From: Thermoproteota archaeon
GTDB lineage: Archaea > Thermoproteota > Nitrososphaeria_A > Caldarchaeales > Calditenuaceae
Length of the DNA stretch: 56,725 nt
Direction: 5' to 3'
Assembly: GCA_030550235.1 (NCBI GenBank)
Contig: JAUQPU010000001.1
Location: 1-56,725 of the forward strand
Positions 1 to 56,725 of this stretch are shown in pieces. Positions within the stretch are counted from its first letter, which is position 1; the number at the start of each line of letters is the position of its first letter. Made by a program: the position numbers and the translations under genes. A model generated the notes under the pieces. That model was given only the letters and a program-made list of their open reading frames with translations. It searched no databases and had not been told where the DNA came from.

Positions 1-783
1 ATCTTTGAGCCCCTCATAAATGGCGTCCGGCTGGGTGGTCTTCAATCTTCAGCTATAGGTTACTTTCCGAGGCTACAAATGCCTTCTCTAAATCACCCAT
101 TGGGAACTGATCATTTTGGTCGGGATGTCTTTGCGATGTTGATCACTGGGATAAAGAACTCGCTAATTGTTGGGTTTTTAGTCGGCTTTGTTGCCATATC
201 GGTTGCACTCGTTGTTTCGCTTTTTGCTGCCTATAAAGGCGGCGCGATCGATAATTTACTTAACTCTTTCACCAATGTGATATTGATTTTGCCTTCTTGG
301 GCAATAGCTGCAGCAGCTGTTGCGTATATTCAACGGCTAGACTTGACACTTGTGGCATTGATCATCGCTAGTTTCGCATGGGCAGGGCCTGCTAGACAGA
401 TTAGGTCACAGGTACTCAGTCTTAAATCTAGGCCCTATATAGACTTGGCTAAGATGGTTGGAGAGAGGGACTCACAAATCATATTTTTTGAAATTCTTCC
501 TAATATTCTTCCATACATCATTGTTGGGTTTTCCTATGCCGTTATTGGGGGAATTTTGGCAGAGACGGGCTTGCGGCTAATTGGACTGGGGGCCGCGGAA
601 ATAATGACGCTAGGTCTACTAGTACACATCTTCATGACTAGTGGGCTAATAATTCAAGGTTATTATCACTTCATCATCGGTCCGGTAATCTCCCTTATAT
701 TGATATTTATATCATTGAACCTCATAAATATCGGGCTCGACGAGTTGTTTAACCCCCGACTTAAAAAGGTCACTGGAGAGTAA
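1..783 (+). CDS. ABC transporter permease, DppC/OppC type (5' truncated)
   Basis: Inner permease subunit of a peptide/oligosaccharide ABC importer, an integral membrane protein. The frame is open from base 1, so the gene begins left of the window; the Met at 79 is internal. The visible part holds the DppC-type segment HPLGTDHFGRDVF, at least five hydrophobic helices, and the cytoplasmic EAA-like loop (around A-K-M-V-G-E-R-D) that touches the ATPase. It stops 33 bases before the convergent glycosidase. No other transporter subunit is visible to its right, so its partners must lie left of the window or elsewhere. Base composition is AT-richer than most of the window. Confidence 0.88.
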   Translation: MFEPLINGVRLGGLQSSAIGYFPRLQMPSLNHPLGTDHFGRDVFAMLITGIKNSLIVGFLVGFVAISVALVVSLFAAYKGGAIDNLLNSFTNVILILPSWAIAAAAVAYIQRLDLTLVALIIASFAWAGPARQIRSQVLSLKSRPYIDLAKMVGERDSQIIFFEILPNILPYIIVGFSYAVIGGILAETGLRLIGLGAAEIMTLGLLVHIFMTSGLIIQGYYHFIIGPVISLILIFISLNLINIGLDELFNPRLKKVTGE

Positions 784-816
784 GATCTATAACAGAGCCA
801 TCCTTTTCACTCCACT

Positions 817-2808
817 CTAAGTTAAAAAATCGAGGGCGAGTGTTGACCAGCCGAAATCAGGCACTCCTAATGGCTCCCCATTCTGGCTATCATAGTTTTC
901 ACTACATGATGGGCCCTCATTCATAATATCAATCACTCTCTGTGCAAGCATTCTAGCCTCATTGTCAAAACCATATTTTTTTAGACCATGGTAAGTGAAC
1001 CAAATTATATTTAACCAAGACCTTCCTCTCCAATACCCTCTAGGATCGTATCTTGGGTCGTCCGCACTTACTGTAGGTAGGGGGAATGTGGTCCAGAACT
1101 CGTGAGAATTGAACAAGTGTTTGACTAGTTTTTGAGCTTTCTGTTGTGTTGTTACTTCGGCATAGAGTGTGAGAAATGCTGCGGGAGTCTTGACACCAAT
1201 AATTTTATGCTCTTCTTCATATATATCGTAGTAAAAGCCTTTTTCTTCATCCCACATAAGCTCATTTATTCCCCTTGCCGTTCTTTCAGCTAGTTTCTGA
1301 TACTCCTCCGACTCATTGTTGTGTCCTAATTTTTCCGCCAAATTGGATAGGATTTTTCTCTGCAGGTAAATGAGACAGTTTAGATCTATTGCTTCTACCG
1401 GTGCCATCCTTACTTGGCTGTAAGCCATTTTATACTTTTCGGGGTTGTCGTCGAATAGTAGTTTCGGCTCGTCCCATCTTACAGAGTCGTCCCACCCAGA
1501 TTCTAGATAGTCTACGTAACACATTAACTGGTCTCCATCTTTATCTCTTTGACTTCTGAACCATTTATCATATCTGTCTAATGATTCATAGGCTATTTCA
1601 GCAAACTTTCTGTCTTCTTCCATTTGTAACACTCTGGCAACTGCTAATGCAAGCACTGGCGGCTGTGTCGTCCATGGTGTATAATCGTCAACATTCCAAA
1701 AGAGCTTACAGAACTCTTTGGATAGAAATATCTCGTGGGGGATTCGACCGTCTTTTTTCTGAGCATAAAAAAGGTTCAGGATCTCTTGCTTAGCCATCTC
1801 TAAGCTATACTTTGATAATACAATAGCATGGAACGCTGAGTCCCAAAGCCACTGGTGTCTTAAACCGAATTTGCTAGGCATGACGAAGGGGTTTTTGAGA
1901 ATTGGGTGATTCTCTACGCGCGCTCGGTTGGATAGTATGACGTACCACATATATTTTGAGATTGACTCAAACTCCTTCTTGACCTGATTTTTCTTTGTAG
2001 CGTTGATCAGCATTTCACACAACTCCCTCCTCTTCATCCTCTCTATTGTTTCTGGACTAGCTATTGCTTTGTCAGCGTTTATATTGCTCACTTCGACTGA
2101 TGATTGATGCCCAGCGACGGTCAAAATGAATTCTTCACTAGGCGCAAGTGAAGTGTCTATCTCAAAGTTTGAATATGCCTGCTCAATCTGCTTTATGGCG
2201 ATTTTATTGTTAGACTTTATCGTTATGTATGGGCCGTTATTAGAATAAAAGCCAACTAATTCACCATCATGATATCTAAAATTTGAGCCCGCTATCTCGG
2301 CAATTTTGTTCCGTGACTCGGGTAAGAACCAGCTGAAGACTTGCATCATTCCGTTAATCTTAAATTTTTTCTCAAAATCTGACGTATTACGGATTTTATA
2401 TACGAGTGTGTCGCCATAAGCGAATAGTTTCTCCTCGAAAACCGCTTCCTCTATTGATATAGTTCTGTATGCGACACCATCTATCCATACATTTTTTATA
2501 ATTTTTATTTCTTGATCAGGAATTATCAGGAACGGCTCAGCTTCAAAGTATTCACCATATGTAAAAAATCCCACCCCCTTGTCCGCCAGCTTCGCGGCTA
2601 TGAGGTTTCCTACAACTTCCCCTTTCCCCTCAACATAGAGGCAAGCCTTACCCTCTCCCCCTCTGCTTAGACCCATGTCCGATATATCCATTGTATTAGT
2701 AGTGTAATATGGTTTTCCTTGACTGAAAAATGATAAGACACCATATAACGCAGTTGTCGCAGCCGTTGCTAATAAGGCGGGTAGGATAGCTCTTCTGCTG
2801 ATCTTCAT
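817..2808 (-). CDS. GH63-like (alpha/alpha)6-barrel glycosidase, Tat-type signal peptide
   Basis: Probable exported glycoside hydrolase of the GH63/mannosylglycerate hydrolase group, 663 aa. Residues 1-30 carry S-R-R-A-I-L followed by a hydrophobic stretch, a twin-arginine-like signal; a Tat locus lies at 32-34 kb. An N-terminal beta-rich domain (about 40-260) precedes an alpha/alpha-toroid. Family landmarks are WLWDSAFHA near 320 (candidate acid Asp), GYWRGRSWLNI, and the C-terminal ENYDS...FGWSTLAL region. The ATG sits about 28 nt after an AATATTAATA box at 2831-2840, fitting a leaderless mRNA. It is convergent with the ABC permease, suggesting import of released sugars. The exact substrate (alpha-glucosides, mannosylglycerate, trehalose) cannot be read from the sequence. 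Codon use is AT-rich. Confidence 0.8.
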   Translation of the reverse strand: MKISRRAILPALLATAATTALYGVLSFFSQGKPYYTTNTMDISDMGLSRGGEGKACLYVEGKGEVVGNLIAAKLADKGVGFFTYGEYFEAEPFLIIPDQEIKIIKNVWIDGVAYRTISIEEAVFEEKLFAYGDTLVYKIRNTSDFEKKFKINGMMQVFSWFLPESRNKIAEIAGSNFRYHDGELVGFYSNNGPYITIKSNNKIAIKQIEQAYSNFEIDTSLAPSEEFILTVAGHQSSVEVSNINADKAIASPETIERMKRRELCEMLINATKKNQVKKEFESISKYMWYVILSNRARVENHPILKNPFVMPSKFGLRHQWLWDSAFHAIVLSKYSLEMAKQEILNLFYAQKKDGRIPHEIFLSKEFCKLFWNVDDYTPWTTQPPVLALAVARVLQMEEDRKFAEIAYESLDRYDKWFRSQRDKDGDQLMCYVDYLESGWDDSVRWDEPKLLFDDNPEKYKMAYSQVRMAPVEAIDLNCLIYLQRKILSNLAEKLGHNNESEEYQKLAERTARGINELMWDEEKGFYYDIYEEEHKIIGVKTPAAFLTLYAEVTTQQKAQKLVKHLFNSHEFWTTFPLPTVSADDPRYDPRGYWRGRSWLNIIWFTYHGLKKYGFDNEARMLAQRVIDIMNEGPSCSENYDSQNGEPLGVPDFGWSTLALDFLT

Positions 2809-2830
2809 TCTGTATAAAGTGGCGGAACCA

Positions 2831-2840
2831 TATTAATATT
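2831..2840 (-). promoter_or_regulatory. TATA box of the GH63-like gene
   Basis: On the minus strand the box reads AATATTAATA, about 23-32 nt before the ATG at 2808. The spacing predicts transcription starting at or next to the start codon. The box is inferred from position and composition only. Confidence 0.5.
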
Positions 2841-2996
2841 TTTTTGAGATATTCAATACGTATGGCTGGTCTTATTGAAAGAAGCGTCTAGCCTTGATCC
2901 CAATGCACAATCCATAAGGTGTGTGGATGGGCTTAAAGAACAACACATCGGCCAGGTCTAAGCTTCCATAGTATGTGTTTGAGAAATGTGGGGGTG

Positions 2997-3020
2997 ATGT
3001 GTGGGCCGCTTCCGTGCCTT
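2997..3020 (-). other. 3' arm of the 16S rRNA processing stem
   Basis: This stretch just beyond the 16S 3' end is nearly the reverse complement of 4541-4563 beyond the 5' end. The shared core is GTGGGC-(C/T)-GCTTCCGTGC plus TTA, with one G-U exchange and one bulged base. Such flanking stems hold pre-16S for excision in archaea, commonly by the bulge-helix-bulge endonuclease. The pairing is seen directly; the cleavage sites are not resolved. Confidence 0.75.
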
Positions 3021-3022
3021 AT

Positions 3023-4515
<1,493 letters not shown>

Positions 4516-4540
4516 CCGGCCTTATTTTATTGGCGGGAGT

Positions 4541-4563
4541 AAGCACGGAAGCAGCCCACATTG
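4541..4563 (-). other. 5' arm of the 16S rRNA processing stem
   Basis: Partner of 2997-3020: reads AATGTGGGCTGCTTCCGTGC on the transcribed strand and pairs with the sequence downstream of 16S. It lies about 26 nt before the mature 16S 5' end. Confidence 0.75.
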
Positions 4564-4594
4564 GACCTGAGGATCATTTAAACTCCCTCAGGTC
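4564..4594 (-). other. 9-bp hairpin in the pre-16S leader
   Basis: Perfect inverted repeat with arms GACCTGAGG-type at 4564-4572 and 4586-4594 and a 13-base AT-rich loop. It sits directly outside the processing stem. It could be a leader fold that guides processing or antitermination; the function is not known. Confidence 0.6.
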
Positions 4595-4711
4595 TTCACC
4601 CCACTATAGCCAGAGCCGGATATCACCGCCTCATTGCTGAGGTGTCATACACCTGCCTTGGCGGTGACGCCGCCTATGAGCCCTGGCCCACTGATATTTC
4701 GCTATAGGCTG

Positions 4712-4719
4712 CTTATAAG
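4712..4719 (-). promoter_or_regulatory. TATA/BRE promoter of the 16S rRNA gene
   Basis: On the minus strand the sequence reads CAAAAACTTATAAGC: a purine-rich BRE followed by the box CTTATAAG. Initiation is expected about 25 bases on, near 4690, giving a leader of roughly 175 nt containing the hairpins described. It is back to back with the epimerase promoter. Confidence 0.7.
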
Positions 4720-4742
4720 TTTTTGCGACAAGCGTAGCAGAC

Positions 4743-4754
4743 GTATAATTATAC
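4743..4754 (+). promoter_or_regulatory. Palindromic TATA box of the sugar epimerase gene
   Basis: GTATAATTATAC is a perfect 12-bp palindrome centred about 22 nt before the ATG at 4771. That places the start site at or near the start codon (leaderless). Being symmetric, it could also fire toward the rRNA leader. Confidence 0.5.
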
Positions 4755-4770
4755 CTGCTATCCTGGCAGA

Positions 4771-5688
4771 ATGTGTTGGTTGATACTTGTTGTAGGTGGC
4801 CTTGGCTACATTGGTAGGCGTGTCGTTGAGTCTCTGGTCTCACGAGGGGAGGAGGTTAGAGTCTTGGATAAGGCGCGTCGAGACGATCTACATCTCCAAG
4901 GACCTGAGATTGTTAGGGGCGATGCCACAGAGTTCTCTATGGTCATGGAGGCTATGCGTGGAGTAGAGCGGGTGGTTAACTTGGCCGCCCACGTCGATGT
5001 CAACGAGTCCATCTCACATCCTCAGAGATACCTCCAGAACAACATCACAATACATCTAAACTTACTTGAGGCGGCGAGGCGGCTGGGGGTGGAGAAGGTT
5101 GTGCTGGCCTCCAGTGCCGCTGTCTATGGCGACGCGCCTCCGCCGCTGAGAGAGGAGGCTGAGGCTAAGCCAACAAGCCCCTATGGGCTCAGCAAACTAT
5201 GCTGCGAACAACTTTCAATGGCCTATCACAGAAGCTTTGGAACAGACGCGACAATTCTACGCTATTTCAACGTGCTGGGTGAGGGTGGTAGAAATGTCTT
5301 GAAGATTTTCGTAGAAAACGCGCTGAATGACAAGCCGATAATAGTCAAGGGCCGCTGGGTGCGTGGTGAATTCTTTCCAGCCTCAAGAGACTTTATCTAT
5401 GTGGACGACGTGGCAGGTGCGACGTTAAGAGCCCTCGCCCTCGAGCCCGGCCTATACACGCTGAATATCGGATGTGGCAGGCCTGTGGATGTGAGGAGCT
5501 TGGCGGAACTGGTGCTTAGGGAGACAGGGACTGAGGTGGATATCCTCTTGGATGAGATTGGGCCCCACGAGCCCTTGTCCAGCTGGTCTGACAACACCCA
5601 GGCCCGTCAAATACTTGGATGGACTCCAGAGACGAGTCTAGAGACGATAGTGAGGAGATACGTGGAGTGGTATAGAAGGAAAAAATAG
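4771..5688 (+). CDS. NAD-dependent sugar-nucleotide epimerase/dehydratase (GalE-like)
   Basis: Extended short-chain dehydrogenase of 305 aa acting on nucleotide sugars, probably UDP-glucose 4-epimerase or a related epimerase. The Rossmann motif GGLGYIG opens the protein (about residues 9-15); D near 36 (VLDKA) would select NAD. The catalytic set is Ser (LASSAAVYGD), Tyr and Lys (SPYGLSK). The RDFIYVDDV motif near 210 is typical of the family. The start is the first in-frame ATG and has a well-placed TATA box. It stands alone, divergent from the 16S gene. A GalT-like gene lies at 42.6 kb, so a scattered Leloir-type route is possible. Substrate specificity is not readable. Confidence 0.9.
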   Translation: MCWLILVVGGLGYIGRRVVESLVSRGEEVRVLDKARRDDLHLQGPEIVRGDATEFSMVMEAMRGVERVVNLAAHVDVNESISHPQRYLQNNITIHLNLLEAARRLGVEKVVLASSAAVYGDAPPPLREEAEAKPTSPYGLSKLCCEQLSMAYHRSFGTDATILRYFNVLGEGGRNVLKIFVENALNDKPIIVKGRWVRGEFFPASRDFIYVDDVAGATLRALALEPGLYTLNIGCGRPVDVRSLAELVLRETGTEVDILLDEIGPHEPLSSWSDNTQARQILGWTPETSLETIVRRYVEWYRRKK

Positions 5689-5725
5689 GGTTGAGTGTAG
5701 TGTATCTTCGGCCCCCTTAGCTACT

Positions 5726-6340
5726 CTATGCTAAGTCCATGACTGGGTCGAGGGATGGCGGCAGCCTCCTCTCCACCTTCAACACCGAGCCGATCACGGG
5801 CTTCAGCTGGATAGTGAAGACCTCCGTTGGCTGGAGATACTGCATTGCATTGATCCCGACAGTTATCGACCACAGCTCTCCAAACTCTATCAGGAGGTCT
5901 CCATCACCGACTATCTCTTTTACGATGACGCCAGGGCTGCTGAACGAGATCACAGGTGCAGTGGCGTTACTTGTGTATACGTTCTCAATGCTTGTTCGGG
6001 AGTCGTGGTAGGTTACGACCAGGGAGCCGACCCTCAAGTCTATGGGCCTCTTACCGACAGCCACCTTGAAGAAGACTGTAACGTTGGCGACGGCTCTGGA
6101 ACCGCCATTAAGGTCGCTTCTAGCTATTACAGAGCCTACCGTCTCTATTGCCGATGTCGCCTCGTCAATACCTGCTTGGACCACTTCCCCGCTCTTCTGC
6201 GTCGTGAAGAGTCCTAGGTTTAGAACAGCGAATGAGAAGGCGGCGGCCACGATGACAAAGCTAATCAGTATTATCGCTGTTTCTAGGCCTGTTAGCGCTG
6301 CTTTGCGTCTTGTATTTGTTTTGTGTATTATTTTTGTCAT
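5726..6340 (-). CDS. Archaellin (archaeal flagellin) with class III signal peptide
   Basis: Filament subunit of the archaellum, 204 aa. The N terminus is basic (T-R-R-K-A) and is followed by ALTGLETAIILISF, matching the archaellin signal cut by the prepilin peptidase just after RRKA and the hydrophobic helix that packs the filament core. The rest is a beta-rich outer domain with several Asn-X-Ser/Thr sites. A TATA-like ATATATAT run near 6370 precedes the ATG by about 30 nt. No arlC-J gene is nearby, so it is an orphan relative to the motor operon. It could instead be an archaellin-like pilin, but the motif fits archaellin best. Confidence 0.85.
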   Translation of the reverse strand: MTKIIHKTNTRRKAALTGLETAIILISFVIVAAAFSFAVLNLGLFTTQKSGEVVQAGIDEATSAIETVGSVIARSDLNGGSRAVANVTVFFKVAVGKRPIDLRVGSLVVTYHDSRTSIENVYTSNATAPVISFSSPGVIVKEIVGDGDLLIEFGELWSITVGINAMQYLQPTEVFTIQLKPVIGSVLKVERRLPPSLDPVMDLA

Positions 6341-6440
6341 GCTGCAGTCTATAGTGTATTGTAAGCGATATATATATTTGATGCTATTGTTGGATAAAAA
6401 CTTAAATACTATACCCTAAAACACCAATGCAAAATGCATA

Positions 6441-6836
6441 CTACTCTTTACGTACTTGACTTATCATCTTTCTATTTAATACCACCCAGTATTCGATGGT
6501 AGCCCCTGGCTCAAGTCTGGACTTGAGGTCTTCGTCGGTTGGGAGTGGTATCTCGACGATTTCAAGCGTATCCTTGTCCATAACCGATACCTCATCGCCT
6601 ACAGATACAATCTGCCCTGAACGCTTCTCTATTATGGGGACCTCGATCCTCTGGTCAGAAGGGCCAACTATGTTTCGCTTGACCCCGTCGAATATGCCTA
6701 TGGCCACGACCCTGACCTTCGCTGAGCCGTGCTTCCCAGTCTTAGACTTCTCAACCTCCACCACGCGGCATGGCTCGCCGTCTATCACTATGTTGCTTCC
6801 CTCCTTTATCGAGCCGAGTTCTGCAGGTCTACTCAA
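6441..6836 (-). CDS. eif5a: Translation initiation factor aIF5A
   Basis: Ribosome-binding factor that relieves stalling, 131 aa, the usual archaeal length. The hypusine loop K-T-G-K-H-G-S-A-K is intact at about residues 31-39; the Lys between Gly and His is the one modified by deoxyhypusine synthase. An SH3-like N-terminal domain and an OB-fold C-terminal domain follow the family order. The start is TTG (TTGAGTAGACCT), with an AT-rich element about 30 nt upstream suggesting a leaderless mRNA. It is divergent from trpE. Confidence 0.96.
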   Translation of the reverse strand: MSRPAELGSIKEGSNIVIDGEPCRVVEVEKSKTGKHGSAKVRVVAIGIFDGVKRNIVGPSDQRIEVPIIEKRSGQIVSVGDEVSVMDKDTLEIVEIPLPTDEDLKSRLEPGATIEYWVVLNRKMISQVRKE

Positions 6837-6934
6837 ATTTGACCCCAGCTAAGAAAGTGCTCTAAACTACTATTTTAGCACTGTCTACGCAGGGTTCTCG
6901 TTTCTCCATGTGAATCATGGGGGCTTGGCTAAGG

Positions 6935-6942
6935 ATTATATA
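6935..6942 (+). promoter_or_regulatory. TATA box of the trpE-trpG genes
   Basis: ATTATATA within GGATTATATAGG; expected initiation near 6962. That leaves a leader of about 55 nt if translation starts at 7018. Confidence 0.5.
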
Positions 6943-7017
6943 GGTGGCTGGGCTGTTTTTTGCGAGGTTTGAGAGGCGGTTTAGTTTGGCCTAGCTGAGG
7001 CAATAGGCCGGCGCAGT

Positions 7018-8370
7018 ATTGAGGTTAAGAGAATTGAAGGCGGTCGGAAGCCTTTTGACGTCTTCAAAGTCCTCTCGGACTACTATGATAGGGTCTATCT
7101 TCTTGAATCTGTCTCGGGTCCGAGGAAGCTGGCTGAGTTCTCCTTTATAGGATGGGGGCCAGTCGCCACCCTGGTCGTCAGCGAGGGAGATGTAACGATC
7201 TATGACAGGATTGAGGGTGAGAGCTTGAGGATGGAGGCTGGGAATCCGATGCGTCTTCTAGGCGAATTGGTCCTCAACTCCAAGAGAAGGGAGAATAGAC
7301 TCAGATTTCTAGGCGGTGCTGTTGGATACATCTCATTTGAGGCGGTGAAGTATTGGGAGGATATTCGGTTTAGAGAGAAGGAGAAGCATGACTTTCCGGA
7401 TATGGAGTTCGACGTCTACGATCGTGGCCTCGTGTTTGATCATAGGATGAATGAAGCTTACATCTATGGACCGGAGCCTGATCGTGAGTGGGGAGAGATT
7501 GTAAAGTTGTTGAGGGATGCGGACGATGATGAGAAGCCACTCAGAGCTACTAGTGTCAAGTCCAACATCTCTAAGCCGGATTTCGAGGAGATGGTGTTGA
7601 GGGCGAAGGAGTATATCGCGGCTGGCGATGTCCTGCAGGTTGTCCCCTCGCGGAGGATTGATCTTGAAATTTCCGGGAGCTATCTTGGGTATTATAGAAG
7701 GCTTAGGCAGGTCAACCCCTCGCCATACATGTACGTGTTCAAGCTGGATGGCCGGTGGATTGTAGGTACTAGTCCTGAGATGCTTGTGAGGGTTGAGGGT
7801 TCCAGGGTTGAGACCTTTCCAATTGCTGGGACTAGGCCGATGACTGGACGGGCTGAGGAGGATGACAGGCTGATGGAGGAGTTAAGAAGAGATGAGAAGG
7901 AGTTGGCAGAGCATGTGATGCTTGTTGACTTAGCTCGTAACGACCTAGGCAGGGTCTGCAGGTATGGGACAGTCAGGGTAGCCTCCTTGATGGAGATACA
8001 CAGATACAGCCACGTCCAGCACCTCGTCTCGCACGTCATAGGTGAGCTTAAGCTAGACTTGAGCGTTATTGATGTCATTGAGGCCACATTCCCAGCGGGG
8101 ACCGTGACAGGAGCGCCTAAGCTAAGGGCCATGGAGATAATCGATGAGCTGGAGCCTGTTGAGCGTGGCCCCTACGCCGGATGCGTCGGATATCTCTCTT
8201 TCAACGGGAGTGCAGACTTCGCGATAACTATTCGGACACTCCTGGGCCACAGCGCTTCGAGGGCGAGTGTTCAGGTAGGCATGGGCGTTGTCGCGGATAG
8301 TAATCCAGAGGTGGAGTGGTTTGAGACGGAGCATAAGGCTGCAGCCCTCCTCTCAGCTATGGAGAGGTGA
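7018..8370 (+). CDS. trpE: Anthranilate synthase component I, probable ATT start
   Basis: Converts chorismate plus ammonia (from TrpG) to anthranilate, the first step of tryptophan synthesis; about 450 aa. The tryptophan feedback motif L-L-E-S is present near residue 29, and the chorismate-binding part has GDVLQVVPSRR, GTSPEML, PIAGTRPMTGR, DLARNDLGR and TFPAGTVTGAPK. The first in-frame ATG (7225) would delete the feedback region. The frame is open upstream to a stop at 6982 but holds no ATG, GTG or TTG. Alignment by eye with archaeal TrpE puts the start at ATT 7018 (I-E-V-K-R). trpG follows after 8 bases. Confidence 0.9.
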   Translation: MEVKRIEGGRKPFDVFKVLSDYYDRVYLLESVSGPRKLAEFSFIGWGPVATLVVSEGDVTIYDRIEGESLRMEAGNPMRLLGELVLNSKRRENRLRFLGGAVGYISFEAVKYWEDIRFREKEKHDFPDMEFDVYDRGLVFDHRMNEAYIYGPEPDREWGEIVKLLRDADDDEKPLRATSVKSNISKPDFEEMVLRAKEYIAAGDVLQVVPSRRIDLEISGSYLGYYRRLRQVNPSPYMYVFKLDGRWIVGTSPEMLVRVEGSRVETFPIAGTRPMTGRAEEDDRLMEELRRDEKELAEHVMLVDLARNDLGRVCRYGTVRVASLMEIHRYSHVQHLVSHVIGELKLDLSVIDVIEATFPAGTVTGAPKLRAMEIIDELEPVERGPYAGCVGYLSFNGSADFAITIRTLLGHSASRASVQVGMGVVADSNPEVEWFETEHKAAALLSAMER

Positions 8371-8378
8371 GGTAATAG

Positions 8379-8966
8379 ATGCTTAGGGTTCTCGTAATAG
8401 ATAACATGGACTCCTTCGTCTACAACATTGTCCAATACCTTGGGGAGATTGGGGTTTACCCCATCGTGTTCAGGAACAATAGAATCTCTCTAGAGGAGGC
8501 GTTTAAGCTTGACCCCGATGCAGTAGTTATATCGCCTGGCCCAGGGCACCCTGCAGATAAGAGGTTTTTCGGCGTCTCGGGTGATATTATCCGAGAGATG
8601 GGTAGGGAGAGGCCTGTTCTGGGTGTCTGTCTTGGTCATCAGGGGATTGTCTCCGTCTTTGGGGGGCGTGTTGAGAGGGCTTCGAGGCTGATGCATGGGA
8701 AGGTTAGCATGATTAGGCACAGTGGCTCGGGAATTTTTGAGGCTGTTAAAAACCCGCTCAGAGTGGCCCGCTATCACTCGCTTGCAGTCAAGACACCGCT
8801 CCCAGAGTTATTGGAGATCACGGCAGTGGCTCTCGACGACGGCGAGATAATGGCTCTGGAGCATAGGGCATATCCGATATATGGTGTCCAGTTCCATCCC
8901 GAGTCAATTATGACGGAGGAGGGGCATAAGATACTGGAGAACTTCATAAAGACGGCTAAGAGGTAG
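8379..8966 (+). CDS. trpG: Anthranilate synthase component II, glutamine amidotransferase
   Basis: Class I glutaminase that feeds ammonia to TrpE, 195 aa, normal length. The nucleophile Cys is in G-V-C-L-G-H-Q-G near residue 84, and the His/Glu pair is in FHPESIMTEEG near 172-180. The N-terminal IDNMDSFVYN is typical of TrpG/PabA. It follows trpE in the same operon. No other trp gene is in the window, so the pathway is split. A PabA role alongside is possible but TrpG is favoured by the partner's LLES motif. Confidence 0.95.
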   Translation: MLRVLVIDNMDSFVYNIVQYLGEIGVYPIVFRNNRISLEEAFKLDPDAVVISPGPGHPADKRFFGVSGDIIREMGRERPVLGVCLGHQGIVSVFGGRVERASRLMHGKVSMIRHSGSGIFEAVKNPLRVARYHSLAVKTPLPELLEITAVALDDGEIMALEHRAYPIYGVQFHPESIMTEEGHKILENFIKTAKR

Positions 8967-8997
8967 AATATTTAGCATTCCATCAACTTGTTTATGA

Positions 8998-10239
8998 TTG
9001 AACGGGTCAGACATGTCTATTCGTGGGTCTTGGGGAGATGAGCTCTTGGGAAGACGTATAGCCCACTGCCTAACGGGAAGTGTCTCAATCTATAGGGCGC
9101 CTGAAATCGCGCGGATCCTAATCAGGCATGGGGCCGAGGTCGTACCTGTGATGACCTCGGAAGCCTCCAAGCTTCTAAGCCCCCAGCTCATGGAGTGGGC
9201 GACTGGGAACTCTCCCATTGTAGATATTACTGGACGGGTTGAGCATGTGGAGTTGACAGAGGGTCCGAAGAGGGTGGATCTCGTCCTCGTCGCGCCAGCC
9301 AGCGCAAACACCCTAGTCAAGATGAGCCTCGGCGTCTCAGACACTCCAGTCACACTGGTCTGCTCAGCCGCCCTTGGCTCTGGTATTCCAGTAGTAGTCG
9401 CCCCAGCCATGCATGCCTCAATGACGAACAACCCCGCAGTCCAAGTGTCCCTGAAGCGTCTGGAAGAGATGGGTGTGGGTATTGTTGCCCCGCTTATAGA
9501 GGAGTCTAAAGCCAAGCTAGCTCCGGAGAGGCACATAGTCGATGAGGTTATCTATCGCCTCTACCCCAAACCCCTGAAGGGAAGACGCTTCGTCGTAAGC
9601 GCCGGTCCCACTCGTGAATACATCGACGGCGTCCGATACATCTCTAATCCAAGCAGCGGGCTAATGGGAATAGAGGTAGCTAGGAGTCTTAGGATGTACG
9701 GGGGAGAGGTAGTGCTAGCCCTCGGGCCTACTCATTTAGAGCCACCCACTGGTGTTAAAGTCAAGAGGATTACCTCAGCTGAGGAATTAGAGAAAGCAGT
9801 CCTCGAGGAGGCGTATGGTGCCGAGGCATTCTTCTCAGTAGCCGCAGTCTCCGACTATAAACCCCTCCACGGCGTTGAAAGAAAGATAGAGACGTCCACA
9901 CACCCCCGATTAACTCTGGAGCTTGTCGCGACGCCCAAGATACTTGAAGCCGTTAAAAATTCTTTGGCGGGGATCGAGATCATACCGTTTAAGGCAGTCT
10001 ATGGGTTGGAGGAAGGACTTGAGAAAATTATAGGAAGCTTCTCCCATCTTAACCCGCTGATGGTCGTGGTAAACGATGTATCCCGCAGAGACATAGGCTT
10101 TGCCTCAGCCTTTAACGAGGTAACCGTGGTTACTCGGTCAGGGAGAATCTACTCCATCCCGAAATCGAGCAAATCATCTATAGCGCGGAAAATTGTGGAG
10201 ATTTACATTGAGGAGAAGGCCCAGGCTGGGCGGGTATAG
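8998..10239 (+). CDS. coaBC: Bifunctional phosphopantothenoylcysteine decarboxylase/phosphopantothenate-cysteine ligase
   Basis: Two steps of coenzyme A synthesis in one 413-aa protein. The N-terminal flavoprotein CoaC half has AHCLTGSVS, the active His in H-V-E-L-T, LVAPASANT and APAMH. The C-terminal CoaB half begins near residue 195 with VSAGPTREYIDGVRYISNPSSG and includes FSVAAVSDY and the lysine-bearing IPFKAVYG loop. Either TTG 8998 or ATG 9013 can start it; an AATATTTAG box at about 8968 favours a leaderless TTG. It lies 31 bases after trpG and may be co-transcribed. Confidence 0.95.
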   Translation: MNGSDMSIRGSWGDELLGRRIAHCLTGSVSIYRAPEIARILIRHGAEVVPVMTSEASKLLSPQLMEWATGNSPIVDITGRVEHVELTEGPKRVDLVLVAPASANTLVKMSLGVSDTPVTLVCSAALGSGIPVVVAPAMHASMTNNPAVQVSLKRLEEMGVGIVAPLIEESKAKLAPERHIVDEVIYRLYPKPLKGRRFVVSAGPTREYIDGVRYISNPSSGLMGIEVARSLRMYGGEVVLALGPTHLEPPTGVKVKRITSAEELEKAVLEEAYGAEAFFSVAAVSDYKPLHGVERKIETSTHPRLTLELVATPKILEAVKNSLAGIEIIPFKAVYGLEEGLEKIIGSFSHLNPLMVVVNDVSRRDIGFASAFNEVTVVTRSGRIYSIPKSSKSSIARKIVEIYIEEKAQAGRV

Positions 10240-10240
10240 G

Positions 10241-10250
10241 TAAATATAAT
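10241..10250 (+). promoter_or_regulatory. TATA box of tRNA-Asn
   Basis: TAAATATAAT centred about 28 nt before the first base of the tRNA, the normal archaeal spacing. Confidence 0.6.
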
Positions 10251-10272
10251 GCGGCAGGTAGGGGGTTTTTAC

Positions 10273-10377
10273 GGGCCCGTAGCTCAGTGGTAGAGCGCCC
10301 GGCTGTTAACCGGAAGGTCGTGAGGTATCTCCCCCGCCCGGGGAGAGCCCGACAGGGTTCGAATCCCACCGGGCCCG
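10273..10377 (+). tRNA. tRNA-Asn (GTT) with a T-stem intron
   Basis: The acceptor stem GGGCCCG pairs with CGGGCCC at 10370-10376; discriminator G at 10377; no CCA is encoded. The D arm is GCTC...GAGC. The anticodon loop CTGTTAA gives anticodon GTT (Asn). The anticodon stem CCCGG/CCGGA has one C-A mismatch at the outer pair. The T stem is only complete if 33 nt are removed: GTG + GG, loop TTCGAAT, then CCCAC. Mature length is 72 nt. Confidence 0.95.
10323..10355 (+). other. Non-canonical intron in tRNA-Asn (T arm)
   Basis: A 33-nt insertion that interrupts the 5' strand of the T stem after its third base. Removing it restores a perfect five-pair T stem. The insert folds on itself through CTCCCC/GGGGAG. 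The boundary is ambiguous by one base (10322-10354 gives the same mature tRNA). T-arm introns cut by a heteromeric or broad-specificity splicing endonuclease are known in Thermoproteota and relatives. The exact bulge-helix-bulge was not modelled. Confidence 0.88.
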
Positions 10378-10425
10378 CACACAAATCTAACCTATAAATA
10401 TGGAGAAGGCTCGGAGGGCTCAAGA

Positions 10426-10974
10426 ATGGGGCCGACAAAATCTTCTAAAAGCTTGGTATTGAGGCTTGAGTTAATTGGCATAGCCTTTATCACCGTTTTA
10501 GGAAGTGCTCTCCACTTCACCTACGAGTTATCTGGTTACAACCCCTTGGTCGGCGTCTTCTCAGCGGTTAACGAGAGTGTTTGGGAGCACCTGAAGCTGA
10601 GCTTTTGGCCTGCTATGCTATATGCTGCCGTAGAGCACAGATTTCTCGGGAGGACAGTGGGTAACTTCCACGCAGCCAAAGGGCTCGGAATCCTCCTCAT
10701 GCCGTTTACCATTGTCGGCCTCTTCTATCTTTACACGGCCTTCCTCGAGGAAAACCTGCTTATAGACATCTTGATATTCGTCGTGGCAGTGGCGGTCGGG
10801 CAGTTGACGAGTTACAGGTTAATGTTGTGGCGGCCAATCCCTAAAGCGTATCAAATATCTCTAATAACCGCGCTCGCCATACTCTCCGCATTATTCACAG
10901 TATTCACATTTCTTCCGCCGCGATTACCTATATTTATGGACCCCGTCAGCGGAGGCTACGGAGTGAGCTCCTAA
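10426..10974 (+). CDS. DUF6512-like integral membrane protein
   Basis: A 182-aa membrane protein with about five hydrophobic segments (roughly 14-32, 60-70, 85-105, 112-130, 142-162). The segment HFTYELSGYNPLVGVFSAVNESVWEHLK resembles the conserved block N-E-S-V-W-E-H-(L/M)-K of DUF6512 proteins; this assignment is from memory of the motif. The biochemical role is unknown. A TATA-like CTATAAATA at about 10391-10399 and a GGAGGG at 10411-10416 precede the ATG. It is a single gene following the tRNA. Confidence 0.65.
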   Translation: MGPTKSSKSLVLRLELIGIAFITVLGSALHFTYELSGYNPLVGVFSAVNESVWEHLKLSFWPAMLYAAVEHRFLGRTVGNFHAAKGLGILLMPFTIVGLFYLYTAFLEENLLIDILIFVVAVAVGQLTSYRLMLWRPIPKAYQISLITALAILSALFTVFTFLPPRLPIFMDPVSGGYGVSS

Positions 10975-11038
10975 ATCTGCGAGTTGTCTCGCCTCGGGAT
11001 TAAATATTCCCCGGGTTCGGATTCTTAGGGATTGGAAC

Positions 11039-11980
11039 TTGCAAAAACTAGTATACTGCACTGTGAGACTGAAGCCGGAGCTCAGAAGCAGGCTCGAGAA
11101 ATATGCCCGGGTTTTTGAGCTTGGAGAGGAGGGCCCCGCCCCTGACCTGGCCAAAGTTGAAGTCCTGATGTGCGGACCCATAACGCCACAGGAGCTCGAC
11201 GCAATGAAGAATCTAGAACTAATTCAGTGCGTCTACGCCGGTGTCGATGCTCTTCCCTGGAGCCATGTCAGAGAAGACGTCATCGTCGCGAGCAACGCGG
11301 GCTCAAACGCTGACGCCGTCGCGGAGCACGCCTTCGCACTCCTCCTAGCTGCGGCGAAGAGGGTTGTCTTCTTTGACTCGAGGATTAGGGGTGGTAATTT
11401 CGAGATTGTGGGTGAGTCGAGGATGCTTCATGGGAGGAGAATTTGCGTGCTTGGTCTGGGGGCGATTGGCACCAGAGTCGCGGAGATCGCTAAGGCCTTC
11501 AAGATGCATGTTGTGGGCTATGGGAGGTCCCGGAGAAACACTGTACAAGTCGATGAATTCTATACGCAGGAAAGGCTCAACGATGCTTTGAGAGGATGCA
11601 ACTACGCAGTAATAGCCCTCCCACTTAACAAGTACACTCACGGCCTAATCACTTATGAGAAGCTTAGCCTCATGAAGAGGGACGGCATACTCGTCAATAT
11701 AGGCAGGGCTCCAATAGTGGTTAAGGAGGATCTCGTGAGGTTCCTTAGGGAAAACCCCTCATTCATCTTTGCCAGCGATGTATGGTGGAATATCAGGAAC
11801 CCATCTGAGGACGCTGATGTATACTCGCTTCCAAACGTGGTCTCTACGCCTTGGATAGCTGGAGCTGCCAGTTCGAGGGAGACGTATGAGGAGATGCTTC
11901 GCTTGGCTGTCGAGAATGTAGTCAGGTACCTGAGGGGTGAAAGGCCACTCAACATAGTAAGGCACGAAGACTACAAGTGA
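11039..11980 (+). CDS. D-isomer-specific 2-hydroxyacid dehydrogenase relative lacking the catalytic His
   Basis: 313-aa NAD-dependent dehydrogenase fold. The N-terminal and C-terminal parts form the catalytic domain, and residues about 105-285 form the Rossmann domain with V-L-G-L-G-A-I-G. The substrate-binding Arg is present in LVNIGRAPIV. Where the family normally has T-P-H-I-A-G, this protein has T-P-W-I-A-G, so the general acid/base His is Trp. The FASDVWWN stretch is like that in some archaeal members. It may use another substrate, be inactive, or act differently. The start is TTG (TTGCAAAAACTA) with a TAAATATT box about 36 nt upstream. Confidence 0.82.
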   Translation: MQKLVYCTVRLKPELRSRLEKYARVFELGEEGPAPDLAKVEVLMCGPITPQELDAMKNLELIQCVYAGVDALPWSHVREDVIVASNAGSNADAVAEHAFALLLAAAKRVVFFDSRIRGGNFEIVGESRMLHGRRICVLGLGAIGTRVAEIAKAFKMHVVGYGRSRRNTVQVDEFYTQERLNDALRGCNYAVIALPLNKYTHGLITYEKLSLMKRDGILVNIGRAPIVVKEDLVRFLRENPSFIFASDVWWNIRNPSEDADVYSLPNVVSTPWIAGAASSRETYEEMLRLAVENVVRYLRGERPLNIVRHEDYK

Positions 11981-11996
11981 GGCGCCCATAGGGCTT

Positions 11997-12425
11997 TTAA
12001 CCTGTGATCACCCCAAGGCTTGGATATCTTGACAGGAAGTGGAGGATTAGAGATTTGTAGGTGTAGAACTCGCCGCTTGAGAGGCGTTCCAGACCCCTAA
12101 GCCCCGACAGCGTCGCAAACGCCTCCGCAGCCTCAGCCTCTCTAACAATATATGTATCCTCCGCCTCACCCCTCGTGAAGACTATCGGGAGGATGGGGGC
12201 GTCCAGAAGCTCTGGCCGAAGCTTTGACGCAGCCATCTCTAAGTCCTTTTTAGAAAAATAGTGCCTTCCACCGCCCCTTGTCTCCACAAAAGGGGTCGAC
12301 TGACTGAGTAGCTCCCTAACCGAAGCTCTGCGCACGGGAATTAACTCCCGGAAGAGGCGGGCCTGTCTGGAGAGCCAGGCTTCTTCTCTGCCCTCCCACT
12401 CCTTCTCAGCCAAATCCAGCCTCAA
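11997..12425 (-). CDS. UPF0216 (DUF61) family protein
   Basis: 142-aa protein of an archaeal conserved family without established function. The family pattern is visible: a helical N terminus, V-R-E-L-L, then G-G-G-R-H-Y-F near residue 52, K-K-D-L-E-M-A, and LPIVF before a small C-terminal domain. The long frame starts at TTG 12425; a second TTG at 12413 is possible and fits better the TATATA element at 12441-12449, which is shared with the divergent uS9 gene. It is convergent with the dehydrogenase (16-base gap). Confidence 0.7.
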   Translation of the reverse strand: MRLDLAEKEWEGREEAWLSRQARLFRELIPVRRASVRELLSQSTPFVETRGGGRHYFSKKDLEMAASKLRPELLDAPILPIVFTRGEAEDTYIVREAEAAEAFATLSGLRGLERLSSGEFYTYKSLILHFLSRYPSLGVITG

Positions 12426-12440
12426 GGATGGCCAACGAAT

Positions 12441-12449
12441 CTATATATG
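12441..12449 (+). promoter_or_regulatory. TATA box of the uS9 gene, possibly bidirectional
   Basis: CTATATATG lies about 38 nt before ATG 12482. It lies inside the longer open frame that starts at 12428, which argues against that longer start. Its near symmetry means it may also serve the UPF0216 gene. Confidence 0.55.
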
Positions 12450-12481
12450 TTGGGCCCGACAAAATCCATCTCAGCTGGGAA

Positions 12482-12880
12482 ATGGTCAAGGCCGAGACAG
12501 TATTTACAGGGTTCAGGAAAGAGGCGAGGGCCAGGCTCATACTGAAGCCTGGGACAGGCAGAATACTCATAAACGGGATGCTCCTTGACCACGCACCGAA
12601 CAGTCTCGCGAGGGAGAAGATACTTGCCCCCCTAAGGCTTGACGAGAAATTCGCGAAGAAACATGACTTTCTACTGAAGGTGAAGGGGGGAGGGGTCATG
12701 GGGCAGGCGGAGGCTTGTGCAATGGCCATCGCCCGCGCAATGGCCGCGGCTAGCGCATCATTGAAGGAGAAGTTGCTCGCATTCGATAGACATCTACTTG
12801 TAGGTGACCCTAGGAGGACGGAGCCGAAAAAACCAAACAGGAGGTCTGCCCGTAGGTTTAAGCAGAAAAGCTACAGGTAG
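12482..12880 (+). CDS. rps9: Small-subunit ribosomal protein uS9
   Basis: Component of the 30S head whose C-terminal tail reaches the P-site tRNA. The core RKEARARLILKPGTG, RILING, KGGGVMGQA and the basic tail ending Q-K-S-Y-R are diagnostic. From ATG 12482 the protein is 132 aa, the usual length. The frame stays open to an earlier ATG at 12428, which would add 18 residues unlike uS9 and would place the TATA box inside the gene. It is isolated from uL13 and the RNA polymerase genes it often accompanies in archaea. Confidence 0.93.
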   Translation: MVKAETVFTGFRKEARARLILKPGTGRILINGMLLDHAPNSLAREKILAPLRLDEKFAKKHDFLLKVKGGGVMGQAEACAMAIARAMAAASASLKEKLLAFDRHLLVGDPRRTEPKKPNRRSARRFKQKSYR

Positions 12881-12886
12881 TTAGGT

Positions 12887-14395
12887 TTATGGGGGAACAT
12901 AGAGGAGCTCGGCTGTATCGCGCATCTTCTGGTCTAGGCCGTTAGCCTGGATTATGTCGCGGAGTATGTAGTATGAGGGGCGCACCCTCCTCTTCTTGGT
13001 CGCAGGGTCATAGGTTATCACACCGAATCTCATGGAGAATCCGCGAGCCCACTCGAAGTTATCGATATAGCTCCAGTGCAGATAACCCCTCACATCGGCT
13101 CCACCCTTCACAGCGTCCTCAACTGCAGCTATGTGGGAGAAGAGGAACTGAGGCCTGATCCTATCAAACTTATCCGCTGTCCCATTCTCAGTGACAAGCA
13201 TGGGCTTCCCATATCCTTTCAACATGAGCAGAACATTTCTCAGCCCCTCAGGATAAATCTCCCAGCCGAACTCGGAGGTAGGCCTACCCGCCCTCGAGAA
13301 TGACGCAGGCTCACAGGCGAAGCCATATCCCGGAACAACGGTCCAAGGCAATGGTAAACCCGGAACCTCAGATGCCTTTACCACAAGCCTTGAGTAATAG
13401 TTAACGCCTATCCAATCCATCTTATCCCTCAGCTCAGGAACTTTCTCGGCCGGCTGTAGCCCAAGAATCGAGCGGTCAATCTCACCCTTGGAGAGTGTCT
13501 CGAAGAACCAGAGATTAGAGAAGTGGTTCATCTTCTCAGCCGCGGCCCTGTCTGCATCGCTCTCCCTGTTATGAGGCTCGACGGCTGAGGTTGCATAAAT
13601 TATCCCAACCTGAGCGTTTTTCCCGAGGACCCTCTTCAACTCGTCATATCCGCGGGCGTGTGCCATGAGTAGATTGAGACGTGCCTTAATCACAGCATCG
13701 ATGCTGAAGAATCCCGGCGGGAAGGCATACTGTGACGGATACTGACCGTACCCTATGTCCGAGACGACGTATGGCTCGTTGAAGGTACTCCACATGTCTA
13801 CTAGGTCGGCGAGCTTCTGGCCTACAAAGTGTGCATACTTCACAAACTCCACTACATTAGCTGCGTCGAGCCATCCCAGCGGGCCCTCGCGGAGTGCAGA
13901 GGCCCTTGCCCTGATGGGGTCGTGGACCCATATCGGCTGGGTAAAGTGGTTGAGATTGACTATGACTTTGAATCCTCTACCCTTCATGTCCCTTATCATC
14001 TCCCTGTAGTGGTTAAGAGCATCCATGTTTGCGAGTCTCTCAAGCTCCCTCTCACCCTCCCCAGGAATCTCCACGTCCTTTACTATGCCGTTCTCGATTA
14101 CTGCCCTAGCCTTGACGTCGCGTGTAGGCTTGGGGAAGATCCTGCTCCACTCTACGCCAATCCTCATCGTGTTTGCCCCTAGTTCAGCTATGAGCTGATG
14201 GTCCTGCTTGTAGAGGTCCCAGTAGCCTGGCCCATTCTCAGGCCTATCCCCACTTACAATTCTGTTCATTATGTTGAACGGATCTGTGACCCAGACATAC
14301 CAGTCAGTCCCCATATCTATCGCCGCATCACTATAGCCCATCTCAAACTGGAAGCCTGCCTCAGAAAACCCCCACATAAAATCGCGCCTAAGCAT
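12887..14395 (-). CDS. lacS: GH1 beta-glycosidase (LacS-like)
   Basis: Cytosolic retaining beta-glycosidase of 502 aa, the length of Sulfolobus LacS. The acid/base Glu is in T-F-N-E-P near residue 208 and the nucleophile Glu in V-T-E-N-G near 399. The N terminus FMWGFSEAGFQFEMG is characteristic. No signal peptide is visible. The ATG has a strong Shine-Dalgarno (GAGGAGGG on the minus strand, plus 14405-14412) and a TATA element at 14441-14450. It is divergent from the ABC importer, so it probably hydrolyses imported beta-linked disaccharides or oligosaccharides (beta-glucosides or galactosides). Confidence 0.95.
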   Translation of the reverse strand: MLRRDFMWGFSEAGFQFEMGYSDAAIDMGTDWYVWVTDPFNIMNRIVSGDRPENGPGYWDLYKQDHQLIAELGANTMRIGVEWSRIFPKPTRDVKARAVIENGIVKDVEIPGEGERELERLANMDALNHYREMIRDMKGRGFKVIVNLNHFTQPIWVHDPIRARASALREGPLGWLDAANVVEFVKYAHFVGQKLADLVDMWSTFNEPYVVSDIGYGQYPSQYAFPPGFFSIDAVIKARLNLLMAHARGYDELKRVLGKNAQVGIIYATSAVEPHNRESDADRAAAEKMNHFSNLWFFETLSKGEIDRSILGLQPAEKVPELRDKMDWIGVNYYSRLVVKASEVPGLPLPWTVVPGYGFACEPASFSRAGRPTSEFGWEIYPEGLRNVLLMLKGYGKPMLVTENGTADKFDRIRPQFLFSHIAAVEDAVKGGADVRGYLHWSYIDNFEWARGFSMRFGVITYDPATKKRRVRPSYYILRDIIQANGLDQKMRDTAELLYVPP

Positions 14396-14429
14396 ATATG
14401 TACGCCCTCCTCAAGGCAAAATATCATTG

Positions 14430-14440
14430 TGCCTCAGGCA
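14430..14440. promoter_or_regulatory. 11-bp palindrome beside the GH1 promoter
   Basis: TGCCTCAGGCA directly abuts the minus-strand TATA element TTTATTAATA (14441-14450) of the GH1 gene on its downstream side. The position suits a repressor site controlling GH1 expression. The site is a guess from symmetry and location. Confidence 0.35.
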
Positions 14441-14536
14441 TATTAATAAAACTTGAATGTCAACGTTATGAAGCTGAATTAAAAAGTATAGTTTATGATG
14501 AAGTAGGCGCGGCTGTTTTTATGTTTATGGGGAAAC

Positions 14537-14543
14537 TTTATAT
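14537..14543 (+). promoter_or_regulatory. TATA box of the ABC importer operon
   Basis: TTTATAT within ACTTTATATCAAG, about 28 nt before the ATG at 14569, implying a leaderless mRNA for the substrate-binding protein. Confidence 0.65.
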
Positions 14544-14568
14544 CAAGCCGAGTTAAACTAATCCTCGC

Positions 14569-16779
14569 ATGAAAAGGGAAATATCTATCTTAGGATTTTC
14601 GGCGGCGTTGGTGCTTGTTGCTGCGTTAGCGCTGTCGGCGATTCCTATAAGTTATGGTCAGCTGCCGCTGCCGGCAGGTGTACCCCGCGGAGATGTCCTC
14701 GTTATTGAGAATCACTGGGGAACATATGCTAACCCCAACAACTGGAATCCCATAGCCTCGCCCGGAGTAGGCCCCGCATCCATCGCGCCAGGCGGCAGCG
14801 GGTATCAGCAGCTCTGTAAAGCATTCCTATGGTACATCAACACCTCAAACAGTATGCTAATACCCTGGATCGCGGCTGAGCCGCCCATCTACTCGCCGGA
14901 TTTCACAAGCTTAATCGTGAAGATTCGGGACGGTGTATATTGGAATGACGGGACCCCACTGACCGCAGAGGATGTTGTATTCACCCTCAAATATCTGAAG
15001 GAGGCTCCTGCCCCGATAGGTACAAACGAGAAGGCTTCAGTAAAGGATGCGAGAGCCCTGGACAAGCTAACCGCCCTCATAGAGCTAAACTCTCCCAACC
15101 CAAGATGGCACTACTTCTACGCTGTAATAATCTACGGTGCGGGTGGAATACTGCCGAAGCATGTATGGGAGGGGAAGGACCCACAGAAGTTTGAGAACAA
15201 TCCTCCAACATGCGCGGGACCATATAACCTGAGGGCTGTAGACCCTGCTGGGAACTGGTTCCTCTGGGAGAGGTTTGATAACTGGTGGGGCTCAAAGGTA
15301 TTCGGCGTCGTCCCAGCGGCTAAGTATGTGCTCTACATCAACCATGGTCCCGACGAGGCTAAGGCTCTTGCTATGACAAAGCATGAGCTAGACGCTTTGA
15401 GGACTCTGCTTCCGGAGCAGGCTGAGCTTGTCATAAAGAACAACCCATATCTTAAGGGCTGGAGGGCAAGCGCGCCCTTCGCTTGGCCGCTTGACCCCTG
15501 CGTAAAGGGTATCGCCTTCCAGACAAAGACGCCACCCTTCGACAAGAGAGAAGTAAGATGGGCCCTCGCCTACGCGATAGACTATAGAGTGATATACCGA
15601 GCATTCGTTGGGATTGACAAGTCTACTCCCTCACCGGCCGCACTACCTGTCATCCCTCATGCCGCGGACATCGAGACATTCTACATCCCGCTGCTTGACT
15701 ATCTGAAACAGTATGGCTACGACCCTGAGCTGGTGCTTGATATCGCGCGGGAAAACAATGCATGGTGGGTTAGCCAGTATCCTGTACTCGGGTGGTGGAA
15801 GCAGGACCTAGCAAAGGCTGAGCAGCTCCTAACGAGTCAGGGATTCAAAAAAGGCCCCGACGGCAAATGGCTGATGCCTGACGGGACACCCTGGACTATA
15901 GAGATTAAGACTACCTCCGGCTTCGAGATGGAGAGCCAGAGGATAGCATTCCTCGTCGCGGATCAGTGGAGGGCTTTCGGCATTGATGTGAAAGTGACGC
16001 CACTAGAGTCTGGCCCATTCTCAACCTCCTACAGTATCGGCGACTTCCAAGTAGGTACCTTCTGGCCAGGATGCAGCCAGATTCTCGACCTCTACGCCAA
16101 CTGGTACAACCGCTGGAGCAGCAAGTATTGGACACAGAAGAAGGGTGAGGGTGGTCATGGAACCGGCTGGAACACAGCAGACGCTCCGATCACTGAACTC
16201 GACCAGATAGTAGCAGAGCTTGAGAGAACAGCGCCGGGAACACCCAGGTCATACGAGCTCTACAGAGAGGCTCTGAAGATCTGGGTGAGAGATCTGCCAT
16301 GGCTCGGCGTCTTCCCCACACCCTTCTACACATTCCAGGACGGCTACGCCTGGGACAACTGGCCAACACACCCAGAGAACTATTACATGGACCCCGTCTC
16401 CTGGTGGAGCCAACACCTCTTCGTCATATTGAAGGTTAAGCCGACGGGCAGAGCACCAACCAAGGATGCTATTATGGACCCGAAACCTCTAAAGGTTGCT
16501 AACACTCCATTAGTCAAAATTGCTACGGCAGCTGAATGGCAGAGCCTGACAGGTGGTGCACCGCCCGCTGCTGGTGTTACAACCGTGACGGTAACACAGG
16601 CTGTGACTCAGCGTGTCACTGAGTTGAGGACGCAGGTAGTCACGCAGGTACAGACACAGACAATAACAGCTGTAGACTGGGGAACCCTATCTGGAGTAGC
16701 CGCAGCAGTAGGCATAGTCTTACTTGTAGTTGGCATAGCAGTGGGTAGAGTGCTAGGAAGAAGAAGGCCAGCCCAGTAA
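14569..16779 (+). CDS. ABC importer substrate-binding protein, DppA/OppA (family 5), membrane anchored
   Basis: Extracellular receptor of 736 aa for oligosaccharides or peptides. It has a signal peptide (1-30), an SBP_bac_5 body (about 45-620), a Val/Thr/Gln-rich stalk (around 680-705, repeats of T-Q-V and T-Q-A) and one C-terminal membrane helix (about 710-730) ending in R-R-R. This architecture is typical of archaeal surface-anchored binding proteins. Family features include YSPDFTSLIVKIRDGVYWNDG-type sequence and the DPELVLD region. It leads a five-gene operon. The divergent GH1 gene suggests a beta-linked sugar as ligand, as for cellobiose/oligosaccharide members of this Dpp-like family, but a peptide cannot be excluded. 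Confidence 0.92.
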   Translation: MKREISILGFSAALVLVAALALSAIPISYGQLPLPAGVPRGDVLVIENHWGTYANPNNWNPIASPGVGPASIAPGGSGYQQLCKAFLWYINTSNSMLIPWIAAEPPIYSPDFTSLIVKIRDGVYWNDGTPLTAEDVVFTLKYLKEAPAPIGTNEKASVKDARALDKLTALIELNSPNPRWHYFYAVIIYGAGGILPKHVWEGKDPQKFENNPPTCAGPYNLRAVDPAGNWFLWERFDNWWGSKVFGVVPAAKYVLYINHGPDEAKALAMTKHELDALRTLLPEQAELVIKNNPYLKGWRASAPFAWPLDPCVKGIAFQTKTPPFDKREVRWALAYAIDYRVIYRAFVGIDKSTPSPAALPVIPHAADIETFYIPLLDYLKQYGYDPELVLDIARENNAWWVSQYPVLGWWKQDLAKAEQLLTSQGFKKGPDGKWLMPDGTPWTIEIKTTSGFEMESQRIAFLVADQWRAFGIDVKVTPLESGPFSTSYSIGDFQVGTFWPGCSQILDLYANWYNRWSSKYWTQKKGEGGHGTGWNTADAPITELDQIVAELERTAPGTPRSYELYREALKIWVRDLPWLGVFPTPFYTFQDGYAWDNWPTHPENYYMDPVSWWSQHLFVILKVKPTGRAPTKDAIMDPKPLKVANTPLVKIATAAEWQSLTGGAPPAAGVTTVTVTQAVTQRVTELRTQVVTQVQTQTITAVDWGTLSGVAAAVGIVLLVVGIAVGRVLGRRRPAQ

Positions 16780-16866
16780 AAGCACGCATATTATTTATTT
16801 CTCTATTTTTCTTGATTCATTGTGTAAGATATATATCCAGGACACTATCTTTAAACGTCGGGCTCC

Positions 16867-17874
16867 TTGAGCAAACTCCTAATTTTCATCGCTTCCAGAG
16901 TTGTGGCCTTCATACTTACTATTGTGATCGGTGTGACGGTTGTCTTTGTGATACCGAGGCTCCTACCATACAACCCTGTCGAGGCACAGATTGGCTTCAT
17001 ATATTCGATAGGCCAGTTCTACGACCCAACAGCTATTGATATGCTTAGACAGACATTATATGAGCTGTATGGGCTGAAGGGGAATCCTCTTGATCAGTAT
17101 TTTGCGGTCTGGCGGCGACTATTCACCATTGACCTAGGCCCTTCGATTATGAATTTCCCAACACCCGTTGCTACACTGATAAGTATTGCACTGCCTTGGA
17201 CGCTCGGCCTCCTTTCCCTCTCTACACTCATCTCCTGGACTATTGGAAACATCATAGGGACAATCTCTGGTTTCTTCAGCCATAAGAAATTCTCAAAGGC
17301 CCTGACTGGTGTGGCTGTTGTCTTATATCCGGTACCATACTTCATCCTCGCCCTTGTTTTAATGTTTACTTTTGCATTCCTAATACCTATTTTCCCCTTA
17401 GGCGGTGGGGTAACCCTTGTTGGTATGGGATTTAGTTTAGACCTCGTGTTAAACTTGGCAAAGCATGCGGCTCTTCCGGCAATCTCAATCATCATCCCAG
17501 GCGCGCTGGGCTGGTGGTTCCTCTCCTCCTTCACATTAACAAGCCAGAAGAAGACAGAGGACTTCGTCAGATACGCGGAGCTAAAGGGACTGCCTAACAG
17601 CTTGGTATTGAGGCGCTATCTGATTAGGAATATTCTCATGCCCCAAACCACCGCTTTGGGGCTGGCGCTTGGAGGAATCTTCAGCGGCGCACTATTGACA
17701 GAGGTCGTTTACGCTTATCCGGGTCTAGGCCGTCTACTCTACGCGGCCATCATCAATAACGACTACAACATGATAATGGGCATCTCCCTCCTATCAATCG
17801 TCGGTGTCTCGCTTGCTACGCTCTTCCTCGACCTGTTATATCCCTTAATAGACCCGACTGTACGTTATAGGTGA
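16867..17874 (+). CDS. ABC importer permease, DppB type
   Basis: First membrane subunit, 335 aa, with six predicted helices, a large external loop after helix 1 (about 35-95), and the EAA loop (YAELKGLPNSLVLRRY) before the last helices. The C-terminal block TEVVYAYPGLGRLLYAAI is the DppB signature. The start is TTG (TTGAGCAAACTC) with an AGATATATAT element near 16826. It follows the binding protein by 87 bases. Confidence 0.93.
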   Translation: MSKLLIFIASRVVAFILTIVIGVTVVFVIPRLLPYNPVEAQIGFIYSIGQFYDPTAIDMLRQTLYELYGLKGNPLDQYFAVWRRLFTIDLGPSIMNFPTPVATLISIALPWTLGLLSLSTLISWTIGNIIGTISGFFSHKKFSKALTGVAVVLYPVPYFILALVLMFTFAFLIPIFPLGGGVTLVGMGFSLDLVLNLAKHAALPAISIIIPGALGWWFLSSFTLTSQKKTEDFVRYAELKGLPNSLVLRRYLIRNILMPQTTALGLALGGIFSGALLTEVVYAYPGLGRLLYAAIINNDYNMIMGISLLSIVGVSLATLFLDLLYPLIDPTVRYR

Positions 17875-17883
17875 GCTAGAGCG

Positions 17884-18804
17884 TTGGCCCTTATTCCTCG
17901 TGTGGGTGTAGATACTCTTAAAATTCTCGGCGCAGGTTTCGCGAGGTTCTCACATATATTTTTGGAGGTTTTCAGGTCTAGCCGCCCATTCAGGGTTGGT
18001 CTAATAATTCTCGGCGTCCTAATGATTCTCGGTATAGGTGTAAGCTCTTTCTCCCCCTTCGACCCTAGACGCTGGTATATAGTGGCCTCTAACAAACCCC
18101 CGAGCCTCGAGTTCCCGCTTGGAACTACGACGAACGGCCAAGATGTGTTTTGGCTCTTGACCTGGAGCATTAAGAACTCCCTGATTATAGGCTTCATAAC
18201 AGCGATGGTGGCCGCGCATGTTGGGCTCATACTCGGTATGATTGCAGGTGCGCGGGGTGGACTACTAGATAGAATCCTGATGGTCATGACCGACTCCTTC
18301 GTCGTCATTCCAGCACTTCCAACCCTCATACTCCTGGCAGTCTTGCTGAGAGATGTGATGAGCATTCCCCTCATGGGGCTTATAATCAGCATATTCTCCT
18401 GGCCTTGGCCATCTAGACAGGTTAGGGCCATGGTGATCTCCCTCCGGGAGCGTGACTTCATAGCTACATCAATCTTCTCAGGCTATGGGGTCATGGGCAG
18501 GGTCCTCAGAGACTATCTACCCTACCTACTCCCCTGGCATCTGGTAAACTGGACGAACACAGTCTTATTCGCCATATCCAGCGAGGCAGCGTTGGCTGTC
18601 ATAGGAGTCTCAATACTCAGCGAGGCGACGCTTGGAGTCATGATCTACTGGGCCCTAAACTATTCAGCCCTCTTCAGGGGGCTGTGGTGGTGGCTTATCT
18701 CCCCAGTAGTCACCATCATACTTGTCTTTGTCTCCCTCTTCCTGATCTCAAAAGGGATCTCAGACTACTCTAATCCACGTCTCAGGTGGCAGGTGAGGGG
18801 GTGA
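17884..18804 (+). CDS. ABC importer permease, DppC type
   Basis: Second membrane subunit, 306 aa, partner of the preceding DppB. It has an N-terminal helix, the segment FPLGTTTNGQDVFW typical of DppC, and the EAA-type loop within VRAMVISLRERDFIATSIFSG. The start is TTG, 9 bases after the DppB stop. Order and spacing leave little doubt that it belongs to the importer. Confidence 0.93.
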   Translation: MALIPRVGVDTLKILGAGFARFSHIFLEVFRSSRPFRVGLIILGVLMILGIGVSSFSPFDPRRWYIVASNKPPSLEFPLGTTTNGQDVFWLLTWSIKNSLIIGFITAMVAAHVGLILGMIAGARGGLLDRILMVMTDSFVVIPALPTLILLAVLLRDVMSIPLMGLIISIFSWPWPSRQVRAMVISLRERDFIATSIFSGYGVMGRVLRDYLPYLLPWHLVNWTNTVLFAISSEAALAVIGVSILSEATLGVMIYWALNYSALFRGLWWWLISPVVTIILVFVSLFLISKGISDYSNPRLRWQVRG

Positions 18805-18813
18805 AGCCACAAG

Positions 18814-19797
18814 ATGTCAGCTAACACTCTTGTTCTAGACTGCAGGAACGTAGCCGCTTACTATGAGCTAGACTATGGCATTAGAGTGAGGGCGGTGGAT
18901 AACGTTAGCCTCTCTGTAAGGAAGGGAGAGATAGTCGGGTTGGCGGGCGAGTCTGGCTGCGGCAAAACAACCTTGATGAGGACGATATACAGAGACATAG
19001 CTCCGCCCCTCAGGCTTGTATCAGGAGTCGTGCGGCTACAATCAGCTAACGGGGAGTTTATCGATGTATATGGTCTAAGCGAGGCCGAGCTGAAGAAGAT
19101 GAGGGCAAAAGTGATATCCTACATCCCCCAAGGGTCGATGTCCGTCCTGAACCCTACGTCGAGGATTAGAAGCCAGTTCCTTGAGATTTTCCAGAAGTAT
19201 GGTAGAGTTGATAAGAATGAAGCCCTCAGACAGGTGAAGGAGAGGCTCAGGGAGCTAGGCCTACGTGAGAGTATACTTGCCTCTTACCCCCACCAGCTCA
19301 GCGGGGGGATGCGGCAAAGAACGGTGATCGCCCTCGCAACTATAATGAATCCTAGCATTGTACTAGCTGATGAACCCACCTCCGCACTGGACGTAGTCTA
19401 TCAGAGGGGAGTGGTGGAGATGATACAGAAGATTAGGGAGATGTATGGTACCTCTTTCATCCTTGTTTCACATGATATGGGGCTCCACTACCAGGCCAGT
19501 GATAGGATAGCCATAATGTATGCCGGCAAGATAATCGAGGTTGGTAATACTGATGATGTCTTCAAAGAACCCCTCCACCCCTACACCGAGGGGCTTATAA
19601 ACTCTCTGCCCCGAATAGGCGGGTCTAAGAAGCTTGAGGGTCTCTCAGGGCTCCCCCCAAGCCTCGCCAACCCGCCGCCTGGCTGCAGATTCCATCCAAG
19701 ATGCCCCTACAGGATGGAGAAATGTTCTGCCGAGGAGCCTCCCTTCTTTACTGTAGGTGATAGGCAGGTGGCATGCTGGCTCCTAGAGGGGAAGTAG
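18814..19797 (+). CDS. ABC importer ATPase, DppD type
   Basis: Cytoplasmic nucleotide-binding subunit, 327 aa. Walker A is GESGCGKTT near residue 48, the signature is LSGGMRQR near 162, Walker B is VLADEPTSALD near 184, and the switch His is in LVSHD. The C-terminal oligopeptide/dipeptide extension carries the Cys-rich motif C-R-F-H-P-R-C-P...C (about 292-312), which binds an iron-sulfur cluster in characterised relatives. Confidence 0.95.
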   Translation: MSANTLVLDCRNVAAYYELDYGIRVRAVDNVSLSVRKGEIVGLAGESGCGKTTLMRTIYRDIAPPLRLVSGVVRLQSANGEFIDVYGLSEAELKKMRAKVISYIPQGSMSVLNPTSRIRSQFLEIFQKYGRVDKNEALRQVKERLRELGLRESILASYPHQLSGGMRQRTVIALATIMNPSIVLADEPTSALDVVYQRGVVEMIQKIREMYGTSFILVSHDMGLHYQASDRIAIMYAGKIIEVGNTDDVFKEPLHPYTEGLINSLPRIGGSKKLEGLSGLPPSLANPPPGCRFHPRCPYRMEKCSAEEPPFFTVGDRQVACWLLEGK

Positions 19798-19802
19798 GAC
19801 AC

Positions 19803-20783
19803 ATGGAGAAGAATAGTGTCCTCGAGGTTGAGAATCTCACAAAGATCTACAAGACAGGGGGCATATTCTTCGGAAAGAAGTTCAGGGCTGTTGATAACGT
19901 CTCATTCACGCTAGGAGGCGACTCTGCCAACATCTTCACGATAGTTGGTGAGAGTGGTTGTGGTAAGACGACGTTGGCTAGGATGATTCTAAGCCTCATA
20001 GAGCCCACCTACGGCCGTATTGAGATCCTGGGGAAGGATATCTTTAAGCTCTCGTCAAAGGAGAGGAGCAGATGGCTTCCAAGAGTTGTCCAGCCTGTAT
20101 TCCAAAACCCCTTCGAGGCCTTCAACCCTCTCAGAAGGGTGTATCCCTATCTCCTCCACACATCAAGCAAGGTAGCGGGGATCGAGGATAAGAATGAAGC
20201 CGAAGAGCGGGTAAATCAGGCCCTTGAGGCCGTTCGCCTCTCACCCGATATAGCTGCCAGGTCCCCCTACGAGCTCTCCGGTGGACAGGTCCAGAGGCTC
20301 TCAATAGCGCGAGCAATCATCCCTAGGCCAAAACTAATTATAGCCGATGAGCCAGTCTCCATGATCGACGCCTCTCTAAGGATGGGAATCCTAAACATAT
20401 TCAAGCAACTCAAGGAGGAACTGGACATCAACTTCATCTACATCACACACGACCTCTCCACAGCCTATTACATAAGCGACAAGATAGCGGTGATGTATAA
20501 GGGCTCCTTCGCCGAGGTGGGAGAGGCTGACTCCATCTTTAAGGAGCCGCTCCACCCGTACACGCAGCTTCTAATCAACTCTATCCCGCGGGTTGACAGG
20601 AAGTGGGTTGGGAAGGTCAAAGTCACTGTGACTGAGGTTGAGGAGTATCTTCTCCCAGGCTGCAAGTTTGCTGACAGGTGCCCCTACGTCATGGATGTTT
20701 GTAAGAGGAAGGCCCCGCCCCTAATCAGGACTAGTAGTGGGGTAGAGGTAGCCTGCTGGCTATATTCCGACGAGAAACACTAG
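19803..20783 (+). CDS. ABC importer ATPase, DppF type
   Basis: Second ATPase subunit, 326 aa from ATG 19803. Walker A is GESGCGKTT, the signature LSGGQVQRLS, Walker B LIIADEPVSMID, and the switch His is in YITHD; the C-terminal C-K-F-A-D-R-C-P...C motif is present. An earlier frame start inside dppD (19773) is rejected because GTAGGACAC precedes ATG 19803 and MEKNSVLEVENLTKIY is the normal N terminus. Its stop shares CTAG with the convergent oxidoreductase. Confidence 0.94.
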   Translation: MEKNSVLEVENLTKIYKTGGIFFGKKFRAVDNVSFTLGGDSANIFTIVGESGCGKTTLARMILSLIEPTYGRIEILGKDIFKLSSKERSRWLPRVVQPVFQNPFEAFNPLRRVYPYLLHTSSKVAGIEDKNEAEERVNQALEAVRLSPDIAARSPYELSGGQVQRLSIARAIIPRPKLIIADEPVSMIDASLRMGILNIFKQLKEELDINFIYITHDLSTAYYISDKIAVMYKGSFAEVGEADSIFKEPLHPYTQLLINSIPRVDRKWVGKVKVTVTEVEEYLLPGCKFADRCPYVMDVCKRKAPPLIRTSSGVEVACWLYSDEKH

Positions 20784-21856
20784 ATTGTGGGTAGGCTTAT
20801 CTGCACTTCTTTACCTGTTCGTGATGACTCATAGATGGCGTCTATTATGGCGTGGAGTATTATGCTCTGCCATCCAGTTACCGGAGGCTCAGACCCCTCT
20901 TGGACCGCCTTAATGAATGCCTTTGTCATCTCGAGTGGGAGGTCAGCGTTAGGCAGAACCGGCTTTGTATCTGTCAAGAAGTTCTTTGTCCTGGAGTAGA
21001 ACCCGAGGTCTAGGAGGGCCTCATGCCCTTCTGCCTCTATCCCTCCCTTCTCGCCCAGCACTCTGAGCCTCCCCACCTCTCCCCTGTGAGAGACATTGGC
21101 TGCCCATGCAGTCTCTATGCACATGGTCAATCCGTTCTCGAACCTGACGAAGCCGGCTGCGAAGTCCTCGAGCTCAAATTCGGCAGGGTTCCACCACCCC
21201 CAGTTGAACTTTACCTCCTCTGGGTCCCTCCCGAACTTTGTATAGACTGCGCCGCTCGCGGATATTGGCTTTCTGAAACTCGTTAATGCAAGAATGTTGT
21301 CCAGCATGTAGCAGCCTATGTCGAGCATTACCCCCCTCCCTCCAGAGAGCTCCTTGTCTATGAATGTTGGCTTGCCGGGTATCCCCCTCCTCCTCACGAG
21401 GTATCCATATGCATAGTAGGGCTCACCTATCGCCCCGGACTCGTAGAGATCGACGCCGTATCTGAGTGCAGGTGAGAATCTCGACCAGAACCCAACCATT
21501 AGAACCCTGTTATGCCGCTTCGCGGTCTTCACAACCTCTGTGACTTCTTGCAGGTTTGCCCCCAATGGTTTATCGACTAGCGCGTGGACTCCACGCTTAA
21601 GACATTCTAAGGCGATTCTATAATGGAGGCCGGAGGGAGTGGCTATGCTTACAGCCTCTAACCCCTCCTTCTCAATCATCTCTGTGAAATCCATGTATCC
21701 TGCCACGTGAAACTCTCTGCAAACACTATCCAAGGTTTGAGGATTTGTGTCGCAGACTGCGACGACTCTCGCTCCAGGTGTCCTCGTGAGAGGTATAAGA
21801 TGGCGACCACGTCCATGCCCACCGACACCTATTACTCCAACCCTTATCTCTCTCAA
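20780..21856 (-). CDS. Gfo/Idh/MocA-family NAD(P)-dependent oxidoreductase
   Basis: 358-aa sugar or inositol dehydrogenase-type enzyme. The Rossmann motif is GVIGVGGHGRGRH near residue 6. The conserved K-P lysine motif is D-K-P-L-G-A-N near 96, and the second domain is GFO/IDH/MocA C-terminal with GVMLDIGCYMLDN (catalytic Asp/His region; note C-Y-M where many have H). The start is TTG. It lies between an importer and an orphan permease, so it likely oxidises a transported sugar. Substrate unknown. Confidence 0.88.
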   Translation of the reverse strand: MREIRVGVIGVGGHGRGRHLIPLTRTPGARVVAVCDTNPQTLDSVCREFHVAGYMDFTEMIEKEGLEAVSIATPSGLHYRIALECLKRGVHALVDKPLGANLQEVTEVVKTAKRHNRVLMVGFWSRFSPALRYGVDLYESGAIGEPYYAYGYLVRRRGIPGKPTFIDKELSGGRGVMLDIGCYMLDNILALTSFRKPISASGAVYTKFGRDPEEVKFNWGWWNPAEFELEDFAAGFVRFENGLTMCIETAWAANVSHRGEVGRLRVLGEKGGIEAEGHEALLDLGFYSRTKNFLTDTKPVLPNADLPLEMTKAFIKAVQEGSEPPVTGWQSIILHAIIDAIYESSRTGKEVQISLPTI

Positions 21857-21961
21857 TACAAAAACACCGCAGGGATTAAGAAGTCCTTGTAAAATATAAG
21901 AGTTGAGATTGAGAACTATGCTCGCGCATGTATCGGATGGGTGGGGGATGCTTACGAGGGT

Positions 21962-22984
21962 ATGGCTCCGTTAAAGTTTTTTGTGCAGAGGGTCTTGGCC
22001 GCCGGGCTTAACCTCTTCTTAGGAATTAACTTGATATTCATTATTCTTCGTCTGGCTCCTCTGAGTTCTGTTGAGCTCCGTCTACAGCAGGCCTATCAGG
22101 TTGGCATCCTCCGCTATCCGGAGGAGGCTGAGAGGCTGAGGAGCTCGTGGCTGAGTTTCTACGGGCTTGAGGGTGACTTATGGCTTCATTACATTGAGAT
22201 GTGGAGGAGGTTGTTTACATTCGACTTCGGGCCCTCCCTAGTTAGCTTCCCCACGCCTGTCTCGGTTCTGATTCTTAGGGCTCTCCCCTGGACAATAGGC
22301 CTGCTCTCTCTCAGCATATTTGTCTCCTGGCTCATCGGGACTTTGATGGGCATCTTCTCAGGCTCTATGTCCTCAAGAGGCCTCTCTAAGCTCCTGCTGG
22401 GCCTATCCTCGGTCCTTTACCCTATACCCTACTATCTTTTTGGCTTGGTGCTTATCTTTCTCTTCGCCTACTTGGTGCCAATCTTCCCTCTCGGGGGAGG
22501 AGTGAGCGTAGTTCCGCCACACCTGACTGGAGACCTGCTACACAACCTGGCCCTTATTCTTAATATTCTACACCATGCCAGTCTTCCAGCCCTCTCGCTC
22601 ATCATACCCTCGAGTCTAGGCTGGTTCTTCCTGAGCGCCTACTCCGCCACTAGGGTTAAGGTGACTGAGGACCATGTAATATTTACACGGCTGATGGGTG
22701 TGAGGGAGAGTGAGATTAGGAGGAGGCACCTCTGGGGTGAAGTTAGCCTCGCCCAGATCACCTTGCTCACGCTATATATGAGTCAGATACTTGGAGGCGC
22801 CTTAATAACGGAGATACTATTCGCGTATCCAGGCCTGGGTTATCTCATCTACAGAGCCATAGCTGTTTTTGATTATAATCTCTTGGCCGCGGTAGCATTA
22901 CTTTCATGCTTCGTGGTAACATTATCGGTCTTTATACTAGACCTATTAACACCAGTTATAGATCCGAGGGTCAGGCACTCATAA
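21962..22984 (+). CDS. Orphan ABC permease, DppB type
   Basis: About 340 aa, clearly paralogous to the DppB at 16867-17874: matching external loop (GLEGDLWLHYIEMWRRLFTFDFGPSL), the PLGGGVSVV segment and the ending LFAYPGLGYLIYRAI. ATG 21962 aligns the first helix with the paralogue; the frame is open from GTG 21941. No DppC, ATPase or binding protein follows: the next gene is on the other strand. It may pair with distant subunits or with the truncated DppC at the left edge. Confidence 0.88.
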   Translation: MAPLKFFVQRVLAAGLNLFLGINLIFIILRLAPLSSVELRLQQAYQVGILRYPEEAERLRSSWLSFYGLEGDLWLHYIEMWRRLFTFDFGPSLVSFPTPVSVLILRALPWTIGLLSLSIFVSWLIGTLMGIFSGSMSSRGLSKLLLGLSSVLYPIPYYLFGLVLIFLFAYLVPIFPLGGGVSVVPPHLTGDLLHNLALILNILHHASLPALSLIIPSSLGWFFLSAYSATRVKVTEDHVIFTRLMGVRESEIRRRHLWGEVSLAQITLLTLYMSQILGGALITEILFAYPGLGYLIYRAIAVFDYNLLAAVALLSCFVVTLSVFILDLLTPVIDPRVRHS

Positions 22985-22995
22985 ACTAGCATGTC

Positions 22996-24702
22996 TTATT
23001 TCTTGGGAGCCCTATACCGCCATAGGACAGCAATTGAGGCGGCTGAGAGGGCGAGTAGGACGCTGGCTACAATAGAGGTGATGGTCTCGACATCGACAAG
23101 CCCCCCACCTACCATCACACCTCTGAGCCTAACCTCGTGCAGAGTTGGTGAGCTCACCCAGATTATCCTCCTCTCCATAAGGGAGCCACCAAGATAGACG
23201 TCGACCCTGACCTCGTCTGCTACGGGCACAAGCGCTGACACCGAGCCGTCATCCTGTTTCACAACCTCAAGCTCTCTACCACGCCAAACAATAGAGACAA
23301 TCGCGTCTCTCAAGACATTCCCAGCCCAGTCTCTAACCCTAACTCTCAGCTCGAGATCGACATTCGTAGCAGGTATCGAGACCTGGGGCTCTGTGGCATT
23401 TAGAACACCGCGGGCCACTTCAACGCCCATGTATGATATAGCGTATTGGTGTGTCCCGGGGATTAGTGATAGTGTCACCCTACCATTAGCATCGCTGGCT
23501 GCGGTATAGGTTCTTCTTGTGACTGGGTCCAGAAGTGTGAGGCTTGCGTTAGCTAGCGGTTGGCCGCTCGGCTTGTGGATATAGAACACCGTCTGTAGGC
23601 GGTTAACAGTCATATTAACTCTAATAGTACCGGGGACGAGATTTATGTCTAAAACGCTGAGCCGTATGGAGTCTTTATACACTGTCACGTGGTAGAGGCC
23701 GGCGCCAGGCCTGCCCTCGCTGAAGGGTATTGCTTCAAACGCGACCAGTCCAGTGCGCCCAGTGGTCGAGGAGCCTAGGACACCAAGCCGCTCAGACTCC
23801 AAGAGTATCCTGACGCCCTGTAGAGCCTCTCCAGAATCATCTCTCACTACGACCGTAATGTCGGAGAGGTCGAGCACGTACGTTAGGTTCTGGCTCCTAT
23901 CCAGCCTAGTAACCTCCCTGAGGAGAGATATCTCCGGTCCTTGTGGGGTATATTGCCTGACCGCCTCGATTACATACGCTCCTGCAACACTCGAGGATGG
24001 AAGACTAGAGACCCTCCCTGCGGCGAGTGTTGTGGAGTAGTTTAGGCCCTCAGCGCTTATCCTTAAAGTAGCATTTACCCCCCTGCCTCTATAGTCGAGA
24101 ACACTTATCCCCACTCTAACTACCTCGGCAGTCAGCTCGTATCTTGAAACTTGCTGGGACACGATTATCGTCGAGTTAAGAACGGTTATATTCCCAAGGC
24201 GGCCTAAAACCCGGTAGGGGCCAACCTGTGACAGGTTCGAGAAGGGTAAGTCACGGATAGAAAATCTTCCACTATTGTCGGTCGACCCGCGACGGATTAC
24301 TGGTCCATTCTCCGACCTCAGCTCTATTGTCATGCCACCAGCTGGTCTTCCATCCAAGTCGTAGACGGTCAGCTCGATATCCTGTATCATAAGCGTGAGA
24401 TTGAGGATGGCCTGTGAAGGATAGGTTACAGTCGCAGATGCCACGACTACCCCCTCTACACGAGCGGAGAGATTGTATGTCCCGGGCGAGATTAGCCTAA
24501 ACTCAGCCACACCCTGTGCAGTTGTCTCAAACATCCTTGTGAAAGTGGAGTTTGCCAACGTAAGCTCAACACCGGGCCTCGGATTTCCATGAAGGTCAAA
24601 TACCCTGACAACTAAGCTACCTGCCTGAGCCTGACCAACGCTCAATAGAGCCCCTGAGTAAAGGACTAGCATTAATGTAAGTAATAATATTGCCGGCCTC
24701 AT
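22996..24702 (-). CDS. Surface-anchored protein of repeated carboxypeptidase-regulatory/CNA-B-like domains
   Basis: 568 aa with a signal peptide (1-27), then about five or six tandem beta-sandwich modules of roughly 85-100 residues. Each carries a pattern like V-x-D-x-x-G-x-P-x-x-G-V-x-(I/L) ... G-x-(A/V)-x-F-x-x-(I/L)-x-P-G-x-Y. One membrane helix (about 538-560) and a basic R-Y-R-A-P-K-K tail end the protein. Many Asn-X-Ser/Thr sites suggest glycosylation. Likely a cell-surface or S-layer-associated protein with no catalytic residues evident. It ends 11 bases from the orphan permease (convergent). Confidence 0.75.
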   Translation of the reverse strand: MRPAILLLTLMLVLYSGALLSVGQAQAGSLVVRVFDLHGNPRPGVELTLANSTFTRMFETTAQGVAEFRLISPGTYNLSARVEGVVVASATVTYPSQAILNLTLMIQDIELTVYDLDGRPAGGMTIELRSENGPVIRRGSTDNSGRFSIRDLPFSNLSQVGPYRVLGRLGNITVLNSTIIVSQQVSRYELTAEVVRVGISVLDYRGRGVNATLRISAEGLNYSTTLAAGRVSSLPSSSVAGAYVIEAVRQYTPQGPEISLLREVTRLDRSQNLTYVLDLSDITVVVRDDSGEALQGVRILLESERLGVLGSSTTGRTGLVAFEAIPFSEGRPGAGLYHVTVYKDSIRLSVLDINLVPGTIRVNMTVNRLQTVFYIHKPSGQPLANASLTLLDPVTRRTYTAASDANGRVTLSLIPGTHQYAISYMGVEVARGVLNATEPQVSIPATNVDLELRVRVRDWAGNVLRDAIVSIVWRGRELEVVKQDDGSVSALVPVADEVRVDVYLGGSLMERRIIWVSSPTLHEVRLRGVMVGGGLVDVETITSIVASVLLALSAASIAVLWRYRAPKK

Positions 24703-24705
24703 TTC

Positions 24706-25167
24706 TTACCAACTCGTGTTTCGGATGAATGGTCTGCCTCGGCCTTGTGAGGAGTTATTTTTGAGGAAAAGCTCCGCGTCCATCAGGACTTGCTTCGCAG
24801 TTCTGAAAGTAAGCTGATTCAGAGCGTCCAAGTATTTTAGCCAGGCGTAGGCCTTATGCTCCCTGCTGAGCGTGACTTGGAACTCATCGGTCCTTCCTAG
24901 AAAAAATGTCACCGTCTTGTAGACCGTATCGTTGTCACTCTTGTAGGTGTAAGTTATGACTCGTTTAAATCCCTCAATAATCTGGACATTCTTGATGCTT
25001 GTTTCCTCCCTAATCTCCCTCAGTGCAGTTTCAATCTCAGACTCTCCTTCCTCAATACCTCCCTTTGGAAAGTCCCAGTGTCCACCACCGTATAATAACA
25101 CGAGGTAATAGTTTTCTCCGATTGAGTCGTTAAAGATTACTGCCCCAGACGACCGCTTTGTTTTCAT
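24706..25167 (-). CDS. Nudix hydrolase (Ap4A-hydrolase-like)
   Basis: 153 aa. The Nudix box begins G-G-I-E-E-G-E and ends R-E-I-R-E-E-T-S-I (about residues 34-57); the usual Gly of E-E-x-G-U is Ser. H-W-D-F-P-K-G before the box and the length resemble diadenosine tetraphosphate hydrolases. It sits 3 bases upstream of the surface protein and 53 bases downstream of the CdvB gene, all on one strand, so an operon is likely. Confidence 0.85.
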   Translation of the reverse strand: MKTKRSSGAVIFNDSIGENYYLVLLYGGGHWDFPKGGIEEGESEIETALREIREETSIKNVQIIEGFKRVITYTYKSDNDTVYKTVTFFLGRTDEFQVTLSREHKAYAWLKYLDALNQLTFRTAKQVLMDAELFLKNNSSQGRGRPFIRNTSW

Positions 25168-25220
25168 CTCTCCACATCCCTAGCCGCGCCTCCTCCGCAT
25201 AAATCTTTGCACGTTTCAAG

Positions 25221-25757
25221 CTATGTCCCGCTTGTCCTCCGGCTCGCAACCGCCGCGGCCTCAGCCAAAATACGCTTTGCCTCATCATCCGCAGCCTCAA
25301 ATCTCGTGTAACCTCTCTCATCAACCGAACCTATCTCCAGTGCAACTTCGTCGATGAGCTCCTGAACCCTCAACACCCGCCCACTAACCTCGGGCAGAGC
25401 CCCTTGAAGATCCTCCCCAATCTTAGACACTATGCCCTTAACAGGCTGTAAAGCTATTCTCACATCCCCTAAGTCCTTCACGGTTGCGAGTCTGTATATC
25501 ACAGCCTCTAGGGAGAGCTGGCATCTTAGAGTGTTGTTGAAGGTTTTTCGGAGCTGGGAGAGCTCTGATGCATAGAGTGCCGCTCTCTCTGTGTCGCCTT
25601 CCTGATAAGCTTTAACACATGCTTCAAAGAGCTCCCTATTTCTTCTACCCATCTGGTCTACGCGCGCCGAGAGCTTGTTGTTGAGAACTGAGAGGCTGAG
25701 CGATACCTCCTCAATCTTTGACCAAAGCTTCGATTCTCTTGACCATGGAAAGCGCAT
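25221..25757 (-). CDS. cdvB: ESCRT-III-like cell division/membrane remodelling protein (CdvB family)
   Basis: 178-aa, strongly helical and charged, matching the Snf7/CdvB core. Helix 1 (about 10-45) and helix 2 with RNRELFEACVKAYQEGDTERA followed by YASELSQLRK are recognisable from crenarchaeal CdvB1/CdvB2, as is V-K-D-L-x-x-V...L-x-P-V-K and the C-terminal D-D-E-A-K-R-I-L-A-E-A. It ends soon after the core, with no winged-helix or proline-rich MIM2 segment, so it is like CdvB1/B2 rather than CdvB itself. It would polymerise on the membrane for cytokinesis or vesicle scission. No cdvA or Vps4 gene is in the window. Confidence 0.88.
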   Translation of the reverse strand: MRFPWSRESKLWSKIEEVSLSLSVLNNKLSARVDQMGRRNRELFEACVKAYQEGDTERAALYASELSQLRKTFNNTLRCQLSLEAVIYRLATVKDLGDVRIALQPVKGIVSKIGEDLQGALPEVSGRVLRVQELIDEVALEIGSVDERGYTRFEAADDEAKRILAEAAAVASRRTSGT

Positions 25758-25830
25758 ACAGTTTCACTGGCAGATTTTTTCATTTATACTGGAGTCGCTC
25801 CCAAGACTGTGAGATATTCTCAGGGTATAT

Positions 25831-26475
25831 CTAGAAGAATATAGCGGGTACAAGCTCTAGAATCATGAGTAGAGCGAGTAGCAGGAGGAAGGCGCCAAGG
25901 ACTATGTTGATGAGACGCAGAGCCTTTGAGCCAAGTATCTGGCGGCCTTTCCAAACTAGGACACTTGTGAGGTAGAGCCACGCATAGTCAATCCAAATGT
26001 GTGACGCATACATCACGGCTATTCCCAGCCAAGAGGCCAATTCAAGCGCGCTGTATACTAGGCGCGCCCCTATGGTCAGCCACCACATGATAAAGTAGGG
26101 GTTTAGGCCAGTGAATATTATGCCTATCGCTACACTATTTCTTGAACTCTGGGGTCTCGTTGTTTGGATTGTGGTTTTTCGCGCGTTTATGGCCTCTCGG
26201 ACTTGCATTATGCCGAAGAATGTTAGGGCTATTATGCCTGCTAAGGATATAGCCAACTTAACTATGGGCTCGCCTGTAAAGAGAAAGGCAATGCCTTGAG
26301 CCAGCAAAATTACTAGCGGAAGCTCGACGATCATATGGCCCGTGGCTGAGAGTAGTCCAGTACTAGCCCCTCTCTTAACACTCTCGCTAAGGGTTGCAAC
26401 TAGTAAAGGGCCTGGTGCGAGGGCCCCCGAAGTGGAAACCAACACGACAGTGGCTATGAGCTGGGGCCATTCCAT
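25831..26475 (-). CDS. LysE/RhtB-family exporter
   Basis: 214-aa membrane protein with about six helices. The family motif G-A-L-A-P-G-P-L near residues 17-24 and the paired-helix repeat are visible; the loop between helices 3 and 4 (about 92-110) is hydrophilic. Members export amino acids or other small metabolites. It stands alone upstream of cdvB on the same strand (73-base gap). Substrate unknown. Confidence 0.82.
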   Translation of the reverse strand: MEWPQLIATVVLVSTSGALAPGPLLVATLSESVKRGASTGLLSATGHMIVELPLVILLAQGIAFLFTGEPIVKLAISLAGIIALTFFGIMQVREAINARKTTIQTTRPQSSRNSVAIGIIFTGLNPYFIMWWLTIGARLVYSALELASWLGIAVMYASHIWIDYAWLYLTSVLVWKGRQILGSKALRLINIVLGAFLLLLALLMILELVPAIFF

Positions 26476-26615
26476 TAACTTGCTGAACCTTGAAGCACCT
26501 AATAAGTGCTAATCCTGACAATAATAACTAGGGGAGGAGAACCAGCCCGTAGCATCGACCATTCCTAGGCAGCGTTAAATACGGCTAGGGTTCCAAACTT
26601 ATCAGATAAAGGGAA

Positions 26616-27047
26616 ATGAGTGTCCGACTTGTTGAGCCGCTCCAGCTGATTCGGGCTGTTGCGCGCTATCTCAAAGAGAATAAGATGGTCTCAGCGCCTA
26701 AGTGGGCTGCCTATGCTAAGACCGGGGTCTCCAAGGACAGGCCCCCATCAGATCCCGACTGGTGGTATGTGAGGAGCGCCGCCATACTACGGAAGCTGTA
26801 TATTCGAGGTGAGGGACTCGGAGTCTCTAGGCTGAGGAGGATGTATGGGGGGAGGCATAGGATGGGTCACAGGAATCCACACTTCGCGCCGGGGAGCGGT
26901 AGCGTCATCAGAAAAGCCCTCCAACAGCTGGAGGCCGCTGGCCTCGTTGAGAAATCGAGGAAGGGTCGCGTCCTGACGAAAAGGGGAAAACAGCTCCTAG
27001 AGGAGGTTAGTGAAACCATACTGAAGAGACAGGCGGTAAAGGCTTGA
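26616..27047 (+). CDS. rps19e: Small-subunit ribosomal protein eS19
   Basis: 143 aa, typical length for archaeal/eukaryotic eS19. Diagnostic stretches are PPSDPDWWYVRSAAILRKLY, followed by YGGRHRMGHRNPHFAPGSGS and IRKALQQLEAAGLVE with winged-helix character. The first ATG is used, about 40 nt after a TTAAATAC element. It is followed with a 4-base overlap by a small ORF. Confidence 0.96.
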   Translation: MSVRLVEPLQLIRAVARYLKENKMVSAPKWAAYAKTGVSKDRPPSDPDWWYVRSAAILRKLYIRGEGLGVSRLRRMYGGRHRMGHRNPHFAPGSGSVIRKALQQLEAAGLVEKSRKGRVLTKRGKQLLEEVSETILKRQAVKA

Positions 27048-27238
27048 GGCCTCCTCCGATGAGGGCTGAAAGCCACTTAAAAGCCCTCTCCGAAAAGATC
27101 TACGATGTTAAAGAGAGTTTTCAGTGGAAGGTTTTGGGGCTGGAGGAGTATTTCAATACGAGGCTGGAGCTCGAGATGAGGTACAGGGTGGAGGCGGAGG
27201 AGTTTCTCCGTAAGAATGTGCTGAGAAAGAATCGGTAG
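27044..27238 (+). CDS. Small basic/acidic helical protein translated with eS19
   Basis: A 64-residue frame from TTG 27044 (TTGA overlap with eS19) or 59 residues from ATG 27059. It is almost wholly helical and charged, with no cysteines and no membrane segment (sample: SFQWKVLGLEEYF). I do not recognise a family. The tight coupling to eS19 and the position normally held by PDCD5-like or other translation genes suggest a ribosome-associated role, which is only inference. Confidence 0.6.
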   Translation: MRPPPMRAESHLKALSEKIYDVKESFQWKVLGLEEYFNTRLELEMRYRVEAEEFLRKNVLRKNR

Positions 27239-27244
27239 GGCTGG

Positions 27245-28474
27245 TTATTCTCCAAACTTCTCCGTCCTATTCATCAGGTCCATCAATATATTCATCAAAT
27301 CCAAGCCCCTTATTCTTCCAATTGCCCCTCGAGCAGCGTCAACCTCGTTAAACCTGTTTACAGAGTCGACCCTTACACCGTGGCCCCAGATCAGGACAGG
27401 AACTGGGTCACCTCTATGCTCGCCTGTTAGGGAGCTGGTTGTGTGGTCGCCTGTGATGCAGACTATGAATTCATCGCTTGGCGGCTCGAAGTTTTTCTTG
27501 AGGGCGGCGTCAACTCTCTCGAGGAAAGAGGCCTTGGTTAATGGGTCTTTATCATGTGCGGCTGTGTCTGCCCCCTTGATGTGTAGGAATATAAAGTCGT
27601 AGCTTTTCAGGGCTCCGAAGGCTGTCTTTATCTTAGAATTTAGGTCGGTGTTTAGCGTGCCAGTGGCTCCGGGGGCCTCAACGACATCCATTCCAACGGC
27701 GCTGCAGACTCCTTTATAGAGGGCGGCGCCGGCAACTACAGCAGACTTCAAGCCGTATCGCGAAGAGAGTGACGGGAGTTCAGGCATCTTCCCAGCCCCC
27801 CGAGGCAGCAGCATATTGGCCGGCTGTAGTCCCTTCTCGCGCCTCCTAACATTTATGGGGTTTTTCTCCAGAATCATCCTATACCTCTTGAGGAGTTTAG
27901 TTAGCACCTCGGATGTTCTCACCGCCTCTCTTGAGCTATCGAGAGGTCTAGGCCAGAGGAGATCCACATCGTCTTTATGCGGGTCGACATCTGATACCTT
28001 GTCGGAGACGCCGTTACGCAGCACTAAGACGCATCTATGCTCGACGGTATGCTTGAGCAGGATCTCAACCCCATCAACCTCTTTAACCTCGAGGAGGCTC
28101 TCCACGAGTTCTGCTGCCTCTTCACTGCTTATACGGCCTGCCCTCCTGTCCACAACTCTGTTCTCATCGTTTACAGTGGCGAGATTGCATCTAAAGGCAA
28201 CATCCCCCGGCTTAAGCTTGATGCCCGCGCCAAGGGCCTCGAAGGGGCCGCGCCCGGGATAATACTTGTATGGGTCATATCCGAGGATTGAGAGGTGGCC
28301 AGTATCGCTGCCCACAGGGATTCCAGGAGAGAACGGGTCCATGAGGCCATTAGACCCGTCGCGAGCCAGAGCATTCAAGAAGGGTATACGAGCGGCCTGT
28401 AGAGGAGTCAGGCCGTTCAAGATCTGTGAAGGTCTATCACCCACTCCATCAAGGAGGATAAACAGGGTCTTCAC
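27245..28474 (-). CDS. apgM: 2,3-bisphosphoglycerate-independent phosphoglycerate mutase (archaeal type)
   Basis: Interconverts 3- and 2-phosphoglycerate in glycolysis and gluconeogenesis; 409 aa. Alkaline-phosphatase-superfamily metal ligands are visible: D in LLDGVGD at the N terminus, the phosphorylated Ser in G-S-D-T-G-H-L near 55, and D/H in HIKGADTAAHDKDP and CITGDHTT. GTG start with GGAGGGG about 10 nt upstream. The GapN-like enzyme at 29.1 kb supplies its substrate, but the two are separated by a Nudix gene on the other strand. Confidence 0.95.
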   Translation of the reverse strand: MKTLFILLDGVGDRPSQILNGLTPLQAARIPFLNALARDGSNGLMDPFSPGIPVGSDTGHLSILGYDPYKYYPGRGPFEALGAGIKLKPGDVAFRCNLATVNDENRVVDRRAGRISSEEAAELVESLLEVKEVDGVEILLKHTVEHRCVLVLRNGVSDKVSDVDPHKDDVDLLWPRPLDSSREAVRTSEVLTKLLKRYRMILEKNPINVRRREKGLQPANMLLPRGAGKMPELPSLSSRYGLKSAVVAGAALYKGVCSAVGMDVVEAPGATGTLNTDLNSKIKTAFGALKSYDFIFLHIKGADTAAHDKDPLTKASFLERVDAALKKNFEPPSDEFIVCITGDHTTSSLTGEHRGDPVPVLIWGHGVRVDSVNRFNEVDAARGAIGRIRGLDLMNILMDLMNRTEKFGE

Positions 28475-28537
28475 GAATTCACAGCCCCTCCGGTAATTTA
28501 TAAAAACATCTTTCCACGAGGCATTAGAAGGGCTGAG

Positions 28538-29071
28538 ATGAAACGAGCTCCTGAGATTATCTCAACTAGAGGCGTCTATGATGGGAGGCTAATCGCGGTT
28601 AAGCTGATTCGTGCAAGGTATGGTGAGGAAGAGGTTGAAAGGGAGGTTGTCGAGCATCCTGGCTCTGTAGCGATAGTTGCGACGGATAGTGTAGGCCGAT
28701 TCCTATTGGTGAAGCAGTATAGGGTGGGGGTTGGTGAGGATACTATTGAGATACCGGCTGGTACTCTGGAGGAGGGTGAGGAGCCCCTAAAATGCGCTGA
28801 GAGGGAGCTGGAGGAGGAGACAGGCTACAGGGCACTAGACCTACATCCCCTCGCCAACACTTATACCAGTCCCGGATACACGAGCGAGAGGCTCTACATA
28901 TTTACCGCCAAGGCTGTCCAGGGAGGTGTATCTAAGCATGAGACGGATGAGAACATCAGAGTCATTAGACTCTCTCGCGAGGAGGTATTAGAGGCCATAT
29001 CGAGTGGTGAGATACGTGATCTAAAAAGTATAGCCGGGCTTCTAATGGCGATCTTTCTCAGGGGAGTTTAA
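28538..29071 (+). CDS. Nudix hydrolase, ADP-ribose pyrophosphatase type
   Basis: 177 aa with a complete Nudix box G-T-L-E-E-G-E-E...R-E-L-E-E-E-T-G-Y (about residues 74-96). The preceding KQYRVGVGEDTIEIPAG and the following P-G-Y-T-S-E-R are typical of ADP-ribose pyrophosphatases. Its last four bases TTAA are shared with the stop of the convergent dehydrogenase. Confidence 0.9.
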   Translation: MKRAPEIISTRGVYDGRLIAVKLIRARYGEEEVEREVVEHPGSVAIVATDSVGRFLLVKQYRVGVGEDTIEIPAGTLEEGEEPLKCAERELEEETGYRALDLHPLANTYTSPGYTSERLYIFTAKAVQGGVSKHETDENIRVIRLSREEVLEAISSGEIRDLKSIAGLLMAIFLRGV

Positions 29072-30630
29072 TGGTGCTTGTGCTTGGGTCTTCTTACCTT
29101 TCCAAGCTGCACCGGCTCTAGGTTGAATACAATTGTCTTAAGGACCATCATCTCCTCAATTGAGTAGCCTATACCCTCTCTACCAAGTCCAGAGTCCTTA
29201 ACCCCGCCGAACGGGAAGTATCCTACCCCGTGGCGTGGAAAATCGTTTATAGTTACAGCCCCTGTCTGAAGCGACTTAGCAATCCTCCACATCCTGTAGA
29301 AGTTATTGGTAAAGACACAGCTGTCCAACCCATATCTATTCCTGCTGGCTAGCGCGATTGCCTCGTTCTCGTCCCTGACTCTGGCTATAGTCACGACCGG
29401 GCCGAAGGTCTCCTCCCACAGAATCCTCGCTTCTACAGGTACCTTATCGAGGACGGTAGGCTCATGGTAGCTGTTCTTATAGTTCCCGCCCCTGAGGAGT
29501 TTGGCTCCCTTGGCGACTGCGTCTCTGACTAGGGTGTTGACTCTCTCCGCAGCGGCCCTGTTTATGAGTGGGCCCATATTGACGCCCTCAATCCTCGGGT
29601 CGCCGAATTTTATCTTATCAACCTCGGCCAGCACCTTCTCAACAAACGAGTCCGCCACGGCCTCAACAACAAGAATCGCGCTCACGGCGTCGCATCTCTG
29701 GCCCGCATTCCTGAGAGAGCCCGCCACACACTTGCTGGCCGCCAAACCGATATCCGCATCCTCTAATACGATAGCATAGGCCTTTCCTCCAAGCTCAAGA
29801 TGTAGCCTCTTGTTGGCGGCTATCCTTGCAATCTCTCTACCCACCTCTGTGCTCCCTGTGAAGGATATCATGCCAACCTCCTCATGCGCTGCTATCCTAG
29901 AGCCTACCCGGCCTGGGCCTGTAACAACATTAATTACCCCTGGTGGAATTCCTGCCTCTTCAAGGGCCCTGGCGAGCAGTAGCTGGCTCAAAGGGCTGTC
30001 GCTGGCTGGCTTGACGACGACCGTGTTTCCTGAGAGTACAGCAGGTATAATCTTGGCTGCGGGTATGTAAAGGGGGTAGTTGAAGGGGCCTATAGCCCCA
30101 ACAGTCCCGACCGGCTCGCGGAGGACAATCGCTATCTTGCCCATAGTGTCGGCTGACCAGTCGCCGGGCTTATACTCCCCACCAATCTTCGAGACATCCT
30201 CCATCGTCATCCTCATCCTCTCAACCACGGCCGTAATCTCGCCTATTGCGTCGGCTCGGGGCTTGCCAGCCTCAAGCATAAGAACATTTGCAAAATCCTC
30301 CAGATGCTCCTCAATTATCTTTGCCGTCTCGTGGAATATCTCTATCCTATCTATCGCCGCTATGGATCGAATCTTAGGGCGGGCGTCACGAGAAGCAGCC
30401 ACGGCAAGGTCAACATCATGGTCACCACCCTTCTGGGCGTATGCCACGATGCTCTCGTCGATTGGGGTGTCAACCGGGAATGTCTCGCCAGTCTTGCTCT
30501 CCACCCATTGATTGTTTATAAACATCTTAAAGACTGGTAAGCCATCCTCGTTGATACTGTAAAGGTCGTTGAAGTAGCTACTAAGCCTCAGGATGGGCTT
30601 TCCAAGCTCTTTAGACTCGAGCACTGTCAT
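29068..30630 (-). CDS. gapN: Aldehyde dehydrogenase, GapN-like (non-phosphorylating glyceraldehyde-3-phosphate dehydrogenase)
   Basis: 520 aa NAD(P)-dependent aldehyde dehydrogenase. Landmarks are GPFNYPLYIPAAKI, the nucleotide motif FTGSTEVG, the general base Glu in L-E-L-G-G-K near 285, and the catalytic Cys in N-A-G-Q-R-C-D near 319. The C-terminal NDFPRHGVGYFPFGGVKDSG and the N-terminal extension resemble Sulfolobus GapN, which oxidises glyceraldehyde-3-phosphate directly to 3-phosphoglycerate. A TATA element lies at 30666-30674. Another aldehyde substrate cannot be excluded. Confidence 0.85.
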   Translation of the reverse strand: MTVLESKELGKPILRLSSYFNDLYSINEDGLPVFKMFINNQWVESKTGETFPVDTPIDESIVAYAQKGGDHDVDLAVAASRDARPKIRSIAAIDRIEIFHETAKIIEEHLEDFANVLMLEAGKPRADAIGEITAVVERMRMTMEDVSKIGGEYKPGDWSADTMGKIAIVLREPVGTVGAIGPFNYPLYIPAAKIIPAVLSGNTVVVKPASDSPLSQLLLARALEEAGIPPGVINVVTGPGRVGSRIAAHEEVGMISFTGSTEVGREIARIAANKRLHLELGGKAYAIVLEDADIGLAASKCVAGSLRNAGQRCDAVSAILVVEAVADSFVEKVLAEVDKIKFGDPRIEGVNMGPLINRAAAERVNTLVRDAVAKGAKLLRGGNYKNSYHEPTVLDKVPVEARILWEETFGPVVTIARVRDENEAIALASRNRYGLDSCVFTNNFYRMWRIAKSLQTGAVTINDFPRHGVGYFPFGGVKDSGLGREGIGYSIEEMMVLKTIVFNLEPVQLGKVRRPKHKHH

Positions 30631-30716
30631 GTTTTCTATCTGGGGGTTTATCTGCCATCTTCTTTCTTATATACTGTTTGTGAACACTCTCATTAGTGGG
30701 TTTTGGAAATTTGTTT

Positions 30717-30724
30717 TTTATATA
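30717..30724 (+). promoter_or_regulatory. TATA box of the mrp-moaE genes
   Basis: TTTATATA about 28 nt before ATG 30749. Confidence 0.6.
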
Positions 30725-30726
30725 GG

Positions 30727-30741
30727 ATAGCATTATGCTAT
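30727..30741. promoter_or_regulatory. 15-bp perfect palindrome at the mrp start site
   Basis: ATAGCATTATGCTAT is symmetric about its central T and fills the gap between the TATA box and the ATG, where RNA polymerase would be blocked by a bound protein. It is a candidate operator; the regulator is unknown. Confidence 0.5.
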
Positions 30742-30748
30742 TTAGAGT

Positions 30749-31810
30749 ATGCTAACAGAGGGTGATGTGCTCAACGCGCTGAGGAGCGTCAGAGATCCTG
30801 AGCTTGGCATGGATATCGTGAGTATGGGTATGATTAAGGACCTGGTTGTTAAGGATGGTGAGGTGGCTTTTACCTTGGAGTTGACGACTCCCGCCTGTCC
30901 CTTCAACTCCCAGATAGAGCAGATGGCTAGGAGTGTAGTTGAGGATCTTCCGGGAGTTAGGTCGGTAAGCATGAAGGTTACGGCGCGGGTCCGGCAGGGG
31001 TGGGTTGGGCAGCGAATGCCTATGGAGATTCCCGGGATAAAGAATGTGGTCGCTGTGGGAAGCGGGAAGGGAGGCGTGGGAAAAACCACAGTCGCCACTA
31101 ACCTAGCCATAGCTCTCTCCGAGACCGGCGCCTCTGTTGGAATCCTCGACGCCGACATATATGGCTCAAGCCTGACACGCTTCATACGCTCATTCAGATT
31201 TGAGGTTCAGGGTAAAGATAAGATCCTGCCTGCCGAGGGGCCGCTGGGGCTGAAGATGATGTCGATGGGCCTACTAGTTCCTGATGACACGCCCGTGATC
31301 TGGAGGGGGCCTCTTGTCGGTGGTGCTGTGAGGCAGATGCTGACAGATGTGGAATGGGGCGAGCTAGACTATCTCGTTGTAGACCTGCCGCCTGGCACTG
31401 GGGATGCCCCGCTATCACTCGCCCAGACAATACCGATAACAGGAGCAATAATAGTCACAACACCCCAACAGGCTTCCCTAGACATAGCGATTAAAGCCCT
31501 TAGAATGTTCCAGAAACTAGGTGTCGAGATACTGGGAATCGTGGAGAACATGTCCTACTATGTCTGCCCTGGCTGCGGGAGGAAAGAATACATCTTCGGC
31601 CAAGGTGGAGGTGCTAGGTCCGCCGAGAAGCTTGATGTGCCTCTTCTAGCCGAGATACCTCTCCTACCACAACTCAGAGAGAACAGCGACAACGGCACAC
31701 CAATAATAACAACAGACCCTACATCTGAGGCGGCAGAGAGTTTCAGGGGGCTAGCGAGGCGCGTAGCTGCTGCCCTCAGCGTGGTCGCGGTCAGGAGAGG
31801 GGCGAAGTGA
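30749..31810 (+). CDS. Mrp/NBP35-family iron-sulfur carrier ATPase with N-terminal DUF59 domain
   Basis: 353 aa. Residues 1-90 form a DUF59/MIP18 domain (VRDPELGMDIVSMGMI; CPF near 55). The P-loop domain begins near 95 with the deviant Walker A G-K-G-G-V-G-K-T-T and includes D-L-P-P-G-T-G-D near 213. The C-P-G-C motif near 272 is the cluster-binding site of the family. It probably scaffolds and delivers 4Fe-4S clusters. It overlaps moaE by 4 bases. Confidence 0.93.
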   Translation: MLTEGDVLNALRSVRDPELGMDIVSMGMIKDLVVKDGEVAFTLELTTPACPFNSQIEQMARSVVEDLPGVRSVSMKVTARVRQGWVGQRMPMEIPGIKNVVAVGSGKGGVGKTTVATNLAIALSETGASVGILDADIYGSSLTRFIRSFRFEVQGKDKILPAEGPLGLKMMSMGLLVPDDTPVIWRGPLVGGAVRQMLTDVEWGELDYLVVDLPPGTGDAPLSLAQTIPITGAIIVTTPQQASLDIAIKALRMFQKLGVEILGIVENMSYYVCPGCGRKEYIFGQGGGARSAEKLDVPLLAEIPLLPQLRENSDNGTPIITTDPTSEAAESFRGLARRVAAALSVVAVRRGAK

Positions 31811-32268
31811 GTCTGGGGGAGCCGGGGTTGAAGAGTCTCCCACGCCCTGGTGTCTACTCTGCGGATGAGCTGAACATTATTGAACTTCTCTCAAGCCTGT
31901 CGCAGATATATGAGTCGGGCAAGGCCGGTGCGGTGGCCATCTTCCTGGGAGTAGCTAAAGCCGAGAGCAGGCTTGGAAAGGAGGTCAAGTATCTCGAGAT
32001 AGAATCTTACGTGGAGAATGCAAATCTGGTGATTGGTGAGATATGCCGGGAGGTGATGGAGAAGCATAACGTCGCCTACGTTGGGATCTGGCATCTTCAG
32101 GGAAGGTTCAGGCCAGGCGAGCCAGTAGTTCTTGTGGCTGTCGCAGGCAAGCACAGGGCCCTAGTCTTCAACGCCCTCCGCGAAGCCGTCGAGAGATACA
32201 AAAAAGAGCCTGCGCTCTTCAAGAAGGAAGCCTATAGCGATGGCTCGCATGCTTGGATTACCGAGTGA
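31807..32268 (+). CDS. moaE: Molybdopterin synthase catalytic subunit
   Basis: 153 aa, GTG start overlapping the mrp stop (GTGA). It adds sulfur from the MoaD thiocarboxylate to precursor Z. Family features are GAVAIFLGVAK near 40, Y-L-E-I-E-S-Y, I-W-H-L-Q-G...P-G-E and the catalytic K-x-x-P-A-L-F-K-K-E near 137-143. The N-terminal 30 residues are longer than in bacterial MoaE. A MoaD-like gene lies 10 kb away at 42.3 kb. Confidence 0.88.
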   Translation: MSLGEPGLKSLPRPGVYSADELNIIELLSSLSQIYESGKAGAVAIFLGVAKAESRLGKEVKYLEIESYVENANLVIGEICREVMEKHNVAYVGIWHLQGRFRPGEPVVLVAVAGKHRALVFNALREAVERYKKEPALFKKEAYSDGSHAWITE

Positions 32269-32279
32269 GACTACGAACA

Positions 32280-32288
32280 CTTATATAC
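32280..32288 (+). promoter_or_regulatory. TATA box of the tatA genes
   Basis: CTTATATAC about 34 nt before TTG 32318; the leader would carry GAGGG just before the start. Confidence 0.6.
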
Positions 32289-32317
32289 GGGGTTTCAGAA
32301 AATATCTATGAAGAGGG

Positions 32318-32623
32318 TTGGCACCTCAAGGGTTTGAATTGATAATCATCGCGGTGGTCCTCCTAGTCCTATTTCTATGGGGGCCTGAGAGGCTTCCAAA
32401 GATAGCGAAGGCATTCGGCCAAGCGAAGAAGGAGTTCGAGAAGGCCAGCAAAGAGGCAAGCTCAACCGAGGAGCCTGAGAAACCTAAGCCTATACAGTCT
32501 ACAGAGGTGGGAGCTCTACCAGACGAGAAGCTCATCGAAGTCGCTAAGACCCTAGGAATATCCACCGAGGGTAAGAGCCGGGAGGCTCTGGTACAGGAGA
32601 TAAAGACTAAACTGGCAGCCTAG
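32318..32623 (+). CDS. tatA: Twin-arginine translocase subunit TatA with a C-terminal SAP-like segment
   Basis: 101 aa. After a short start (M-A-P-Q-G) comes one membrane helix (about 6-21), the hinge W-G-P-E-R-L-P, and an amphipathic helix (KIAKAFGQAKKEFEKA), the TatA plan. A proline/glutamate linker leads to residues 65-101, whose pattern L-x-x-E-K-L-I-E-V-A-K-x-L-G-I...G-K-S-R-E-A-L-V-Q-E-I resembles a SAP or Rho-N helix-extended-helix fold. The start is TTG, required to reach the helix. It pairs with the mini-TatA and TatC that follow. Confidence 0.9.
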   Translation: MAPQGFELIIIAVVLLVLFLWGPERLPKIAKAFGQAKKEFEKASKEASSTEEPEKPKPIQSTEVGALPDEKLIEVAKTLGISTEGKSREALVQEIKTKLAA

Positions 32624-32625
32624 GA

Positions 32626-32781
32626 ATGATATCGCCGCTCGAAGCATTCCTAATAATCCTCGTCATTTTCATACTGATAATCTTCTTTAAACCCGATGCT
32701 ATTCTCAAGTTTGCGAAGAGTCTTGGCGAACTCCGCCGGGAGATGAAAAAGGGAGAGAAAGAGGCGGAGGAGAAAGAGTAG
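32626..32781 (+). CDS. Second, minimal TatA/TatB-like protein (51 aa)
   Basis: Short ORF MISPLEAFLI...KEAEEKE from ATG 32626, two bases after the tatA stop. It has one membrane helix (about 6-21), a Phe-Lys-Pro-Asp hinge where TatA has Phe-Gly-Pro, an amphipathic stretch I-L-K-F-A-K-S-L-G-E-L-R-R-E-M and a charged tail. The plan is that of a TatA or TatB paralogue. It ends 7 bases from the convergent heme A synthase gene. Confidence 0.75.
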   Translation: MISPLEAFLIILVIFILIIFFKPDAILKFAKSLGELRREMKKGEKEAEEKE

Positions 32782-32788
32782 CTTAGTC

Positions 32789-33259
32789 TCAGCTCTTCAC
32801 AGAGGTCTTCTCAGCCTCAATTCGTCTAGATGCTGTAGACCAGGTTATCCCAGCCGCGGCTACCTGTAGTGAGAGGGTTACCTGCGCTAGTAGCTGATGT
32901 AAAGCCACGAACTCGGGCCTCAACGTAGTAAAGATCACGATGGCTCCCAGCGCTACTTGAATCAGGACAATCAGTAGGCTTGTATAGACCAGCAGCTTGG
33001 CGGCTCTAAACCCGCCTACGTCACCAATACCCCTAGCCCGCAGAACAGATATAGCGATAGTGGCAACAACAACAAGCCCCCAAACGCGGTGAAGAAACTC
33101 CATTAAGACTGGGAAGCTCTCCGGGAATGGGCAGAGGGGCCAGTCGGGACAGGCCAAGCCAGCACCTATGGCCGAGACATAGCTGCCGATAACGTTCATA
33201 ATAATTATCGCGGAGGCGGCCACTATTGTGGACTGGTAGAGCTTGAGAGCCGCGTCCAT
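32789..33259 (-). CDS. ctaA: Half-size heme A synthase (CtaA/COX15 family)
   Basis: 156 aa with four membrane helices, about half of the bacterial or mitochondrial protein, as in some archaea (for example Aeropyrum). The heme-ligand histidines are in F-L-H-R near 61 and A-L-H-Q near 120. The loop C-P-D-W-P-L-C (37-43) has the conserved Cys pair. It oxidises heme O to heme A for terminal oxidases, implying aerobic respiration. It lies on the opposite strand inside the Tat locus, divergent from tatC. Confidence 0.88.
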   Translation of the reverse strand: MDAALKLYQSTIVAASAIIIMNVIGSYVSAIGAGLACPDWPLCPFPESFPVLMEFLHRVWGLVVVATIAISVLRARGIGDVGGFRAAKLLVYTSLLIVLIQVALGAIVIFTTLRPEFVALHQLLAQVTLSLQVAAAGITWSTASRRIEAEKTSVKS

Positions 33260-33326
33260 CAGCTTATATTTTTTAGGCGCGACTAATTTATATCCATCGC
33301 TCCCTAGCTAGCTCACGGTTAGGAGA

Positions 33327-34226
33327 ATGGGTAGGAAGCGGATGAGGAAGAATCCAAACGAGATGACTTTTAGTGAACATCTAATAGAGCTAAGGGATAG
33401 GCTAAAGATCGTCGCGATAAGCTATGTAGTGGCTCTCATCTTCTGGCTTGCTTTCCCCTCAAACATCACGCTCACCAGTATAAGCACCATCCTGACAGGC
33501 GAGTATAAGCCCGTAATCAGCATCATCCTGGAGCAAACTGTTTCTCTGACCGGCGGGATATTCAAGATCATACCTGGGAGGCTCGTCTCGCCACTTGAGA
33601 TCTACTTCATAGCCGCGGCCCTCGTTGCATTCATAACAGTTATTCCCGTAATTGGGTATGAGATATATGCCTATGTTAACCCAGCTCTTTATCCCCAAGA
33701 GAGAAGGCTTGTCTGGCCTTTTCTCACAGCATTCATCGGCCTATTCGCTATGGGAGCGTTTTTCAGCTATTTCATAGTTGTCCCACTCATCATAAGATTC
33801 ATGGCGATATTCGCCGACATCATTGGAATTCCCCCTGAGCTGCGGCTGATCGAGGCTGGCGACTACTACATGTTCGTCTTCTCCACCGTCGGTTCTATGG
33901 GTCTACTCTTCACGGCACCTGCAATCTTCGTCCTCCTAGTTAGACTGGGTATCCTAAGCTCCAATATCCTCTCGAGAAACCGGATATACTTCTACGGCAT
34001 ACTATACATCATTATCGCGTTCATAACACCTGACGGCTGGCTTGTCGGGAACACGGTCCTCTTCCTCCCCTTAGTCATTATGATGGAGATCTCCCTGCTG
34101 ATTGCTAAGAGGATTGAGAGGAGACGTGAAGCAGGTTTCTACTCGGCGCCTAAATGCAAATTCTGCGGCGCGGTAATCCCTGAGGGCGCGATATTCTGTC
34201 CAAATTGTGGGAGAAGCCAGGAGTAG
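33327..34226 (+). CDS. tatC: Twin-arginine translocase subunit TatC with a C-terminal zinc ribbon
   Basis: 299 aa. TatC features: N-terminal FSEHLIELRDRLK near 15-27, six membrane helices, and the P-A-L-Y-P-Q-E-R-R segment with a large loop between helices 1 and 2. The last about 25 residues add C-K-F-C-G...F-C-P-N-C-G, a C4 zinc ribbon facing the cytoplasm if topology is standard. ATG start after GGAGAATGG. It forms the receptor for Tat signal peptides such as that of the GH63-like protein. Confidence 0.93.
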   Translation: MGRKRMRKNPNEMTFSEHLIELRDRLKIVAISYVVALIFWLAFPSNITLTSISTILTGEYKPVISIILEQTVSLTGGIFKIIPGRLVSPLEIYFIAAALVAFITVIPVIGYEIYAYVNPALYPQERRLVWPFLTAFIGLFAMGAFFSYFIVVPLIIRFMAIFADIIGIPPELRLIEAGDYYMFVFSTVGSMGLLFTAPAIFVLLVRLGILSSNILSRNRIYFYGILYIIIAFITPDGWLVGNTVLFLPLVIMMEISLLIAKRIERRREAGFYSAPKCKFCGAVIPEGAIFCPNCGRSQE

Positions 34227-34231
34227 GTCGG

Positions 34232-34540
34232 CTACTCTCTTAGTCCCCTTATAGTACCGCCAATCTTAGTCACGTCCAACCTCACCTTCTTTCCCCGAAT
34301 TCCTTTGATTAATGTTAGGGAGAGAAGGACTATTGAGAGAGACCTTAAGCTACATCTTATTAGGAACTCGCCGCCTTCATGTCGATATCTCTTTACGGAG
34401 ATTCCCGCCTCCGCCAGTGCGCTCCAGCCTCCTATCCTTGACAACTCCTCCGCAACCGCCTCTCTCAGCTCCTCAGGCTTAACCTCAACCTGCTGTGGAA
34501 AGATCCTAACCAGTAGATACCTCTTCTTCACCCTCAGCAA
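34232..34540 (-). CDS. rnp2: RNase P protein component Pop5
   Basis: 102 aa RNase P subunit that pairs with Rpp30 to support the catalytic domain of the RNA. Features: K-K-R-Y-L-L-V-R-I near the start, FLIRCSLRSLSIVLLSL, and the C-terminal G-G-T-I-R-G. The frame starts at TTG 34540, but GTG at 34531 (V-K-K-R-Y) may be real. Either overlaps the end of the Rpp30 gene (24-35 bases), so translation is coupled. Confidence 0.88.
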   Translation of the reverse strand: MLRVKKRYLLVRIFPQQVEVKPEELREAVAEELSRIGGWSALAEAGISVKRYRHEGGEFLIRCSLRSLSIVLLSLTLIKGIRGKKVRLDVTKIGGTIRGLRE

Positions 34541-35207
34541 CTCTCCACACCCCGTCTACACTAACACGGCCCTCAAGCCTCCCCCGATTCTCCAGCAATA
34601 TCCGAGCTGGATAACTGGATACGGCATCAAGTGCATAGCTGGGGCTCGCACCAAGCGACCAAGGTACAGAAGCCATCTGCCTCGGAGGCCTAAGCTCATA
34701 CTCGTCCCTGGCCCCAGTCGAGACCACTAGGTTAAGCCTTTTCTTATAGGCAGTCCATACAACCCTAGTCACCGTCCTAAATGCCTCGAACCCGCCCTCA
34801 AGTATGTGAAGTAGAGCCAGCTCCAGTGAGTTGCCAGTCACCTCTACAACATGCCTATCGATTGGAGGTGTTCGGGGGCTGCTAGCGATTACAGTGTCAA
34901 CCCTCATATCCCTCACAGCAGCCAGAAGCACGTCCCTATCATGTGTTGCCACGGAGACTAAGTCATAGCTCCAGCGCACCGCCCTAAGCTTCTCATACAA
35001 CTCACCCCTTGACGAGGCCTCAACCGTGACTCGGCGGAAAACCTCGAGACCATAAGCCCCAGCCACTCTTCTAGCCTCCACCCAGAGATCATCACCACCC
35101 TCAACAGCCACCCCCCAGAAGCCTAGCTCGTGGCAGCTCCTCAGCATACCCTCAAGAACATCCCGGCTTCTAGGCCTAAGCCAAGCGTCAACAAACCTTC
35201 TAGGCAA
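34506..35207 (-). CDS. rnp3: RNase P protein component Rpp30
   Basis: 233 aa, TIM-barrel-like RNase P subunit. Visible features: FVDAWLRPRSR at the N terminus, GFWGVAVEG, DLVSVATHDRDVLLAAVRDMRVD and IVVSTGARDEYELRPPRQ-type C-terminal block. It overlaps pop5 and follows the DUF54 gene by 20 bases, a known archaeal neighbourhood. Confidence 0.9.
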   Translation of the reverse strand: MPRRFVDAWLRPRSRDVLEGMLRSCHELGFWGVAVEGGDDLWVEARRVAGAYGLEVFRRVTVEASSRGELYEKLRAVRWSYDLVSVATHDRDVLLAAVRDMRVDTVIASSPRTPPIDRHVVEVTGNSLELALLHILEGGFEAFRTVTRVVWTAYKKRLNLVVSTGARDEYELRPPRQMASVPWSLGASPSYALDAVSSYPARILLENRGRLEGRVSVDGVWRVAEGEEEVSTG

Positions 35208-35227
35208 GAATCAACACCATAAAGTCC

Positions 35228-35590
35228 TCACTTTCGCGAAATTATCTCTATCTTAATGGCGTCGACCTCAGATGGCTGTATAATCCCGAGGTAGGCCAGC
35301 TGCTTATTCAGCCTGAGGTGGATTGTCTCGGCTGAGCCGCTTCTCTCAACCCTCTCCAAGATGTACTCGTCTGAAACACTCTCGATTAAGTGGCGCGCAA
35401 CCCGCTCAGCCACGTCGTCGGAGATCTCCGCCTCCAGGATGGTGAGCGGTTCACCGAATATTCCTGTCAGGCGATGAACCTTAAACGGGGGTTCACGCTC
35501 CAGTGAGAGGATGTTGAGTATAGCCCTCCCCACTTTAGACTCGGACTCTGTGGGCCCGCATATAGCTCTGATCTTGATTCTATAGCCCAT
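35228..35590 (-). CDS. COG1325/DUF54 RNA-binding protein linked to RNase P genes
   Basis: 120 aa. Resembles the archaeal family annotated as exosome-associated or RNA-binding protein: R-A-I-C-G-P-T-E-S-E-S-K-V near the start, LTGIFGEPLTILEAEI, and LHLRLNKQLAYLG-like IHLRLNKQLAYLGI near 93-106. Located directly before rpp30 and pop5, as in other archaea. The molecular role is not firmly known. Confidence 0.8.
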   Translation of the reverse strand: MGYRIKIRAICGPTESESKVGRAILNILSLEREPPFKVHRLTGIFGEPLTILEAEISDDVAERVARHLIESVSDEYILERVERSGSAETIHLRLNKQLAYLGIIQPSEVDAIKIEIISRK

Positions 35591-35641
35591 TTTCTATTCT
35601 AACCTTTCTGGTGCAGGGCCACTATATACTGGTTGCCCGTC

Positions 35642-36181
35642 TCAATACCACTTATCCTTAAGTCCTACAAGATATGCGAGGGCATTGGTGGACAGGTGAA
35701 GCAGGGCCGTAATTACAAGTAATATTACGAATGTTTGGGCGTCTAGCCAGATGGGGGCTCCGTGGGGAAGCCATGCCAGCAGTAGCGCTACCAGTAGAAA
35801 TCCTATCTGGTCAAGGACTGGGGCGCTTCTCCCCCTCTCTAAGCCCATACGCCTCTTAATGAAAGCCCCCAAAATATCCCCCATCATCGCTCCAACAGGT
35901 AGAAGACCACATTCTAGCAGGCTCCTGTAAATTCCGGGGACAAGGACATATAGCGAGAGGGCCGCTACGAGGCCTACAGCCAATCCAGACACAAGACCCT
36001 CAATCGTCTTACCGTCGCCGAGGAGCCTCCTGCCATCCCACATGACAACGCCCAAGTCGATAGGGTGGCTCTGCTTGATGTATCTGAGCACCACGACCGG
36101 CGTTCCATTGGCGATGTATGCTGGAACTACGTAGATTATTGCCTCTGCTATGTTCTGCATCGCCCACATGGAGTACAACAC
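35642..36181 (-). CDS. carS: CDP-archaeol synthase
   Basis: Activates unsaturated archaetidic acid with CTP in ether-lipid synthesis; integral membrane protein of 170-179 aa with four or five helices. Motifs: GDGKTIEG near 58 and GDILGAFIKRRMGLERGRSAPVLDQ (metal and nucleotide site) near 105-128. The open frame starts at GTG 36181; in-frame ATGs at Met5 or Met8 are likelier. It is divergent from glycerol kinase, which also feeds glycerol phosphates. Confidence 0.92.
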   Translation of the reverse strand: MLYSMWAMQNIAEAIIYVVPAYIANGTPVVVLRYIKQSHPIDLGVVMWDGRRLLGDGKTIEGLVSGLAVGLVAALSLYVLVPGIYRSLLECGLLPVGAMMGDILGAFIKRRMGLERGRSAPVLDQIGFLLVALLLAWLPHGAPIWLDAQTFVILLVITALLHLSTNALAYLVGLKDKWY

Positions 36182-36345
36182 CCATCCTTTAACTATTAGC
36201 TATAGGCTGAGCCGCTTGGAATGTCGAGGCAGTTAGTAAAGCGTGACTAAACAGGCATCGGGCCAATCTCTGCATGAGTCTACCAGCTGGACCTTTTCCT
36301 AGGGGTCGCGGCTTATTCCTAGTCTCTACCAAAAGTGTAGGCCCT

Positions 36346-36365
36346 GTAGTAAAGGATATTACTGC
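36346..36365. promoter_or_regulatory. Imperfect inverted repeat at the glpK promoter
   Basis: AGTAA and TTACT flank GGATA, overlapping the only plausible TATA-like element (GATATTAC) about 30 nt before the glpK TTG. A glycerol-responsive regulator could bind here. The rest of the 206-base carS-glpK gap shows no gene or RNA that I can support. Confidence 0.3.
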
Positions 36366-36388
36366 ATTTTTGTATTGGGGCTGCGGGT

Positions 36389-37930
36389 TTGAGGCTCGTA
36401 GTGGCTATCGACCAGGGAACGACGGGGACCAGGTGTCTTGTGTTGGATGAGTCTGGGCGGCCTGTCTCTTGGGCCTATAGGGAGCACATGAACATCTATC
36501 CAATGCCAGGCTGGGTTGAGCACAACCCTCTAGAGATTCTGGAGGCGACGAAGCTAGTTGTCAGCGAAGCGGTGAGGAGTGTTTCTACAAGGGATGCCCG
36601 CGTCGTTGCCGTGGGCGTAACTAACCAGAGGGAGACGACTGTAATCTGGAATAGGCGGACCGGCCAACCGCTATACAACGCGATAGTCTGGCAGGACACC
36701 CGGACGAGGGAGCGCTGCGAAGAGCTTAGGAAGCAAGGACTTGAAGAGAACCTCATACATAGGGTCACTGGCCTCTACGCCTCAACCTACTTCTCCGCGA
36801 CAAAGATTGAATGGATACTCAAGAATGTCCCAGAGGCTATGGAGCTCGCTAGACAGGGAGATCTGGCCTTCGGGACAATAGACACTTGGCTCATCTGGAA
36901 TCTAACCCGAAGTGGAGATAAGGGTGGTGAGGGCGCTGCCCACGTCACAGACTATACTAACGCCTCGAGAACAATGCTCTTCGACATCGAGAAGCTGAAG
37001 TGGTCCGAAGACCTTTTGGAACTCTTCGATATACCGGTCGGGATAATGCCCGAGCCGCTCCCAAGCGTCTACAAAGACTACTATGGCTACACGAACCTGT
37101 GGGGAGTTCTGGACATTGAGGCCCCGGTCTGCGGAGACCTTGGGGACCAGCAGGCAGCTCTGTTCGGCCAGGCATGCTATGGCGTGGGCGATGCGAAGAA
37201 CACTTATGGGACCGGGTGCTTCCTCCTCCAGAACATAGGCGAGAAGCCGATTCTCTCCCGCCATGGACTTCTAACCACGGTAGCATATAGCATGGAGCCT
37301 AGGAGGGGGGTGTATGCGATGGAGGGCTCGGTAGCCATTGCGGGCTCCCTTCTCAAGTGGCTGGCGGAGAATATCGGGCTCATAGGGTCTCCTAGGGAGA
37401 GCGGCGAGGTTGCTGAGAGGACGGGCGAGGAGGGCTCTGCTGGTGTCTATTTTGTGCCAGCCTTCAGCGGCCTCTTCGCCCCCCACTGGGACCCCTCAGC
37501 CCGCGGCCTCATAATAGGGCTCTCAGCATACACGAGGAGGGAGCATATAGTCCATGCCGCGCTCGAGAGCATCTGCTGGCAGACATACGATGTCGTAGAG
37601 TCGATTGAGAAGGACACGGGCGTCAGGATTTCGTCGCTCCGGGTAGATGGAGGAGCTTCCATGAATGATGTTTTGATGCAGCTTCAAGCTGATGTGCTGG
37701 GGTGTGAGGTTGTTAGGCCGGAGTTCACCGAAACTACCTCTCTAGGCGTCGGCTATGCGGCTGGGCTTGCAGCCGGCTTGTGGGAGGGATTAGATGAGTT
37801 GAGGGGTATGTGGAGGGTCTCAGCTAGGTTCAGCCCCAGGTGGTCTGCAGAGAGGAGAGCGAGAGGGTTGAGGGCCTGGAGGGCTGCTGTGGCCCGCTCG
37901 AGAAACTGGCTTAGAGACCTAGAATCCTAG
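36389..37930 (+). CDS. glpK: Glycerol kinase
   Basis: 513 aa FGGY-family kinase making sn-glycerol-3-phosphate. Motifs: A-I-D-Q-G-T-T-G-T-R at the N terminus, NQRETTVIWNRRTGQPLYNAIVWQD-type block near 78-102, FGTIDTWLIWNLT, YGTGCFLLQN and RVDGGASMNDVLMQ. TTG start. Its stop shares CTAG with the convergent GH57 gene. The FAD-dependent G3P dehydrogenase at 48.2 kb would complete glycerol breakdown. Confidence 0.96.
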   Translation: MRLVVAIDQGTTGTRCLVLDESGRPVSWAYREHMNIYPMPGWVEHNPLEILEATKLVVSEAVRSVSTRDARVVAVGVTNQRETTVIWNRRTGQPLYNAIVWQDTRTRERCEELRKQGLEENLIHRVTGLYASTYFSATKIEWILKNVPEAMELARQGDLAFGTIDTWLIWNLTRSGDKGGEGAAHVTDYTNASRTMLFDIEKLKWSEDLLELFDIPVGIMPEPLPSVYKDYYGYTNLWGVLDIEAPVCGDLGDQQAALFGQACYGVGDAKNTYGTGCFLLQNIGEKPILSRHGLLTTVAYSMEPRRGVYAMEGSVAIAGSLLKWLAENIGLIGSPRESGEVAERTGEEGSAGVYFVPAFSGLFAPHWDPSARGLIIGLSAYTRREHIVHAALESICWQTYDVVESIEKDTGVRISSLRVDGGASMNDVLMQLQADVLGCEVVRPEFTETTSLGVGYAAGLAAGLWEGLDELRGMWRVSARFSPRWSAERRARGLRAWRAAVARSRNWLRDLES

Positions 37931-39477
37931 ACGCTTATCCTGGACTCCAGCGTCTTAATTCTCTCCTCCACCAGGCTAGCTATCTTCTTGATCAGCTCAT
38001 CACTCGTGTCTGCTTCAACCTCTCTAATCCTGTCAGCCAGTTCTCTGTCACCAATAGTCCATCTAACCCAGCGCTCTAGGTGTCTGCAGGCCATGTGGAA
38101 AAGTATCGAGTCCTTCGTCGCCATGGGGATGGTCTGTAGAAGCTCGTAGAGTGAGTGGGCTGATAGACCTATGTATCTGCCATCTTCGTGGTAGTGGAAG
38201 GCTCTGTCCGGTGGAACAACCCTAAGAAGCCTCACAGCCTCGCCAGCCGCACCACCTATCACTTCAGCCGCCAACTGCTGCAGATGAGATAAAGCCCTCA
38301 TCATCGTATAGTACATATTCATCTGGTCCGTATATCCGAAGTATGCGTGAACCACTCCCGAGGGCCCACGCTTAGAGTACATGTAGTAGAGATGGTCGCT
38401 AATCTGTAATGTCCTCCAGGCCCGGAGTATATTCTCAGAGCCAGACCTCTTAACCGCCCTCTCCATCCTCTTCAGAGCGTTAAAGCAGGTTACCTGCATA
38501 TCGTTGCTGAGCCACGCGTCTGTACTCTTCTCAACATCTGCCCAAGATATTGTTTCAAGCTCTCCCACAAATATCGTGCCGACCGGCTCAAACCTCTTAA
38601 GAACCTCCGAAGCAGTATTGAAGGATAGGTTCTCATACTTCAGAACCTCTCTGGGGAGATGTCTAAGGAACTCGTGTATTCCTGACTCTGGCCAGTGGTG
38701 CTCACCGAATGTCTCATAGTCGATGAATAATAGTATGTAGTCTCCAGGGGTCGATGATAACCAAGCCGCATATTTGTCGGCTGTTAGGGGGTAGCCTGGC
38801 CACGTCCTCTCTGAGAACCTGAAGGCTATGTCATCTGAGAGCCTGTAGTTTCTCGTCATGACTTTAAGCCCTGTCCCAGCAGCTAAGTATAAGTGGTTGG
38901 GTGAGCGGCCATGCAAAACCCTATCCACGCCCTCCACAATGATTCCCTTATATCCCATCTCCCAGACTATCCTAGCTACAGCGTTGTTGTAGAGCAGCTC
39001 GGTATTCTCGAAGACCTTCGGCTCATAGCCGAAGAGTGATTTGATTAATTCGCGGTGGAGCTTGACCTGCTCTCTGAACTCATCGCTAACCGGACCAAAG
39101 AGGCTCGCTAGCGAGTGGTAGTATGTCTGTTCCAGCAGCTCGACCTTGCCAGTCCCAACCATCATCCTAAACTGGTCTATTATCTCGGGAGCCCACCTTT
39201 CAGCCTGCTCCAAGAAAACCCCAGAGAGGCTATAGTTGACCTTGAACTCCCTACCAGACGAACCAGCCTCCTCAATCCCCTTCAAGACAATCTCATTCGC
39301 GGGGATGTAGCACTTACGAGCTACTCTCAGGAAGATCTCCCTGTTCCGAGTGTCGTCGAGATAGGCGCCGGGGATATCCTCCATCCTAATCTTGTGGAAG
39401 TCCTCGCCGCTCATCCTCGTGTTTAGCCTGTAGGGCTGGTGGACCTCAAATGAGAGGCAGATAGCGGGCAACCTCAA
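37927..39477 (-). CDS. GH57 alpha-amylase/glucanotransferase-type enzyme
   Basis: 516 aa, cytosolic (no signal peptide). GH57 regions are visible: H-Q-P-Y near residue 13, Y-S-L-S-G near 80, the nucleophile Glu in F-E-N-T-E-L-L near 157, and the acid/base Asp in L-F-I-D-Y-E-T-F-G-E-H-H-W near 244. The length fits alpha-amylases acting on maltodextrin or glycogen. The start is TTG. It is divergent from the ribosomal protein block and convergent with glpK. Confidence 0.9.
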   Translation of the reverse strand: MRLPAICLSFEVHQPYRLNTRMSGEDFHKIRMEDIPGAYLDDTRNREIFLRVARKCYIPANEIVLKGIEEAGSSGREFKVNYSLSGVFLEQAERWAPEIIDQFRMMVGTGKVELLEQTYYHSLASLFGPVSDEFREQVKLHRELIKSLFGYEPKVFENTELLYNNAVARIVWEMGYKGIIVEGVDRVLHGRSPNHLYLAAGTGLKVMTRNYRLSDDIAFRFSERTWPGYPLTADKYAAWLSSTPGDYILLFIDYETFGEHHWPESGIHEFLRHLPREVLKYENLSFNTASEVLKRFEPVGTIFVGELETISWADVEKSTDAWLSNDMQVTCFNALKRMERAVKRSGSENILRAWRTLQISDHLYYMYSKRGPSGVVHAYFGYTDQMNMYYTMMRALSHLQQLAAEVIGGAAGEAVRLLRVVPPDRAFHYHEDGRYIGLSAHSLYELLQTIPMATKDSILFHMACRHLERWVRWTIGDRELADRIREVEADTSDELIKKIASLVEERIKTLESRISV

Positions 39478-39543
39478 AGTATAGCTGCACTGATGGCTAT
39501 ATTCATGTCGGGTTTTTATAGACGGGGCGATGGAGAAGAGTAG

Positions 39544-39963
39544 ATGTCCGGGGAAGGCGGTGAGGCTAAGAGGAAGGCAGCCATCAAGATTCCGAGGAGT
39601 GTCCTCCGCGCGAGGAAGGAGAGGCCAGAGTTCGTTAGACAGGAGGCCTGGAGGTATGAGAGGCTGGAGGAGAAGTGGAGGAAGCCGCGGGGGAAGGATA
39701 GTAAGATGCGGCTTCAGAAGAGGGGTTGGCCTCCCCTAGTAAAGGTTGGCTACCGGTCCCCTAGAAAGTATAGGGGGTTACATCCATCCGGCTATCGGGA
39801 GGTGCTCGTCCACAACATCACAGAGCTAGAGGGACTGGACCCCAAGGTCCACGCAGTCAGGCTAGCAGGTTCCTTAGGCGCGCGGAGCAGGCTTAGGATT
39901 TATGAAAAGGCCACCTCAATGGGTCTTAAGGTGCTCAATCCACCGAGGGGTGTGGAGGAGTGA
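39544..39963 (+). CDS. rpl32e: Large-subunit ribosomal protein eL32
   Basis: 139 aa; recognisable from KWRKPRG...KMRLQKRGWPPLVKVGYRSPRKYRGLHPSG and the ending A-T-S-M-G-L-K-V-L-N-P. A longer than usual basic N terminus is present. A TTTATAG element lies about 30 nt upstream of the ATG. First gene of a block with eL19 and uL18. Confidence 0.96.
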   Translation: MSGEGGEAKRKAAIKIPRSVLRARKERPEFVRQEAWRYERLEEKWRKPRGKDSKMRLQKRGWPPLVKVGYRSPRKYRGLHPSGYREVLVHNITELEGLDPKVHAVRLAGSLGARSRLRIYEKATSMGLKVLNPPRGVEE

Positions 39964-40388
39964 GCCTGTCAATCCAGAGGAGGATGGCGGCTGAGCTCTT
40001 AAAATGCGGGGAGAGCAGGGTCAGGTTTGACCCTGAGAGGCTTGAAGACGTCGAGGATGCCATAACGAGGTCGGATATTAGACAGTTGATTAGCGAGGGC
40101 GCGATCTATGCAGCGCCTAAGCGGGGCAACACTCGGCGTGCGGAGCGTGAGAAGAGGGGACCTGGTAGGAGGAAGGGTGGAAAACACTCCATCATATCGA
40201 GGAAGGAGAGATGGTTGATGAGGGTTAGGTCTCAGAGGAGGTATCTAAGGCGTCTAAAAGCTGCAAAGATGCTGAAGGATGATGCCTATCGACACGTCTA
40301 TCTGCAGATTAAGGCAGGAAGGTTCAAATCGGTGGCCGAGCTCAAGACCTATCTAAAGGAGAACGGCCTACTCTTGGTGGGTGCATAA
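39960..40388 (+). CDS. rpl19e: Large-subunit ribosomal protein eL19
   Basis: 142 aa, GTG start overlapping the eL32 stop (GTGA). Core features: LSIQRRMAAELLKCG, R-K-G-x-K-H and W-x-x-x-I-R-x-x-R-R-Y-L-R-like MRVRSQRRYLRRLK, then the long basic helix. Lies between eL32 and uL18 as in the archaeal spc cluster. Confidence 0.96.
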   Translation: MSLSIQRRMAAELLKCGESRVRFDPERLEDVEDAITRSDIRQLISEGAIYAAPKRGNTRRAEREKRGPGRRKGGKHSIISRKERWLMRVRSQRRYLRRLKAAKMLKDDAYRHVYLQIKAGRFKSVAELKTYLKENGLLLVGA

Positions 40389-40391
40389 AAG

Positions 40392-40973
40392 TTGGCGCCG
40401 GCGAACACCCTATTAAGGAAGCCTCCAAGAAGGGCGCGAAGCAGGAAGACCGACTATAGGAAGAGGCTGAAGATTGTTAAGTCAGGTAAGCCGAGGCTGG
40501 TTGTGAGGAGGACAAACAGGTATGTGATTGTCCAGGTTGTCGAGTCTAGGCGCGGAGGAGACTATACCTCCGTTACAGTGACTACAAGGGATCTTAGAGA
40601 GTATGGATGGAGGGGTGGGACAAAGTCCATACCGGCGGCATATCTCGCAGGGTTTTTGGCCGGTAAACTTGCGCTCCAGAAGGGGTACTCTGAGGCGATA
40701 GTGGACCTTGGGATGCACCCCTCCCACCCCGGTTCAAGACTCTACGCCGCCGTCAAGGGCGCGATAGACGCGGGACTCTCAATACCCGTCGACGAGGAGA
40801 TCTTGCCCCAAGAGGCGAGGATTAGGGGCCAGCATATCGTAGACTATCTAGGAGTTGTTAGCGGGACGGGAAATTTAACCCAGTTCTCCGCCTCGGATAA
40901 GGAGTATCTCAGTAACATCCCCCAACGCCTGGAGGAGGTAAAGCAGAGGATAGTGGAAAAAAGTCCGTCTTAA
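40392..40973 (+). CDS. rpl18: Large-subunit ribosomal protein uL18
   Basis: 193 aa, TTG start. 5S rRNA-binding protein: R-R-R-x-G-K/T-D-Y-R-K-R-L and KPRLVVRRTNRYVIVQVV near the start, YLAGFLAGKLALQKG, and the Asp-Leu-G-x-H-P...G-S-R-L-Y-A-A-V-K-G block. The normal continuation of this cluster (uS5, uL30, uL15) is absent; a membrane protein and complex I genes follow. Confidence 0.95.
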   Translation: MAPANTLLRKPPRRARSRKTDYRKRLKIVKSGKPRLVVRRTNRYVIVQVVESRRGGDYTSVTVTTRDLREYGWRGGTKSIPAAYLAGFLAGKLALQKGYSEAIVDLGMHPSHPGSRLYAAVKGAIDAGLSIPVDEEILPQEARIRGQHIVDYLGVVSGTGNLTQFSASDKEYLSNIPQRLEEVKQRIVEKSPS

Positions 40974-41005
40974 GTGATCCTACGCCGGTCAGCTGGTGGC
41001 CTAGA

Positions 41006-41386
41006 GTGGCTCTAAAGAATGGAATAACAGCCCTGATAAGTTCCATAAACCTTCTCCTATACATCATCCAAGGCTTCAGGCTTGGGCTAGAGTCCGGATT
41101 CACCAACCCACTAGTCCTCTCAAACATAATCATAGCAGCTCTCTTCGCAGGAGCACTCTCACTATCCCTACTCTATCCACGCGCCACAATCCTTACACCA
41201 TACACAGTAGCCATCGCCAGCTACATCACATACAGAATGTGGAACTCCGCGATGGACCTCTCCAGAACGATGGAATTCAGGCTGGCCCACGGATTGATGA
41301 TAACCCTGGCATGGCTGCTCGTAATAGCTATCCTCTACAACCTGGTCAAGCGAATAGATAGCCGGGCCCCGATCCAAGCCTCTTGA
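41006..41386 (+). CDS. Four-helix membrane protein of unknown family
   Basis: 126 aa from GTG 41006, with about four hydrophobic segments (roughly 5-22, 35-55, 62-80, 95-112). No motif recognised. It ends in the overlap TTGA with the frame of the next gene, and lies between uL18 and three complex I subunits, so it may be part of the respiratory operon. It is leucine/isoleucine-rich with few charged residues. Confidence 0.65.
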   Translation: MALKNGITALISSINLLLYIIQGFRLGLESGFTNPLVLSNIIIAALFAGALSLSLLYPRATILTPYTVAIASYITYRMWNSAMDLSRTMEFRLAHGLMITLAWLLVIAILYNLVKRIDSRAPIQAS

Positions 41387-41436
41387 AGCGTAACATCAGA
41401 GTGACACATATTTGTAGAAGCTTGTATCAATTCATC

Positions 41437-41691
41437 ATGGCCTTGGTACTTGAGGGTCTGGAGCTTCTGCTGCTGATTCTCGCCGTAATATTCTCAGCAT
41501 TCGCTGTTGAGACGCGCAGTCTCACCCGCTCCGTCTTCGGGCTCCTACTCTTCACGGTCACAATAGGCTTGGTCTTCGTAGCTTTGGGGGCGATACACAT
41601 TGGGGCCCTCCAGATAATAATATACTCGGGAGGAGTGATGGCCCTCTTCCTGCTGATGGTGATGGTTACTTCGAGGAGGGATGAGACCTGA
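41437..41691 (+). CDS. nuoJ: NADH dehydrogenase-like subunit J, N-terminal half
   Basis: 84 aa from ATG 41437 (M-A-L-V-L-E-G). Three helices matching the first part of NuoJ, including the conserved G-A-x-x-I-G-A-L-Q-I-I-I-Y-S-G-G-V-M-A-L-F. The frame is open to TTG 41383, which overlaps the previous stop, but that adds a non-hydrophobic leader atypical of NuoJ. The C-terminal half is encoded by the next gene. Confidence 0.88.
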   Translation: MALVLEGLELLLLILAVIFSAFAVETRSLTRSVFGLLLFTVTIGLVFVALGAIHIGALQIIIYSGGVMALFLLMVMVTSRRDET

Positions 41692-41948
41692 GGCTTAATG
41701 AGGCTCTGGGTATACTTGCTGTGGCGGTCTTCTCAGCGCTGTTTATCACTAGTCTGGCGACACGCCCCCTGCTATACGAGTACTGGGGTGAGAATCTTAG
41801 GCGGGTGATTGGTGGAGGGTTGGAGGATTTGGGGAGGGTTTTAAGCGACTATGTCTGGGGAGGGTTCTTCCCAGTCTTTACAGGGGTTATAGTCATGGTC
41901 ATCGCTATAGTTGTCGGTCTTGTCTCTCTTATGAGGGAGGGTGAGTAG
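41688..41948 (+). CDS. NADH dehydrogenase-like subunit J, C-terminal half, probable CTG start
   Basis: 86 aa: about two helices, ending V-I-V-M-V-I-A-I-V-V-G-L-V-S-L, like the last part of NuoJ. The first standard start is GTG 41721, inside the first helix. An in-frame CTG at 41688 gives M-R-L-N-E-A-L-G-I-L-A-V-A-V-F, which fits the family, and overlaps the previous stop as CTGA. Split J genes are known in several archaeal complex I-like clusters. Confidence 0.75.
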   Translation: MRLNEALGILAVAVFSALFITSLATRPLLYEYWGENLRRVIGGGLEDLGRVLSDYVWGGFFPVFTGVIVMVIAIVVGLVSLMREGE

Positions 41949-41951
41949 GTC

Positions 41952-42266
41952 TTGGCCCTGAGCCCAACAGTTTACACAATCTTTGCAGGCCTAATATTCG
42001 TGATCGGAATCTACACGCTCGCTACCAAAAGGAACATAATTAAACAGCTGATAGGCATAGAGCTTATGATCAATGCGGCCCATCTCAACTTCGTTGTATT
42101 TGGAGCGAACAGCCCTGGTGGAATAGACCCCTACGCCCTTGCAATAGTTGTGCTCTCCATGGCCGCGGGCGCCGCGGTCATCACTGTCGGGGCCCTCCTC
42201 GTCATAAATGTCTACAGGGTGTATGGCACAATGGACCTCGAGGTTTTGAGGAGGCTTAGACGCTAG
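41952..42266 (+). CDS. nuoK: NADH dehydrogenase-like subunit K
   Basis: 104 aa, TTG start three bases after the preceding stop. Three helices with the conserved Glu in I-G-I-E-L-M-I-N-A (about 36) and D-P-Y-A-L-A-I-V-V-L-S-M-A-A-G-A-A near 60-76 (here Asp-Pro-Tyr where many have Asp-Pro-x-x-Q-A). It is a membrane proton-pumping subunit. No other complex I subunit is in the window. Confidence 0.92.
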   Translation: MALSPTVYTIFAGLIFVIGIYTLATKRNIIKQLIGIELMINAAHLNFVVFGANSPGGIDPYALAIVVLSMAAGAAVITVGALLVINVYRVYGTMDLEVLRRLRR

Positions 42267-42550
42267 GTACCGCCTGAGATTGGAGGGAGGATGACCACCG
42301 TGTCCCCCTCCCTTAGGGTTTTCCTCAGCGGCTCCTCCGAAACCTTGACTCCGTTGACCGCGACGGCGATGTTTGGTCTCAGCTTCATATCTTCTGTGAG
42401 TATATATCTCCTTAGAGGCTCCCCATACCTCTTTACAAGCTTCTCCACCAGATCTGCGACTGTCGAGCCCTCCTCGAGAGCAATCTCCTCCTCCCTCACA
42501 CCAGTAACCTCGCGAAGATAGGCATAGTACCTGGTCTTCACAGTTATCAA
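42263..42550 (-). CDS. MoaD/ThiS-family ubiquitin-like sulfur carrier ending Gly-Gly-Thr
   Basis: 95 aa beta-grasp protein: Y-Y-A-Y-L-R-E-V-T-G near 8-17, EGSTVADLVEKL, NGVKVSEEPLRKTLREGD, and the ending P-P-I-S-G-G-T. MoaD/SAMP proteins normally finish exactly at Gly-Gly, which is adenylated and thiolated. Here one Thr follows, read directly from GGC GGT ACC TAG on the minus strand. It is convergent with nuoK through a shared CTAG. Roles could be molybdopterin sulfur donor (partner of MoaE at 31.8 kb) or protein modifier. Confidence 0.85.
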   Translation of the reverse strand: MITVKTRYYAYLREVTGVREEEIALEEGSTVADLVEKLVKRYGEPLRRYILTEDMKLRPNIAVAVNGVKVSEEPLRKTLREGDTVVILPPISGGT

Positions 42551-42642
42551 TGGATAGGCACCCCCTAGCCCACCGCGTATAATTGCGACGTCGTATAAAA
42601 AAATCCTGTCTGGACAACAAGCCTATGAGAACCTGCATCCTC

Positions 42643-43680
42643 CTATCCTAGGTATTTTCTCAGAGCTCCTGAGAGGTCTTCAGGCGTCATGTCAATCACG
42701 GGCTCGGCGCATAGTTTCTCCAGAAACCCGTCATCGTTTACGTAGAGGGCTGTAGGCGCGGGCCTAGCTACTATCCTGGCGTGGAGGTAGAAGCTTCTGC
42801 TGATGTCTATGTCCATAGGTCCGGAATAGAATAGCATGTTTAGGCTAACTACCCCTGAGCTGGAATAGTATTTCAGAAGTGCCGCCAGGTCTTCTGCAAA
42901 CTCCTCCACATCTCCTGGTGATAGGCTGCTGAGGGAAGACTTGCCCTTAAAGATGGCCAAGACCTCCCTGTTACCAAGTGGGGTGAAGCCTGTAATCCAA
43001 GCGACAACGTTACTATCCTTCACAAACCTCTCCCCCCGCTTCTCCTCAGACTCCAAGAGATCCTGCCAGTAGCAGCCACCAGAAGCAGCATACAATTCAC
43101 TGGCTTCTATCTCTTGATGGACAGCGCTGGGTGGCCTCTCATCAGCTAGAACTTGGAAGTGTGGGTGTATTATGCTGGCGCCTGCTGGTGGGAGGTTGTT
43201 CCACGCCAATACGGGGTAGCGTGCAGCTCTATCTACGGCTTTGAGGTCTCTTAGATATTGGAGGGAAGAGTTTATGCCGTCTCTTAGCTCCTCCGGCGTG
43301 ATGTTCTCAAGAGGTTTGTAATGCTCTGGCGTGAAGACTGTTACTGCGTGGTGTTTGGCGAAGGGGTATAGGTTTGGAAAGACCCAGCACTCTCCGCTCC
43401 GGAGCCTCTTGTAGGGGAGGAGTGTGAAGGTTGGAGTGCTTACTTCAATATTCTCGGGGCAGAATGGGCAGTTTTTCCTCGTCTTCTCAGCCAGCTCCTT
43501 CAGGGTCAGAGCCTCGCCTGGCGTTTGCTTCGGACGCTTAGCTCTCTCTATGTTAATCCTACACCACCTACCTGTTAAAGGGTCTCGCCGATACTCAATC
43601 TCTTGGACACGCTCGGCCCCGCCTGCATCTGGGGGTGATATTCGAGACGCAACGGTGTATCTCCTAAACTCTACAGGCAT
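42643..43680 (-). CDS. Galactose-1-phosphate uridylyltransferase family (GalT-like)
   Basis: 345 aa HIT-superfamily nucleotidyl transferase. Zinc-type Cys pair C-P-F-C near 71-74, N-L-Y-P-F-A near 104, and active-site motif I-H-P-H-F-Q near 173, where the His is uridylylated. The C-terminal domain is divergent. It would exchange UMP between UDP-glucose and hexose-1-phosphate; the GalE-like epimerase is at 4.8 kb. Other nucleotidyl transfers are possible. Confidence 0.82.
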   Translation of the reverse strand: MPVEFRRYTVASRISPPDAGGAERVQEIEYRRDPLTGRWCRINIERAKRPKQTPGEALTLKELAEKTRKNCPFCPENIEVSTPTFTLLPYKRLRSGECWVFPNLYPFAKHHAVTVFTPEHYKPLENITPEELRDGINSSLQYLRDLKAVDRAARYPVLAWNNLPPAGASIIHPHFQVLADERPPSAVHQEIEASELYAASGGCYWQDLLESEEKRGERFVKDSNVVAWITGFTPLGNREVLAIFKGKSSLSSLSPGDVEEFAEDLAALLKYYSSSGVVSLNMLFYSGPMDIDISRSFYLHARIVARPAPTALYVNDDGFLEKLCAEPVIDMTPEDLSGALRKYLG

Positions 43681-43742
43681 ATCTCAGTAATGCCCCACCA
43701 AGTTAATTAATCATCATGTCCAGCGTCTTCAGACTGTATCCT

Positions 43743-44894
43743 TTAGACCTTTATCTCTACTACATCTCCATCCTCGAGCACATGCCCTCTACCAACCTTC
43801 TCCCCCTGGACCTTCGCAGAGGGGCCCCAGACCCTAGCATACTTCAGCGCCAAGGCAAACTCTCTATGTATCTTCTCGGCTAGCTGCAGTACGGTCGCGC
43901 CCCTCTTCAGGAGTAGCGGCTTCTCAGAGATTATGCCATCCTTCCTAGTGTAGACCCTTATCATGTCGAGAGACTTGAAGATCTTCTCCTTCACCACCTC
44001 AAGCCCCTCTGAAACCGCGGAGGCCTTGATTGCGCTGAATCCTCTGGCCTCCAGCTCCCTGACCGCCTCATCTCCCCCCTCCTCATCCAGATCTGACTTG
44101 TTCACGATTATGAGCGACTTCTTATATTCCGGTTTCCTGATTAGCTCCTCTTCCAGCTCGTCCAGCCCCACATTACCCACGATCTTGATGATGGCCGATC
44201 TTATGCCGAGCTGATGGGCCAGGTTTTTGACAGCTTCCCGGCCACCTTCAACTTCTCCCATAATCACGACCCTTATCCCGCCGCTGTCCGTCCTCTCGAC
44301 CTCCACTTCAAATTGCTTCCTCCTCAGCGTTATTCCATACTCCTGGAGGAGAGATTCTATGGCGTTGAACTGGGCTATTGGATCGCTGGACGCGTCGACA
44401 ACTATGGCTAGGAGATCGCTGTTTCTTGCGAGCCCGATGCTCTTCGAGGCTAGGCTCGTCTCCTCTAAGTCCGTGGTCATTATTGCGGGGAGGTCTAGGA
44501 CCTGTATCTCGCAGCTTGAGTAGATAATCATGCCTGGGTAGGGTTTGAGTGTTGTGAGGGGATAGTCTGCTACAGGTGAGGATGCTCCTGTCAATGAGTT
44601 AAAAAGTCTAGACTTTCCCGAGTTAGCCACACCTAGAAGAGCAACCTGGGCCCAACCCTCCTTCTTTACACTGAAGACCGGAGCCCCACCGCTCTTAGCC
44701 AGCCTCCTCTCCTCCAGCTCATCCCTCAGCTCTGCCAGCCGCTTCCTCAGCTGCCTCCTCAGCTTCTCGGTTCCCTTATGGTCAGGTATCAGGGAGAGGG
44801 CCTGCCTAAGCACCTCTATCTTCTCCTCAATCGTCCTCGCAGCCTGGTACTCGGCCAGCTTGTGCCTAGCTTCGGCGGGCAGGTTTGTAGGCAT
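43743..44894 (-). CDS. Rbg/DRG-type GTP-binding protein with TGS domain
   Basis: 383 aa OBG-Rbg GTPase implicated in translation. N-terminal helical region (1-80, LRRQLRKRLAELRDE), G1 G-V-A-N-S-G-K-S near 90, G2 Y-P-L-T-T, G4 N-K-S-D near 265, G5 near 290, and a C-terminal TGS domain (about 310-383). The G3 motif, usually D-x-P-G, reads D-L-P-A-I, so the gamma-phosphate-sensing Gly is Ala. It stands alone, divergent from argS. Confidence 0.88.
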   Translation of the reverse strand: MPTNLPAEARHKLAEYQAARTIEEKIEVLRQALSLIPDHKGTEKLRRQLRKRLAELRDELEERRLAKSGGAPVFSVKKEGWAQVALLGVANSGKSRLFNSLTGASSPVADYPLTTLKPYPGMIIYSSCEIQVLDLPAIMTTDLEETSLASKSIGLARNSDLLAIVVDASSDPIAQFNAIESLLQEYGITLRRKQFEVEVERTDSGGIRVVIMGEVEGGREAVKNLAHQLGIRSAIIKIVGNVGLDELEEELIRKPEYKKSLIIVNKSDLDEEGGDEAVRELEARGFSAIKASAVSEGLEVVKEKIFKSLDMIRVYTRKDGIISEKPLLLKRGATVLQLAEKIHREFALALKYARVWGPSAKVQGEKVGRGHVLEDGDVVEIKV

Positions 44895-44998
44895 CGACCA
44901 TTTAATCAGATGTTTGAAGAGGCGTTTTTAGGTTTTCACAAGGGTGAGGGATTTTAGTTTATATCGGAAGGTGGGTGACTGTTATCAGGACGTGGTAG

Positions 44999-46882
44999 TT
45001 GACGATCAAGAGGCTCTTCGAGGAGGCTGAGCGGCTTCTCTCAGAGGCTGGACTGAAGGGTGTTAAGATCAGTTCCCCAAGGTCGCCGGAGTTTGGTGAG
45101 GCATATACTCCCTATCCCTTCGAGGAGGCGAGGCGGAGTGGCGGTAACCCCCTCGAGCTTGCAGAGAAGATAGCCTCCAGGCTGGGCCGCGGCGAGCTCA
45201 TAGGACGCGTTGAGGCGGCTCCTCCAGGATACATCAACTTCTACGCCGACTGGAAGAAGTTCTCAGAATATACGCTCAGAGAGGTGATGCGTCTTGGAGC
45301 TCGGGGGTATGGAGGCTCCAGCGAGGGCGAGGGGAAGGTTATACTGGTTGAGCATACGAGCGTCAACCCCAACAAGGCACTACACATAGGCCACGCTAGG
45401 AATGTATACCTTGGAGACACGCTGGCCCGCATCTTCGCTAAGACAGGCCACAGAGTCTACGTTCTAAACTACGTCGACGATAGCGGAGCCCAGATGGCGA
45501 GTGTCATACTCGGCTTTCTCGAGCTGAAAATGCCTATGGAGGCACCTACCGGTGTCCGTTTCGACGAGTATTGCGGTGACCAGGTATACGTCGAGGTCTC
45601 AAGGCGTGTGGAGGCCGATAGGTCTCTCGAGGAGAGGCTTAGGGCCCTGGCTAAGAGGATTGAGGATAGGAGTAGTGAGGAGTTCAGATACGCTAGGCTT
45701 GTGGCTGATAAAGTACTTGCGAATCAACTCCTGACCTGCTGGCGGCTTGGGGCGCGGTATGACCTGCTGTTTAGGGAGAGTGATGTCGTCGTCTCGGGTC
45801 TATGGGCCAAGACCTTCAACCTGCTGCTTGAGAAGGGTATTATATACTTGGCAAGGGAGGGTGCGAATAGAGGGTGCTGGTGTGTCGACCTAAGCAGCCA
45901 CCCCACCCTATCCAAGGAGGGTGACGAGATACTTGTAAAAAGCGACGGCTCAACCACTTACGTGGCTAGGGACATCGCTTTTGCCCTCTGGAAGCTCGGC
46001 GAATCGGATGTTAAAATTACTGGCAAGGTCTGGGGGCGAAATCTGGACAACACGCCGATAACCATCACGGACACGGAGTCGGGCTCTCCCATCACCCTCC
46101 CTAAGCCCCACATGGTGTTAACTGTTGTAGGCTCAGAGCAGAGGAGGCCCCAAGAGGTTGTAAGATATGTCTTATCGAGGCTGGGAGTGGATGGTGGGAG
46201 GTATGTCCACTACTCTTATGAGCGGGTCTCACTGAGCCCAGAATCGGCTAGGAGGCTCGGGTTAGAGACAGCTGAGGGCAAGGCTGTCCAGATGAGCGGC
46301 AGGAGGGGAATCTACTTTAAGGCCGACGAGGTTTTGGACGAGTTGAAGAGGCTGGCAGCCGAGGAGGTTAGGAAGAGGCACCCCTACTGGCCAGGTGAGA
46401 GAGTGGACGAGGTCTCTGAGGCAATAGCGCGGGGAGCTCTCAGGTATTCGATACTTAAGTCGGAGGCAGAGAAGACTGTTATATTCGATTTAAGGGAGGC
46501 TATGAGGCTTGAGGGAGACACCGGCCCCTATATACAGTACACCATGGCTAGGTCCTACAGGATACTCGAGAAGGCTAGGGACGCTGGTATTGAAGCCAAG
46601 CCCACACCCTACGGCGACCTAGCTAGTGAAGAGTGGATGCTAACACGCTCAATCTCCTTCTTACCCCAAGTCATCGAGACTTCTGCCAAAACGCTGAGGC
46701 TCAGGCAGCTGATAACACATTCAAGAGAGATGGCCGTCCACTTTAACGAGTTCTATGAGAAGTGCCCAGTCATCGACGGCGGGGAGGCCGCTCCCTTCAG
46801 GCTGGCTCTAGTCCAAGCATACATCACAGCACAGTCCAGCGCTATGGAGCTCATAGGCATACCGGTTCTTCAGGAGATGTAG
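44999..46882 (+). CDS. argS: Arginyl-tRNA synthetase
   Basis: 627 aa class I synthetase. HIGH motif is A-L-H-I-G-H-A-R-N near 132; the KMSKS position reads Q-M-S-G-R-R-G near 430, as usual for ArgRS without the second Lys. The C-terminal DALR domain contains QYTMARSYRIL. The start is TTG 44999, needed for the N-terminal additional domain; a TTTATAT element lies about 40 nt upstream. Confidence 0.96.
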   Translation: MTIKRLFEEAERLLSEAGLKGVKISSPRSPEFGEAYTPYPFEEARRSGGNPLELAEKIASRLGRGELIGRVEAAPPGYINFYADWKKFSEYTLREVMRLGARGYGGSSEGEGKVILVEHTSVNPNKALHIGHARNVYLGDTLARIFAKTGHRVYVLNYVDDSGAQMASVILGFLELKMPMEAPTGVRFDEYCGDQVYVEVSRRVEADRSLEERLRALAKRIEDRSSEEFRYARLVADKVLANQLLTCWRLGARYDLLFRESDVVVSGLWAKTFNLLLEKGIIYLAREGANRGCWCVDLSSHPTLSKEGDEILVKSDGSTTYVARDIAFALWKLGESDVKITGKVWGRNLDNTPITITDTESGSPITLPKPHMVLTVVGSEQRRPQEVVRYVLSRLGVDGGRYVHYSYERVSLSPESARRLGLETAEGKAVQMSGRRGIYFKADEVLDELKRLAAEEVRKRHPYWPGERVDEVSEAIARGALRYSILKSEAEKTVIFDLREAMRLEGDTGPYIQYTMARSYRILEKARDAGIEAKPTPYGDLASEEWMLTRSISFLPQVIETSAKTLRLRQLITHSREMAVHFNEFYEKCPVIDGGEAAPFRLALVQAYITAQSSAMELIGIPVLQEM

Positions 46883-46887
46883 GGGAG

Positions 46888-47661
46888 TTAGAGGAGTTTT
46901 GAGAGCCTGTCGGGGAGATCTTTGAGCGTCTTAGCTACCAGCCACTTTTTTGATGAAGGGTTCTTGCTTATCCCTGTTAAGACTAAGATACCGTGCGAGC
47001 CTATAGTTTCTGCAAGAGCCATGTCGACCTCCTCATTATCACCCACTATCACAACCTCCTCCGGCTTCAAGCCGGCTCTCCTCAAGGCGAGGTCTGCTAT
47101 GTAGCGATCAGGCTTACCCACAAGTATCGCCCTCCTCCTCGTCGAGGTCTCTAAGAAGCTTACGAGAGCTCCAGCGCCAGGCATCAACTCTTTCTCAGTC
47201 ACATAGACGTGGTCCTTGTTAGTGGCTATGAAGAGAGCGCCATTCATGATGGCTCTATGCCCCTCAACCAGCCTCCAGTAGCTTATGTCTCGAGTCCCCC
47301 CCGCAACAACTGCATCAGCCTCATCACCCCGCGAAGCGAGCGAATGACCGCCCAGGACAATCTCCTCCACAAGCCCCACATCACCCACCGTAAACACCCT
47401 ACAAGCCCCCCTCCTTTCACTCAAGTACGCAGCGGCAGCAAATCCTGAATTCACAACATCATGCAGCCGCGCCTCGATACCAGCCTCAACAAGTTTATCC
47501 AATATCATCCTTCGAGAATAAAATGAATTGTTTGTCAGGAAAGCCACCTTCAACCCCCATTCCCTAACCCGCTTCAAAGCCTCGACTGCCCCCGCTGCAG
47601 CCGATTCACCAAGAAATAGTGTCCCATCGACATCCATGAACACTGCTTTGACCCTGGACAA
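46888..47661 (-). CDS. HAD-superfamily phosphatase, NagD/4-nitrophenylphosphatase type
   Basis: 257 aa. Motif I F-M-D-V-D-G-T-L near residue 8 (nucleophile Asp), motif II T-N-N-S near 43, a C2-type cap, Lys in V-G-K-P-D near 185, and motif III G-D-N-E-E-V-D near 208. Candidate substrates include phosphoglycolate or sugar/glycerol phosphates. TTG start. Last gene of the minus-strand operon that includes glpA. Confidence 0.85.
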   Translation of the reverse strand: MSRVKAVFMDVDGTLFLGESAAAGAVEALKRVREWGLKVAFLTNNSFYSRRMILDKLVEAGIEARLHDVVNSGFAAAAYLSERRGACRVFTVGDVGLVEEIVLGGHSLASRGDEADAVVAGGTRDISYWRLVEGHRAIMNGALFIATNKDHVYVTEKELMPGAGALVSFLETSTRRRAILVGKPDRYIADLALRRAGLKPEEVVIVGDNEEVDMALAETIGSHGILVLTGISKNPSSKKWLVAKTLKDLPDRLSKLL

Positions 47662-47685
47662 ACTCCATAGGCGATAGTGTATGGC

Positions 47686-48153
47686 TTAATTTATACTGGT
47701 GTTGAGGGCCTCTTTGAGCCTGGTTGTGAGGAGCTCGACCTGTCTATTGGCGACTTTGCGTGTTGTCTCTTCGCCCAGTATTCTCTGGATTATTCCCAAG
47801 TCTGCGTCGGCTGCCCAGTCAATCAATGTACCATTTGCTGATGGCTTGACCTTTACGTCTATCGTGAGTCCTATCTTTGCCCCGACAACCCTTCCTGTTC
47901 CGCTGACCCTTACCACGTCCTCACCTCTATCCTCATATTTGAACAGCATATCGGCTCGTACACGCGAAAGATAACCTGTCACCTTGGCTATCTCGCCTAG
48001 GTCGATGTAGAATGTTGCCCTGAACTCCCCCTCACCCGTCACCTTGAGGGAGAATAGGTTTGGTAGGCACCTGCCGAGCCAGTGGGGGTCTCTGAGCTTC
48101 TGAATTGTCTCTTGTGGGCGGGCTGCAACCTCCATCGAGCCCTCCATCCTCAA
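47686..48153 (-). CDS. SRPBCC/CoxG-like protein
   Basis: 155 aa in the CoxG (carbon monoxide dehydrogenase subunit G) branch of START-like folds. Pattern: P-Q-E-T-I-Q-K-L-R-D-P-x-x-L...C-L-P, then G-E-G-E-F-R-A-T, and D-A-D-L-G-I-I-Q-R-I near 118. No CODH structural genes are nearby. TTG overlaps the glpA stop; ATG 48147 is an alternative. Linked here to glycerol-3-phosphate dehydrogenase, perhaps in membrane attachment; that is inference. Confidence 0.78.
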   Translation of the reverse strand: MRMEGSMEVAARPQETIQKLRDPHWLGRCLPNLFSLKVTGEGEFRATFYIDLGEIAKVTGYLSRVRADMLFKYEDRGEDVVRVSGTGRVVGAKIGLTIDVKVKPSANGTLIDWAADADLGIIQRILGEETTRKVANRQVELLTTRLKEALNTSIN

Positions 48154-49454
48154 GACCTTCCACCCGCCGCTCTTCTAGAATAGATGATTGGAAGCAGGAG
48201 GCTCAGGTACCTCTCGTTGTCTATGGCCTCGAGGGCCTCGCTGATGAGTGATTCAAGTGGGCTGGTAACCTCTCCCTGCCTCAGAGCTTCAATAACCTGC
48301 TTGACCTCCTCCCTCGTAGCTTGCTCTAGTCTAAGCTTCTCTGTATAGACGCCTTGCGGGGCCCCTATGTGCCGTGCAATTGCGTTGGCTGCGTTTTCTG
48401 CGATGAGCCTACCTGTCGTGAGCTTGCCGCCAACAGCTGTCACGAAGCCCCTCACATCATCTTCGTAGTGGTCTATTATCTCGAAGCTTCTTGTCGTCTC
48501 TCGTAGGCCTGCCTCCCCAGCTATCAAAGGCCTGACGGAGGCGTAGAGGCGTGAGAAGCCGATGGCTCTGAGGGCTGGTATAGCCTCGCCGCACTCTTGG
48601 AGAAGTATCTCCTCATCCTCCCCCCCAATCTCTATCCTGTCCAGGTCCTCTGCAATTCTTGCAGTTGTGCCGGCTATCGTCGCTCCCGCAGTGTATGGGA
48701 CGATTATGTCGCCGTCGCTCGGCGGTCTCATCCTATTTACTATGTGGCGGGTCAGGTTCGCGCTCGCGACTCCCATAACACCTGCGGCAGGTATCACTTC
48801 AACTGAGAGGCCAGCCCTCCGCGCAACCTCGCTGCACCATGGCCCCGCCGCGTTGACAACCCCTCTACACCCAATCTTGTAGACGCCCTCCATAGAGGCC
48901 GCCTCAACGCCTACGACCTCTCCCTTCTCAATAAGGACCCTCTCCACCGATGCACCCTCTAAGGCGCTAGCTCCGCTCGCAACAGCTTTAAGGAGTGCTG
49001 AGAGGGCCAAGTCTCTTGCATATACTATCTTGTCGGGGACCAAGAGGGCTGTTCGGGCATGGGGGCTGATGTTTGGCTCGAGGGCTCTTAGCAGCTCAAT
49101 GTCTATGTCTTTCACGGGTATGCCGGCCCTGTGGCAGGAGTCTGCGAGTTGTGAATGGTATTCCTCCTCCTCGGCGTTTACTGAGACGAAGACTCCGCCA
49201 ACGTCGCGGATACAGTGGGGGGCGATCTCTGAGAGAATCCTATTCTCCTTGATGCACTCCTCCGCCGCCTTGGGGTCTGTTGTGGCGTATCTAGCACCGC
49301 TGTGCAGCATACCATGACTCCTACCAGAGGCTCCAGAGCAGATTTTCCGCCTCTCTATGAGGAGGACTGAGACCCCGCGGAGTGCGAGGTCTAATGTGGC
49401 AAAAACACCGACAATGCCTCCTCCGACAACAACCACATCATAATAACTCCTCAA
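48150..49454 (-). CDS. glpA: FAD-dependent glycerol-3-phosphate dehydrogenase (GlpA-like)
   Basis: 434 aa. Dinucleotide-binding motif V-V-G-G-G-I-V-G near 9-16, RRKICSGASGRSHGMLHSGARY with the FAD-contact G-x-x-H-x-G, and a C-terminal G-G-K-L-T-T-G-R near 345. It oxidises G3P to dihydroxyacetone phosphate and passes electrons to quinones. It lacks the C-terminal iron-sulfur domain of some GlpA proteins. TTG start, 12 bases after the PUA gene. Confidence 0.88.
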   Translation of the reverse strand: MRSYYDVVVVGGGIVGVFATLDLALRGVSVLLIERRKICSGASGRSHGMLHSGARYATTDPKAAEECIKENRILSEIAPHCIRDVGGVFVSVNAEEEEYHSQLADSCHRAGIPVKDIDIELLRALEPNISPHARTALLVPDKIVYARDLALSALLKAVASGASALEGASVERVLIEKGEVVGVEAASMEGVYKIGCRGVVNAAGPWCSEVARRAGLSVEVIPAAGVMGVASANLTRHIVNRMRPPSDGDIIVPYTAGATIAGTTARIAEDLDRIEIGGEDEEILLQECGEAIPALRAIGFSRLYASVRPLIAGEAGLRETTRSFEIIDHYEDDVRGFVTAVGGKLTTGRLIAENAANAIARHIGAPQGVYTEKLRLEQATREEVKQVIEALRQGEVTSPLESLISEALEAIDNERYLSLLLPIIYSRRAAGGRS

Positions 49455-49466
49455 GACCCAGTCTGC

Positions 49467-49922
49467 TCACCGAGTGGCTCTACTTCTGCTCGAGCTTATC
49501 ATTCTTTCCTTAGGTATCAGCGGGTATATCTTTCCATCTCTCGAGACCTTGCCTGAGCCAAGATAGAGCCAATCCAGCTTTACAACTGCTATGTCTGAGT
49601 CTGGAGGCTCCTTTTTTAGCGGTGCTCCCCTCATCCACTCCTCCGCCTCACTCATCGAGACTTCCACTACGCCCCCCTCCATATACGGCCCGAGCAACTG
49701 GCTGCCCTCGACCGAGAGGTAATATTCATCACCAATCTTTTTGGCAGCGTATATGCCTACTGTGACCAAGCCCTTCATCTGGGCCGCAGTCTCCAAGGCT
49801 GCCCGCGTAGCGCATCTAACCTTCTTGCCAGACTCTATGAAGACGAGCTGCGGAGGGAGGCTCTCAACTCTTAGGAAGCGTGAGAGGGATACGTACTCAC
49901 TCCTGCTCAGGGCCCGCTTCAT
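49467..49922 (-). CDS. PUA-like RNA-binding protein, Nip7/RsmF C-terminal type
   Basis: About 151 aa from ATG 49922, which overlaps the methylase stop as TGATG; the open frame reaches TTG 49925. It ends with L-D-W-L-Y-L-G-S-G-K...G-K-I-Y-P-L-I-P-K, like the PUA-type RNA-binding domain found at the C terminus of NSUN/RsmF methylases. As it directly follows a methylase lacking that domain, the two likely act together on rRNA or tRNA. Family assignment is by eye. Confidence 0.65.
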   Translation of the reverse strand: MKRALSRSEYVSLSRFLRVESLPPQLVFIESGKKVRCATRAALETAAQMKGLVTVGIYAAKKIGDEYYLSVEGSQLLGPYMEGGVVEVSMSEAEEWMRGAPLKKEPPDSDIAVVKLDWLYLGSGKVSRDGKIYPLIPKERMISSSRSRATR

Positions 49923-50857
49923 CAATCCCCACCCCTAATCTTGACGATAAAGAAGCCCTCTCCACCGTTATCATATGGATAGCACTTGAAACACTTCTCC
50001 ACCTCACTGTTAAACCTCTCGCCTCCAAACTCCTCTAATGGTCTACGCCACTTAAGCCCCTCAGGTCTCACCTCCTCTAGCCTAGCCTCCGGATGCCTCT
50101 CGAGGAATCGCGACACCACGGCCTCATTCTCAACCGGCATGATGGTGCAGGTCGAGTAGACTATCACTCCTCCAGCTTTTAGGCACCTGTAGCCGGCCTC
50201 GAGTAGGGCCAGTTGGAGGGGCTGAAGCCTCTTACCATGGTTCTGTCTATACTTCTTGAGTACTGACCAGTCTTTACTCGCAACACCCAGCGAGCTGCAT
50301 GGCACGTCGACCAATACTCTATCGAAAAGTCCAGCACCCCATCTGCTGAATAGCCTGCCATCCGCTAGCGTCACGACGGAGTTGACAGCCCCCCAACGCT
50401 GAAGGTTGAAGGATAAAGCCTTAACCCTCTTCTGCGAGACATCGTTTGCCACGACAACGCCCTCAAGTCCCACTAGTTGAGCAAGCTGTGTCGACTTACT
50501 GCCGGGCGCTGCGCAGAGGTCCAAGCACCTATCGCCAACCCTAACGTCAAGCACTTCTGCTGGCAGCATCGATACAGGCCCTTGGAGATAGATGAGGCCG
50601 AGCATGTGTTCGATTGAGTCGCCGAGGTTGGAAATGGGAGCCTCCAGCACTCTATAGCCGTGCCTCACCCATGGCAGCTTCTCGAGCCTCCACCCCCTCC
50701 CATACATGAATTCCACGACCTTCTCCTCACGGAACTTGAGGGTGTTCAGCCTAACACACTCCGGAAGGGGGCGCTCCACAGCCTCCAAATAGGCCTCGAG
50801 ATCGAAGTCTATGAGCTGAGATGTAAGAATCCTGAAATCCTCAGAGACGGCTATCAT
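49922..50857 (-). CDS. NSUN/RsmB-family RNA m5C methyltransferase
   Basis: 311 aa SAM-dependent cytosine-5 methylase. Motif I region DLCAAPGSKSTQLAQL near 115, motif IV V-D-V-P-C-S-S near 190 (catalytic and release Cys), motif VI Y-S-T-C-T-I near 241 (nucleophile Cys). The N-terminal part is an RNA-binding segment (ECVRLNTLK). ATG overlaps the Ogg stop (ATGA). The target RNA is unknown. Confidence 0.92.
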   Translation of the reverse strand: MIAVSEDFRILTSQLIDFDLEAYLEAVERPLPECVRLNTLKFREEKVVEFMYGRGWRLEKLPWVRHGYRVLEAPISNLGDSIEHMLGLIYLQGPVSMLPAEVLDVRVGDRCLDLCAAPGSKSTQLAQLVGLEGVVVANDVSQKRVKALSFNLQRWGAVNSVVTLADGRLFSRWGAGLFDRVLVDVPCSSLGVASKDWSVLKKYRQNHGKRLQPLQLALLEAGYRCLKAGGVIVYSTCTIMPVENEAVVSRFLERHPEARLEEVRPEGLKWRRPLEEFGGERFNSEVEKCFKCYPYDNGGEGFFIVKIRGGD

Positions 50858-51504
50858 TTGAATATCTCTCCTGTCCCCTCATACCAGAGAAGAAAATCCA
50901 AGGCCTCTGGCGCCACACCTATAATTTGAGCCGCCTCCATAAACCTCTCCTCTGCGAAAAGATACTTCCTCCTATTCGAGACATCCAATTCCCGCTCGAG
51001 CACACCTATCCTTACAAGCCCTCTCAAAACATGCCTATCGATTATCGCCACTCCACTATATCCTATGTTCCTCAAGAAGTGAGAAGCCTCCTTGTAGCCT
51101 AACCCCCACACCGCCTCTACAAGCGCCTCTCTCGCCTCATGGGGGTCTGCCATCAACATCTTTTTAATCCTCTCCCCAGACTCTAGCTCTCTCCTGTTCA
51201 ACAATATATAACGGGTTTTCTTGGCTGGGAACCTTACACCCCACTTCTTGAGAACAGGGTAGATGTCTCGGGCCCCGCCATCCATCAGGAGCCCCCTGCT
51301 TGACAACTCCCTAACGGCCCCGTCAGCCCTCCTAGCACTCGACTGAGGAGTGAGGACACAGAATACAAGCTCCTCAAAGAGTCTCCCACTGTCACCCCTA
51401 TCAACACTTCTAAACTCTTTAAGCCTCAGCTCAATCACATCCTTCAAGCTCTCATACTCCCCTCTAAGCCACTGAACATACGAAGAGTTGACTCGGACCC
51501 CCAC
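50854..51504 (-). CDS. ogg: 8-oxoguanine DNA glycosylase/lyase, Ogg2 type
   Basis: 216 aa helix-hairpin-helix glycosylase that removes 8-oxoguanine. FCVLTPQSSARRAD near 50, the HhH Lys in G-L-G-Y-K-E-A-S-H-F near 135-144 (Schiff-base Lys) and the Asp in I-I-D-R-H-V-L near 154. GTG start, 27 bases after herA. The link to HerA/NurA suggests a DNA-repair operon. Confidence 0.9.
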   Translation of the reverse strand: MGVRVNSSYVQWLRGEYESLKDVIELRLKEFRSVDRGDSGRLFEELVFCVLTPQSSARRADGAVRELSSRGLLMDGGARDIYPVLKKWGVRFPAKKTRYILLNRRELESGERIKKMLMADPHEAREALVEAVWGLGYKEASHFLRNIGYSGVAIIDRHVLRGLVRIGVLERELDVSNRRKYLFAEERFMEAAQIIGVAPEALDFLLWYEGTGEIFK

Positions 51505-51531
51505 TCCAGATATAGAGGGGTGAGCGGCTCT

Positions 51532-52980
51532 CTATACCTTTTGCTTAACAGTCTCGAAGAACTTCTTAGTCCGCCCCATGAGCTTGGCGTCTATATCCTT
51601 AATCCTAACCAGGACAGGTATGTTGCCCACAATGCTCCCGACAATCAATGCCTGCCCCAGCTCTAGGGCGGGCGCTATCTTCTTTACAGTCTCCGCGTCC
51701 ACGTGGCTGAACTTTGAGAGGGCCTCGAGGTCATTCTCGTTTATGAAGTTGAAGAGGAATAGATTGTCTGCCTGTCTGTATATCAGCTCTGGTATGGAGT
51801 CGGGCTGGTTGGTTACGAATATGGGCGAGATTCCGAGGTGCCTCATCCTTGTGACTATATCCTCCCAGTAGGTCTCGCCAACGTATAGGTGTGCCTCCTC
51901 AGAGACGAGGAAAAGGGGCGGGATAGAGTTCTCGGAGAGGTGCCTCGATACCCCGCTTAAAACATACTCAACAACCATCCTCCTAACCATGGGCCTCAGC
52001 CTAGAGAGGTCGACTACGACCACTACGCCGTCTTCCCGGCGGTTGAACAATCCATAGATCGGGTCATGGTCTCCATCGACTATAAAGCCTGAGCCCAGCA
52101 TTGAGTGTAGCCTACTTATCAGGGCCTCCCTTACAGCCTCATTCATGTGGGTTCTCCGCACCTCAGAGAGCAGCTCTTCAATGGTGAGCCTGCCTCTCTT
52201 CTCTAGATGCTCCCAGAGCCTCGCGAACTCCCTCAGGCTGTTCTGAGGAGTTGCATACACGTGCTCGAGGATATCAATCACGACGTCTAGGCCTATTGTC
52301 TCTAGCCCTACCCTGAAGTCGATGCACGGTCTGGCAACTATAATCCTCTCAGAGACCTCATTAGGCGCGCCCTCCCTCGCCTCGCCCAGCCCAGAGTACT
52401 CACCATTGATATCGAAGACCAGTGCGTAGCATCCCTGTTTAACAAGCTCGTAAAGTAGGACCTTCACGCAGTGAGACTTTCCAGTTCCCTTCCTCCCAGT
52501 TACGATCGTCAGAGAATTATCGAGGGCGGCGGCATCTATTGTTATTGCCTCGCCGAAGGACTCGCCAATCACTATTGGAATCAGCGTGTCACCCCTGACA
52601 TGCCTCAACACCTCGCTCGTGGGTATGCGCTGGATTTTCGAGGAGAACCTTGAGGGAATCCAGAGTGAATTAGACCTGACACCTTCCCTCCAAACTACTG
52701 TCCGGAGCTTTGCGACAATGACTTTGGACTCTCTTATAGAATGTGTTATGGAGTTGACTCCGTGGGGGTCGTAGACGCTTATGGAGGCTTTTTGGAGGGT
52801 CAGCTCGCGGAGGAGGTCTTCCAAGAGTCCTGGTATGTCGGCGTACTCAATGTCTATGACCTCGAGTATCAGGGTTTTGTCGCCCTCTACAGCCGCTATA
52901 TACTCTCCCCGCTCTATCTCTGTATCTCCCGGAAGGGCCAGTATCTCGAATGTGCCGTTGCTTTTACGAAGGATTTTCAT
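51532..52980 (-). CDS. herA: HerA DNA translocase/helicase
   Basis: 482 aa hexameric DNA pump working with NurA in end resection. N-terminal HAS-barrel (1-110), Walker A G-R-K-G-T-G-K-S near 160, Walker B region L-F-L-V-S-E-E-A-H near 352, and the C-terminal arginine-finger region. ATG start; its first 17 bases overlap the end of nurA. Mre11 and Rad50, often clustered with this pair, are absent from the window. Confidence 0.95.
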   Translation of the reverse strand: MKILRKSNGTFEILALPGDTEIERGEYIAAVEGDKTLILEVIDIEYADIPGLLEDLLRELTLQKASISVYDPHGVNSITHSIRESKVIVAKLRTVVWREGVRSNSLWIPSRFSSKIQRIPTSEVLRHVRGDTLIPIVIGESFGEAITIDAAALDNSLTIVTGRKGTGKSHCVKVLLYELVKQGCYALVFDINGEYSGLGEAREGAPNEVSERIIVARPCIDFRVGLETIGLDVVIDILEHVYATPQNSLREFARLWEHLEKRGRLTIEELLSEVRRTHMNEAVREALISRLHSMLGSGFIVDGDHDPIYGLFNRREDGVVVVVDLSRLRPMVRRMVVEYVLSGVSRHLSENSIPPLFLVSEEAHLYVGETYWEDIVTRMRHLGISPIFVTNQPDSIPELIYRQADNLFLFNFINENDLEALSKFSHVDAETVKKIAPALELGQALIVGSIVGNIPVLVRIKDIDAKLMGRTKKFFETVKQKV

Positions 52981-53983
52981 GGCTCCTTGTCTCGAATGGC
53001 GTTAAAACTGTGAGGCGCGGGCTTAGGATGTTTGACATCGCCGGGTTTGAGTGCCCTAAGAGTGCGCCCCTCATTGCCACTACGTCCATCCAGCTGAAGG
53101 TTGCATGGGCGTGGGCCAGTATGAGAGTCTCGGGATAGCCGTGTATCAGGGCGTCGGATGAGAGTAGCGACGAGAGGGCATCAAGCCCCCTATCCCTCGG
53201 ATAGGCATCAACCCTGAATGGGTAGAGTGATGGTGCAAGCCTAGTAAGGAAAACACCTCCAACACACCTCAGGCCGCTCCACATGTACATGGCAGCCTCG
53301 GTAAGGTCATGCACGTAAGGTGGAACTAGGCCATCGTCTTTGGGCTGGGACTCTATCCCTCCCCTCGCCAATAGACTCTCCTTTGAGAAGGCGAGGATTG
53401 TTCCACCAGCACGCTCGGCCATGTCCAGGATTGACTGGAGGAGCTGGCCAGACCTGTCGAATCCAGCCATAAGAGTCCCGTCGAAGAGGTATATCCCGCC
53501 CTGAATGTTGGAGAGGGCCCAGAGCTGGACAAGTCTCTCAAAGTATCTGAGCTCTTCTCTAATCTCGTGGCCGACGCTCTGGAGCGACACTGGTCTTATA
53601 AGTCTCAGGAACGGCCCAATCACCTTAACAGAGACCCCCTTAGACCTGTGGACAACTGCCGCCCTCAGCCCCACTATAGGGCCGGCCCTCGACTCGGCAA
53701 CCCTGACCACAGAGGAATCAATCGCCACAACATCGGAAACACACCCGCTCTCCAGCCCAATCACCGGCCCATCCAGACCCAAAAGGTTGAGAGAGAGATA
53801 GTCCCTCTCCTCCCACCACTCAAGCCCAAAATCAACCGGCCACTGGGGAAATCCAACACCCTCAGCGGCTTCGGAGATTGGAAGTGTGCCAGAGTCGTTG
53901 ATATAATCCATAAATACGTCCTCTATTGGTCTATTCATGGTGTCCAGCTTGTGCAGGAGATCTTTCACCACGCTCACCCTCAC
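52964..53983 (-). CDS. nurA: NurA 5'-3' nuclease
   Basis: 339 aa RNase H-like nuclease. The catalytic Asp is in V-A-I-D-S-S-V near 67-73; a second acidic site is in I-Y-L-F-D-G-T near 165, and Y-P-R-D-R-G-L and HAHATFS-type C-terminal motifs follow. GTG start (GTGAGGGTGAGC). First gene of the minus-strand operon. Only 32 bases separate it from the divergent winged-helix gene, so promoters overlap. Confidence 0.93.
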   Translation of the reverse strand: MRVSVVKDLLHKLDTMNRPIEDVFMDYINDSGTLPISEAAEGVGFPQWPVDFGLEWWEERDYLSLNLLGLDGPVIGLESGCVSDVVAIDSSVVRVAESRAGPIVGLRAAVVHRSKGVSVKVIGPFLRLIRPVSLQSVGHEIREELRYFERLVQLWALSNIQGGIYLFDGTLMAGFDRSGQLLQSILDMAERAGGTILAFSKESLLARGGIESQPKDDGLVPPYVHDLTEAAMYMWSGLRCVGGVFLTRLAPSLYPFRVDAYPRDRGLDALSSLLSSDALIHGYPETLILAHAHATFSWMDVVAMRGALLGHSNPAMSNILSPRLTVLTPFETRSHENPS

Positions 53984-54015
53984 TTCTTTATTGGTGTTGA
54001 ACTTGTTTATTAATT

Positions 54016-54477
54016 TTGTGCAAGATGGACAACATGTTCAACAATAAGGAAGCCGTGAAGGTCAGACTAACGATAGGCGACATAACAGTCGAGGTGGAGA
54101 CCTCATTAGAGAATGTTGAGGAGGCGGTTAGGCGGGCTGTCCTTGGGATTCATCAGGCGAGGGAGGCTCAAATTGCCAAAAATGTAAGGCAGGAGAGGAG
54201 GACAACAACCTGCGTAGAGCTCATTGAGAGGCTGGTCTCTGAGGGATGGTTCTCGACACCCAGAAGCCTTTCCGATGTCGTGGGGGAGCTGGCCAGGCGC
54301 GGTTATCACTATGACCCTACGGCCATAGCCCACAGTCTACTGGACCTGGTGAGGCGGGAGCTACTTGTTCGCGAGGGTAAGCCTAAGAGATATGTCTACC
54401 ACGTGGCCAAGCCTTTGGAGAAGGCTGGCGTGGAGCAGGTTGAAGAGGGAGGCGGAGCTACTTCTCCCGGGCGGTAG
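54016..54477 (+). CDS. Winged-helix protein with N-terminal beta-beta-alpha module (A)
   Basis: 153 aa from TTG 54016 (ATGs at 54025 and 54034 are alternatives). N-terminal module: V-K-V-R-L-T-I-G-D-I-T-V-E-V-E then T-S-L-E-N-V-E-E-A-V (about 14-40). A central region leads to a predicted winged helix (about 65-130: LIERLVSEGWFSTPRSL, HSLLDLVRRELL), then an acidic, glycine-rich tail. It shares the N-terminal module with the convergent protein (B) and overlaps its 3' end by 20 bases. Role unknown; divergence from nurA hints at regulation of the repair operon. Confidence 0.65.
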   Translation: MCKMDNMFNNKEAVKVRLTIGDITVEVETSLENVEEAVRRAVLGIHQAREAQIAKNVRQERRTTTCVELIERLVSEGWFSTPRSLSDVVGELARRGYHYDPTAIAHSLLDLVRRELLVREGKPKRYVYHVAKPLEKAGVEQVEEGGGATSPGR

Positions 54478-54958
54478 TCTTGAGGCGGTTCAGAAGCTCC
54501 TCTATCCCGGCCATAGTTGCCTGATACTCGCCCCGCTCAACCCGCTGGGCAAGTCCCCCACGTACAAGCTCTGTAAGCCTAGCCGTTAATGTCTTGTTGT
54601 TGAGACCAAGTGCTTCAGCCAACTCCGATACATCCACGCTACCTTTCTGGGAGAGGGCCATGAGGTTTTCAAGCTTCCTCTTGGCGAGATACAATAGTAT
54701 CTGTTGCGGGATGGGTAGGTCGCGGGCTGCGGGTTTTATGTAGAGGCCCTCGCCCTCGCTGTGGCCTATGAACATTTGAAGGGCATCCATAATATTAATC
54801 AGGTCTGGTCCTGTGGCTAGGCGACGTGCTAGGCCGTAGGCAGGTAGGTGCTGCCCAATAAAGCTCGAAACAAACCTCAGCACCTCCTCAACACTCCCTT
54901 CAGCCTCAGCCTTCAGGTCTCCCAGCTGGAGCTGGACCCTGAGCCTTTCACCACTCAA
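54458..54958 (-). CDS. Winged-helix protein with N-terminal beta-beta-alpha module (B)
   Basis: 166 aa, TTG start. N terminus L-R-V-Q-L-Q-L-G-D-L-K-A-E-A-E, then G-S-V-E-E-V-L-R-F-V (about 5-31), matching protein A in pattern. After a linker comes a helix-turn-helix of MarR/TrmB-like look (SVDVSELAEALGLNNKTLTARLTELVRGGL, about 105-137). No catalytic residues seen. Faces TBP, from which 57 bases separate it, on the same strand. Confidence 0.65.
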   Translation of the reverse strand: MSGERLRVQLQLGDLKAEAEGSVEEVLRFVSSFIGQHLPAYGLARRLATGPDLINIMDALQMFIGHSEGEGLYIKPAARDLPIPQQILLYLAKRKLENLMALSQKGSVDVSELAEALGLNNKTLTARLTELVRGGLAQRVERGEYQATMAGIEELLNRLKTTAREK

Positions 54959-55015
54959 CTAGACACCCCACCCCCAAAACGATACCAAAACAATAATGGA
55001 TCATTTTCCAGCGCT

Positions 55016-55600
55016 TCAGACTCCCTGTGACTGGACCATATACGTTATGAGGCCTTTCTCGATGAGCTCATTCCTGAGGATGCGTATTGCCTCGTAGACC
55101 TCCTTCTCATATTTGGCGCCGGTACAGACTAGCTTGCCGCTGGCAAACATTAGTATCACAACCTTAGGGCTGGCCATTCTGTAGATAAGGCCGGGGAACT
55201 GCTCAGGCTCGTACATCACATTCTCGAGGGACTGGGCCGCTTGAATGAGGTTAATCCTGCCGTGGAGGTCTATCGAAGCTACAATGTTCTGAATCTCGAT
55301 TATCGGCTCTTCCCTAATTAGGAAGTTCTCTCTCTTCAGAAGCCTTACAACAATCTTTACAGCCTTGATTGCCTCATCCTCACTCTTAGCACCGGTACAG
55401 ACCATCTTCCCGCTGCTAAAAATCAATGTTGCTGTCTTGGGCTTCGCAAGCCTAAACACGAGGCCCGGGAACTGGGCCGGCTTATACTCAGCCTCCGGAA
55501 AGGCGCTCTGGATGGCGTTGAGGTCAAGCCTCTGATTAAGCGTTACCGAGGCGACAACGTTTTGTATCTCGATTGTGGGCTCAGGATATTTTTGTTCCAA
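55016..55600 (-). CDS. tbp: TATA-box-binding protein
   Basis: 194 aa general transcription factor with the two direct repeats of about 90 residues: first I-Q-N-V-V-A-S-V-T-L...F-P-G-L-V-F-R...G-K-M-V-C-T-G-A-K, second I-Q-N-I-V-A-S-I-D-L...F-P-G-L-I-Y-R...G-K-L-V-C-T-G-A-K. TTG start and normal length. It reads the TATA boxes listed here. Confidence 0.97.
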   Translation of the reverse strand: MEQKYPEPTIEIQNVVASVTLNQRLDLNAIQSAFPEAEYKPAQFPGLVFRLAKPKTATLIFSSGKMVCTGAKSEDEAIKAVKIVVRLLKRENFLIREEPIIEIQNIVASIDLHGRINLIQAAQSLENVMYEPEQFPGLIYRMASPKVVILMFASGKLVCTGAKYEKEVYEAIRILRNELIEKGLITYMVQSQGV

Positions 55601-55715
55601 TCCTGGGGTTTATAAAGAGGGTGGGGGTATTTAAGGCTTTAAAAGGCCTGGTTAACAAATGGACAGATAGGAAAGAAATAATTAAGCCAGTGTCACTTTA
55701 TTTACAGAGTCTTTT

Positions 55716-55889
55716 ATGGTCCGGTCTGGCAGCGAGTTTGAGATTATATGTCGTGAGCTCTCAGACGAGCATGACTATCTCTTTGGGCTTCCTGTGGATG
55801 AGGTCTCATATGGCGAGACCTTCTGTGAGGTGTGTAATAGTAGGATAGATGTGTTTGGTTTCTGTGCCTGTGGCGGATATGCCGACTAG
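55716..55889 (+). CDS. 57-residue zinc-ribbon-like microprotein
   Basis: ORF MVRSGSEFEI... ending G-G-Y-A-D, from ATG 55716. An acidic N-terminal half precedes C-E-V-C (37-40) and C-A-C-G-G (50-54), plausible zinc ligands. It ends 12 bases from the convergent aIF2-beta stop. AATAATTA at about 55677-55684 could be its TATA box. No family recognised. It could bind nucleic acid or a protein partner. Confidence 0.5.
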   Translation: MVRSGSEFEIICRELSDEHDYLFGLPVDEVSYGETFCEVCNSRIDVFGFCACGGYAD

Positions 55890-55901
55890 AAGACAGTGGG
55901 T

Positions 55902-56327
55902 CTATATCTTCCTGATGGGTGTCTTGGCTCCGCAGATCTCGCAGACCAGGAACCTGAACCTCTTCTCTGAGACTATCTTCGTGTCGATACCTCCGCAGAC
56001 AGGACACTTGACGAACTCTCTAAAATAGAGTTGGAGGAGCTTCCCCAGCTCCTCATCGTTTACGCGGCCACTCAATACGGCTCTATCACCATCAAGTGTC
56101 CCAGGCCTCCCAGTCTCCTTGAAGATGAATCGCGCTAGATGCTGCGGCTCTCTACCCAGCGCGTCTGCCAGCTGCCTGAAGTTGAGAATGACCGTCTGCT
56201 TATGCTCGTGGACTATCTCCGGTGTAAGGGAGATGGTTCGCTCCCCACGATCTAATCTGCTAGACTGGACCCTAGAGAGTACGCGGTCCAGCATCCTCTC
56301 GTATGCCTCTCTCGAAGATAAGTCCAT
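55902..56327 (-). CDS. eif2b: Translation initiation factor aIF2 subunit beta
   Basis: 141 aa, usual archaeal length. Core N-F-R-Q-L-A-D-A-L-G-R-E-P-Q-H-L near 50-65, F-I-F-K-E-T-G, and the C-terminal C4 zinc ribbon C-P-V-C-G...C-E-I-C-G (about 109-133). ATG start. Works with aIF2 alpha and gamma to bring initiator tRNA to the 30S subunit. Confidence 0.96.
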   Translation of the reverse strand: MDLSSREAYERMLDRVLSRVQSSRLDRGERTISLTPEIVHEHKQTVILNFRQLADALGREPQHLARFIFKETGRPGTLDGDRAVLSGRVNDEELGKLLQLYFREFVKCPVCGGIDTKIVSEKRFRFLVCEICGAKTPIRKI

Positions 56328-56477
56328 GACCCTGAAAATATAACCACAGCCCAGTTAATAAGTCTCCACAACAAGAGGGCCCTACTACAAGAGACACTTC
56401 CCTCCATTGAGGGAGCTAACGTCTGGAATGTTCTCCAGCAGCTAGGTGGCAGAGCTTGCGCAGCTATTTTAAATATT

Positions 56478-56486
56478 TTTATATTT
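56478..56486 (+). promoter_or_regulatory. TATA box of the right-edge nuclease gene
   Basis: TTTATATTT centred about 25 nt before TTG 56507, consistent with a leaderless mRNA. The preceding 56328-56470 gap contains a small CCCTC/GAGGG hairpin near 56391-56405 and nothing else I can support. Confidence 0.5.
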
Positions 56487-56506
56487 CAAATTAAATCAAT
56501 TTTGGA

Positions 56507-56725
56507 TTGTTTCAGAATATACTGGATAAGATTAGGGCGCTTCGAGAAAGGGCCGTCAAGTATAGGGACCAGCTTGCTAAGAACGAGGTGCTTACTCGCT
56601 ACGCGCTTATTGACCCATTCCTCCGGCTTTTGGGCTGGGACACCGAGGATCCCGAGCAGATTAGACCAGAGTTTTCAACACAGGCTGGGCGCCCAGACTA
56701 CGCACTGCTACACGGTGGTGAGAGT
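56507..56725 (+). CDS. N terminus of a probable restriction-type PD-(D/E)XK nuclease (3' truncated)
   Basis: 73 codons visible from TTG 56507, open to the window end. After an N-terminal helix comes Y-A-L-I-D-P-F-L-R-L-L-G-W-D, then I-R-P-E-F-S and G-R-P-D-Y-A-L. This is the pattern at the start of type I R-subunit-like and type IV-like restriction nucleases, where the Asp of R-P-D-Y is the first metal ligand; the E-x-K would lie beyond the edge. Function as a defence enzyme is inferred. Confidence 0.65.
   Translation, partial: MFQNILDKIRALRERAVKYRDQLAKNEVLTRYALIDPFLRLLGWDTEDPEQIRPEFSTQAGRPDYALLHGGES

Follow-up and report, generated by a model that had tools for sequence, protein, structure and literature searches.

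Gene A, which is transcribed divergently from the nurA and herA-like genes of a hot-spring archaeon, encodes a small winged-helix protein that is probably a dedicated autoregulator also controlling nurA-herA; autoregulation taken by itself is likelier still. In relatives as in the 56,725-nucleotide stretch of DNA that was analysed (the window), A keeps its divergent position beside nurA, and the gap between the two genes carries a conserved element at A's own promoter. The features of the locus, in window positions, are as follows.

51532-52980, minus strand: herA-like ATPase gene
52964-53983, minus strand: nurA nuclease gene, starting at GTG 53983 or, by relatives, at GTG 53968
54006-54014: conserved, near-palindromic TATA-like box, TTTATTAAT
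54016-54047: putative operator, with TGNNCA units at 54017-54022, 54026-54031 and 54035-54040, in 9-bp steps
54016-54477, plus strand: gene A as an open reading frame of 153 aa from TTG 54016 (beta-beta-alpha module and winged helix)
54034-54477, plus strand: most likely extent of gene A, from ATG 54034 (alternative ATG 54025), by the relatives' alignment and spacing
54052-54180, plus strand: N-terminal module of A (AlphaFold2: strands 13-20 and 23-30, helix 31-55, residues counted from 54016)
54199-54414, plus strand: winged helix of A, residues 62-133 (5nbc_A, Z 10.8, rmsd 2.5, 71 aligned)
54458-54477: tail-to-tail overlap of A and B, 20 bases
54458-54958, minus strand: gene B, 166 aa (beta-beta-alpha module, helical linker, MarR/AspA-like winged helix)
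54461-54733, minus strand: winged helix of B, residues 76-166 (4rs8_A, Z 10.8, rmsd 2.5, 78 aligned)
54848-54943, minus strand: N-terminal module of B (AlphaFold2: strands 6-12 and 15-21, helix 23-37)

Both open reading frames described by the first-pass annotation are present with their overlap, and the neighbours that it named, nurA, herA and tbp, are real. The nurA frame scores 36.8 bits against the Pfam NurA family (PF09376, gathering cut-off 21). The herA-like frame scores 54 bits against DUF87 (Pfam cut-off 23.2) and its product matches the HerA structure 4d2i ('HERA') at E 1.2e-10 in a PDB sequence comparison; against the NCBIfam equivalog for HerA of Thermoproteota (NF040937), it reaches 51.4 bits, short of the cut-off of 800. 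Because a further and more diverged pair of HerA- and NurA-like genes lies in the same genome, some 27 kb outside the window, the window genes are only likely to be the repair pair. The second pair comprises a NurA-like protein of 429 aa and a HerA-like protein of 493 aa with a weak CedD match (G000:C8 about 83640-86380; L236:4640-7382), and it adjoins a gene read by eye as threonyl-tRNA synthetase. Neither mre11 nor rad50 was located here, the rad50 search having used TIGR00606, whose control misses Sulfolobus.

Gene B runs in the same direction as tbp, 57 bp behind the tbp stop. For A, translation more likely begins at ATG 54034 (or 54025) than at TTG 54016, as the latter stands directly behind the conserved TATA-like box; a leaderless ATG 54034 fits best, since a start at 54016 would precede the transcription start expected from the spacing. 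The alignment of relatives suggests that nurA may likewise start later, at GTG 53968. The gap of 32 bases originally proposed therefore holds for the ends of the open reading frames, but would amount to some 55-65 bases with the likely starts.

The N-termini of A and B, both of which contain a V-x-L-x-x-G-D...E unit, are one homologous beta-beta-alpha module. The relationship is revealed by profiles only, as BLASTP of the single sequences finds no similarity (E 8.8). When a profile of 25 A rows is compared by hhalign with one of 36 B and B2 rows, the alignment begins in the module and has P 1.2e-6, and with larger profiles of 93 A and 94 B members the 37 aligned columns are those of the module (P 1.3e-5). 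When the profiles are confined to the module, A and B align with a score of 34.4 (P 6.9e-9), a value reached by none of 100 column shuffles (maximum 22.4). Against 81 real segments of NurA, HerA, Ogg, TBP, aIF2-beta and Rsm, the A module scores at most 13.8 and the B module at most 13.1. For the other five module pairs among A, B, C and D the shuffles likewise reach the real score in 0 of 100 cases, the closest being A-C, at 21.1 versus 19.8. Over most of their length, full-length profiles give P 7e-19 for A-D, 9e-21 for B-C, 2e-9 for B-D and 3e-8 for C-D, and full-length A and C are not significantly similar (P 0.0044, at the winged-helix end); six short or divergent D-like proteins had been left out before these comparisons.

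The shared module that the first-pass annotation had read from two sequences is thus borne out by profile comparison, and it is not restricted to unrelated contexts, as further module-bearing paralogues, namely B2, C, D and more weakly E, sit in the same loci. E matches just the hairpin part of the module model, with E-values from 9e-5 to 5e-3. The module is not covered, in the members tested, by any Pfam or NCBIfam model that exceeds its cut-off; the single model to pass was AbiEi_4, which matches the winged helix of one B paralogue with 26.7 bits (cut-off 25). The mean pLDDT of the AlphaFold2 models is 76.3 for A and 85.6 for B; the model of A, computed from an alignment of 61 A and 8 D rows, has a pTM of 0.47. 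The module also occurs outside the nurA locus, in another module-winged-helix gene elsewhere in the same genome, and its sharing indicates a module-winged-helix superfamily. The product of the gene in question is 139 aa long and has no Pfam match (L184:1501-1920; G000:C13 about 48035, on another contig); the adjoining gene looks by eye like that of an HtpX-like protease. A tandem pair of B-like winged-helix proteins in which no N-terminal module is evident is encoded at L186:1071-1905 (G000:C3, about 35.1-35.9 kb).

Beyond the module the two proteins continue into different winged helices, as had been claimed, and on this point Pfam and fold comparisons agree. A search of the PDB with the AlphaFold2 models, which effectively covered the winged-helix halves only (A 60-137, B 75-166), places that of A nearest to the Fur/MecI type and that of B nearest to the MarR/AspA type. 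In the PDB sequence search, A finds nothing below E 0.1 and B finds matches to its winged-helix part only. Matches of A and B to Pfam and NCBIfam all lie below threshold: B scores 24.5 bits against MarR (PF01047, cut-off 24.6), with a similar fold over residues 76-166, and A scores 21.5 bits against HTH_27 (PF13463, cut-off 22.2) and 20.2 bits against Penicillinase_R (cut-off 22.6). The recognition helix of A is highly conserved, and A103, H106, L108 and V112 are invariant in 25 sequences.

Nor does either protein carry the accessory domain of its nearest relatives. No Fur C-terminal dimerisation or metal domain was found in A, in which only residues 136-153 follow the wing, with pLDDT under 50. 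No CARF domain was found in B, where TIGR01884 is matched only at its winged-helix end (profile positions 139-194 of 202); the N-terminal part of B, in which this domain was sought, is modelled by AlphaFold2 as strand-strand-helix. A role in phage defence was considered and is unsupported, since A has no PADLOC match at E 0.01 and B matches through its winged helix only.

The linkage of A to nurA was assessed in two partly overlapping sets of loci, the first being the best 80 of 143 selected by similarity to A, all from named records, and the second comprising 40 loci. Since both were chosen for A, B or their relatives, the counts describe the companions of A and not how often A stands beside nurA. 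The best-matching records belong to Candidatus Calditenuaceae and other 'Aigarchaeota'-type archaea. In the first set, nurA is the divergent neighbour of A, within 300 nt, in all 75 loci with at least 700 nt upstream, and herA follows nurA in all 69 with at least 2.5 kb. A is present in 24 of the 40 loci of the second set, and a divergent nurA adjoins it in 24/24. In 20 of these, nurA is of the window type, and in the other four the divergent gene encodes a quite different NurA, recognised by Pfam and missed by the window-based profile, with NurA scores between 50 and 82 bits (50, 61, 67 and 82).

L077:7066-8214: different NurA
L079:3349-4467: different NurA
L087:3471-4652: different NurA
L097:6988-8136: different NurA

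A HerA-like ATPase follows each of these four, and both of the two that were tested are recognised by Pfam DUF87. That A is kept beside a different NurA shows that the linkage persists even where the nuclease has been replaced or has diverged deeply. Within the order of the window, A was detected in all but two of the 44 genomes, and those two are 82% and 76% complete; B was detected in 41 of 44, although matches to B at E <= 0.01 may include other winged-helix proteins. Distant A-like proteins (MAKIRLRFGANEVEID...) occur in other genomes of the phylum (L075, L090, L091), where window-based profiles detected no nurA or herA within about 5 kb.

The wider neighbourhood is less constant. The tbp gene, real as it is in the window, adjoins the locus in only 4 of the 80 first-set loci (L103-L106), all from the window's genus. 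The convergent pair of the first-pass annotation belongs to a wider group of nurA-herA-linked genes, comprising A, B, B2, C, D and E. Arrays in relatives combine A with B and B2, or A with B, C and D, and in Wolframiiraptor-type loci E lies upstream of B2-B. In several loci without A, the paralogues themselves precede the repair genes, as co-directional C-B-(B)-nurA-herA (L081, L086, L092-L094) or as C, B, B and D followed by nurA-herA, again all in one direction (L080).

This arrangement bears on whether the common module joins A to B (or C) in a hetero-oligomer that works as one regulator. The modules are homologous and the genes linked, and in four second-set loci A shares its direction with B, B and mostly C (A-C-B-B in L077, L097 and L087; A-B-B in L079). 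Against this, A and B are convergent, and hence not cotranscribed, in the window and in the first-set loci; in one genome (G008) B lies about 131 kb from A; and while B, C or D points towards A from downstream in 42 of the 72 first-set loci with at least 2.5 kb there, none is present near A in the remaining 30. A joint regulator of this kind is thus quite improbable, and A acting through its own site is the reading pursued here.

The gap between A and nurA is filled by the TATA-like box together with an element of 25-35 bp that is made up of TGNNCA units. The part of the gap that is best conserved among six Calditenuaceae-type sequences is TTATTAAT with the bases that follow, and the nurA side varies. 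By eye, a TATA-like box followed by TGNNCA units recurs in 32 other loci, the units having the form TTGTGCAAGATGGACAACATGTTCAA in the window, TTGCTCAA-N-TTGAGCAA in Wolframiiraptor-type loci and TTGYGCATGNNCAWVWTGNNCAA in Bathyarchaeota. As the motif had been defined on those loci, it was tested across groups. An nhmmer model was built from 28 elements of L103-L130 and L132 (L128, which did not fit the extraction rule, being left out) and applied to L131 and L133-L182, most of which are titled as Bathyarchaeota and a few as 'Thaumarchaeota' or other archaea. One of these 51 loci had too little upstream sequence and was omitted.

In 47 of the 50 loci of this Bathyarchaeota set, the best match falls within the 130 bp before the A module, compared with 0-2 of 50 for ten permuted models; 37 of the 47 are on the A strand, 14 have E <= 0.05, and the exceptions, with their best match elsewhere, are L143, L160 and L161. 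The 25 nt of the model without the TATA part still succeed in 37/50 loci, versus 4/50 for the TATA part alone and 0-1 for five permuted versions. A stricter fixed-position form matches 44/50 loci (all but L143, L157, L160, L169, L175 and L180) versus 9 of 9261 random windows from the same loci. In the A loci outside the two groups (L076, L077, L079, L087, L097), TTG...CAA type repeats were seen by eye after the TATA box of A. Loci without A (L075, L081, L082, L086, L088-L094) give nhmmer E-values of 7 or worse within the stretches searched, and L080, which has D and not A, gives a weak match inside B (E 0.15).

The exact form of the site is found only at A. Across the 44 genomes of the order there are 20 exact sites, one in each of 20 genomes and all at A, and in four additional genomes of the phylum a single exact site per genome was found, also at A; two sites that carry two mismatches lie elsewhere in these four. 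With up to one mismatch allowed, the site is at A in 32 of the 44 genomes, off-site only in 4 and absent from 8. A wider regulon within the order was considered and rejected: 17 one-mismatch matches lie off-site in the 44 genomes, compared with 15 for the reversed pattern.

Since the element lies at or after the expected transcription start, it might be a conserved 5' leader feature of the A mRNA, and some members from Bathyarchaeota could form a 9-bp hairpin. Yet only 25 of 44 sites show complementary bases at the facing positions 4-20, 23 at 5-19, 23 at 8-16 and 25 at 9-15, and an RNA hairpin at the element was rejected on these grounds. In addition, the outer TTG and CAA never vary, although these outer bases were among the selection criteria, and the spacing differs between groups. 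An RNA leader is accordingly very unlikely, and the element is better read as a putative operator.

Negative autoregulation and repression at the own promoter are common to many archaeal local regulators, whose usual anatomy is a conserved regulator with its own conserved site and divergent genes across a short gap. Gene A, with an operator-like conserved element at its own promoter, resembles this pattern. A would occupy the TGNNCA units that immediately follow the TATA box in the gap between A and nurA, and would probably do so as a dimer or a larger oligomer in which the module may take part; the element could also be read by a factor other than A. Bound A would cover its own transcription start, resulting in negative autoregulation, and would obstruct the divergent nurA-herA promoter, resulting in repression. 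The effect on nurA is suggested by position, as the element lies on A's side of the gap. The near-palindromic TATA-like box, which lies about 27 bp from one candidate nurA start and about 42 bp from the other, could serve both genes.

The same findings may be read differently, with A controlling only itself and acting as a DNA-binding accessory of HerA-NurA, in end recognition or a nucleoid role, rather than as their transcription factor. The location of the element downstream of A's TATA box would suit such a role, as would the finding that the 44 genomes of the order and the four further ones contain no other exact site, and the persistence of nurA-herA linkage where the architecture has changed (L080) or the NurA is of another kind. 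However, the short gap and the near-palindromic box make separate control hard, and a physical partner would not need the divergent order that is kept in 75/75 and 24/24 loci. We consider the accessory role unlikely. The earlier proposal that one of the two proteins regulates the repair operon is strongly suggested for A, by the conserved element and this divergent adjacency, but not for B.

The paralogues B, B2, C, D and E, having the same type of N-terminal module, would likely be regulators, or partners, of nurA-herA. In some lineages that lack A, the co-directional C-B-(B)-nurA-herA operon is headed by C and B, with TACGTAA-type motifs upstream. In raw counts, ACGTAA/TTACGT occurs upstream of 8/19 arrays headed by C, 6/21 headed by D and 0/41 headed by B, and GTAAAYTYTAAA upstream of 4/19, 11/21 and 0/41, respectively. 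The former recurs upstream of C in L080, L081, L082, L086, L087, L092, L093 and L094, among which A is present only in L087, and is perhaps a counterpart operator. A GTAAATTCTAAAAGG-like motif, counted before 11/21 arrays headed by D and 4/19 headed by C, was seen upstream of C or D in L140, L142, L147, L163, L174, L178 and others.

Control of nurA-herA is already published for Sulfolobales. As described in excerpts of the respective reports, herA, mre11, rad50 and nurA of Sulfolobus form one essential operon (PMC4351679), the herA-mre11-rad50-nurA operon of Saccharolobus is regulated after damage by the Orc1-2/ArnA network (PMC10470591), overexpression of csa3b in Sulfolobus islandicus is accompanied by 2.7-fold nurA and 2.4-fold herA transcription (PMC7480081), and Csa3a is also tied to nurA-herA transcription (PMC10013973). 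Csa3a and Csa3b are, like A and B, archaeal winged-helix factors, and the winged helix of B resembles that of Csa3 (PADLOC E 3.2e-7; 2wte_A, Z 9.6, rmsd 1.4, 68 aligned). Unlike A and B, which have the short beta-beta-alpha module, Csa3 works for CRISPR and carries a CARF ligand domain, and A differs further in having its own conserved site beside nurA. The Orc1-2/ArnA system, from what the excerpts describe, is a network with many targets, whereas exact sites were found here only at A. MarR-type regulators and AspA of pNOB8 share the fold of B's C-terminal half, but B falls just below the Pfam MarR cut-off and its N-terminal half is different. Fur- and Penicillinase_R-type winged helices are the closest fold for that of A, which lacks the C-terminal metal or dimer domain and otherwise consists of the module and a low-confidence tail. 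No description of A/B-type proteins or of the site was found in the open-access PMC text that was searched, including passages of PMC4351679, PMC10470591, PMC7690668, PMC7480081 and PMC10013973.

On a broader view, which we regard as doubtful, A, B, B2, C, D and E would together be an archaeal system devoted to controlling end resection at double-strand breaks. Homo- and hetero-oligomers formed through the module would respond to a damage signal, or to the HerA-NurA proteins themselves, by lifting the repression of nurA-herA. Such a local SOS-like circuit would predate the divergence between Bathyarchaeota and the window's lineage.

To our knowledge, control of the level of DNA-end resection in archaea is known mainly from Sulfolobus. 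There, according to excerpts of the published accounts, the resection genes are essential and under wider networks (PMC4351679, PMC10470591, PMC7480081). Where genetic tools are lacking, a regulator devoted to these genes and equipped with a deeply conserved site of its own would open a direct experimental route, since both the protein and the site can be prepared and assayed in vitro. If the reading drawn here from sequence comparison is true, A is probably a local switch for the neighbouring genes that trim broken DNA ends.
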